From Chloroflexota bacterium (lineage in GTDB: Bacteria; Chloroflexota; Anaerolineae; UBA4142): 34,638 bases of DNA. This document shows, one piece after another, positions 1 through 34,638 of this stretch (position 1 is the stretch's first letter; the number at the start of each line of letters is the position of its first letter). Made by a program: the position numbers and the translations under genes. The stretch covers positions 1-34,638 of the forward strand of contig JACRMI010000052.1 in the NCBI GenBank assembly GCA_016215025.1, given 5' to 3'. Under the pieces are notes generated by a model. That model was not told the DNA's origin, ran no database searches, and saw only the letters and a program-made list of their open reading frames with translations.

Positions 1-139
1 CGATAATGGGCACATCGCGGAATTTCTTACAGTCCGGTCGTTCGTGTATCGAAATTCTCTCACAATTTACGGCACATGCACAACGTTTTCTGCTTGTCAA
101 TAGGGAATGTAAGTTTTTGTCAAAAGTCTCAATCAGTTC

Positions 140-301
140 ATGATGACATCACTTGGCGGTGTCCTAATCGGAGCTTTAGCGGGAGCACTTTCTATTCTAC
201 TCTACTTGATCGGCAAGTGGACCGCTAGATTATTCAATCACTATTTGTGGTCAGCTATCGAGCAATGGGAATTAGAGGGAGGCGGATTATTCCCAGGTTA
301 G
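140..301 (+). CDS. possible 53-residue single-pass membrane peptide
   Basis: The reading frame starts with two ATGs (140 and 143) and ends at TAG 299-301. The predicted peptide has a glycine- and alanine-rich hydrophobic stretch at about residues 5-24 (GGVLIGALAGALSILLYLIG), then Lys/Trp/Arg at the membrane edge and a short polar tail ending in a Gly-rich GGGLFPG. The frame is closed upstream by TAA at 110-112, so this is not the tail of a larger gene. A strong hairpin followed by five T residues lies 31 bp downstream and fits a transcript from this strand. Against it: no clear Shine-Dalgarno precedes the ATG and I recognise no family. A small glycine-zipper membrane protein is the best description; the function is unknown. 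Confidence 0.33.
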   Translation: MMTSLGGVLIGALAGALSILLYLIGKWTARLFNHYLWSAIEQWELEGGGLFPG

Positions 302-332
302 TGCGCGCTGAAAGTTAATATGGTACTTGTGG

Positions 333-374
333 GACCTGGAAGGTTTTCGTAAAGCGAACCTTCCAGGTCTTTTT
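333..374 (+). terminator. bidirectional hairpin terminator, T-run on the plus side
   Basis: Arms 333-345 and 357-369 are a perfect 13-bp inverted repeat (gacctggaaggtt) with an 11-nt loop. TTTTT follows on the plus strand (370-374). It lies between the small plus-strand peptide gene and the 3' end of the ABC gene on the minus strand, so it can end both transcripts; the T-run favours the plus strand. Confidence 0.75.
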
Positions 375-2245
375 CATTTATACGACTCCGCCTGCAGCGT
401 AAACAACCGCGCGTATGTTCCACCCAGGTTGAGCAGTTCGCCGTGCGTGCCTTGCTCGCTTACGTGACCGTGCTCGATGACAAAGATGCGGTCTGCCATA
501 CGTACCGTCGAGAATCGGTGGCTAATGAGCACGGCGATTTTATCCTCTGCGAGTTCACGAAATTGTTGAAAGACCTTCAATTCGTTTTCGGCATCGAGTG
601 CAGCCGTTGGCTCGTCCAGCACCAACACTTCGCAGTCGCGCATGAACGCGCGCGCCAACGCAATCTTCTGCCACTCGCCGCCCGATAAATCGCGCCCGTG
701 CGAAAACCATCGTCCTAGCGTCGTTTCGTACCCTTCGGGCAACGCGCTGATGAGCGGATGCGCGCCGCTCTTTTCTGCGGAACGCACAATGCGCGGTCGA
801 TCATCGAGCTTGTCGATTTGTCCAAACCCGACATTCTCTGCGGCCGCAAGATGATACCGCACAAAGTCTTGAAAGATCACGCCGATGCGTTGCCGCAATT
901 CGTTCAAATTGTAATCGCGTAGATCGATTCCGTCGAGCAGGATTTGTCCTTCGGTTGGGTCGTACAAGCGCGTGAGCAATTTGATGAGCGTCGTCTTGCC
1001 CGCGCCGTTCGGACCGACGAGCGCGATTTTTTCGCCGGGTGCAATTTTCAAATTCACATCGTGCAACGCGTACTCATCGTGTCCGGCGTACTTGAACGAC
1101 ACGTGGCGCAACTCGATACCTTGACGAATCTCTTTTGGCACCGGCACCGCGTTCGCGGCGACAACCATTTGCGGCTTCAATTCAAGAAACGAAAATAGAT
1201 TGCTCATGAACAATCCGTTTTCGTAGAGTTCGCTCAGCCCATAGAAAATCGTTTCAAAGGTTGATTGGCTGCTGCGAAAAATTCCGAGATACAACGTCAT
1301 ATCGCCCAGCGTGATCGTGCCGCCAACCGCGCGCCAAACGATCCAAGCGTACGAGCCGTAATACGATAACGTTGCGAGCAAGCCCCAGCCAAATGAGGCG
1401 AAGCTGCGCTTTTGTGCGATGCCTTGGTCTTCCTTGAGAAATTTCCAAAACAGATTTGCGTATCGCCCCAGCAAAGGTTCGCCCAATCCGAATAATCGAA
1501 TCTCTTTCACCGAATCGTAATCGGTCAGCAAATATTCGAGGTATGACAATTTACGCGCTTCGGGGGCGCGCCACGACAAAACGCGAAAACTCAATTCCGC
1601 ATATTGACTCTGCGCGATGAAAGCGGGAATCGTTGCAAGAAAAAGGATCAACGCGAGCCAGGGACTGAATCGCAAAAGCAGTACCCCAAACGAAATCAGC
1701 GTGATGACATTTTGAATGAGATAGAATCCGCCGTTGACGATTTGCAGCCCGCGAAAATCGGCTTCACGGCGCGCGTTCTGCAGCTTGTCATAGTACTCGG
1801 CATTTTCGAAATAGGTGAGGTCGAGTTCGAGTGCTTTGCGAATGATGCGCGTGTTGATGTCGAGGTTCAAATGCGAATGCAGAATGTGTTCGGCGAGCGA
1901 GCGCGCTTGATTGTTGCCTGCTTGCAGGATAATCAAAAAGAATTCGGCGATAAGCAAGGGCAGCGCTTGCATCAAGCCCGCTTGCGCGCCCACTTGCGTG
2001 TTGACAGCCGACACGACGGTATCGACAATGAGTTTGCCCACCCATGCTTGTCCAGCAGGCAGCAATGCGCCGATTAGGGTACACGCCGCCATTGCCATCG
2101 CCGACGGCGGATGCGATTGCCAGACGATGACGAATGCGCGTCGGATATTCAGCGCGGCATCGTTGATTTTGACGCGTCGTTCCACGATCCATGCGTTCAT
2201 GCGCGTCCAACGATTTGGATTGGTCGCCGTTGCAGAAATTGCCAT
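374..2245 (-). CDS. ABC transporter, fused permease and ATPase (exporter type)
   Basis: A 623-residue half-transporter of the ABC exporter kind, expected to work as a dimer in the cytoplasmic membrane. The membrane domain covers about residues 45-340 with several hydrophobic helices. The ATPase domain covers about 375-615 with Walker A GPNGAGKTT, signature LSGGEWQKIALARA, Walker B VLVLDEPTAAL and the H-loop ISHRF. The length is normal for the MsbA/LmrA/peptide-exporter group. ATG at 2245 is preceded by GAAGG at a suitable distance. The substrate cannot be told from the sequence, and the neighbours (a phosphoesterase and a terpene-cyclase-like protein) give no clear hint. It has its own promoter (2350-2378). 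Confidence 0.93.
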   Translation of the reverse strand: MAISATATNPNRWTRMNAWIVERRVKINDAALNIRRAFVIVWQSHPPSAMAMAACTLIGALLPAGQAWVGKLIVDTVVSAVNTQVGAQAGLMQALPLLIAEFFLIILQAGNNQARSLAEHILHSHLNLDINTRIIRKALELDLTYFENAEYYDKLQNARREADFRGLQIVNGGFYLIQNVITLISFGVLLLRFSPWLALILFLATIPAFIAQSQYAELSFRVLSWRAPEARKLSYLEYLLTDYDSVKEIRLFGLGEPLLGRYANLFWKFLKEDQGIAQKRSFASFGWGLLATLSYYGSYAWIVWRAVGGTITLGDMTLYLGIFRSSQSTFETIFYGLSELYENGLFMSNLFSFLELKPQMVVAANAVPVPKEIRQGIELRHVSFKYAGHDEYALHDVNLKIAPGEKIALVGPNGAGKTTLIKLLTRLYDPTEGQILLDGIDLRDYNLNELRQRIGVIFQDFVRYHLAAAENVGFGQIDKLDDRPRIVRSAEKSGAHPLISALPEGYETTLGRWFSHGRDLSGGEWQKIALARAFMRDCEVLVLDEPTAALDAENELKVFQQFRELAEDKIAVLISHRFSTVRMADRIFVIEHGHVSEQGTHGELLNLGGTYARLFTLQAESYK

Positions 2246-2313
2246 GGGATAACAACCTTCTTAGCTATGCTTTCTTGCTTTTCGTGCGCGTAGCGTTTCG
2301 TTTCGCGTGAGAT

Positions 2314-2340
2314 AAAAAAATGAGGCATTGGACTGCCTCA
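2314..2340 (-). terminator. hairpin plus T7 tract in the ABC transporter leader
   Basis: Arms 2321-2327 and 2334-2340 (tgaggca/tgcctca) form a 7-bp stem with a 6-nt loop. On the minus strand the stem is followed by seven T residues. It can stop read-through from the gene ending at 2541, but it also lies only a few bases after the predicted start site of the ABC promoter. Confidence 0.65.
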
Positions 2341-2349
2341 GCTAGACAA

Positions 2350-2378
2350 ACTATATAACATTCACGTGGGCCGGTCAA
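2350..2378 (-). promoter_or_regulatory. sigma-70-type promoter for the ABC transporter
   Basis: On the minus strand TTGACC (2378-2373) and TATAGT (2355-2350) are separated by 17 bp. The predicted start of transcription is near 2343, immediately before the hairpin at 2321-2340. Confidence 0.6.
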
Positions 2379-2465
2379 CTGTCCAAAATGACAGGAAGAC
2401 CTAATCGAATTATCGGGAACCACCGAAACCCTAACGGTTTCTTTGTTCGTTCGTTGGTTCGTTAA

Positions 2466-2518
2466 TTCGTTGCATCGTCTCATCGTTGAACGGAGCAACG
2501 ATCCAACGATGTAACGAA
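2466..2518. repeat. imperfect inverted repeat made of TTCGTT/ATCGTTG units
   Basis: Arms 2466-2488 and 2496-2518 match at 19 of 23 positions around a 7-nt loop. The arms and the flank from about 2441 are built from degenerate 7-8-bp units (ttcgttg, atcgttg). It follows the gene ending at 2541 on the minus strand. I see no gene in 2246-2540; it holds this repeat, the promoter and the hairpin terminator. Confidence 0.6.
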
Positions 2519-2540
2519 GCCACCGGTAGGATCTGGCAGT

Positions 2541-3539
2541 TTACACTCTTCCCGCCGCCTTCAAGACTCGCAACGCGTTCAACGTAATCATTTCGTTTGG
2601 ACCGCGACGACCCCAATCGACCACATCGACATTTGATGCGCCATTGGGTTTCCAATAATACGCTTCTGCATGCCAAGTCCCATCCGCGCGCCGTTTACTT
2701 TCGAGGATGTCGAGTGCTTCGCTGCAACGTGGGTCGCGGATTTTGCCTGCGCGTGAGAGAATGACGAGCGCTTGCAAAATGTCGTAATGCCAGTACAGCG
2801 GATAGTGCAGCTTGAGCCAATTCTGATCAATGATCTTGCCGGTTGTCTCCGAACGGAACAATCGATGCCGCAGAAAAAATTCTGCCGTGTGCGCTGCTGC
2901 AGCTCGCGCTTTTTTATCACCCGTCGCGCGATGATATTCGACCAAGCCCCACATCGGCGCGAGTGATTCATAGAAGGACGAGTGATTGACTTGAGGGCGC
3001 ACGTCGCAATTCCAGCCGCCATCTTGCCACTGCCATGCAATCAGCGATTGCGCGAGATATTGCACGCGTGGATCGTCAGTCATCCCCAATCGACTACACA
3101 CCGCAAGTGCATTTCCTTCCTGCGAGGCACATCGTCTTGCGCGACCGTTGATCGATTTGATCTGTTCGCGATGGATGTCACTCGTGAGCCAGGTTAGCAC
3201 TTGGTCGGCGGCAGCATGGGCGCGTTTGTCACGCGAAGCGGCTGGAATTCCCAATTCGACGAGGGATACAAGCCGCCAATGCGAGCCAATCCATTTCAGA
3301 TAGGGATGAAACCCAAATCCGCCTGGATGCGTTGAGAATACTCTCCCCGGATGACGTGGTTTTGCGTCTTGACCGGCGAACAGTGCTTGTACCCGTTCGC
3401 CATTTGGAATTTGTTTTCGTGCCGCAATCACATCGCGTGAACGTGGCGATGCGTCGCCCAAGTCCGTTAGTGTGAAATAGCGGATGGAGGGATCGGTGGA
3501 ACTGAGGAGGAATTGAATAGCCGGATCGGAATGTTGCAT
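2541..3539 (-). CDS. terpene cyclase/prenyltransferase-fold-like protein
   Basis: Predicted 332 residues, largely alpha-helical, soluble, without signal peptide. Repeated tracts such as WQWQDGGWNCD and RRADGTWHAEAYYWKP resemble the QW-type repeats of the alpha/alpha-barrel squalene cyclase and prenyltransferase fold. A catalytic DxDD motif was not seen, so enzymatic activity is not claimed. The start was placed at the ATG at 3539 and not at an upstream in-frame start (3626), because it sits 4 bp after the stop of the phosphoesterase gene and GGATGG lies about 8 bases upstream. This also avoids an 83-bp overlap. It is probably co-transcribed with that gene. The fold assignment is moderate; the biological role is unknown. 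Confidence 0.75.
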   Translation of the reverse strand: MQHSDPAIQFLLSSTDPSIRYFTLTDLGDASPRSRDVIAARKQIPNGERVQALFAGQDAKPRHPGRVFSTHPGGFGFHPYLKWIGSHWRLVSLVELGIPAASRDKRAHAAADQVLTWLTSDIHREQIKSINGRARRCASQEGNALAVCSRLGMTDDPRVQYLAQSLIAWQWQDGGWNCDVRPQVNHSSFYESLAPMWGLVEYHRATGDKKARAAAAHTAEFFLRHRLFRSETTGKIIDQNWLKLHYPLYWHYDILQALVILSRAGKIRDPRCSEALDILESKRRADGTWHAEAYYWKPNGASNVDVVDWGRRGPNEMITLNALRVLKAAGRV

Positions 3540-3543
3540 TATG

Positions 3544-4278
3544 TCACCATCCTTGTCCCAAACGCTGAATGAGTCGAGAGGGTAATCCGGCTTGCTGCAT
3601 CTTGACCTGGGTCGATTTGATGTCATAGCGAACGCGATGATGCGTGAGCGTCATCGAATCGAGATTGAGGATTGCGTACGCGGCGCGGGTGTCGCCGTCG
3701 CGCGGCTGACCAACGCTGCCGGGGTTGACCAGCATTTTTTCGGGACCGAGCGGCACGGAGAGAATTTCCGGTAACTCGTGCGCAATCGCTCTGCCTTCTT
3801 TTTCGCTGAATTGATAAATGATCGGAACGTGCGTGTGCCCGAAAAAACAAAAGGGCGTATCAAAGTACTCAAAGTTTGCGCGTGCGATCGGTGGAGTCAA
3901 AATATACTCCCAAATCGGATAGCGCGGACTGCCATGGATCAGCGAAAATTTTTCTGCTTGCGTGGGGACTCGTTCGGGCAATTGCTTGAGCCACTCCAAG
4001 TTGATGAGGTCTAGTTGCTGGCGTGTCCAGAGTACTGCTTTGCGTGCTTCTGGATTGAATTCGTCCAGATCGAGTCGATCCAAGACTGCCCAATCGTGAT
4101 TTCCGGCGATGCACAAGGCATCGAGTGAACGCAAGCGTTCGATGGTAATATTGGGTTGAGGCCCATAACCAACCACATCGCCCAAACACCAGACCTTGTC
4201 GAAGGTGCCGGCATCGATGAGGACCTTATCGAGGGCACCAAGATTGGCATGTATATCCGATATGATGAGTATACGCAT
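3544..4278 (-). CDS. calcineurin-like metallophosphoesterase (YfcE/MJ0936-like)
   Basis: A 244-residue enzyme of the calcineurin-like phosphoesterase family, which uses two metal ions to hydrolyse phosphomono- or diesters. All five metal motifs are visible: SDIHAN near the N-terminus, GDVVGYGP, GNHD, the histidine in LIHGSPR, and GHTHVP. The GYGP wording is typical of the small bacterial subgroup with phosphodiesterase activity on model substrates. The start was set at ATG 4278 (MRILIISDIHAN), where the conserved first strand begins; the upstream in-frame extension (to 4317) adds residues not expected in the family. The next gene begins 4 bp after its stop. The natural substrate is unknown. 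Confidence 0.9.
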   Translation of the reverse strand: MRILIISDIHANLGALDKVLIDAGTFDKVWCLGDVVGYGPQPNITIERLRSLDALCIAGNHDWAVLDRLDLDEFNPEARKAVLWTRQQLDLINLEWLKQLPERVPTQAEKFSLIHGSPRYPIWEYILTPPIARANFEYFDTPFCFFGHTHVPIIYQFSEKEGRAIAHELPEILSVPLGPEKMLVNPGSVGQPRDGDTRAAYAILNLDSMTLTHHRVRYDIKSTQVKMQQAGLPSRLIQRLGQGW

Positions 4279-4438
4279 AAGTGGCGCTATTCTACCACAA
4301 GGCGCGACGTTGGACAATTATCGTAATCATGACCCGAAAGGATTCGGCACTCGACTAGGAATTAAGATTGGCAACGAACGGGAGCCAACCGCAGAACAAT
4401 TGCCATCGTTGGAAACCTTTTGGCTCTATGAATGCTCC

Positions 4439-4467
4439 TTGTCGGCAGTAATCAATTTGTGTATAAT
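4439..4467 (+). promoter_or_regulatory. promoter for tsaE, probably giving a leaderless mRNA
   Basis: TTGTCG (4439-4444) and TATAAT (4462-4467) are spaced by 17 bp. The tsaE ATG begins 8 bases after the -10 element, so the predicted start of transcription (4474-4476) coincides with the start codon. There is no Shine-Dalgarno sequence. Confidence 0.7.
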
Positions 4468-4475
4468 ACCTCGCA

Positions 4476-4970
4476 ATGAATTTGCCAGTTTCGAACGAAC
4501 TCACTATCGACGTCATCAGCCATAGCATCGAAGAAACTCAACGCATTGGCGACCGACTTGGCAAACTTGCTCGCGCGGGCGATGTGTTTTGCCTCGAAGG
4601 TGATCTCGGTTCCGGCAAAACGTGCTTGACGCAAGGTCTCGGTCGCGGGCTAGGCGTCGCCGAAGCGATTCACAGCCCGACGTTTATTCTTGCGAACGAG
4701 CATCGCAGTGGACGCCTGCCGCTTTATCATCTCGACGTTTATCGCATGCGCGGCGCAGACGAAGCGCTTGGCATCGGTTTGGACGATTACGTTTATGGCG
4801 ATGGCGTCTGCGTTATCGAATGGGCAGAAAAAATCGACAAGGCGTTGCCGCCGGAACGATTGTGGATCACGTTTCGCCATATCGACGAAAACCAGCGCGG
4901 GTTATCGTTTCACGCGACCGGCGCGCGCTATGATGAATTGTTGAAGGAATTCAGTGCTACTAGCCATTGA
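4476..4970 (+). CDS. tsaE: tRNA t6A biosynthesis ATPase TsaE
   Basis: A 164-residue P-loop ATPase that acts with TsaB and TsaD in making N6-threonylcarbamoyladenosine at position 37 of ANN-decoding tRNAs. The Walker A motif GDLGSGKT is at about residues 43-50, followed by the family block SPTF and the YHLDVYR and IEWAEK motifs. The length is normal for the family. The promoter at 4439-4467 places the transcript start at or next to the ATG and no ribosome-binding site is seen, which suggests leaderless translation. It overlaps the GTG start of tsaB by 17 bp, so the two are probably translated in a coupled way. Confidence 0.95.
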   Translation: MNLPVSNELTIDVISHSIEETQRIGDRLGKLARAGDVFCLEGDLGSGKTCLTQGLGRGLGVAEAIHSPTFILANEHRSGRLPLYHLDVYRMRGADEALGIGLDDYVYGDGVCVIEWAEKIDKALPPERLWITFRHIDENQRGLSFHATGARYDELLKEFSATSH

Positions 4971-5646
4971 CACCGCAACTCGCAACGCCAGCATCGCACT
5001 CTACAACGCCGAAGGCATTCTCGCCGAATTGACGTGGCGCTCGCGTGAGAATCACACGGTTGAATTGATGGCACAAATTGTGCATTTGCTCGATTTGTTG
5101 CATGCTCAAAAAAGTGATTTGCAAGCGATTGGCGTTGCGCGCGGTCCCGGATCGTTTACTGGACTCCGCGTCGGCATGAGCGTCGCCAAAGGATTGGCGT
5201 ACGGTTGCAGCATCCCGATTATGGGCGTGCCAACGCTGGACGCGGTTGCATCGGCGCAAGCTCATCAATCCAAATCGATTTGGGCAGTACTTGCCGCTGG
5301 GCGTGGACGGTTCTCTATCGCAAAATACACGTCGCGCGATAGCACGGTCAACCGCTCAAGTGAATACGCGCTCGTCGATGTGAATGGTCTGATCGATTTC
5401 GTTTCGCGCAATGGTGAAAACACGGCGGACGCCATTTTCTGCGGCGATATCGACTCCAAGTTGACAACTCAGTTAGCCCAATCTTTTCCCCAAGCGGTGA
5501 TTGCATCGCCAGCGCAGAATGTACGGCGTGCGGGATACTTGGCAGAATTAGCGTGGGCGCGTTTTCAGCGCGGCGAATCCGACGACGTGACATCGCTCGC
5601 GCCGATGTATATGCCGCATGAGTCCGTAGAAGGCGCACGCGCGTAA
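4954..5646 (+). CDS. tsaB: tRNA t6A biosynthesis protein TsaB
   Basis: A 230-residue member of the ASKHA-fold TsaB/YeaZ family, the scaffold partner of TsaD in the t6A pathway. It begins LLAIDTATRNASIAL, contains ENHTVELM and the conserved GPGSFTGLRVGMSVAKGLA segment at about residues 65-85. The start codon is GTG at 4954 with AAGGA six bases upstream, inside the 3' end of tsaE. The tsaE-tsaB-rimI order is common in bacteria. A tsaD gene is not in this window. Confidence 0.95.
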   Translation: MLLAIDTATRNASIALYNAEGILAELTWRSRENHTVELMAQIVHLLDLLHAQKSDLQAIGVARGPGSFTGLRVGMSVAKGLAYGCSIPIMGVPTLDAVASAQAHQSKSIWAVLAAGRGRFSIAKYTSRDSTVNRSSEYALVDVNGLIDFVSRNGENTADAIFCGDIDSKLTTQLAQSFPQAVIASPAQNVRRAGYLAELAWARFQRGESDDVTSLAPMYMPHESVEGARA

Positions 5647-5668
5647 ATATGAGAGAAGGTTTCTAAAA

Positions 5669-5724
5669 ACCCGTTTTCTCGGCAGGACCTCAAAATTGAC
5701 AGACGACGTATGGAGAAAACGGGT
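5669..5724. repeat. 12-bp inverted repeat spanning the tsaB-rimI junction
   Basis: acccgttttctc (5669-5680) is repeated inverted as gagaaaacgggt (5713-5724), with a 32-nt loop. The second arm covers the first codons of the longest rimI frame, so either the hairpin occludes that start or the true start is at ATG 5734 or 5743. No T-run follows, so it is not a clear terminator. Confidence 0.5.
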
Positions 5725-6366
5725 CTTTGCAAAATGGATATGTTGGATTACTCAAACTTGATCTATCGCATTGAAACAATGACGCCGCAGGACGTGACGG
5801 CGGTGATGGACATTGAGATCGAAGCATTCTCAGCACCCTGGTCGGCTCGCGCGTACGACTATGAATTGCGTTACAACGAGATGGCGCATTACTACAGCGC
5901 GCGGCCAACGCAAGAGTTGGTCACGCCGATAGTCGAACGCCAATCGTTGCTCAAGCGTTTGCTTGGACGCGAGAAAGCGATCAGCATGCTCGAAGCGTCG
6001 CCGACGGTTCCGCTTGTGGGGTACGGTGGTTTTTGGCTCATGGTGGACGAGGCACACATCAGCACGATTGCCACGCACGCCGATTGGCGGCGCCGCGGCA
6101 TCGGCGAGTTGTTATTGCTTGCGATGATTGACGGTGCGACAGAGGTTGGCGCGCGATGGGTCACGCTCGAAGTACGGGTCAGCAATACGGGCGCGCAAAG
6201 GTTGTATCACAAGTACGGCTTTGATGTAACCGGCATTCGCAAGCGCTACTATAGCGATAACAACGAAGATGCGCTCATCATGACGACGCCGCTCATTACA
6301 ACGATCGATTATCAGATCAAGCTGCAAGGATTGAAAGGCGTGTTGTTCAAGCGCCTAGAAAAATAA
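5710..6366 (+). CDS. rimI: GNAT N-acetyltransferase, RimI-like
   Basis: Predicted GCN5-related acetyltransferase of the RimI group, which acetylates the N-terminal alanine of ribosomal protein S18 in E. coli; RimI-like proteins may have broader targets. It is 218 residues, longer than the usual ~150. The core contains EAFSAPWSARAY near residue 38 and the acetyl-CoA site RRRGIGELLL, followed by LEVRVSNTGAQRLYHKYGF. The extra length is an insertion of about 35 residues (PIVERQSLLKRLLGREKA region) before the central strand. The start is uncertain: ATG at 5710, 5734 or 5743 are possible and none has a good ribosome-binding site. Third gene of the tsaE-tsaB-rimI cluster. Confidence 0.88.
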   Translation: MEKTGLCKMDMLDYSNLIYRIETMTPQDVTAVMDIEIEAFSAPWSARAYDYELRYNEMAHYYSARPTQELVTPIVERQSLLKRLLGREKAISMLEASPTVPLVGYGGFWLMVDEAHISTIATHADWRRRGIGELLLLAMIDGATEVGARWVTLEVRVSNTGAQRLYHKYGFDVTGIRKRYYSDNNEDALIMTTPLITTIDYQIKLQGLKGVLFKRLEK

Positions 6367-6380
6367 GGAACAATTCCCCG

Positions 6381-6450
6381 GAGTTCCTTCGAGTTCCCCT
6401 AGTTCCGTGCCTTCAAGGATACGAGGGAACTGAAGGAAATACGGGAACTT
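6381..6450. repeat. degenerate GTTCC-rich inverted repeat
   Basis: The left half repeats agttcc with small variations and the right half repeats gggaact and gaagga, so the two halves can pair imperfectly. It fills most of the 110-bp gap between rimI and the Trm112-like gene. It resembles the other heptamer-type repeats of this window in style but not in sequence. Confidence 0.5.
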
Positions 6451-6476
6451 GCAAAAGATGTTTTTGGAGGAGAATC

Positions 6477-6692
6477 ATGGTTAGCAAAGACTTGCTCGAA
6501 ATTCTGCGTTGTCCCGCCTGCGTCCGGAATGGACCGAATGCCGGTCAACTCGATTACATTAAAGAGACGTGGTTGGTCTGTCATGATTGTGGACGAAAAT
6601 ATCCCATCAAGAATGATATTCCGATCATGCTGATCGAAGAAGGCGACAAGTACAAGGCGACCCCGGTCGATCAACTGGGCGTGCCAGCTTGA
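6477..6692 (+). CDS. Trm112-like zinc-binding protein (UPF0434/YcaR type)
   Basis: A 71-residue protein with the bacterial Trm112-like layout: ILRCPAC near the N-terminus, CHDCGRKYPIKNDIPIML in the middle. The two CxxC pairs form a zinc knuckle. In eukaryotes and archaea Trm112 activates methyltransferases; the role of bacterial forms is not settled. ATG 6477 is preceded by GGAGGAG at an ideal distance. Between CPAC and the rest is a short insertion (VRNGPNAG). It lies near the t6A genes, but a functional link is only suggested. Confidence 0.9.
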   Translation: MVSKDLLEILRCPACVRNGPNAGQLDYIKETWLVCHDCGRKYPIKNDIPIMLIEEGDKYKATPVDQLGVPA

Positions 6693-6702
6693 GAAAAATC
6701 AA

Positions 6703-6769
6703 GTTTCAAGTTACAAGATGCCAGCCGCAGATGTCTGTAGCCTGTGACCTGAAACCTGCAACTTGAAAC
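6703..6769. repeat. inverted repeat with gtttcaagtt arms
   Basis: gtttcaagtt (6703-6712) and aacttgaaac (6760-6769) are perfect 10-bp arms. The interior is made of variations on the same words (acctgaaacctgc, cctgtgacc). It lies between the Trm112-like gene and the metallopeptidase gene. Confidence 0.55.
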
Positions 6770-6779
6770 GAGGTAAAGA

Positions 6780-8147
6780 ATGAAACGAATATTGATCTTT
6801 CTCTTGTTCGCGGTTGCGTTCGCGGCGTTGGCATTGCCTGCGTCCGCGGCCGATCCTATAACCGTCAACTCAACCAAGTTCGTCAATAATTTCCGAACGA
6901 ACTTGATCTTTCAGCTCGACACGCAGAGTAGCGCCGGTAAAATCAATCAGATCGCTCTGCTCATTCAGCTCGACGGGGTTGCATCGAGCGCACGCCAGAT
7001 TCCAGAGTTTACACCGGGCGCTCAAGTGCAAACCAAATACGAATGGGACTTGATTCGCACTTATCTGCCGCCCGGTGCCACCGGCAAGTATTGGTGGGAT
7101 ATTCAAGATGACCAAGGCAACAAGCTAACGACCGACAAACAATCATTTCGGGTCGACGATATTCAGCATCAGTGGCAAAAACTGAACAATTCCAAACTGG
7201 CTCTCTACTGGTACCGCGGCGGCGACTCGTTCGGCAAAGCATTGTTCGACCGCGCCAACCAAGCGATAGAGATGCTTGAGAAAGATACGGGCGTCGTCGT
7301 CGATCAAACGGTACAGATATTCATTTACGGCAGCAACGACGATCTGAAAAAGTCAATTTCGGCGGGCGCGCAGGAATGGACGGGTGGTCAAGCTTTCCCA
7401 GAGTACGGCATCGTCGTGGTCGGCGTTGAACCCAGCAATTTGGAATGGGGCAAGGATGCGACCACGCACGAATTGACGCACCAGATCATTCATCAAAAAA
7501 TTCGCAGCCCGCTTGGCGATCTCTCGATGCCGCGGTGGATGGACGAAGGGTTGGCGGTCTACTATGAAACGATCCCCGGTACGTTGGATTCGCAGTTCTC
7601 AACTCCGCTCAAGCGCGCGATTCAAAACGATACACTCGTGCCGATGCGTACGCTGAGTGGAAACTTTCCCGCTGATTCAAGCGCCGCCAATCTAGCGTAT
7701 GCCCAAAGCTATAGCATGGTCGATTTTATCTATCGCAAGTACGGCAAAGAAAAGATGGCGGAGCTTTTGCAAGAGTTCAAAGTCGGCGGGGCGTACGATG
7801 ATATTCTGCGCAAAATCCTCGGCGTCGATACGGATAGCTTGGATAATCAGTGGCGCGCTGACATTGGCGCAAAACCGCGCGTGATCCCAACCCGCAACGC
7901 TAGCCAGCCCACTGCATTCCCGACATTCGGTCTTTCGACGGATTATTCGACGCCAGTCGCTGGGGCTAAACCCACCGCGACCCCGCAACAGGTCGCACAA
8001 AATTCTTCGGCTTCGTCGGCAGTACCGCAATCTAGTCAAGCGCCGAGTGATCCTGGGGTATCGATTCAACTTTGCAGTGGCTCGATGGCCGTGGTTTTGT
8101 TAGGCTTGCTCGGTATGGTCTGGTCGATGAAACGCCGAACGCTATAA
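6780..8147 (+). CDS. secreted gluzincin metallopeptidase (peptidase MA-like)
   Basis: A 455-residue exported protein. Residues 1-23 are a clear signal peptide (RILIFLLFAVAFAALALPASA, cleaved after ASAAD or nearby). An all-beta N-terminal domain (to about residue 140) precedes the catalytic domain. The zinc motif HELTH is at residues 230-234 and the third ligand is probably Glu256 in WMDEGLAVYYE, which is the gluzincin arrangement of the peptidase MA family. A Ser/Pro/Thr-rich stretch (about 375-425) leads to a C-terminal hydrophobic segment and MKRRTL, so the enzyme is probably held on the outer face of the membrane. Substrate unknown. Confidence 0.88.
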   Translation: MKRILIFLLFAVAFAALALPASAADPITVNSTKFVNNFRTNLIFQLDTQSSAGKINQIALLIQLDGVASSARQIPEFTPGAQVQTKYEWDLIRTYLPPGATGKYWWDIQDDQGNKLTTDKQSFRVDDIQHQWQKLNNSKLALYWYRGGDSFGKALFDRANQAIEMLEKDTGVVVDQTVQIFIYGSNDDLKKSISAGAQEWTGGQAFPEYGIVVVGVEPSNLEWGKDATTHELTHQIIHQKIRSPLGDLSMPRWMDEGLAVYYETIPGTLDSQFSTPLKRAIQNDTLVPMRTLSGNFPADSSAANLAYAQSYSMVDFIYRKYGKEKMAELLQEFKVGGAYDDILRKILGVDTDSLDNQWRADIGAKPRVIPTRNASQPTAFPTFGLSTDYSTPVAGAKPTATPQQVAQNSSASSAVPQSSQAPSDPGVSIQLCSGSMAVVLLGLLGMVWSMKRRTL

Positions 8148-8175
8148 ACTCTCCATCAAACTCAAAGGTGATAAC

Positions 8176-8739
8176 ATGATTCATCCCTGGCACGATGTCT
8201 CTCCTGGCTCAAACGTACCGCAAGAATTCAATGCGGTCATTGAAATTCCTGCCGGTGGAAACGTCAAGTACGAATTGGATAAACACAGCGGCTTGCTCAA
8301 AATGGACCGGGTGCTCTATTCGGCGGTGTACTATCCGGCGAACTATGGCTTTATTCCGCAGACCCTCGCCGAAGATGGCGACCCGCTCGACGTGCTGGTG
8401 TTTTGCCAAGAAGCGGTGGTGCCGTTGACCATCATGCGCGCGCGTTGTGTCGGCATCATGTCGATGATCGACACGGGCAAGCCGGATTACAAAATCATCG
8501 CGGTGGCAGTCGATGATCCATCGTTCAATACGTATCGACAGGTTGGCGAAATGCCTGCGCATCGCATGAGTATGCTCAAGCGATTCTTTCAAGATTACAA
8601 ACAGCTTGAGGGAAAAAATGTCGAGGTGGGCGAATTTCAACCTGCCGAAACGGGTTATCCGATCATCGAAGATGCGCTCATCTGTTATAGCAAACAACGG
8701 CGCATCGGGTTTCAACATTTCGGTCTTACGAACGTCTGA
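8176..8739 (+). CDS. ppa: inorganic pyrophosphatase, family I
   Basis: A 187-residue soluble pyrophosphatase that hydrolyses PPi to two phosphates and pulls biosynthetic reactions forward. The family I signature EDGDPLDVLV is present at about residues 68-77, with YELDKHSGLLKMDRVL near the N-terminus, the segment DYKIIAV and the C-terminal KRFFQDYKQLEGK. AGGTG precedes the ATG at a normal distance. The gene lies 28 bp after the metallopeptidase gene and may share its transcript. It ends at a strong bidirectional terminator. Confidence 0.96.
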   Translation: MIHPWHDVSPGSNVPQEFNAVIEIPAGGNVKYELDKHSGLLKMDRVLYSAVYYPANYGFIPQTLAEDGDPLDVLVFCQEAVVPLTIMRARCVGIMSMIDTGKPDYKIIAVAVDDPSFNTYRQVGEMPAHRMSMLKRFFQDYKQLEGKNVEVGEFQPAETGYPIIEDALICYSKQRRIGFQHFGLTNV

Positions 8740-8748
8740 CGAAAATAA

Positions 8749-8780
8749 ATCGGGCGATGTCCTCGCAGACATCGCCCGAT
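8749..8780. terminator. bidirectional intrinsic terminator
   Basis: Perfect 13-bp arms 8749-8761 and 8768-8780 (atcgggcgatgtc) with a 6-nt loop. The flanks are A-rich on the left and T-rich on the right (attttatttt), so the stem is followed by a U-rich tract on either strand. It separates the convergent ppa and cytochrome genes. Confidence 0.85.
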
Positions 8781-8783
8781 ATT

Positions 8784-10082
8784 TTATTTTGTAACCAACG
8801 GCAGGAAAAGATTCCGCTGAGCCGTGATGCCGTGCGGTCCTGCTCCCTGCGGCGTAGTTGCATGACAAACGCTACAATTGCGAATGACCCCAGGATAACC
8901 TTGATACGCGATGCTTTGAATATTGTCATTGGCTTGAACCGTGGGCAAGATAGCGTGTGGACTGCCGTGACAGGCTTCGCAATACATGCCGCTATGTCCC
9001 ACCGAATCGCGATAGCGTGTATTGGCATTCTCGGCGAATTGAGTGGTGTGACAATCCCCGCAGCGCGGCAAATCCACCCAGGGATTGCGGTTGGGATTGG
9101 CGACGGCAAGCATGTTGCCGTGACAAGTTATGCACGTCAATCCTTTTGACCACATTATATCGCGCAAGCAGCGAGTCACTTGACCAGGGTGACACAGGTA
9201 ACAATCGTTCGTGGCATCAGCGTGGTGTTCGTGCATCGACAGAGACAAATTCTTGACGCCAGTCACGCCGACCGTGCCCAACGCATTCGACGCATGGCAT
9301 TTGGCGCACAAGACCGGTCGCTGCGTCATCAATGATGTTCCTGAATCATCATCATGCAGCGTGAGAATGTTCGTTTCGACATTGCCGGTATTGCCGCCAG
9401 GGTCTTTGCCATCGGCGTGACAAGAATCGCAACGCATCTCTGTCGAGACCGGAGCAACCGTTGTTGTATCGATCAAGACCGTTCCCGTGCCGCTGCTCTT
9501 GGCAACCATGTATGCCTGTTGATAAGGGTACCAATTCGATGGATTGTACGGCAATGGATTGTCTCGATAAGGTGTGACGGGTACGCCGACGATGACGAAA
9601 TGACTTGTGCTGGCACTCATCGTGCCGGACAAAGTTGCTCCGGTAAGCCCAATGTTGTCGGGCAACGGCGACGCGAGACCGAACAAGGGTTGTGCGTACT
9701 GCCAGAAATTGCTCTTGCAGTTGCTGGCTTGGCACGCTGAAAAAGTGTTGTTGAGAATGCGGTACTCGACGGTGACGCTGTTGGTAATGATCTGCGGTGG
9801 CGAGCCGCGTTGAACGACTTGCGCCCACAACGTGTTGAACGGCGGCAGCACAGCAAGATTAGCGAAATTTTCGTTCATGCAGTGCATGCCCAAATCGTTC
9901 CAACCGAGCAAGACAAAGTTGCTAATTCGCGGTCGTACGGATGCGCTGTTGGTTGCGTCGGCGTGATTCACAGATGCTTCGATGAAGCTAGGTTGGAAAA
10001 GTAAGAATAGGGCTAACCCTTGAGCAAAAAGAAGGGCGAGCCACATTGCATCTTTCGTTCGTAAGCGACTTGAGCGGTTCAT
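8784..10082 (-). CDS. secreted seven-haem c-type cytochrome
   Basis: Predicted 432 residues. ATG 10082 was chosen over an upstream start because GAGGAGGAG lies 7 bases upstream and the signal peptide (WLALLFAQGLALFLLFQ) then sits at the right place. The N-terminal third (to about 215) has no haem motif but carries LGWNDLGMHCMNENF and a Cys pair in ACQASNC. The C-terminal half has seven CxxCH haem sites: CDSCH, CAKCH, CYLCH, CITCH, CGDCH, CEACH and CSVCH. It is therefore expected outside the membrane, moving electrons. The protein ends in LFLPLVTK, a tail I associate with other exported Chloroflexota proteins. The redox partner is not visible here. Confidence 0.88.
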   Translation of the reverse strand: MNRSSRLRTKDAMWLALLFAQGLALFLLFQPSFIEASVNHADATNSASVRPRISNFVLLGWNDLGMHCMNENFANLAVLPPFNTLWAQVVQRGSPPQIITNSVTVEYRILNNTFSACQASNCKSNFWQYAQPLFGLASPLPDNIGLTGATLSGTMSASTSHFVIVGVPVTPYRDNPLPYNPSNWYPYQQAYMVAKSSGTGTVLIDTTTVAPVSTEMRCDSCHADGKDPGGNTGNVETNILTLHDDDSGTSLMTQRPVLCAKCHASNALGTVGVTGVKNLSLSMHEHHADATNDCYLCHPGQVTRCLRDIMWSKGLTCITCHGNMLAVANPNRNPWVDLPRCGDCHTTQFAENANTRYRDSVGHSGMYCEACHGSPHAILPTVQANDNIQSIAYQGYPGVIRNCSVCHATTPQGAGPHGITAQRNLFLPLVTK

Positions 10083-10112
10083 GTGTTTTCTCCTCCTCTT
10101 GGATTCCAAAAT

Positions 10113-10145
10113 AAAAACCGACCACTGAAATTACAGCGGTCGGTT
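10113..10145 (-). terminator. terminator hairpin in the cytochrome leader
   Basis: On the minus strand AACCGACCGCTG and CAGTGGTCGGTT (10145-10134 and 10128-10117) form a 12-bp stem with one A-C mismatch and a 6-nt loop, followed by TTTTTATTTT. It lies only about 15 bases before the Shine-Dalgarno of the cytochrome gene and downstream of a good promoter, so it may attenuate that gene. Confidence 0.75.
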
Positions 10146-10212
10146 CCACTTTTTCATCATGTTTCCGACGGACTTGCAATAACTCGCGCGGACACCACGA
10201 TTTTGTGGTCAG

Positions 10213-10241
10213 ATTATAGCGCTTTCATGGGCGTTTGTCAT
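10213..10241 (-). promoter_or_regulatory. promoter for the cytochrome gene
   Basis: On the minus strand ATGACA (10241-10236), 17 bp, TATAAT (10218-10213). It overlaps the stop codon region of the S10 peptidase gene. The predicted leader is about 125 nt and contains a small hairpin (ACCAC-loop-GTGGT) and the terminator at 10113-10145. Confidence 0.68.
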
Positions 10242-11742
10242 CGGGGGTAGCTGGAATTGCGCCGCGCACAAAGTTCGCCAGGTCATCCTTGAGTCTTGCC
10301 AGCGAAGGCAGGTGAATATACATCATGTGCCCCGCTTCGAAATACGTCAGCGAAATATTTTTCTGCAGCGTCGGATCAAGTCCCAGATGGTTGAACGTGT
10401 ACTGCGTCGCGAAATACGGCGTCGCAAAATCGAAATAGCCGTTCGCGATGTGGACTCGAAGATGCGGATTGATCGTCATCGCTTCGCGTAACGTCTCGGC
10501 GACGTTGACGTATTGGTTTTCGTGAGTGCCATAGCTCCACGGCTGCACACGCGGCGTGAGGATTTCGTACGGCAGGTCGGTCTCGAATTTCAATTCGCCA
10601 CGCACATAATCGTTGAACGTTGCGGTGTATGGTCCCATGATATTGGTCAAGCTGGGATCGTATTCGTGGACTTCGCCCACAGCATCCCGATCGATGCCTT
10701 TGAAGCGGCTGTCCAAGCGACCGACGGTGCGTCGTTCATCGCGCAGCAACTCTTTCGTAAAGCGATGAATTTCGATGCGCAGATTCGCGCGGTCGACGTA
10801 ATCGGCAGATAGACCGGTGTAACGCGCGAGTTTTCGGACGATGGTTGTGCGTTCGTCGGTGGATAGTGCCGCGCCCTTTGATAATGCGAGTGCGTACTCT
10901 CCCAGCGCAAAATTTTCAACCTCGCGCAGCGTCGCTTGCAGATCATTTTGGAGTTCGGGCGCGAGTCGCTTGTGATACCACGCGGTGGAAGCGTACGTTG
11001 GCAGAAACAAAATGTACGGCAGATCGTTGCCTGTATCAAAGCGCGCCGTCGCAAAGTTAAGAATCGACGAGACGAGCATGATGCCGTTCAAGTACATGCC
11101 GTGTCGTTCCTGCAAATAACCAGATAAACCGGCAGCGCGTGTCGTGCCATAACTTTCGCCGATCAAGAACTTGGGTGAGGTCCAACGCTGAATGCGCGTG
11201 GTGAAGAGTCGGATGAAATCGCCGACAGACTCGATGTCTTTTTTGAATCCGTGAAACTCTTTCGCTTTCTCGCCGACGACAGCGCGGCTGAAACCTGTGC
11301 TGACAGGATCGATGAACACCAAGTCGGTCACGTCGAGCAACGAGAATTCGTTATCGACAAGCGTGTACGGCGGCGGAGGCAAATCGCCAATGTCGGTCAT
11401 CACCACGCGACGCGGACCCAGCAAGCCGAGGTGCAGCCAGACCGACGAAGAACCGGGACCGCCGTTGAAGGAAAACGTGAGCGGGCGCTTGCTCTTGTCG
11501 GCAACCTCGTCGCGCATATAGGCGACAAAAAAAACGGACGCTTTGGCTTTTTCGCCTTCCGACTCGCCTGCCTTGTCGCCTTTCTTTTCCGCTTCTTCTT
11601 TTAAGACGATGGTGCCGGTCGTGACGGTGTATTTGATTTCTTGTCCGCCCAGCGTGATACTGTGCTTGGTCTCGACGATTTGGTCTTTGAGTTCGGGCTT
11701 GGCTTCTTCGTTTTTCTTTTCGTTGTTGTCTTTTTCGGGCAT
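10225..11742 (-). CDS. S10 family serine carboxypeptidase-like enzyme
   Basis: A 505-residue alpha/beta-hydrolase of peptidase family S10, which removes C-terminal residues. The oxyanion motif FNGGPGSSS is present, the nucleophile serine is in GESYGTTRA, the acid is probably the Asp in NGYFDFATPY and the histidine is in FEAGHMMYIH. The N-terminus is a 50-residue Lys/Glu-rich tail (EKDNNEKKNEEAKPELKDQ) and no signal peptide is present, so unlike the classical vacuolar or secreted enzymes it may be cytoplasmic. GGAG six bases before the ATG supports the start. Confidence 0.9.
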   Translation of the reverse strand: MPEKDNNEKKNEEAKPELKDQIVETKHSITLGGQEIKYTVTTGTIVLKEEAEKKGDKAGESEGEKAKASVFFVAYMRDEVADKSKRPLTFSFNGGPGSSSVWLHLGLLGPRRVVMTDIGDLPPPPYTLVDNEFSLLDVTDLVFIDPVSTGFSRAVVGEKAKEFHGFKKDIESVGDFIRLFTTRIQRWTSPKFLIGESYGTTRAAGLSGYLQERHGMYLNGIMLVSSILNFATARFDTGNDLPYILFLPTYASTAWYHKRLAPELQNDLQATLREVENFALGEYALALSKGAALSTDERTTIVRKLARYTGLSADYVDRANLRIEIHRFTKELLRDERRTVGRLDSRFKGIDRDAVGEVHEYDPSLTNIMGPYTATFNDYVRGELKFETDLPYEILTPRVQPWSYGTHENQYVNVAETLREAMTINPHLRVHIANGYFDFATPYFATQYTFNHLGLDPTLQKNISLTYFEAGHMMYIHLPSLARLKDDLANFVRGAIPATPDDKRP

Positions 11743-11795
11743 GGGTGACTCCGAATTTTCGATTCGTAAAAGGATTCGTTGAGGTGAGGTTCAAA

Positions 11796-12242
11796 TCATT
11801 TTCGCAACATATTTTGCGCTTTCAAAATGGTTATTATTTTCTTTCTACTTTCTTCATCCCGCCAGTGATGGCCACACGACTCGCATTTGTATTCAGACAG
11901 ATAAATCGTTTCCAACCCTGAATCCAACACATGCAGCCAAAAAGCGCTGCCCAAAATGGCGAAAGGAAAGACGACAAATAATATTCCCATACCGATTTGT
12001 CCATAGTTCAAGTCTTGACCTGCCAGAACTGTGTCGAGTAGCGGAGGCAAAACCTGCCAGGATGCGCCAACAAAAAAGAGGAATACGATTGCAGCTAGTA
12101 CCCATTGATCGCCGGTTTTCCATGCACGCGAGGAACGCAGTCTGTCAGTTCGAGGATCTTTCACGTATCCAAGTCGCTCGATGAAGATCCTTTGACCGCG
12201 ACATTGCGGACAGAAATTTTTCCTCTGCCTTCTCTTTTTCAT
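11796..12242 (-). CDS. two-pass membrane protein with N- and C-terminal zinc knuckles
   Basis: Predicted 148 residues; no family recognised. It begins with a basic stretch (KKRRQRKNF) and CPQC, has two hydrophobic segments at about residues 46-66 and 83-103, and ends with YKCESCGHHWRDEESRKK. The two CxxC pairs fall on the same side of the membrane if both segments span it, so together they could bind one zinc ion. No Shine-Dalgarno was seen before ATG 12242. The product is probably a membrane protein of unknown role. Confidence 0.7.
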   Translation of the reverse strand: MKKRRQRKNFCPQCRGQRIFIERLGYVKDPRTDRLRSSRAWKTGDQWVLAAIVFLFFVGASWQVLPPLLDTVLAGQDLNYGQIGMGILFVVFPFAILGSAFWLHVLDSGLETIYLSEYKCESCGHHWRDEESRKKIITILKAQNMLRK

Positions 12243-12330
12243 TCAGCATACGACGGATTCCTTTTCACGCGTGCCAATCAAGCGGCATGAGTTCTAAGCG
12301 GGATGCGTCTAGCGATAGGGTGCGCTTGGA

Positions 12331-12618
12331 TCAAGCAATTTCTTTGGCTGCTTGCAGATTTGTTTTGCCTCTGAGCAGTAATGATTCAATCCGATTATGG
12401 CAGAGTGTGATTCCCAAGGTTGCGCCGACCGTCCACACGAGCGTGATTCCATAAAGGGCGATACCCGGAACGCCTTGCTTGATGAGCGATGGAATGAATA
12501 GATACGGTACCGAAGTGGCGAGTCCTTGCCAGAGATAGATACGGAAATGGATGTTCAATACCGAAAGGATGGTGATGCCCTTCCAAAAGTCGATGGACTG
12601 GAGATGTTTACGATTCAT
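12331..12618 (-). CDS. small membrane protein of unknown function
   Basis: A 95-residue protein with two hydrophobic stretches (about 14-45 and 50-75) and a polar C-terminus. No motif is recognised. It starts 10 bp after the stop of the cytidine deaminase gene and is the last gene of a tightly packed minus-strand run that begins at 14392, which supports it being real. Confidence 0.55.
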   Translation of the reverse strand: MNRKHLQSIDFWKGITILSVLNIHFRIYLWQGLATSVPYLFIPSLIKQGVPGIALYGITLVWTVGATLGITLCHNRIESLLLRGKTNLQAAKEIA

Positions 12619-12628
12619 TCGACTCTCG

Positions 12629-13000
12629 CTAGTGGTGCGGCAAAAGTTCTCTAAGCGTGACGACGATATTTTCCGCGACTATGACTTGTGTGCTCATATT
12701 CTCTGGATGAAGCTGGCTGATGAATTCGCGGCATCGACCACAGGGCGGCAGAATTGTTCCGTCCCAGTTGACCGCCACCATTTTCGATACACGGCTTTCG
12801 CCTGCTGTGATCATTGCTGCCGCAGCGGCGTGTTCGGCGCAAAAGCCCATCGAACACGCGGTGTCGATGCAAACGCCGACGTACACATTTCCGTTTTCGG
12901 TAAGAAGTGCCGCGCCAACACCGCCCGCCTCCGCAAATTCAGAAAGCTTGTGCGGATTGACAACCGATTTGGCTTTTTGGTAGAGTTCAGTGGATGTCAT
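12629..13000 (-). CDS. cytidine deaminase-like enzyme
   Basis: A 123-residue zinc enzyme of the cytidine deaminase fold, which hydrolyses cytidine or deoxycytidine (or a related substrate such as a nucleoside antibiotic) to the uridine form. The zinc and catalytic residues are Cys54-Ala-Glu56 in MGFCAEHAAAAAM and Cys87/Cys90 in PPCGRCREF. The size fits the homotetrameric single-domain class. The usual CAERTA is here CAEHAA, so assignment to classical Cdd as against a blasticidin-S-deaminase-like enzyme is open. It follows the VOC gene by 6 bp. Confidence 0.85.
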   Translation of the reverse strand: MTSTELYQKAKSVVNPHKLSEFAEAGGVGAALLTENGNVYVGVCIDTACSMGFCAEHAAAAAMITAGESRVSKMVAVNWDGTILPPCGRCREFISQLHPENMSTQVIVAENIVVTLRELLPHH

Positions 13001-13006
13001 ATTCGA

Positions 13007-13429
13007 TCAGAGTGTACGTCTGACGATTGGCTGGTCCTCGTTGAGTTGCAGCAAATCCCAGAGGTTGCCATACAAATCTTGAAAAACCGCGACCATCCCG
13101 TACGATTCTTTTTTCGGCGGTCGCACAAATCTTATGCCGTTGGAAAGCATCTCGTAATAATCCCGCCAGAAATCGTCCGTGTTGAGAAATAAAAACACTC
13201 GCCCGCCCGACTGATTGCCGATAAAAGGTTCTTGCTCTGGCTTGGACGCTTTGGCGAGTAGTAGCGTTGTGCCGACGGAACCCGGTGGAGCAACGACGAC
13301 CCAGCGTTTGTTTTGCTCTGGTTGAAAAGTATCTTCGACCAGAGTAAAGTGCAGCTTCTTCGTATAAAACTCTATGGCTTCGTCGTAATCGCGGACGACC
13401 AACGCGATGTGGACAAGGGATTGTTTCAT
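13007..13429 (-). CDS. VOC superfamily (glyoxalase/dioxygenase fold) protein
   Basis: A 140-residue protein beginning SLVHIALVVRDYDEAIEFY, the usual first strand and helix of the vicinal oxygen chelate fold, with a second module near VFLFLNTDDFWRDYYEML and a C-terminal FQDLYGNLWDLLQ. The histidine in VHIAL and a glutamate or glutamine in the C-terminal module are possible metal ligands. The start was set at ATG 13429, which begins the conserved strand and falls 11 bp after the upstream stop. Substrate unknown. Confidence 0.85.
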   Translation of the reverse strand: MKQSLVHIALVVRDYDEAIEFYTKKLHFTLVEDTFQPEQNKRWVVVAPPGSVGTTLLLAKASKPEQEPFIGNQSGGRVFLFLNTDDFWRDYYEMLSNGIRFVRPPKKESYGMVAVFQDLYGNLWDLLQLNEDQPIVRRTL

Positions 13430-13440
13430 TTGGTCAAAGG

Positions 13441-13905
13441 CTACTTGGCTTCCGTTTGCAAAAAATGGTTCAGCTCGGACTCCCATTCTTGCATAAACGT
13501 TTCGTATCGTTCGACGGTGAATTGCTCGACGAACTCTACACCTTTTTGACTCAATGCGGTGAAACTATACGATATCTCAGCAAACGTCTGGTCATTCATT
13601 CCTTGGCGCAATTGGATTTCGATTTCGCCTACGGTGAATCCGGGAATGACCTTGATGAATTCGACAAAAAACTCACGCGGATTCCATTGCGTGACGACCC
13701 AAATCGCATCCTGTGGCTGGTCAGGCACGACGAAAACGCAATTAGGTTCAATGTAGCCAGAGGAAGTTATTACCAAATGCGGATTCCATCCTTTTGCCCA
13801 TTCGGTTTCGCGGACTGGACAAAGCAATGGAAATACTCGGTCTGGCGATGCTTTTAGAGTTTGGACGTAGGTCCTTTTTATTCGAACTGGAAGCGATATT
13901 TCCAC
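13441..13905 (-). CDS. SRPBCC-like (START/Bet v1 fold) protein
   Basis: A 154-residue soluble protein. Segments such as ASPDRVFPLLCPVRETEWAK near the N-terminus and the beta-rich middle, followed by a long C-terminal helix (FVEQFTVERYETFMQEWESELN), match the hydrophobic-cavity SRPBCC fold. No catalytic residues can be named. It precedes the VOC gene by 11 bp and probably belongs to the same transcript. Confidence 0.68.
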   Translation of the reverse strand: MEISLPVRIKRTYVQTLKASPDRVFPLLCPVRETEWAKGWNPHLVITSSGYIEPNCVFVVPDQPQDAIWVVTQWNPREFFVEFIKVIPGFTVGEIEIQLRQGMNDQTFAEISYSFTALSQKGVEFVEQFTVERYETFMQEWESELNHFLQTEAK

Positions 13906-13939
13906 AAGAGGTTCCCTTTGCCGCGCACGAGGCGCTAGA

Positions 13940-14392
13940 CTACGATTCCAACTCGCGCATCAAACTTTCCGCATCCGCTAAAATGCTCGCTGCCCACAGT
14001 TTTACGTCGGCGCAATAATGTTCCGCCGGGTCGAGTCGCACATCGGCGAGGGTGCGCGTCCAGCGAATATCATCGACTTGCGTCAGCTTTTCGCCTTTGG
14101 TAAAACTCCACTTAAGCTTACCGCTATCGACACGTTCGCGGTTTTGCTTTCTGGCATCAGACGGCGACAATCCTTCATAAACAAATTTGGCTAGCAGTTT
14201 TCGTGTCTCTAGCCAACCTTCGCGCGAATATTCGTTGTGTTGCAGCATGTATGCTGGAACGGATAAATTATGCACCGCGCCGAAAATAGCTGGGTCGGCA
14301 AATTCTTTTGCGAGGCATAGATCAAAGCGAGCGCGGCAGTCTTCGCCTTCGGGCAATTCTGCGCCACATTGAGGACACTTTTCAATAGCCAA
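13940..14392 (-). CDS. DUF5946 family protein
   Basis: A 150-residue protein that begins KCPQCGAELPEGEDCRARFD, a zinc-type CxxC followed by the Cys-Arg-Ala/Phe block, and continues with AVHNLSVPAYMLQHNEY, which is characteristic of DUF5946. The start codon is TTG at 14392 with AAGGA nine bases upstream. It lies 34 bp before the SRPBCC-like gene. Function unknown. Confidence 0.8.
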   Translation of the reverse strand: MAIEKCPQCGAELPEGEDCRARFDLCLAKEFADPAIFGAVHNLSVPAYMLQHNEYSREGWLETRKLLAKFVYEGLSPSDARKQNRERVDSGKLKWSFTKGEKLTQVDDIRWTRTLADVRLDPAEHYCADVKLWAASILADAESLMRELES

Positions 14393-14404
14393 CTCAAACT
14401 TCCT

Positions 14405-14475
14405 TCACTATGCCAACACTAACCAACCACCCAACTACCGAACTATCGGACTATTGCACTACCCAACTACCCGCT
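14405..14475. repeat. degenerate ccaacta/cgaacta heptamer repeat
   Basis: Seven- to eight-base units (ccaacta, accgaacta, tcggacta, ttgcacta, cccaacta) follow each other, covering the gap after ribonuclease Z and its last few codons (stop at 14459). The units are similar, not identical. Confidence 0.5.
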
Positions 14476-15379
14476 TGACTACTGCTTTATCCAAATCATT
14501 TGCCACAATCGTATTGGGAAAGATTGCCGTCGCTTCGGCGGCGATCACGGAACCGGAGTAGCGCCGCGAAATGTGCGTGAGATACAATTGCTTGACATTG
14601 GCATCGCGCGCGCAGGTTGCGGATTCACCGGCGGTGATGTGACCAAACTGTCGCGCCGTCTCGACATCTTCCATCGTGTAGGTTGCTTCCATTACCAATG
14701 CGTCCGCATCGCGCGCAGGTTCAAGCACTTCGTCTGTGCGTGCAATGTCGCCAACGTAAACAAATTTCGTCCCAGGTACCGGCGCGCCCAATACTTGTTC
14801 GGGATGAACGATGCGACCATCGGCAAGCGTAATCGATTCGCCTGCGACGAGGCGCTTGCGTTCAGGTCCCACTGGCACGCCGAGTGCTTCTGCTTGCTCG
14901 ACCAAAAACGGTCGCTTGGTTTTCTCTTGAAACACGAAACCGAAACAGCCACTGCCGCGATGAATCACCGGGAACGCATACACGTCGAGATTTTTTTCGG
15001 AGAAGAGAAAGCCGCCTTTCAACTCGATAAATTCAATCTCGATTTCGACTTCTTTGCCGCGGAGGACAACCTTCATCAAATCGCGCACACGGTCGATTGC
15101 CCACCGTCCGCCGAAAATTTCGATGCGATTGATCGCTTCCCAGCGACCAAACGTCGAAACGATGCCGCCCAGTCCCAGGATGTGATCGAGATGTCCATGA
15201 GTAAGAAAAATTCGGCGAAGGTCTTTGAACCCCAGCCGACTCTGCAAAATCTGCCGCTGCGTGCCTTCGGCGCAATCCAGCAAAAAGCGTTGCCCTTCGT
15301 GAATAAGCATCGTCGATGTCATATTGCGCTCGACGCTGGGGGCAGACGCCGAGGTTCCGAGAAAGCAAACTTCAAACAT
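14459..15379 (-). CDS. rnz: ribonuclease Z (tRNA 3' processing endonuclease)
   Basis: A 306-residue metallo-beta-lactamase-fold enzyme that removes 3' trailers from pre-tRNA. It opens with FEVCFLGTSASAPSVERN, the usual RNase Z start, and has the zinc motif HGHLDH at residues 61-66, an aspartate in YVGDIARTDEV and a histidine in YLTHISRRYS. The length is that of the short form. Its presence agrees with the tRNA-Leu gene in this window having no encoded CCA, since such tRNAs need 3' trimming and CCA addition. No strong ribosome-binding site was seen. Confidence 0.92.
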   Translation of the reverse strand: MFEVCFLGTSASAPSVERNMTSTMLIHEGQRFLLDCAEGTQRQILQSRLGFKDLRRIFLTHGHLDHILGLGGIVSTFGRWEAINRIEIFGGRWAIDRVRDLMKVVLRGKEVEIEIEFIELKGGFLFSEKNLDVYAFPVIHRGSGCFGFVFQEKTKRPFLVEQAEALGVPVGPERKRLVAGESITLADGRIVHPEQVLGAPVPGTKFVYVGDIARTDEVLEPARDADALVMEATYTMEDVETARQFGHITAGESATCARDANVKQLYLTHISRRYSGSVIAAEATAIFPNTIVANDLDKAVVKRVVG

Positions 15380-15456
15380 TCTTCAATCCATTCGATCCCT
15401 GGGTTTCGATAGCAGTACAGCTTGGTGTCAACGTCAAGGTTTCTAGAAAGCAGACT

Positions 15457-17193
15457 TTAAGCATTTTTCAACCCAACCAATTCCCAGATTTCAGTGATGG
15501 CAACGCGTCCTTTGACTTGGACGGGTAGTAAACGCTTCGCCACAATCTCATTGCGAATGCATTGATGCGATTGGCGGCTCAACAAAATCTGTCCGCCTTC
15601 AGCATTCTCCTGCAAGCGTTTTGCCAGATTGACCGCATCGCCGATTGCCGTGAAATTCATTTGCTGTTCGGTTCCGACGTTGCCGACGACGGCATCGCCT
15701 GTGTGGATGCCGATGCCATAGTTCAAGCGCAATTGCTTGGGCAATCGATTGTGCAACTCGGCGAGGGCAGAACGCATGGCGAGAGCTGTCCGCGCCGCGC
15801 GCAGCACATGATCTTCTTGGAGCAGCGGCGCGTTGAAAATTGCCATGACCGCATCGCCCATAAATTTATCGAGCGTGCCTTCTTCTTTTAGAATTGCATC
15901 GGCGGCGACGGCAAGATATTCGTTCAAAATATCGACGAGTTCTTCGGGCGGCAGCGGTTCGCTAAAGCGTGTAAAGCCGCGAATGTCGGCAAATAAAATG
16001 GTGATCTCTTGACGCTGTCCACCCAGTTTAAGCAAGCTGGGATTGCTCGTCAAGCGGTCCACCACCGCTGGCGCGACATAGCGCCGCAACATTTCGCGCG
16101 TTGCTTCGAGCTGGCGCATTTCGGTCACATCGTCCACTACGATGGCGATACCTTGTGGATTGCCGCCCGCATCCTTCAGCGATGAGATGTTGAAATTCAG
16201 ATTGACCGTCCCACGCTTGGGCAAATCGGATTCGATTTCGGCGGCAATGCGGCGGCGCCCCGTTTGTTTGACTTGATCGATCAACCCTGGCAGCGAAGTC
16301 GATTGGAGCAGGGTGAGGATTTGGTTGTACGGCTGCCCCAATGATTCGTCGGCGGCGACATCGAAAATAGTTTCAGCCGCGCGATTGAATGCGGTGATGC
16401 GGTCGTCCAGATCTGTCGCGACGACGCCCGATGCGATACTCGCAAAGATATTATCTTGAAACGTTTTAAGTGCGCTGATTTCGTCGACTTTTTGTTGAAC
16501 GCTTTCAAACAGTTGAGCGTTTTCAATTGCGATGGCAGCTTGGTCGGCGAACGCGCGCATCGCGTCCAGGTCGGCTTGCTGAAACATGCCCGCCCGCAAT
16601 CGATTATCGACATACACCACGCCAATGACGCGATCGTGCGATTTGAGCGGCGTACACAAAATCGAGCGCAAGCTCAAACTGATAACGCTGTCCTGTTCTG
16701 AAAAGCGTGGATCGAGCGTTGCATCTGTCGTGATGATGGGATCGCCGGTCTCAGCGACGCGCGCGATGATGGATCGGCTGACTTGAAATGTGGGGCTAGT
16801 GATCGTCGAGCGTTCCATGTTACGGGCGACTTGGAACGTGAGGTCGCCATTCAGATCGGAGAGCATGAGGAATCCGCGCTCGGCGTGTGTAACTTGGATG
16901 ATAATGTCCATCGCGCGATTCAACACTTGCTTGAGTTCGAGCGTGGAGTTGACGGCGCGGCTCACTTGGAACAAGCCGACGAGTTGGGCGCGCTCTTTTT
17001 CTTGTTGTTCCAGTCCGTTGTGTAAACGTTCGAGAAATTCGCCGAGCTTGGAAACGCGGATGCGCAACTCGGGGGCGTGAGGAATTTCGAGATGTTCGGA
17101 ATCAAGCCACACCAAGAGGTCGCCCAGTCCACGGCGAAGGTCGGCGATATCGCGGCGCGTGCGTTCGATGGTTGAGAGAGAAGTATCAGGCAT
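15457..17193 (-). CDS. adenylyl cyclase with GAF and PAS domains
   Basis: Predicted 578-residue class III cyclase. After a coiled coil (about 10-55), a GAF domain covers about 65-215 (RAVNSTLELKQVLNRAMD to AFADQAAIAIENAQLF), a PAS-like domain about 240-350 (GVVATDLDDRITAFNRAAE) and the cyclase domain about 385-575. Metal aspartates are in ILFADIRGFTRFSE and FMGDAVMAIFN. The Lys in GTLDKFMGDAV and the Asp in TAIGDAVNLAKRLQ form the pair usual for ATP specificity, so it should make cAMP. It has no membrane segment. Its promoter sits inside the hairpin terminator of the upstream gene. Confidence 0.92.
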   Translation of the reverse strand: MPDTSLSTIERTRRDIADLRRGLGDLLVWLDSEHLEIPHAPELRIRVSKLGEFLERLHNGLEQQEKERAQLVGLFQVSRAVNSTLELKQVLNRAMDIIIQVTHAERGFLMLSDLNGDLTFQVARNMERSTITSPTFQVSRSIIARVAETGDPIITTDATLDPRFSEQDSVISLSLRSILCTPLKSHDRVIGVVYVDNRLRAGMFQQADLDAMRAFADQAAIAIENAQLFESVQQKVDEISALKTFQDNIFASIASGVVATDLDDRITAFNRAAETIFDVAADESLGQPYNQILTLLQSTSLPGLIDQVKQTGRRRIAAEIESDLPKRGTVNLNFNISSLKDAGGNPQGIAIVVDDVTEMRQLEATREMLRRYVAPAVVDRLTSNPSLLKLGGQRQEITILFADIRGFTRFSEPLPPEELVDILNEYLAVAADAILKEEGTLDKFMGDAVMAIFNAPLLQEDHVLRAARTALAMRSALAELHNRLPKQLRLNYGIGIHTGDAVVGNVGTEQQMNFTAIGDAVNLAKRLQENAEGGQILLSRQSHQCIRNEIVAKRLLPVQVKGRVAITEIWELVGLKNA

Positions 17194-17250
17194 GATTTAC
17201 AGGTTGCCTGTTGGAAAAGTCATCGTGAGTATCTCTTGTTTGAGGGAATT

Positions 17251-17289
17251 AAAAAAGCGCATTCACAGGTATTATACCCGAAAATGCGC
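17251..17289 (-). terminator. terminator of the DsbA-like gene, enclosing a promoter
   Basis: On the minus strand GCGCATT (17289-17283) pairs with AATGCGC (17263-17257), and the loop contains a further GGTA/TACC pairing. TTTTTT follows at 17256-17251. It ends transcripts from the gene at 17329-17991, and its loop carries TATAAT of the cyclase promoter. Confidence 0.6.
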
Positions 17290-17299
17290 CTCAAGCCAA
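17271..17299 (-). promoter_or_regulatory. promoter of the adenylyl cyclase gene
   Basis: On the minus strand TTGGCT (17299-17294), 17 bp, TATAAT (17276-17271). Predicted start of transcription near 17264, inside the second arm of the terminator hairpin, so new transcripts would lack the first arm. Confidence 0.6.
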
Positions 17300-17328
17300 T
17301 CATGTGAGAGTGACGAGTGAGTGAACGA

Positions 17329-17991
17329 TTATTTCAACAAGGAATCAAATGTGCGTGAGAACTGTCCATAGTCAAGCGATTGAATTTGCAGCACTCGACT
17401 GTTTATCAAGAAGGTTGGTGTTTGATGAATGCCCAATCGATTGGCTTCTGCAATATCCGCTTGAACAATAGGCAGTGTTTTATCGCTGTCAAGGCATTGA
17501 TTAAAAGTTGTCGCATCGAGTTTTAGGTCGGCGGCATATTGCTTCAAATTGGACTTGGTATAGGTTCCGACATTTTCACCTGTCCAAACTTGGAACAGTC
17601 GATTATGGTATTCCCAGAATTTGCCTTGTTGGTTGGCGCATTCGGCGGCTTGCGCTGCCCAGATCGATTCGCCCGAAGGAAATATGGGCAAGTATTTGTA
17701 GGTGAAAGTGAGCTTGCCAGTTTTGACATAGTTGTTCTCGATTTGACGCTCCGCGCCAAGCGCAAACGCTCTGCATCCTGGTCACTGAAAATCAGAGAAC
17801 TCGGTAAAAGAAATTGTGGATTTAGGGTCGCCTGCGGTTCTGCTGTTTGCCGAGAAACTTGATGTTGTTGGAAGAGCTTTGCTTAACAAATCAGCGCCAA
17901 CGATAACAAGAACCACTACGATGCCACCCATAACAAACACTAGCGGCGACAGACCTTTTTTCTGTTGTGGAATAGTACGACGGGGACTCAT
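17329..17991 (-). CDS. DsbA-like thiol oxidoreductase, predicted selenoprotein (UGA = Sec70)
   Basis: A 220-residue reading frame that contains one TGA, at 17784-17782. Residues 13-35 (GLSPLVFVMGGIVVVLVIVG) are a signal-anchor, so the redox domain should be outside the cytoplasm. The sequence around the TGA is FTEFSDFQ-U-PGCRAFALGAERQ, exactly the position of the first Cys of the DsbA-type CxxC (residues 70-73). The rest of the thioredoxin-fold domain follows in the same frame: ECANQQGKFWEYHNRLF, and the cis-Pro loop HQTPTF. Nothing else is broken. AGAGG precedes the ATG. DsbA-like selenoproteins have been predicted before in bacterial surveys; a nonsense mutation of Cys is the alternative. 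Confidence 0.8.
17746..17784 (-). promoter_or_regulatory. SECIS-like hairpin just after the UGA codon
   Basis: After TGA (17784-17782), positions 17769-17746 can fold: GCGC (17763-17760), loop TTG (17759-17757), GCGC (17756-17753), extended by two U-G, one U-A, a one-base bulge, G-C, C-G and a G-U pair. The loop starts 22 nt after the UGA and contains a G. Bacterial SECIS elements have a short stem with a small loop about 16-37 nt after UGA and little sequence conservation, so this fits but is not diagnostic. Confidence 0.45.
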
Positions 17992-18071
17992 AACTTTGCC
18001 TCTGCATCAAGTGTGTCAAGTCGGGATTAAAAAGCACGACAGGCAACTCTCGTCACCCGTCACTTGTCACT

Positions 18072-20144
18072 TTATGGTCCTGCTGTCAGCGATTCGCGTC
18101 CCCATCGTTCTGCATCGGGCATCACATTGTTAATCAGCAATTTTTTGTCGGAACCGTCCGCGCGCATCGAGAAAATGCCCCAGGCTTTGCCGTCTTGATC
18201 GGAACGCCAGAAAATGAAATTGCTATCGCTCGACCAAGCGGGTTGCCCATCATTGCCTTTGCCAGACGTTAGCTGCTTGAGTCCGCTTCCATCGGCATTC
18301 ACAACAAAGACGTTGAGTCCGCCGCCCGCGCCAGCTTGATAAACGATTTTGCTTCCCTGCGGCGACCACTGTGGATTCTGTCCGTTATCGCGTGTGATCG
18401 TTGCGGAGACTTTGTTCACCAAATCGTAGATGTGAATGCCGCACGACGAGGTATTTGTTTCGCAAGCCGAGTATGCAATCTTGGTTCCATCGGGCGACCA
18501 AGAGGGATTAAAACCGCGCGTGATTTCGGTCTTGTTGGTTCCATCGATGTTCACAACGAAAATTGATCCGCCAAATTTTAATTTGCCGTTAAAGTATGCC
18601 AAGCGCTTGCCGTCCCGCGACCATTGAACACAACACGTTTCACCGGTGGTCACGATACGTGGATTGCTGCCATCGAGATTTGAGACGTAGATGCCTTCGT
18701 CCTTCATGCGATAGTACGCCAGCATGTGACCGTCGGGTGAAATGGCGGGCCACAATGCGAGGTCCATGATTTTCTGTGGATTGCTGCCATCGGCGTTTGC
18801 CAGCCAGATCGAATGGTTTTCGGCGATGTCGCCGGAGCCAACGCTGTAGGCAATTCTGCCGCGCGCCGCGACAGGCGCGGCCGGAGTAGTTACCATCGCC
18901 GTGGGACGTGGCGCGGTTGCCGTTGGCGCAATAGCAGTAGGCGGTGCCGGTACCGGCGTTGTTGGCAACGGTGTCGGCGGCACTTGTGTGGTCTGAATTG
19001 TTGGTAACAATGTAAATGTGGGCGCAACAGTTGGTTGCGGTACCGCGATTTTCACGGTTGCGGTTGCTTTGGCTGGAGATGCAACCTTTGCGACGTTCGT
19101 CGTAGCGCCAGGCAAAGTAGATAACGACGCTTGCGAAAAGATCCAGAAACTGCCAACTAGACAGAGAAGAAGCAAGACTCCGACAGTGCCAGCGATTACC
19201 TGCCACGGCAATCGACGAACATGTGTCACATGACTGATTTGCGAAGAAATCCGTTCAGCCGCATTTGCCACCGAGAGTCGATCACTTTGTAAGGGCGGAG
19301 CGAAAAATTCGTCTTCACGCGGACCCTTGACCGCATTCTCCAATGCCTTGGACATTTCGCGCGTACTGCGATAGCGGTCCTTGGGTTCTTTGGCAAGTGC
19401 TTTAAGCAATACCTGCTCGACGACCGGGCGAATTTGTGGATTGATCGATCGCGGCGGTGGCGGTGGATTACCGATGTGCGCGAGAATGGTCGCGTAGGGA
19501 GTGTCACCTTGGAACGGAACCCGCCGAGTGAACATTTCGTACATGACGACGCCGAGCGAGTAAATATCCGTGCTGGCGTTGACATTTTCGCCACGCGCTT
19601 GTTCCGGCGAAATATATTGCGGCGAGCCAACCATCAAATCTTGCGATAGGGTAGATTCGCCGCTTTGTGTAATTCGCGCCAAGCCAAAATCGGTGAGATA
19701 GACGTGCCCTTCGGCGTTGATCAAGATATTCGATGGTTTGACGTCGCGGTGCAGCACACCATGATCGTGTGCGAACGATAACGCATTCGCAACCGGTCGA
19801 ATGATGTTGAGAATTTGTTGCGAGGATAATTTCTCTTCGCGTAAAACGTCTTTGAGCGTTCTGCCTTCGACAAATTGCAGGACGAGGTACGGCAGTCCAT
19901 CGGCTTGACCGAAATCGTAGACCGAGACAATATTGGGATGATTCAGTTTAGCGATGATGGCAGCTTCGCGTTTGAGGCGCGCGACGAAGGATTGATACTC
20001 TTTGAGCGCAGGGTGGATGACTTTGAGTGCGACGTATCGGTCGAGTGTGGGTTGATACGCCTTGAAGATGGTCGCCATGCCGCCTTGCGCAATGTATTCG
20101 GTTATTTTGTAGGGTCCAACGCTTTCGCCGACAGCAAATCCCAT
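18072..20144 (-). CDS. PknB-type Ser/Thr kinase with C-terminal beta-propeller
   Basis: A 690-residue membrane kinase. Residues about 12-275 are a Hanks-type kinase domain: GGMATIFKAY glycine loop, VALKVIHP lysine, HRDVKPSNILI catalytic loop, DFGLA and GSPQYISPEQ activation segment. One membrane helix follows (about 320-342, VIAGTVGVLLLLCLVGSFWIF), then a Thr/Pro/Ala-rich linker with repeated PTATAP words, and an extracytoplasmic TolB/PD40-like propeller from about 440 with repeated SPDG and WSPDGTKIAY units. The start was set at ATG 20144 (MGFAVGESV) because GGGAG lies nine bases upstream. The propeller is probably the sensor domain. The substrates are unknown. Confidence 0.93.
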   Translation of the reverse strand: MGFAVGESVGPYKITEYIAQGGMATIFKAYQPTLDRYVALKVIHPALKEYQSFVARLKREAAIIAKLNHPNIVSVYDFGQADGLPYLVLQFVEGRTLKDVLREEKLSSQQILNIIRPVANALSFAHDHGVLHRDVKPSNILINAEGHVYLTDFGLARITQSGESTLSQDLMVGSPQYISPEQARGENVNASTDIYSLGVVMYEMFTRRVPFQGDTPYATILAHIGNPPPPPRSINPQIRPVVEQVLLKALAKEPKDRYRSTREMSKALENAVKGPREDEFFAPPLQSDRLSVANAAERISSQISHVTHVRRLPWQVIAGTVGVLLLLCLVGSFWIFSQASLSTLPGATTNVAKVASPAKATATVKIAVPQPTVAPTFTLLPTIQTTQVPPTPLPTTPVPAPPTAIAPTATAPRPTAMVTTPAAPVAARGRIAYSVGSGDIAENHSIWLANADGSNPQKIMDLALWPAISPDGHMLAYYRMKDEGIYVSNLDGSNPRIVTTGETCCVQWSRDGKRLAYFNGKLKFGGSIFVVNIDGTNKTEITRGFNPSWSPDGTKIAYSACETNTSSCGIHIYDLVNKVSATITRDNGQNPQWSPQGSKIVYQAGAGGGLNVFVVNADGSGLKQLTSGKGNDGQPAWSSDSNFIFWRSDQDGKAWGIFSMRADGSDKKLLINNVMPDAERWGRESLTAGP

Positions 20145-20170
20145 TATATTTTCTCCCAAAAACTGCCGCA

Positions 20171-20198
20171 ATTATAATACAAGTTGAATAAATGACAA
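20171..20198 (-). promoter_or_regulatory. promoter of the kinase gene
   Basis: On the minus strand TTGTCA (20198-20193), 16 bp, TATAAT (20176-20171). It gives a leader of about 20 nt before ATG 20144, including GGGAG. Confidence 0.62.
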
Positions 20199-20294
20199 AT
20201 TCCAAATGACAAATGGCGATTAGGCAACTAGGAAATTAGGAAGGAACGAGTCGAAAAAATGCGCGAGGGCAAATTCGTTGTTGATCTGCGAAAC

Positions 20295-20332
20295 AAAAAA
20301 CCGGCAGGCATCGGACGACGATGTCTACCGGT
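20295..20332 (-). terminator. intrinsic terminator, distal of two hairpins
   Basis: On the minus strand 20332-20319 (accggtagacatcg) pairs with 20313-20300 (cgatgcctgccggt) with two G-U pairs and a 5-nt loop, followed by TTTTTTGTTT. It lies 49 bp past the stop of the CNB gene. Confidence 0.8.
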
Positions 20333-20343
20333 GATGAGTCTTA

Positions 20344-20376
20344 AAACACCTGGTTTATCTGAGAAACCAGGTGTTT
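20344..20376 (-). terminator. hairpin terminator after the CNB gene
   Basis: Perfect 13-bp arms 20344-20356 and 20364-20376 (aaacacctggttt/aaaccaggtgttt) with a 7-nt loop, beginning 5 bp past the CNB gene stop. On the minus strand the stem is followed by TAAG, so the T-run is weak (TTTT lies within the arm). The arm core acctggttt is shared with the hairpin at 26965-27002. Confidence 0.65.
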
Positions 20377-20380
20377 CTTA

Positions 20381-23260
20381 CTACGGATTCGTGGTTAACT
20401 GAAATTGGATTTTGTAATTGACGTGACGTTTCATTGGCATGATCATTCCAACAACCTGGTCGCTGGGATATTTGTCGTCGATCTTGACGCCATAACCATC
20501 GCCGAACATAAACAGACCATAGTTACAGTCGCAAATATCGCTGGCGCTTTTCTGTTCTTGCGCCGGTTGGTCACCACTGCCATTGCCCCACCATTTGATG
20601 TTGGCTTCAGCGCGCTTGCCGCCTTCGTCAAATATTTTGACGTAGATGGTGTGATCGTTATTCGCTTCGGCGATGTCTTCAAACTTCAAGCTAGTCACGC
20701 GCCAGAATTTTTGACCACGAGCAACGCCAGGCGCTTCGATGACGCGAACGCCTTCCAGGTGTGGCAAGACCTGGGGACCATTTCCCAATCGTGGGTCTAG
20801 GAAGCGAGGTGGCAACGCTGGAATAACTGCGGTTGGCGGCACCGCCGCGGCAGCCGCTTGAACAGGCGCTGGCGTGCGAGTCGCCGGAGCTAACGTCGGT
20901 TTAGGTTTCGGCGTGAAGGTGGGCTGTGGTGTGCGTGTCGGTATTGGCGTGTTAGTAGGAACCGCATTCGCGATTTTGTTACGACTATTACCAAATGGAT
21001 TGCCGACGATATCAGCCTGGGTTGTTGTCACGGCTTCTGTGCCGTTGGACAATTGCAATCCGCCGACAGCAGAACTAACCGCTGTAAATGTTGTAAAGGG
21101 ACCGGCGATAACGACAAACCAGGTGGCGAGCAAACCCAGGGTGAGGGCGCGCAATTTTGCGCCTAACGATAGTCCATGCGCCCAGTCGCCAAATTCGGCG
21201 AAGAAGCTCTTGCCGCGTGGTGCGGCTTGCTTGTGAGGACGATGAAATTCCGGCGCATGCAGATGTGGCATCTGAGGAGTCTGGAAATGCGGCGCTTGAA
21301 GGTGCGGCATTTTCGGCGCTTGAAGATGCGGCGCTTGCAAATGCGTTTTAGCCGCTGGCTTGGGTGCAACAGTTGGAGCCGCAACGGAATTCATCGAGGT
21401 TTGTTTTTTGGGCGGTGCTGGTGGTTGCTGCTTTGGCGTTACGATTGGCGCAGTTTGCTGCGGCTTGGGCGCAACCGGAGTCGCTGACTTGATTGGGCGC
21501 GCACCCGACGGCGGTCGTTGAATGCGCGGAGGTTGTTGCGTGTTGCTGGGTGGTCGCGCGGCAGGAGGACGCGGCGGAACTCCGCCGGTTGGGCGCGGAC
21601 GCGGTTGCATGGGCGGGCGATTTTGCGCGTGGGAAAGACGCTCTGCCATCAAGCGGGTTACGGTGAGCGAAAGTGCCGGATAGCTTTGCATCATCGCCAT
21701 GAAATCGGTCTTGCTAATCGTCCACAATTCCGTATCGGTTAAGGTCTGCGCGGTTGCATAGTACGGCTGATTCTGGACGATCTCTTGATCGCCAAACGAG
21801 TCGCCCGCTTCGAGAATATCGAGCATGATTGGCTCGCCCGCTGGTCCGGTGGTCATGCGCTTGATCTGACCTTTTTCGATCAGGTAAAGCGTTTGCGAGG
21901 GCTGACCTGCAAAGCAAACGATTTCGCCGGGGCGGAAGCGCAAGCCATGCACACGCTTGGATATTTCGTCCAACTCGCTGCCTGCCAAATCGGCAAACAG
22001 TTTAATGCGGCGCATGTGACGGATGACGAAATCGCTTTCGCGTTTGGTCAAGCGTTCGCTCAAAGCGCGGGAAAGCGACAAGCTGATTTCGGGATATTGC
22101 ACCAGCATCTCGTCGAAATCGGTCTTGTAAAGGACCCACAGGGTCGAATCGGATGCAGCCCGAGCACATTCGCCGCGAGTGCGTCCGGTGAGCAATGCCA
22201 TTTCGCCGAATGCGCCGCCGGGCTGAATTCGTTCCAGCAAGCGCGCCATGTTGCTTGAGCTGTCCATCAGACGGACTTGCCCGGAATCAACGATGTACAT
22301 GGCGTCGCCGGGAGTGCCTTCGGCGTAGATCACTTCGTTCGCCGGGAAATGGCGCATCACGAGGCGCGAGGTCAAGACCGAAAGCGCATCCGTCGGCACG
22401 TCGTTAAATAGGTGAAGCTGGCGCATTCGTTCGACGGCGTCGGTTTGGTCGTTCGCGCTAATCGATTCTGCAAGCGCGCGGCTCAACGCCAATTTGACCG
22501 ATGGATGTTCGCGAAGCAATTCCAAGTACGCGGCGCGAGGAAGAACCCATAATGTCACATCGGTGACGGCGCGGGCGGTGGCGGTATATGGCTTGCTGGT
22601 GAGTAAGGCCGTGTGACCGAAGATTGCGCCTTCTTGCAAATCCTCAAACGATTCGCCTTCCTTGGTCTTGGTAATTAGCCGAACGCGACCTTCTTCGACA
22701 AAGAACGCGGCTTCGCCGGCCTGACCTGCATCGATAATGACTTGGCTGCGGTCGCAATGGCGAAAATCAAGTCGTTGGGCAATGGCACGGAGATCGCTCT
22801 CCGACAACGCGCTCAGCAAATCGATGTGGCGCAAGCGGTGTTGTACCAAATAGTTTTCGAGGAATGCGATGCGCATTCCCATGTTTGCGCTGAATTTCAA
22901 ACCGATGCTGGGGCATTCGTTAATGAGGTCTTCCAAATCTGTGCGAGAGAGGGTCAGAAGTTGGGTATCCGAAGTACCGGCGGCGCGGGCCGTCATGGAA
23001 TAGGTGCGCCGTTGCAGCATATCAAGTTCGCCGATCAAGCTGCCTGCGCTGAGATTTGCGAGCGTTTGGTGAATGGCATTGCTTTCAAGTTTGACCCAGC
23101 CGGATGAGATGATGAACATCGTATTGGCGGCTTGGCCCTCTGAAATGATCAATTCATTGGGTGCAGCTTGGCGTCGCTTGAGACGAGTGGTGACCAGTTG
23201 GCGCTCTTCCTCGGTGAGTCGTTGGAAAAGCGGGATGGTGTCTATGGGTTGTGGAATCAA
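20381..23260 (-). CDS. four cyclic-nucleotide-binding-like domains plus membrane anchor and C-terminal domain
   Basis: A 959-residue protein. Four tandem CAP_ED/cNMP-type domains occupy about 1-130, 135-260, 275-405 and 415-545; each has the PLF/HLF entry helix and a phosphate-cassette-like strand (GELDM, FGHTALL, FGEMALL, FGDQEIV). Only the third is close to the consensus cassette FGE-x-AL. A Pro-rich linker follows with repeats of HLQAPx/HFQTPQM (about 650-695), then a membrane helix (about 708-730), a Thr/Pro tract and a 130-residue outer domain. The start codon is TTG at 23260 with GGAGG nine bases before it. It probably senses cAMP or a related signal. Confidence 0.9.
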   Translation of the reverse strand: MIPQPIDTIPLFQRLTEEERQLVTTRLKRRQAAPNELIISEGQAANTMFIISSGWVKLESNAIHQTLANLSAGSLIGELDMLQRRTYSMTARAAGTSDTQLLTLSRTDLEDLINECPSIGLKFSANMGMRIAFLENYLVQHRLRHIDLLSALSESDLRAIAQRLDFRHCDRSQVIIDAGQAGEAAFFVEEGRVRLITKTKEGESFEDLQEGAIFGHTALLTSKPYTATARAVTDVTLWVLPRAAYLELLREHPSVKLALSRALAESISANDQTDAVERMRQLHLFNDVPTDALSVLTSRLVMRHFPANEVIYAEGTPGDAMYIVDSGQVRLMDSSSNMARLLERIQPGGAFGEMALLTGRTRGECARAASDSTLWVLYKTDFDEMLVQYPEISLSLSRALSERLTKRESDFVIRHMRRIKLFADLAGSELDEISKRVHGLRFRPGEIVCFAGQPSQTLYLIEKGQIKRMTTGPAGEPIMLDILEAGDSFGDQEIVQNQPYYATAQTLTDTELWTISKTDFMAMMQSYPALSLTVTRLMAERLSHAQNRPPMQPRPRPTGGVPPRPPAARPPSNTQQPPRIQRPPSGARPIKSATPVAPKPQQTAPIVTPKQQPPAPPKKQTSMNSVAAPTVAPKPAAKTHLQAPHLQAPKMPHLQAPHFQTPQMPHLHAPEFHRPHKQAAPRGKSFFAEFGDWAHGLSLGAKLRALTLGLLATWFVVIAGPFTTFTAVSSAVGGLQLSNGTEAVTTTQADIVGNPFGNSRNKIANAVPTNTPIPTRTPQPTFTPKPKPTLAPATRTPAPVQAAAAAVPPTAVIPALPPRFLDPRLGNGPQVLPHLEGVRVIEAPGVARGQKFWRVTSLKFEDIAEANNDHTIYVKIFDEGGKRAEANIKWWGNGSGDQPAQEQKSASDICDCNYGLFMFGDGYGVKIDDKYPSDQVVGMIMPMKRHVNYKIQFQLTTNP

Positions 23261-23307
23261 AAGTGCTACCTCCGGTAATTCCTACAGCGTGCTATGTAAA
23301 TGTGAGA

Positions 23308-24036
23308 TTACTTTTGTTGAAAGATGAGTTTCCAGCCACGCGGTGTTGCGCCGCGATCGGTTCGACAATCGACTGGAACCGGACCTACGACTAGATCGGA
23401 AATGGTCTCGCTTTCGGCTTCAAGTATTCGAACTGAAAAGGTACCCGGTGTTACTTCGTAATCGGCATAGCCAATGCCTCGTTCGGGCTTGAGTCCAGTG
23501 TAAATCGTTTCGGTTGTATCATTGCCGCGCACTTCGATCCCGATATTGGGCAGGTCTCGTCCGGCGGCATTGCGAACGATTATTCGCAAGTGGGCAGTCT
23601 CCGGCTCATCGGCGCAGCTCAACTGCGCATGTTCGACAAGGCGGAAGGTAAGTACTGTTGGGACCGGTGTGGCGACGATGTAGACTGAAATCGGAGTGGG
23701 CACTCCCGGCGCTGGGCGTTGTGCGGTGTAAGGCAGTTTCAGTCCAAGGGCTTGTCCCAAATGAATCAAAGCATCTCGTGTGTCAGTTGTGCTAGAACTT
23801 TTCTCTCGCTGGATGAGGTCATCAAACGTCAACGTTGAATTTGTTAGCCCCAATGTCTGGATCCGCTGTTGGGCAGCTTCCAAGTTGGCATTTTTTTCGT
23901 ACGCCTGACTTGCCATGCGAACATAATCTTCTTTGAGCGGCTGTCGCAGGTCAGCCAAGTCGGCGTTCTTGAATTCGACGGGCCACACAACCCAGGTAAC
24001 GGTCAGTCCTAACGCGAGACCAATAATCGCACTCAA
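23308..24036 (-). CDS. membrane-anchored protein of unknown function, start uncertain
   Basis: The only standard start in this frame is TTG 24036, which falls inside the first hydrophobic stretch (AIILTAFLSAIIGLALGLTV). The frame is open to 24294 and reads a plausible cytoplasmic tail (TPTSEGPRTELARP) before the membrane helix, so the protein probably begins upstream. An ATT at 24115-24117 follows GGAG by 8 bases and is a candidate. Behind the helix is a helical region (about 30-80) and a beta-rich outer domain with one Cys pair. It lies 47 bp before the CNB gene and may be its membrane partner. 24037-24348 holds this possible N-terminus and no other gene. Confidence 0.6.
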   Translation of the reverse strand: MSAIIGLALGLTVTWVVWPVEFKNADLADLRQPLKEDYVRMASQAYEKNANLEAAQQRIQTLGLTNSTLTFDDLIQREKSSSTTDTRDALIHLGQALGLKLPYTAQRPAPGVPTPISVYIVATPVPTVLTFRLVEHAQLSCADEPETAHLRIIVRNAAGRDLPNIGIEVRGNDTTETIYTGLKPERGIGYADYEVTPGTFSVRILEAESETISDLVVGPVPVDCRTDRGATPRGWKLIFQQK

Positions 24037-24348
24037 AAATGCCGTAAGGATAATAGCCGGGCGCGCGAGTTCTGTCCGAGGTCCCTCGCTGGTGGGGGTG
24101 GCGTCATTTTGGAAAATGAGTCCGTCTCCGTTTGACTCCCGATAAAAGGGTTCGCTGCGTTCTCGTGTAGCTCTAGTGCTTAAAGATTTTGCTTGGGCAC
24201 TAGCGGCGTTCTGGCTGTAGACATTTGAATGATGCTGAATAACTGAGGATGATAAAAAAAAGTGGCTTGGGAACGCGAATGGTGTTATAATCGATTAATG
24301 AATGATTCCAAGTAATCTAGTACTGTAGCGTGAACGAGCCGCTAAGAG

Positions 24349-24432
24349 TGCCGAAGGAGGGAATCGAACCCACAAGAGCGTAAGCTCACACGATTTTGAG
24401 TCGTGCGCGTCTGCCAGTTCCGCCACTTCGGC
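24349..24432 (-). tRNA. tRNA-Leu (anticodon CAA)
   Basis: A class II tRNA of 84 nt. The acceptor stem is GCCGAAG/CTTCGGC with discriminator A. The anticodon stem CACGA/TCGTG encloses the loop CTCAAAA with anticodon CAA (codon UUG). A long variable arm (GAGC/GCTC) and the T-loop TTCGATT are present. The T-stem has one U-U mismatch at 50-64. CCA is not encoded. Confidence 0.93.
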
Positions 24433-24443
24433 TTACGAACCCA

Positions 24444-24472
24444 AGTATAAGTTAAAAAACACCTAAAGTCAA
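24444..24472 (-). promoter_or_regulatory. promoter of tRNA-Leu
   Basis: On the minus strand TTGACT (24472-24467), 17 bp, TATACT (24449-24444), putting transcription start about 5 bp upstream of the mature tRNA end. Confidence 0.72.
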
Positions 24473-24562
24473 ATTAATCGCGTTATCTAGTGGGTGTCTT
24501 TTTGGCAGATAGTCTCAAATTTACCTCTTTTCAGTTCGAGTTGTGTTCCCAAAAACAAAATC

Positions 24563-24585
24563 GAACATTAAAGATTTATCAACGT
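24563..24585 (+). promoter_or_regulatory. possible ECF-type promoter of the sigma factor gene
   Basis: GAAC (24563-24566) and CGT (24583-24585) are 16 bp apart, the form of many ECF-dependent promoters (AAC in -35, CGT in -10). It would start transcription close to ATG 24601 and allow the sigma factor to drive its own operon. Confidence 0.4.
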
Positions 24586-24600
24586 GCTAACTTGTAATCA

Positions 24601-25206
24601 ATGATGGACGAGCAAGCATTAATTCGCGCGGCACAAAAAAGTGACGTTGCCGCTTTCAATCAACTCGTACGCACCTATCAAGCGCAGGTCTTTCGCACCG
24701 CGTATCGCGTTCTCGGCGACCAAGCGGCAGCAGAGGATGCTGCGCAAGATGCGTTTATCTCTGCATTCAAACACGTACGCGATTATCGCGGTGGCTCTTT
24801 CAAAGCGTGGCTTTTGCGAATTGTGACCAACTCGTGCTACGACCAACTTCGCGTTAAGCAACGCCGTCCCACCACATCGCTCGATGCGATGTTACTCGAT
24901 CCCGATAATCCCGCACCCGGTGCGGATCGGGCTGCGCCTGAAACTCCGGAGGATGTGGCCGAACGAAAAGAACTCGGCGAAGCGATTCAACGTGGATTGG
25001 CGACGTTGCCGCCCGATCAGCGTGTTGTGCTGGTGCTGGTGGACATCGAAGGCTTGAATTACGATGAGGCGGCGCACGCAATGCGGACCAACGTCGGCAC
25101 GATCAAGTCGCGTTTGAGCCGCGCGCGTGCTGCAATGCGCGATTTTCTCGTCAAGCAGGTGGAACTTGTACCCGCGCGATATCGTCTATCAAGTGAGCGA
25201 GTATAG
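24601..25206 (+). CDS. ECF sigma factor (sigma-70 family, group 4)
   Basis: A 201-residue sigma factor lacking region 3. Region 2 covers about 15-90 (FNQLVRTYQAQVFRTAYRVLGD, AEDAAQDAFISAFKHV, FKAWLLRIVTNSCYDQLR) and region 4 about 130-190 (LATLPPDQRVVLVLVDIEGLNYDEAAHAM, then VGTIKSRLSRARAAM). An acidic, Pro-rich linker separates them. It directs RNA polymerase to a special promoter set when released by its anti-sigma factor, which begins 2 bp after its stop. No ribosome-binding site is visible; a short or absent leader is likely. Confidence 0.94.
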   Translation: MMDEQALIRAAQKSDVAAFNQLVRTYQAQVFRTAYRVLGDQAAAEDAAQDAFISAFKHVRDYRGGSFKAWLLRIVTNSCYDQLRVKQRRPTTSLDAMLLDPDNPAPGADRAAPETPEDVAERKELGEAIQRGLATLPPDQRVVLVLVDIEGLNYDEAAHAMRTNVGTIKSRLSRARAAMRDFLVKQVELVPARYRLSSERV

Positions 25207-25208
25207 AT

Positions 25209-26246
25209 ATGTTTGGGCGTAAAACTTTTACAGACATGCACGCGTGGGTCGAAGAGCGATTGTCGGATTATATCGACAGTCAGCTTCCGGCTTCTGAGCG
25301 TGCGCAATTCGATAAACATCTCGGCGAGTGCGGCCAATGCCGCGCAAGTCTAGAGTCCATGAAATGGACGGTGGCGCTGATGAAGCAAGCGCCTGCCGTA
25401 ACATCGCGACGATCATTTGTCTTGCCTGTTCCGGTCAAGCGTCAGCCCACGTGGGTTTTTGGTCTAGCCAGCTTTGCAGCGGCTGCGGCAACATTATTGT
25501 TCGTCGCGTTGATCGGTATCGAATTGATTACGCAGCTTGGCGGTCCCAGTACAGCATCTGCGCCAGCTGCCGCACCATTCGTCGCGCAACAAAAATCCCA
25601 ACCAACGATGGCGGCTGCTAGCGCGCCGCAACCTACGCCGACAATGTACGCGCCGCTATTTGCTGCTCCAACAGCCGCGCCTATGCCAACTCAAGCACCC
25701 AAGTCATCCGGTGGTATGGCTGCATCATCGTCATCTGCTGCCGCATCTTCGTCAGCCGCGTCGTCGTTGCCACCGGCTCCGGCGTTTCAGCCAACTACAG
25801 TTCCAACATCAGCCGCTCAAACCACCGCTGCCGAATTGGCAACCAATGCGGCTCAGGATAGTGCCAAGTCACAAATTGTGACGCCATCACCGCGCCAGGC
25901 ATTAACAGGGAGCGCAATTGCTGGAACTGCAATTCCCTCGTCAACGTGGACGGCAACGCCAACGCGCACGCCAACCCCGGTTCCACCGACAGCAACGTTT
26001 GTGCCAACTGCGACGCCAATTCCACCAACGGCGACTCTTGCGCCAACCGCGACACCAGTTCCGCCAACAGCAACGCCACAACCAACGCGGGCTGCTTTGG
26101 TGCAAACTGAAACATCGCGCGCACCGGGCGCAGAACCAATCGTTCCAAAAGAGCCGTTCTTTTCGCCGTTGCGCTTGGCGCAGATTGGAACATTTTTCGG
26201 CGCGGTGTTCTTCGGCGTGCTCGTCCTTTTATTGCGTCGTCGATAG
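25209..26246 (+). CDS. anti-sigma factor, ZAS domain with membrane anchor and repeat-rich tail
   Basis: A 345-residue protein. The N-terminal 50 residues form a zinc anti-sigma domain with the motif HLGECGQC (H-x3-C-x2-C) after ERLSDYIDSQLPASERAQFDKHL, which binds the upstream sigma factor in the cytoplasm. A membrane helix at about 82-105 (FGLASFAAAAATLLFVALIGI) follows. About 190 residues are low-complexity Ala/Pro/Thr/Ser with PTATPVPPTAT units, and a second hydrophobic segment before RRR closes the chain. The outer tail may span or sense the cell envelope. It is cotranscribed with the sigma factor; the spacing implies translational coupling. Confidence 0.92.
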   Translation: MFGRKTFTDMHAWVEERLSDYIDSQLPASERAQFDKHLGECGQCRASLESMKWTVALMKQAPAVTSRRSFVLPVPVKRQPTWVFGLASFAAAAATLLFVALIGIELITQLGGPSTASAPAAAPFVAQQKSQPTMAAASAPQPTPTMYAPLFAAPTAAPMPTQAPKSSGGMAASSSSAAASSSAASSLPPAPAFQPTTVPTSAAQTTAAELATNAAQDSAKSQIVTPSPRQALTGSAIAGTAIPSSTWTATPTRTPTPVPPTATFVPTATPIPPTATLAPTATPVPPTATPQPTRAALVQTETSRAPGAEPIVPKEPFFSPLRLAQIGTFFGAVFFGVLVLLLRRR

Positions 26247-26263
26247 AATTCAAAACCAAGTTT

Positions 26264-26318
26264 ACACAGTGACACCCAGATACAAAGATTTTTTCTTTGC
26301 GTCCGGGTGTCGTTGTGT
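26264..26318. terminator. bidirectional terminator between the anti-sigma and phosphatase genes
   Basis: Arms 26264-26277 and 26305-26318 (acacagtgacaccc/gggtgtcgttgtgt) pair over 14 bp with two G-U pairs; an inner stem (caaag/ctttg) encloses a T-rich loop. TTTATC follows on the plus strand. The two genes converge on it. Confidence 0.7.
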
Positions 26319-26330
26319 TTTATCTACCAT

Positions 26331-26951
26331 TCAGGATTTGTTTTCAACCAGGAGTCCAAACCAATTGCGACAGACGAGTCCATTCGGTGTGACCTCTGTT
26401 AATGCGTAATGCGCATTTTTGATCCAATGATTCTCGATGAACGACCGATCAACGTTGGTGAGTACGAGCGGCAACATGCAAAAAGCTACTGCGCCATGCA
26501 TGACGAAAACGAGGTTGTCGTCTGGCGCATGTTCCTCAATCACGCGTTCAATAAATGGAACGAATTTCTTTTGCATGTCGTTAAAGCTCTCGCCTTGCTC
26601 GATGCGTGCATCCCAGTTTTTATTCTCCAACCATTCGCAGACAACTCCGCGATGCAAATCCCAGGCTGCTTCGTCGGCTCTACCTTCGGCGATGCCGCAA
26701 TCGAATTCGCGCAACGCATCCGTGATTTCGATGGGTGCGCCGAGCGTGTGCGCTAGGATTTCGGCGGTCTGTTGCGCGCGCAGCAGTGGACTGGAATAAA
26801 TCTGTTTCACGGTTACATGGCGCAAATCCTCTGCGAGCATGGCGGCTTGGTGTCGTCCTTTCTCCGTCAAGCCATGCACCATGCCGCGATTCGAAATCAC
26901 CGCAAGGATGTTTGCTTCGCTTTCACCATGACGCAAAAAATACAGTTTCAT
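26331..26951 (-). CDS. histidine phosphatase (phosphoglycerate mutase superfamily)
   Basis: A 206-residue enzyme with the catalytic RHGESEAN motif at residues 7-14, a conserved YSSPLLRAQQTAEIL block, a Glu-rich LREFDCGIAEGR segment and the second histidine in FVMHGAVAFCML. The family transfers phosphate through a phosphohistidine; substrates range from phosphosugars to nucleotides, and the length alone does not decide. The start is ATG 26951. It begins 14 bp after an inverted-repeat hairpin that separates it from the GGDEF gene. Confidence 0.93.
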   Translation of the reverse strand: MKLYFLRHGESEANILAVISNRGMVHGLTEKGRHQAAMLAEDLRHVTVKQIYSSPLLRAQQTAEILAHTLGAPIEITDALREFDCGIAEGRADEAAWDLHRGVVCEWLENKNWDARIEQGESFNDMQKKFVPFIERVIEEHAPDDNLVFVMHGAVAFCMLPLVLTNVDRSFIENHWIKNAHYALTEVTPNGLVCRNWFGLLVENKS

Positions 26952-26964
26952 GTTCCACCAACAA

Positions 26965-27002
26965 AGAAACCAGGTTTAACCGAAGGGAGAAACCTGGTTT
27001 CT
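26965..27002 (-). terminator. hairpin between the GGDEF and phosphatase genes
   Basis: Perfect 13-bp arms 26965-26977 and 26990-27002 (agaaaccaggttt/aaacctggtttct) with a 12-nt loop; TTTGTT overlaps and follows on the minus strand. It ends the GGDEF transcript or lies in the leader of the phosphatase gene. The arm core is shared with 20344-20376. Confidence 0.65.
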
Positions 27003-27024
27003 GGATTATCATTAACCGCTTGAT

Positions 27025-27777
27025 TCACGTGTGTTGAAGTTGTAGGCTTGGCGCTGAAGCGATCCGATTTTTTCCTGCTTTCTTCGCTTCATCCAACGCT
27101 TTCAAACCACTGCGTATGACCTCATCGGAGCTTGCTTCTTTGTCGACGGTCTTGACGCCCACACTAATCGTAAATTCCACTTGCTGTTCGCCAATGGTGA
27201 CTGTGCTGTCGGCGACGGTCGCGCGCAGGCGTTCCGCAAATTCAGTCGCGCCAGTTTCCAGCGTGTGTGGGAGCAAGCAAGCAAACTCATCGTTCCCCAA
27301 GCGCGCCAGCATATCGGACCGCCGCATTTGAGCTTGGCAGATGTTGCTCACGGTCCGAAGTACTTGATCGCCCATTTTGAATCCGAAGGTTTCGTTAATC
27401 GCTCTAAAGTTGTCGAGATCGAATAGCAGGATGGAAAATTTTTCGTCATACCGTTGCGCTCGCGAAAATTCATACTCTAATAATTCGGCAAAGCGTTTGC
27501 GATTGAATGCCATCGTGAGCGGGTCAGTGGTGGCGAGTAGCTGCACCGTGTCTTCGACCGTACGGAGTTTTCGAAGCGCGGGGAGTGTCCAGATGAGGAT
27601 GAACGGTACTGACAAGACTGGAATCAAGATTGCGGCTGCAAGATTTTGGAGGCTTACGCTAGTTCCCATGAATGCAGCGATCAAAAAAACGAGGATGGAT
27701 GCAACGCCAATGGATGCCAAGGTGAGTACGATCGTAGTGAGAGCGACGCCCCAGCGCTTGATTAATTTCTCTGCCAT
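27025..27777 (-). CDS. membrane GGDEF-domain protein with degenerate active site
   Basis: A 250-residue protein with two membrane segments (about 11-37 and 45-66) and a C-terminal GGDEF domain (about 78-245). The expected GG(D/E)EF motif reads GNDEF at 161-165, so the second glycine is changed. The metal and guanine-binding context (DPLTMAFNRKRF, LLFDLDNFRAINETFG) is retained and an inhibitory-site motif RxxD (152-155) lies five residues before GNDEF. ATG 27777 was chosen over an upstream GTG (27834) because GGAG lies about ten bases upstream. Diguanylate cyclase activity is doubtful; c-di-GMP binding is possible. Confidence 0.88.
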   Translation of the reverse strand: MAEKLIKRWGVALTTIVLTLASIGVASILVFLIAAFMGTSVSLQNLAAAILIPVLSVPFILIWTLPALRKLRTVEDTVQLLATTDPLTMAFNRKRFAELLEYEFSRAQRYDEKFSILLFDLDNFRAINETFGFKMGDQVLRTVSNICQAQMRRSDMLARLGNDEFACLLPHTLETGATEFAERLRATVADSTVTIGEQQVEFTISVGVKTVDKEASSDEVIRSGLKALDEAKKAGKNRIASAPSLQLQHT

Positions 27778-27949
27778 TTGTCCAATTCTCCGACGTGCGC
27801 GCAACAATTCTGTTATGCGCTGAGAGTGTGTCACAGTTACTTTAGTTTGTCAAACGATTTGTGGATTTTGTTTGCGATTGATTGCAAACTGAGTGTCAAT
27901 CGATAAGAACAGTGAAAATTGGACAAATTTCGGCTCGAAAAACGCCGAA

Positions 27950-28213
27950 TTACAAGACCATCATCACATATTCATGACTGCTGAGTTCATAATACAAACC
28001 ATCGAGCTGTTCGCGGCTTTCGGCCGTAAACGTGGTTGTCACAGAAAGATATTTGCCATCCTTGCTCATTCGGCTCGATATTTCTTCGTCTCTCAAGTCC
28101 GGCACATGTCGGCGAACGATTTTGATCACGATGGATTCAAAATCGGCATAATTCTTGCCGATGGTTTTTAGAGGGAAGCGACAGGGAAATACCAACCCTT
28201 TGCCTTTTTCCAT
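27950..28213 (-). CDS. DUF493 (YbeD/UPF0250) family protein
   Basis: An 87-residue protein with the conserved FPCRFPLKTIGKN start, the ESIVIKIVRRHVPD helix, SKDGKYLSVTTTFTAESREQL and a C-terminal EYVMMVL. The family has a ferredoxin-like alpha/beta fold; a regulatory role for lipoylation was proposed in proteobacteria but is not general. It follows marC on the same strand. Confidence 0.9.
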   Translation of the reverse strand: MEKGKGLVFPCRFPLKTIGKNYADFESIVIKIVRRHVPDLRDEEISSRMSKDGKYLSVTTTFTAESREQLDGLYYELSSHEYVMMVL

Positions 28214-28231
28214 TTTATACTCCCTTGAGAA

Positions 28232-28280
28232 AGTAGAGCAAGGGTCTCACTTGCTTGGCAAGTCGGAGACTTGCCCTACT
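28232..28280. repeat. imperfect hairpin repeat with gcaag...cttgc words
   Basis: Arms 28232-28254 and 28258-28280 pair with about 7 mismatches over 23 positions around a 3-nt loop. It contains the words ggcaagtcggagacttgcc. It lies between marC and DUF493 and overlaps the marC stop codon. It looks like a REP-type intergenic element. Confidence 0.5.
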
Positions 28281-28914
28281 ATCTCATACTTTGCACGATG
28301 GGGCGCAGCCCGTTAACGAAAAATTCGACGGCGATTGCCATGACGATCAATCCCATGATGCGCAACAACACTTGATTGCCGCTGTGTCCCAGCACGCGCA
28401 CGACCTGGCGCGCTCCGATCAAAAACAAAAACATCAACAGCAGAACCGCGGAAAGCGCGATCACGAGTGCAATTTCCTTTTCCATTTCGCCGCCGGTTTC
28501 ATTCATCAGCACGATCACCGTCGCGATTGCGCCTGGTCCCGCGATGAGCGGAATCCCCAGCGGCGTGATCGCAATATCGTTGATGTAATCCGTCACCGAT
28601 TGTTTATCCAGCCGCGTGCGCGTCAAACGCGCTCCCAGCATTTCATAGCCCATGATGAAAAAAATGACGCCGCCGACAATGCGCAGACTGTTCACCGAAA
28701 TTCCGAAAAAATCGAATAGGAATCGACCGGTCAGCGCGAAAAAAATCAGCACTACCCATGCCGTGATCGCTGCGCGCAATGCGACGCGACGCGATTCCTC
28801 ATGCGATAACTCAGTCGTCATCGAGCCAAAGACCGGCAGCGCGCCGATAGGATCGATGATCGTAAAGAGAGAGACGAAACAGAGCAGTCCAAATTGCAGA
28901 GGTGGATTGTTCAT
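28279..28914 (-). CDS. MarC family integral membrane protein
   Basis: A 211-residue protein with six predicted membrane helices, opening with FVSLFTIIDPIGALPVF, then the GRFLFDFFGISVNSLRIVGG segment and the loop PLGIPLIAGPGAIATVIVL typical of the MarC/NAAT group. The family includes putative small-molecule transporters; MarC itself does not confer multidrug resistance. ATG 28914 overlaps the stop of the SDR remnant by ATGA. Confidence 0.93.
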   Translation of the reverse strand: MNNPPLQFGLLCFVSLFTIIDPIGALPVFGSMTTELSHEESRRVALRAAITAWVVLIFFALTGRFLFDFFGISVNSLRIVGGVIFFIMGYEMLGARLTRTRLDKQSVTDYINDIAITPLGIPLIAGPGAIATVIVLMNETGGEMEKEIALVIALSAVLLLMFLFLIGARQVVRVLGHSGNQVLLRIMGLIVMAIAVEFFVNGLRPIVQSMR

Positions 28915-29237
28915 CGGTAAGGAATCTTTGCGTTCAACGATTGTTGCTTGAGTACATGCTGCTCATCGTGCGCCCCATCATAGCAATCGCAAATGGACGC
29001 CGCATCGCTGTGCGACAAATCGAGCGAAATCGTTCGTGCTTGAATAGCGTAGGTCGATGTAAGTTTTTCGACAAGCGTTTGCATTTCATCAGTACGGCGC
29101 GCGACCAAAACGAGATTCAATTTTTGTGCGGCGAGTTGCGTCGCGAATTCTGCGCCCATCCCGACCGACGCGCCCGCAATCAATGCCCACGGTCCATAAC
29201 GTTCGCGAAATCGTGCAGCATTTGACGAATTTATTGT
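28911..29237 (-). pseudogene. remnant of a short-chain dehydrogenase/reductase
   Basis: The frame is open from 29237 and reads RFRERYGPWALIAGASVGMGAEFATQL in pieces: the common N-terminal sequence of SDR oxidoreductases with the NAD(P) motif GASxGxG. It continues with LVARRTDEMQ and ends about 70 residues later in an unrelated tail. SDRs are about 250 residues, so the catalytic Tyr-x3-Lys half is missing. There is no ATG before GPWAL in frame; only TTG 29183. It is therefore a truncated and probably dead gene. Confidence 0.75.
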
Positions 29238-29387
29238 TCACCATCCTAGTCGAGTGTCTTTCCAATTGCCGGATGCGACAACAGCCCGCCGATTATAGTC
29301 GGCGCTGTCCGTTCGGTCAAGCGCAGGAAAATAGACGGGTGTGCGTCAAAAATCGTGACGCACATCCAAAATAGACCGGCGGGCTGA

Positions 29388-29415
29388 TTGACAAACCTAT
29401 TTTTCTGATTATACT
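29388..29415 (+). promoter_or_regulatory. promoter of the 57-residue gene
   Basis: TTGACA (29388-29393), 16 bp, TATACT (29410-29415). Predicted start near 29422, giving a leader of about 47 nt that contains GGAGG. Confidence 0.75.
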
Positions 29416-29468
29416 TTTAATCATAACGACGCTGTCGTCGGGGAAAATTTGTGTAACGGAGGAAATAA

Positions 29469-29642
29469 ATGTCCGACAAGTCCCGACGCAAATCGAGCCG
29501 AAAACCGGCGGATGATCATCCAGCCCCATCACTTTCCGATTTGCTAGAAGAACTGTTGTCAATCTTGCGACCGCGAGTCCCAGTGCGTGTTCCTGTTCGG
29601 AATAGACCGATTTACCCAGGTAAAGTAAAAAATCGACGATAA
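29469..29642 (+). CDS. small basic protein of unknown function (57 residues)
   Basis: ATG 29469 has GGAGG at 29458-29462 with a six-base spacer, a good promoter 54 bp upstream of it (29388-29415), and a terminator 15 bp past its TAA. The peptide begins SDKSRRKSSRKPADDHPAP, has a short amphipathic helix (SLSDLLEELLSIL), then an Arg/Val/Pro-rich tail (RPRVPVRVPVRNRPIYP, KVKNRR). It is strongly basic with no membrane segment. I recognise no family. A nucleic-acid or ribosome-associated role is only a guess from charge. The complete signals make it more credible than most short frames. Confidence 0.65.
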   Translation: MSDKSRRKSSRKPADDHPAPSLSDLLEELLSILRPRVPVRVPVRNRPIYPGKVKNRR

Positions 29643-29656
29643 AATGATTTGGAATG

Positions 29657-29696
29657 AACCTGTCAGGCTTCGCCCCACCGCCTGGCAGGTTTTTTG
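29657..29696 (+). terminator. intrinsic terminator after the 57-residue gene
   Basis: aacctgtcaggc (29657-29668) pairs with gcctggcaggtt (29680-29691), one G-U pair, 11-nt loop, followed by T residues to 29695. Arm core resembles that of the hairpin at 33023-33064. Confidence 0.82.
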
Positions 29697-29702
29697 TACC
29701 AC

Positions 29703-29771
29703 GTAGCGCGAGCGGCTTCCTGAGCGGAACGAAGTAAAGTCGAAGGACCGCGAGCAAGCTGCGCGCGCTAC
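29703..29771. repeat. REP-like palindromic element
   Basis: gtagcgcgagcggctt (29703-29718) pairs with aagctgcgcgcgctac (29756-29771) with two mismatches, and the interior contains tcctgagcggaacgaag...gtcgaagga (29718-29747), a word I associate with widespread intergenic repeats. It lies 23 bp before the tricorn start codon and its Shine-Dalgarno. Confidence 0.5.
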
Positions 29772-29794
29772 ATATCTCAATCGGAGAATTCTCT

Positions 29795-32700
29795 ATGCCT
29801 TCAGGATATTATCGCTTTCCAACCATTGCCGCCGACAACATCGTGTTCGCTTGCGAAGACGATTTGTGGACGGTATCTGCGTCCGGTGGCATCGCGCGCC
29901 GTCTTACGTCGAATCTGGGTGAGACCACGCGACCGATGCTTTCACCGGATAGTACCCAGCTTGCGTTTGTCGGTTACGAAGAAGGGCAGCCTGAAATTTA
30001 TTTGATGCCCGCGCAAGGCGGTCAAGCAAAACGCTTGACGTTCATGGGCGGCTCGCTCTGCCAAACCGTCGGTTGGCGCGATGGCAAAATAATTCTTGCG
30101 AATAACGCGGGACAGCCATTTGCGGCGCTTTTGCATCTTTACATGGTCGATACCGACGGCAATCTGCCCGAATCAATCAACCTGGGTCCGGCGCGAACAA
30201 TTTCGTTTGGACCGAACGGCGGCGCAGTTATCGGTCGCAATACCGCCGACCCCGCGCGCTGGAAACGCTATCGCGGCGGGACGGCTGGGCAAATCTGGAT
30301 CGATGAAACCGGCAGCGGCGAATTTCATGCGCTGATCAATCTAGCCAGCAATCTCACTGCGCCGATGTGGATTGGCAAGCGCATCTATTTTATTTCCGAT
30401 CATGAAGGGATCGGCAATTTGTATTCGTGTTTGCCGAACGGAAAAGATTTGCGCCGCCACACCGAGCACGCGGGCTTGTACGCGCGCAACGCAGCGACGG
30501 ACGGCAAGCGCATCGTCTATCACGCTGGCGCGGATTTGTATCTCTTCGATCCGGTTAGCAATTCTAACGCCTTGATTCCCATCGAATTTCATTCGCCGCA
30601 AACGCAGCGCAATCGCAAATTCGTTTCGGCGACGAAATATCTTGAAGATGCGGCGCTGCATCCGCAAGGGCAACACGTTGCCGTTTCGACGCGCGGCAAG
30701 GTGTTCACCATGGCAAACTGGGAAGGCGCAGTTTTTCAGCCCGGCGATGTGGCAGGTATTCGCTTTCGTTTGCCCAACTGGCTCAACGATGGCGAACGAA
30801 TCGTCGCCGTGACGGATGCCGACGGCGAAGAATTGTTTGTGATTCTGCGCGCCGATGCGAGTCAAGAACCCATTCGGCTTGATGGCTTGGACGTTGGCCG
30901 CCCACTCGAAGTGGCGGTGAATCCGAAGAAGGATCAAATCGCGTTCAGCAATCATCGCCAGCAATTGATGATGCTCGATTTGGAGACGCGCGAATTGAAG
31001 TTGATCGATCGCGGTGTCTCGCATCCGATATCCGGATTCGATTGGTCGCCGGATGGCGCATGGCTGGCGTACAGCGTTTCCACGTCGCTCCAAGTCGATG
31101 TGTTGAAATTGTGGCGCGCCGAAACAGCCGAATCGATTGAAATCACCCAGCCAGTGCTGCGCGATGTTGCGCCTGCGTTCGATCCGCAAGGCAAGTATCT
31201 CTACTTTTTGTCATACCGGCATTTCGATCCGGTCTACGACAATCTCCATTTCGATATGAATTTTCCGCGTGGGATGAAACCGTTCCTCATCACGCTGCAA
31301 AAAGATTTGCCATCACCGTTTATTCCTAAACCCAAGGTTGACGAGAAAAAATCGGAAGAGAAGGAAAAAGCAAAATCAAACGAAAAAGAAAAAGAGAAAG
31401 ACGAACCAAAGCCACTGCAAATCGATCTCGATGGGATTACATCGCGCATCGTCGCGTTTCCAGTTGACGAAGGTTTGTTCGGTCGCATTCGCGGCTTGAA
31501 AGATGGCAAGGTTACGTATTCGTGTTTCCCGGTCGAAGGCACGCTGGATTCGGATTGGGCAAAGATCGAGCCGCCGTCCAAGGGTTCGCTGATGGTCTAC
31601 ACGTTTGACGATCAGCGCGAAGAGGAAATTGTTTCAGGCATCAGCGATTTTGACGTGTCGCGTGATGTGTCGATGCTGATGTATCGTTCGGGCAATCGGT
31701 TGCGCGTGATCAAAGCCGGCGACAAGATCGATTCTTCCGGTTCTTCGCCAAGCCGTAAGACGGGTTGGCTCGATTTGGGGCGCATCAATCTTGCCGTGAA
31801 TCCTGGGGACGAATGGCGGCAAATGTTTCGCGAGGCGTGGCGGCTACAACGCGATCATTTCTGGACGCCCGATATGTCGAAAATCGATTGGCTGGCTGTC
31901 TACGAACGCTATCTGCCGCTTGTGGATCGCGTGGCGAGTCGTTCCGAGTTTTCCGATTTGATGTGGGAGATGCAGGGCGAGTTAGGCACGTCGCACGCGT
32001 ACGAACTCGGCGGGGATTATCGCCGCAGCCCGGATTATTCGCTAGGGTTTCTCGGTGCGGAGTTTGGGTACGATGCGGCGACGGAATCGTGGAAAATTAC
32101 GCGCATTGCGCAAGGCGATCATTGGGACGAGGAGCATGACTCGCCGCTTAATGGTGCGGGCATCAATGTGCAGGTCGGTGATCGAATTATCGCCATCAAC
32201 GGTCGCAAGTTAAATCGCGCGTTATCGCCGGCCATGGCGCTCGTCAATTTGGCGCGCGAGCAAGTCGCGTTGATGGTGCAACATGGCGATGAACCAGCGC
32301 GCATTGTCACGATCAAAGCGTTGCACAATGATACGCCTACGCATTATCGCGAATGGGTGGAGCGCAATCGTCAGCGTGTTCACGCGGCGACGAATGGACG
32401 CGTCGGCTACGTTCACATTCCCGACATGGGATCTCACGGTTATGCAGAATTTCATCGTGGCTATCTCGCCGAAGTGGACCGCGAGGGTTTGATCGTGGAT
32501 GTGCGCTTTAACGGCGGCGGCAACGTTTCGCCGTTGATTCTCGAAAAGCTGGCGCGGCGGCGCTTGGCGTACGAGCAATCGCGCTGGGGACAAATGGTTG
32601 CGCCATATCCGCCGCAGTCGATTCTAGGTCCCATGGTCGCGTTGACGAACGAGCAAGCGGGATCGGACGGCGATATTTTTTCGCACGGGTTCAAATTGAT

Positions 32701-33016
32701 GCAACTCGGTCCCTTGCTCGGCAAGCGAACGTGGGGTGGGGTGATTGGCATTTGGCCCCGCCACACCTTGGTCGATGGAACGATTACGACGCAGCCAGAA
32801 TTTTCGTTTTGGTTCAAGGATGTCGGCTGGGGCGTCGAGAATTATGGGACTGACCCCGATATCGAAGTGGACAACACGCCGCAAGATTACGCACGCGGAT
32901 ACGATGCGCAGTTGGAGCGAGCCATTGAAGAAATCTTGCGCTTGCTCGAAGCGAATCCGCCCAAGCTGCCGACGTTCGGAGACAGACCAAGTCGCGCGCT
33001 GCCCAAGCTGCCATGA
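29795..33016 (+). CDS. tricorn protease homologue
   Basis: A 1073-residue protein of the tricorn family (S41-related peptidase), a cytoplasmic enzyme that degrades short peptides. N-terminal beta-propellers cover about 1-500; they carry SPD and SPDGAWLAY type strands. A Lys/Glu-rich insert (about 515-545, EKKSEEKEKAKSNEKEKE) precedes the second half. The catalytic residues fit tricorn: Ser733-His734 in GTSHAYE, Ser957-Asp958 in QAGSDGD, Glu1015 in WGVENYG; spacing between them agrees with the archaeal enzyme. A PDZ-like region covers about 755-850. GGAG precedes ATG at nine bases. Confidence 0.95.
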   Translation: MPSGYYRFPTIAADNIVFACEDDLWTVSASGGIARRLTSNLGETTRPMLSPDSTQLAFVGYEEGQPEIYLMPAQGGQAKRLTFMGGSLCQTVGWRDGKIILANNAGQPFAALLHLYMVDTDGNLPESINLGPARTISFGPNGGAVIGRNTADPARWKRYRGGTAGQIWIDETGSGEFHALINLASNLTAPMWIGKRIYFISDHEGIGNLYSCLPNGKDLRRHTEHAGLYARNAATDGKRIVYHAGADLYLFDPVSNSNALIPIEFHSPQTQRNRKFVSATKYLEDAALHPQGQHVAVSTRGKVFTMANWEGAVFQPGDVAGIRFRLPNWLNDGERIVAVTDADGEELFVILRADASQEPIRLDGLDVGRPLEVAVNPKKDQIAFSNHRQQLMMLDLETRELKLIDRGVSHPISGFDWSPDGAWLAYSVSTSLQVDVLKLWRAETAESIEITQPVLRDVAPAFDPQGKYLYFLSYRHFDPVYDNLHFDMNFPRGMKPFLITLQKDLPSPFIPKPKVDEKKSEEKEKAKSNEKEKEKDEPKPLQIDLDGITSRIVAFPVDEGLFGRIRGLKDGKVTYSCFPVEGTLDSDWAKIEPPSKGSLMVYTFDDQREEEIVSGISDFDVSRDVSMLMYRSGNRLRVIKAGDKIDSSGSSPSRKTGWLDLGRINLAVNPGDEWRQMFREAWRLQRDHFWTPDMSKIDWLAVYERYLPLVDRVASRSEFSDLMWEMQGELGTSHAYELGGDYRRSPDYSLGFLGAEFGYDAATESWKITRIAQGDHWDEEHDSPLNGAGINVQVGDRIIAINGRKLNRALSPAMALVNLAREQVALMVQHGDEPARIVTIKALHNDTPTHYREWVERNRQRVHAATNGRVGYVHIPDMGSHGYAEFHRGYLAEVDREGLIVDVRFNGGGNVSPLILEKLARRRLAYEQSRWGQMVAPYPPQSILGPMVALTNEQAGSDGDIFSHGFKLMQLGPLLGKRTWGGVIGIWPRHTLVDGTITTQPEFSFWFKDVGWGVENYGTDPDIEVDNTPQDYARGYDAQLERAIEEILRLLEANPPKLPTFGDRPSRALPKLP

Positions 33017-33022
33017 TAGAAT

Positions 33023-33064
33023 GAAAACACCTGACAGGTCTTTGAAAACCTGTCAGGTGTTTTC
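33023..33064. terminator. perfect 17-bp bidirectional terminator
   Basis: Arms 33023-33039 and 33048-33064 (gaaaacacctgacaggt) are perfect with an 8-nt loop. ATTTTT follows on plus; the left arm starts with a run of A, giving T on minus. It serves the tricorn gene and the GNAT gene, whose stop codon lies inside the right arm. Confidence 0.85.
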
Positions 33065-33527
33065 ATTTTTCCTCCGGCGATACCTCGCGCCGAAAAATGT
33101 GATGCGGCCCAGTACCCGCTGGTGATTCATACTCGTCGCCGTGCGTGCGAAATCCCAACGTCTCGTAAAACTCTCGCGCCGATGTTCGACCGTTGCACCA
33201 GAGCAAGTTGCCACTCTGCGCCGCCACATGCGCGATGCACGCGCGCACCAACGCCGCGCCATAACCCATGCGGCGTACTTCAGCCACTGTCGCCATGCCG
33301 CGCAATCGCCATGCGTTCAAATGTGGTTCGTCGGGAAATTGTTCACGTGCGACGGACGCAATGCCGACAAATTTGCTATCCAAGAATGCGCCAGCGTGCA
33401 ACGTGTCGGGCGCATCGTCGGTTGGATAAACACATTCCTCTATCGCTTGATCCGGGCGAAGAATGGCGTGGCGGAGCGGTCGCGTTTCTGCGGCGGTGAT
33501 CGGACGAATATCGTGTGATGCGGTCAT
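33063..33527 (-). CDS. GNAT family N-acetyltransferase
   Basis: A 154-residue acetyltransferase. The acetyl-CoA loop is VRRMGYGAALVRACIAHV, with the preceding strand RLRGMATVAE and the C-terminal ARTSAREFYETLGFRTHGDEYE. The substrate is unknown. The ATG overlaps the stop of the DUF3054 gene by ATGA, so translation is coupled. Its last codons lie in the shared terminator. Confidence 0.9.
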   Translation of the reverse strand: MTASHDIRPITAAETRPLRHAILRPDQAIEECVYPTDDAPDTLHAGAFLDSKFVGIASVAREQFPDEPHLNAWRLRGMATVAEVRRMGYGAALVRACIAHVAAQSGNLLWCNGRTSAREFYETLGFRTHGDEYESPAGTGPHHIFRREVSPEEK

Positions 33528-33943
33528 ATGGTTTGTTTTTGTGGCTCACGGCGAGCGATGAATCGCCAGAGTCCAAAGAAGATGAGCCGCCATGCGAGGA
33601 TGAAGAGACCGCTAAAGCCAGCCGCTGCTGCGAAGAACGAGACGGGAATGACTGCGCTTTGCAGTAGCAGCGCGCGCGCAAAAATGCCGAACGGCGCAAC
33701 GATGAGCCAGGCATTGATGGCTGCGCCGAAAATGGTGCGCGCGTTAACGGCAGCGGTTTGAGGGAATGCGCCAAGCAACAGCCCGGCGATGATCCACAAA
33801 ACGACGAACGGCAGCGCGGTGGTTATAAAATTGGTCTGGTTGAGTTCGTGCTGGCGTTCACCGACGAGAACGAAAACGAGCAGGGCGATCAAGTCACCGA
33901 TCAACAAAATGCTTGGAGTGTAACGTTTCATCAAGATGGACAT
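33524..33943 (-). CDS. DUF3054 family membrane protein
   Basis: A 139-residue protein with four predicted membrane helices (about 10-27, 40-60, 75-95, 100-125). The start LIGDLIALLVFVLVGERQH and the middle LGAFP, then AWLIVAPFGIFARALLL follow the DUF3054 pattern. Function unknown. It lies 9 bp after the hemolysin III gene and overlaps the GNAT gene. Confidence 0.82.
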   Translation of the reverse strand: MSILMKRYTPSILLIGDLIALLVFVLVGERQHELNQTNFITTALPFVVLWIIAGLLLGAFPQTAAVNARTIFGAAINAWLIVAPFGIFARALLLQSAVIPVSFFAAAAGFSGLFILAWRLIFFGLWRFIARREPQKQTI

Positions 33944-33952
33944 GTTGTTTTC

Positions 33953-34507
33953 TCATACAGGCAAGACGGGTGCGACATAGACCGCCATCAGAATAAAATG
34001 GCAGAGACAACCGACGATGACAAAGATGTGCCAGACTTCGTGAAAGCCGAACACGCCAGGGAAAAAATTCATCGTCTTGGTGATGTAAACTATTGCGCCG
34101 AATGTAAACGCGAGTCCGCCCAACAAGAGCAAAATGATCGCACCGACGGGGAGCGCGACTAGGATTTCCCCAACGCCCAGCACACCCAGCCAGCCCATGA
34201 TGAGATACACCGTCGCGGTGAACCAGCGCGGCGTGTTGATGAGAAATGTTTTCGAAATGGTTCCGATTACGGCGAGCAGCCAAACAACGGCAAGCATTCC
34301 CCACTGCCAAAAGCCCGATAGCAGATTGGCGCACACTGGCGTATACGTGCCGGCGATAAGAATAAAGATGGCTGAGTGATCGAGCTTGCGCAGAAATTTT
34401 ATGCGCCGAGGCGAACCTTGGATGAGATGGTATGCTGCGCTCGTCGTCAGCATCAGCACCAAGCTAGCGCCGTAGACGAGGAGCGATTCTTGTTTAATAC
34501 TACTTTG
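33953..34507 (-). pseudogene. hemolysin III/PAQR-like membrane protein, 5' end lost
   Basis: The frame carries the family features SAAYH, LDHSAIFILIAGTYTP and the C-terminal HEVWHIFVIVG with HFILM, which hold the metal-binding histidines, and multiple membrane helices. The family is about 210 residues and normally has some 40-50 residues before LVYGASLVLM. Here the frame is stopped at TGA (34510-34508) and only a TTG at 34462 is usable. Sequence past about 34490 on this strand no longer resembles the family and adjoins a transposon, so the gene appears cut by an insertion. Confidence 0.72.
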
Positions 34508-34638
34508 TCATTTAATTGAATTTTGAGTAATCTTGGGGCATGGAGAAAACCAAGCGTATTCCTCAAGCCCCGACTGAACCGATGCCCGAACTGGCAGAAT
34601 TTCTCGCACAGTTTCAGGTGCACTTTAACCGACGTGAA
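34490..34638 (+). mobile_element. left end of an insertion sequence, continuing past the window
   Basis: The DNA from about 34490 is AT-rich, disrupts the hemolysin III frame and leads directly to a transposase-like frame at 34540. The exact boundary, terminal repeat and target duplication cannot be fixed because the right end is outside the window. Confidence 0.5.
34540..34638 (+). CDS. transposase, N-terminal fragment (IS701-like, tentative)
   Basis: ATG 34540 opens a frame that runs to the window end (33 residues). It reads EKTKRIPQAPTEPMPELAEF and continues with LAQFQVHFNRRE, which resembles the N-terminus of DDE transposases of the IS701 type (PELAEFLxxF...FxRxE). GGGG lies two to five bases before the ATG. 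The catalytic DDE domain is outside the window, so the family call is tentative. Confidence 0.5.
   Translation, partial: MEKTKRIPQAPTEPMPELAEFLAQFQVHFNRRE

What the first reader, a model, noticed from the sequence alone, without database searches (positions are those of the whole stretch)
17329..17991. Predicted DsbA-like selenoprotein with U-P-G-C active site
The reading frame is intact from ATG 17991 to 17329 apart from one TGA at 17784-17782. Translating through gives FSDFQ-U-PGC, putting the UGA exactly at the resolving-critical first Cys of the DsbA CxxC. On both sides the sequence is that of a normal membrane-anchored DsbA-like protein with the ECANQQGKFWEYH block and the TPTF cis-Pro loop. 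A random stop would hardly fall on this one codon. The UGA could also be read as a Cys-to-stop change (TGT or TGC to TGA), but nothing else in the gene has decayed.
Basis: partly seen in the sequence, partly recalled or inferred. Interest (0 to 1): 0.85.

Follow-up and report, generated by a model that had tools for sequence, protein, structure and literature searches.

The report
Selenocysteine DsbA-like enzyme in Chloroflexota
This gene has a UGA stop codon exactly where related disulfide-exchange enzymes have their active cysteine, followed by an RNA hairpin shared by most relatives that have the UGA, in a genome that carries the genes for selenocysteine; the codon is therefore predicted to be read as selenocysteine, making a new member of an already known kind of selenium protein.

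Summary
The frame 17991-17329 (-) is open except for one TGA at 17784-17782, on the first Cys of CxxC. The genome holds selA, selB, selD (itself with an in-frame TGA) and tRNA-Sec. Two further paralogues in this genome, and 45 distinct homologues in all, have TGA at exactly this codon and nowhere else in the aligned domain. A hairpin 28 nt after the TGA has all six pairs in 37 of 45 TGA genes and 0 of 19 Cys/Asp homologues. It covaries, partly through synonymous codons, as expected of a bacterial SECIS element. The fold is BdbD-like. The protein is probably a membrane-anchored, extracytoplasmic UxxC thiol-disulfide exchange enzyme; its in vivo direction is untested. Two corrections: the UGA replaces the attacking (nucleophilic) Cys, not the resolving one; and the nearest kin are BdbD/Thioredoxin_4 proteins and the Rcas_1661 (seleno)lipoproteins. 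UxxC DsbA/DsbG-like selenoproteins have been in print since 2005, so this is a new member of a known kind. Less usual: three Sec paralogues in one genome, one fused to a J-like domain; a tandem paralogue lacking the active-site pair; and repeated Sec/Cys swaps.

The parts
17329..17991 (-). Predicted selenoprotein gene, 220 aa with Sec70, TAA stop at 17331-17329
   Evidence: Pfam PF13462/PF01323; MSPRR start shared by several relatives
17782..17784 (-). In-frame UGA (codon 70), predicted selenocysteine, at the first Cys position of CxxC
   Evidence: TGA at this codon in 45 of 45 distinct TGA homologues; TGT/TGC (18) or GAC (1) in the 19 others read
17773..17775 (-). Cys73 codon, partner (resolving) Cys of U-P-G-C
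   Evidence: column C73 nearly invariant in alignment A1
17743..17759 (-). Predicted bacterial SECIS hairpin, stem TTGGCG/CGTCAA, loop CGGAG (17753-17749), 28 nt after the UGA
   Evidence: covariation, Cys controls, synonymous shuffles
17887..17949 (-). N-terminal hydrophobic segment (residues about 15-35), likely membrane anchor
   Evidence: read by eye; no topology program run
17638..17640 (-). Cys118, invariant, possible second (structural) disulfide with Cys166
   Evidence: invariant column in 29 sequences; pairing inferred
17494..17496 (-). Cys166, invariant
17416..17418 (-). Pro192 of the TPTF loop (cis-Pro position of the Trx fold)
   Evidence: T191-P192 invariant; cis geometry recalled for the fold
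17999..18003 (-). AGAGG, Shine-Dalgarno-like, 7 nt before ATG
   Evidence: read by eye

Best explanation
The gene at 17991-17329 likely encodes a membrane-anchored, extracytoplasmic BdbD/DsbA-like thiol-disulfide exchange enzyme whose attacking residue is predicted to be selenocysteine, inserted at the UGA at 17784-17782. Shown by sequence: one UGA, exactly at Cys1 of CxxC; TGA or Cys at this codon in homologues; a hairpin at 17759-17743 that covaries across the TGA homologues; selA, selB, selD and tRNA-Sec in the same genome. Inferred: SelB with Sec-tRNA binds the hairpin and recodes the UGA, so that without selenium translation would stop after 69 residues, leaving the membrane anchor and the first strands. 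Inferred: outside the membrane the Sec70 selenolate and Cys73 form a selenenylsulfide and exchange it with protein thiols or disulfides. The VKOR homologue (oxidising) or the DsbD/CcdA homologues (reducing) found in the genome would reset it. My preferred direction is fast disulfide formation or shuffling in secreted proteins, reset by VKOR, but this step is the weakest.
For: Machinery: selB 344.9 bits, tRNA-Sec 69.7 bits with anticodon UCA, selA 598 bits, selD 361.6 bits, itself with TGA in CAGUAS. Site: 45 of 45 TGA homologues; three TGA paralogues in this genome. SECIS: 6/6 pairs in 37 of 45 TGA genes against 0 of 19 Cys/Asp genes (Fisher 2.5e-10), and none of 81 Cys rows from named genomes with 5 or more pairs. 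Three pairs show two-sided changes, and sliding the partners by 1-3 columns drops pairing from 99.6% to 24-45% (38 preselected rows). With Asp GAC the facing Arg codon is CGT 14 of 14; with Gly GGC it is CGC 18, CGT 5. All four published bSECIS constraints are met by 40 of 45 TGA genes, against 2 of 19 and 4 of 79 in the Cys sets; synonymous shuffles of the TGA genes give mean 8.3, maximum 12 of 45. Fold: BdbD is the best match by profile (5.6e-36) and by structure (1.2e-12). VKOR. DsbD_TM.
Against: The window's own hairpin reaches only -6.9 kcal/mol (7-bp form; -4.3 for the 6-bp form) when the stem is scored alone, short of the review's -7.5 limit, so it is one of the 5 of 45 that fail. Folding 55 nt including the UGA gives a competing structure no more stable than shuffles (z 0.32; L010 -0.63). 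The folding excess depends on the stretch: for +15 to +48 the Cys set is also lower than its synonymous shuffles (z -0.67, p 0.009; TGA set -0.96). Sec machinery discriminates little, because most of the class has it (selA over cut-off in 246 of 298 genomes, tRNA-Sec in 254 of 298). Of the 30 TGA genomes, three (G098, G292, G047; 70-87% complete) have no good selA, and five (G292, G112, G058, G177, G030) have only weaker tRNA-Sec matches (best E 1e-9 to 2e-7), some perhaps under the cut-off. The genome is a draft with 7.7% contamination, and the Sec genes lie on other contigs. Nothing shows which redox direction is used; the neighbours (kinase-PD40 and GAF-PAS-cyclase genes) do not point to disulfide formation.
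Confidence: 0.9

Rival explanations
1. The gene is a selenoprotein, but works mainly as a reductase, isomerase or peroxide-reducing enzyme fed electrons by a DsbD/CcdA protein, not as an oxidase.
For: Sec in place of Cys1 generally makes the pair more reducing (established knowledge). Three DsbD_TM proteins over cut-off are in the genome. Many kin are named 'protein-disulfide isomerase' by one source.
Against: The closest solved relatives are BdbD and actinobacterial DsbA/TsdA proteins, recalled as oxidases. A VKOR homologue is present.
Confidence: 0.35
2. Nonsense mutation or sequencing error: a Cys codon became TGA and the gene is dead or mis-assembled.
For: Cys homologues use TGT/TGC at this codon, one base away from TGA.
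Against: TGA at the same codon in 45 distinct homologues from 30 genomes, with no other stop in the aligned domain. The hairpin is complete only in TGA genes and covaries.
Confidence: 0.01
3. UGA is a sense codon (Trp or Gly) in this lineage, or is read through non-specifically, with no selenium involved.
For: Seven of the 31 homologous proteins read, all from one source (JGI), have Trp at this position.
Against: TGA ends 2 of the 8 Pfam-supported window genes and occurs inside none of the 8. It also ends the tandem paralogue on C73. The alternating residue is Cys, not Trp, in DNA-checked homologues. All seven Trp forms come from one source, which suggests code-4 gene calling (inferred; their DNA was not read).
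Confidence: 0.02
4. The UGA acts mainly as a selenium-dependent switch: without selenium a short membrane peptide is made, and the regulation is the point rather than the chemistry.
For: Termination at the UGA would leave residues 1-69 with the hydrophobic anchor.
Against: The residue sits in the catalytic motif, and Cys alternates with it repeatedly along the tree, which fits chemistry. No regulatory feature was found, though none was searched for systematically.
Confidence: 0.03

Closest known systems
NCBIfam NF041057, Rcas_1661 family thioredoxin-like (seleno)lipoprotein (listed as 'DsbG-like protein', UxxC, in the 2026 review PMC13188914)
   Same: Aligns over the whole Trx domain (residues 52-217); family name and review table allow Sec at UxxC; named after a Roseiflexus castenholzii locus tag (recalled), i.e. 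also Chloroflexota.
   Different: 124.6 bits against a cut-off of 190; no lipobox by eye, instead an MSPRR start with a hydrophobic anchor.
DsbA-like selenoproteins of the Sargasso Sea and 2006 surveys (PMC1088965, PMC1794560)
   Same: UxxC in a DsbA-like protein, with stem-loops after the UGA in the Sargasso set (passages).
   Different: The Sargasso set is assigned to COG2761, which was not tested here; the present protein scores higher on Thioredoxin_4 (PF13462) than on DSBA (PF01323).
BdbD of Bacillus subtilis (PDB 3eu3/3eu4)
   Same: Best profile and fold match; extracytoplasmic disulfide protein of a Gram-positive (recalled).
   Different: Cys-x-x-Cys (recalled), 24% identity; works with BdbC (recalled), whereas a VKOR homologue was found here (BdbC/DsbB was not searched for).
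Cys-containing full-length homologues (P0006, P0010, P0012, P0014, P0016)
   Same: Same MSPRR start (all but the shorter P0016), anchor and similar length, 51-55% identity.
   Different: Cys instead of Sec at the site.

Membership tests
Bacterial selenoproteins | In-frame UGA aligned with a redox Cys of homologues | tested here: met
Bacterial selenoproteins | Sec machinery (selA, selB, selC, selD) in the genome | tested here: met
Bacterial selenoproteins | bSECIS: loop 3-9 nt, stem 4-16 bp, G in the first two loop positions, 16-37 nt from the UGA (constraints from PMC13188914) | tested here: met
   window: 7-bp stem, GGA loop, 29 nt; or 6-bp stem, CGGAG loop, 28 nt
Bacterial selenoproteins | bSECIS minimum free energy at or below -7.5 kcal/mol | tested here: inconclusive
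   window stem alone -6.9; 42-nt stretch containing it -11.7; 40 of 45 homologues pass with the stem alone
Bacterial selenoproteins | Sec detected in the protein | not testable with these tools
   needs 75Se labelling or mass spectrometry
Pfam PF13462 Thioredoxin_4 | Score over the gathering cut-off | tested here: met
   112.5 bits vs 23.2
Pfam PF01323 DSBA | Score over the gathering cut-off | tested here: met
   42.9 bits vs 25.6
NF041057 Rcas_1661 family | Score over the curated cut-off (190) | tested here: not met
   124.6 bits
NF041057 Rcas_1661 family | Lipoprotein signal | tested here: not met
   by eye only: no Cys before residue 70 in the translation
DsbA-like selenoproteins, COG2761 | Membership of COG2761 | not tested
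   no COG library was searched
BdbD/DsbA oxidases | BdbD-like fold | tested here: met
   (TM 0.70 by query length, 0.82 by target length)
BdbD/DsbA oxidases | Oxidises thiols of exported proteins | not testable with these tools
   needs a biochemical assay

The most novel reading that the evidence does not exclude
This lineage runs its extracytoplasmic disulfide chemistry on selenium: several UxxC BdbD-like enzymes per cell, one of them with a J-like domain on the other side of the membrane. A tandem-encoded lipoprotein paralogue that has lost the active-site pair (CPYS in relatives, DPYS in this genome) acts as a dedicated substrate-holding partner. Sec and Cys are exchanged repeatedly between homologues as selenium supply changes.
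Probability: 0.15. Interest if true: 0.7.

Novelty: new member of a known kind. Interest (0 to 1): 0.4.

Why it matters
The gene is an overlooked selenoprotein: the protein set searched holds only a 137-aa tail of it (P0003), and some relatives are probably read with Trp. The family gives an unusually clean natural experiment: one fold, 15 Sec/Cys label changes on the tree with at least 8 forced by well-supported branches (bootstrap rough), and a hairpin complete in most Sec forms and in none of the Cys forms read. It could make the question of why bacteria keep or drop Sec in disulfide-exchange enzymes directly testable.

Tried and rejected
Pseudogene, sequencing error and codon reassignment were considered and rejected (see rivals). 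Association of TGA with Sec machinery across the class was considered as evidence and dropped: the machinery is nearly universal there, so it discriminates little. Plain thermodynamic folding of the region is weak; the evidence is comparative. The SECIS covariance model R1 found only the three TGA sites of this genome, all in its training set, so it adds nothing independent; it did not find the selD site. Genome context gave no functional link. Papers: one search listed 9, among them the selenoprotein surveys. Searches (1 paper; 3; 21 holding at least 4 of 5 terms, 15 listed) showed none that, from its listing, treats this system. Searches (selenocysteine, DsbA, VKOR; Rcas_1661; Chloroflexota, selenoproteins, UGA, thioredoxin) returned 0. 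Three papers were seen as found passages only (PMC1088965; PMC13188914; PMC1794560); the rest as search listings.

Rows dropped or sampled before counts; counts refer to the 150 listed matches; more exist unlisted; one fragment not covering the site (L037|-|2184); duplicate loci L011, L076, L077 and identical DNA dropped, leaving 45 TGA and 19 others (18 Cys, 1 Asp). All 44 listed TGA matches were read, but only 16 of the 106 listed non-TGA matches; the other 3 of the 19 are L013 and two neighbouring genes in L055 and L073. So the 19 are a sample of the better-scoring ones. Searches used 38 of the 45 rows, chosen for 5 or more pairs, so they lean towards the structure; searches used all 45. 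One search aligned all 45 but was not used for a count. In one search, 79 of the 81 named Cys rows were used. The five TGA rows come from four contigs already in the survey and are not independent. One search read 31 of the 120 listed proteins. One search used 124 rows and counted the Trp rows apart from Sec, which inflates its 17 changes; one search left out the seven Trp rows and the Asp row (116 rows) and gives 15 changes, at least 8 forced, which is the figure used. Both took at most 15 of 81 named Cys rows and left out proteins without the site.

Full report
What was checked. The minus-strand frame 17991-17329 gives 220 residues and a terminal TAA, with a single in-frame TGA at 17784-17782 (codon 70) in FSDFQ-U-PGC. 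Pfam Thioredoxin_4 (112.5 bits, cut-off 23.2) and DSBA (42.9 bits, cut-off 25.6) match across the TGA.

Does the organism have selenocysteine? Yes, by gene content. The window is contig C2 of a 7.74-Mb draft genome in 194 contigs (96.4% complete, 7.7% contaminated). It holds selB (344.9 bits, over cut-off), selA (598 bits), selD (361.6 bits) and a tRNA-Sec with anticodon UCA (Rfam 69.7 bits, gathering 47). selD itself has an in-frame TGA in CAGUAS, which fits the UxxK motif that the review table gives for SelD. The stretches fetched around these genes have similar GC to the window (0.52-0.55). However, the machinery is common in the class: selA is over cut-off in 246 of 298 genomes and tRNA-Sec in 254 of 298, so this alone proves little.

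The site. In this genome two more homologues have the same TGA: L010 on C73 (DFQUPYC) and L012 on C133 (FQUPYC). Among 298 genomes of the class, 270 have a match. Of the 150 listed matches, 44 (in 30 genomes, by my count of the listing) contain exactly one stop, always TGA; 106 contain none; none contains TAA, TAG or two stops. All 44 were read (loci). With a third tandem copy in G155 they give 45 distinct sequences, and the TGA falls on codon 70 in 45 of 45. The 19 other homologues read have TGT/TGC there (18) or GAC (1).

The RNA element. Counting from the T of TGA as 0, positions 25-30 pair with 36-41 around a five-base loop, CGGNN in 34 and CGTNN in 6 of the 45 (window 17759-17743). All six pairs form in 37 of 45 TGA genes and in 0 of 19 Cys/Asp genes (Fisher 2.5e-10). 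Random re-pairing of the two halves among the 45 gives 16.1 complete stems on average and 23 at most in 5000 shuffles. In the 37, three pairs alternate: C-G 26/T-A 11, T-A 20/C-G 17, and G-C 18/A-T 14/G-T 5. Gly GGC faces Arg CGC (18) or CGT (5), whereas Asp GAC always faces CGT (14 of 14), a synonymous change that the protein does not need (Fisher 2.4e-6). On the 38 rows with at least five pairs, which were preselected, the covariation score is 0.472 against 0.245 for shuffles, and sliding the partners by 1 to 3 columns drops pairing from 99.6% to 24-45%. Folding z-scores against synonymous shuffles are -1.52, -0.96 and -0.91 for the 45 TGA genes and -0.28, -0.67 and -0.26 for the 19 others over +18 to +45, +15 to +48 and +9 to +54; the middle value of the Cys set is itself significant (p 0.009). 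By the four bSECIS constraints given in PMC13188914 (passage seen), 40 of 45 TGA genes pass, against 2 of 19 and 4 of 79 in the Cys sets; synonymous shuffles give 8.3 on average and 12 at most in 50 rounds. Three of the eight TGA genes outside the common register (L069, L071, L074) have a stem shifted by a few bases. The window's own stem meets three of the four constraints and misses the energy limit narrowly (-6.9 vs -7.5). Relatedness among sequences weakens these p-values; the independent combinations of changed pairs are what convinces.

Named genomes. A scan of the genome-contig collection (84,980 species) kept the best 80 loci. Of 86 rows read from them, 81 have Cys and none of these forms five or more of the pairs; 5 have TGA, all on Chloroflexota contigs already in the survey (names). 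The scan's second pattern requires Cys, so it under-counts TGA forms. It shows that relatives in the window's family are Anaerolineae / Chloroflexi: L078 and L079 have the contig lengths and positions of G257 and G292 loci.

What the protein is. The best solved relatives are BdbD of Bacillus subtilis by profile (3eu3, 5.6e-36) and by fold (AlphaFold mean pLDDT 86.8; Foldseek 1.2e-12, TM 0.70/0.82). The N-terminus is a short basic stretch and a hydrophobic segment, by eye a membrane anchor. Cys118 and Cys166 are invariant in 29 sequences and may form a second disulfide (inferred). A VKOR homologue and three DsbD_TM proteins over cut-off are possible redox partners; they lie on other contigs. 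The neighbours are a Ser/Thr kinase with PD40 repeats upstream and a GAF-PAS-guanylate cyclase downstream.

Relation to known families. UxxC 'DsbA-like' and 'DsbG-like' selenoproteins were reported in 2005 (PMC1088965), tabulated in 2006 (PMC1794560) and are in the 2026 review (PMC13188914); passages only were seen. NCBIfam already has NF041057, the Rcas_1661 thioredoxin-like (seleno)lipoprotein; the window protein scores 124.6 bits against a cut-off of 190 and lacks a lipobox by eye, so it is kin, not a member by that model. The right class is a new member of a known kind.

What is less ordinary. (a) The three TGA paralogues in this genome lie in two well-separated parts of the tree: window and L010 in one starred clade, L012 in another. 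(b) L012 is fused to a J-like domain (PF00226, 62.6 bits). In the family of 14 genomes only this one has the fusion; matches to the close homologues begin at query residues 74-94, behind the J-like domain. By eye the HPD motif (recalled as the DnaK-stimulating motif) reads QSK, so it is probably not a working co-chaperone. (c) Directly downstream of L010 is a paralogue with D-P-Y-S in place of the active site; in G217, G137, G039 and G274 the second tandem copy has C-P-Y-S, while in G257, G237, G155 and G118 it has TGA. The five copies without TGA fall in one clade (31 rows, 100/98), of which 29 end in Ser at the second active-site position and two (P0060, P0076) in Cys. (d) Sec and Cys have been swapped repeatedly: with Trp and Asp rows left out, the label changes 15 times on the tree, at least 8 forced by well-supported branches (116 rows; its bootstrap had not settled).

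Annotation. The protein set searched holds only a 137-aa tail of this gene (P0003), and seven JGI homologues show Trp at the site, probably TGA read by code 4 (inferred).

Verdict. Sec at residue 70 is very likely (about 0.95). An extracytoplasmic thiol-disulfide exchange role is likely; its direction in vivo is open.

Noticed in passing
L012:1114-2070 (+), contig C133: TGA-containing BdbD-like domain fused behind a J-like domain and a hydrophobic segment; HPD reads QSK by eye. Only 1 of 14 family genomes has the fusion.
   Followed up: partly
L010:2257-2952 (+), contig C73: Tandem lipoprotein-like paralogue next to a UPYC gene with the active site D-P-Y-S; relatives G217, G137, G039, G274 have C-P-Y-S there.
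   Followed up: partly
L023:1396-2457 (-), contig C108: selD of this genome is itself a predicted selenoprotein (CAGUAS).
   Followed up: partly
P0004, P0007, P0011, P0013, P0015, P0019, P0027: JGI homologues carry Trp at the Sec position, probably TGA read under code 4; DNA not read.
   Followed up: no
P0003 (window 17329-17742): The protein set's entry for this gene begins after the UGA (MENNYVK..., at a codon that encodes Ile in frame) and is 137 aa long.
   Followed up: no
L037 (G155 contig C229): Three tandem TGA copies; the third is split between two frames in the assembly.
   Followed up: no
window 15457-23260 (-): Signalling genes around the gene: GAF-PAS-guanylate cyclase, Ser/Thr kinase with PD40 repeats, and a 959-aa protein with four cyclic-nucleotide-binding stretches.
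   Followed up: no
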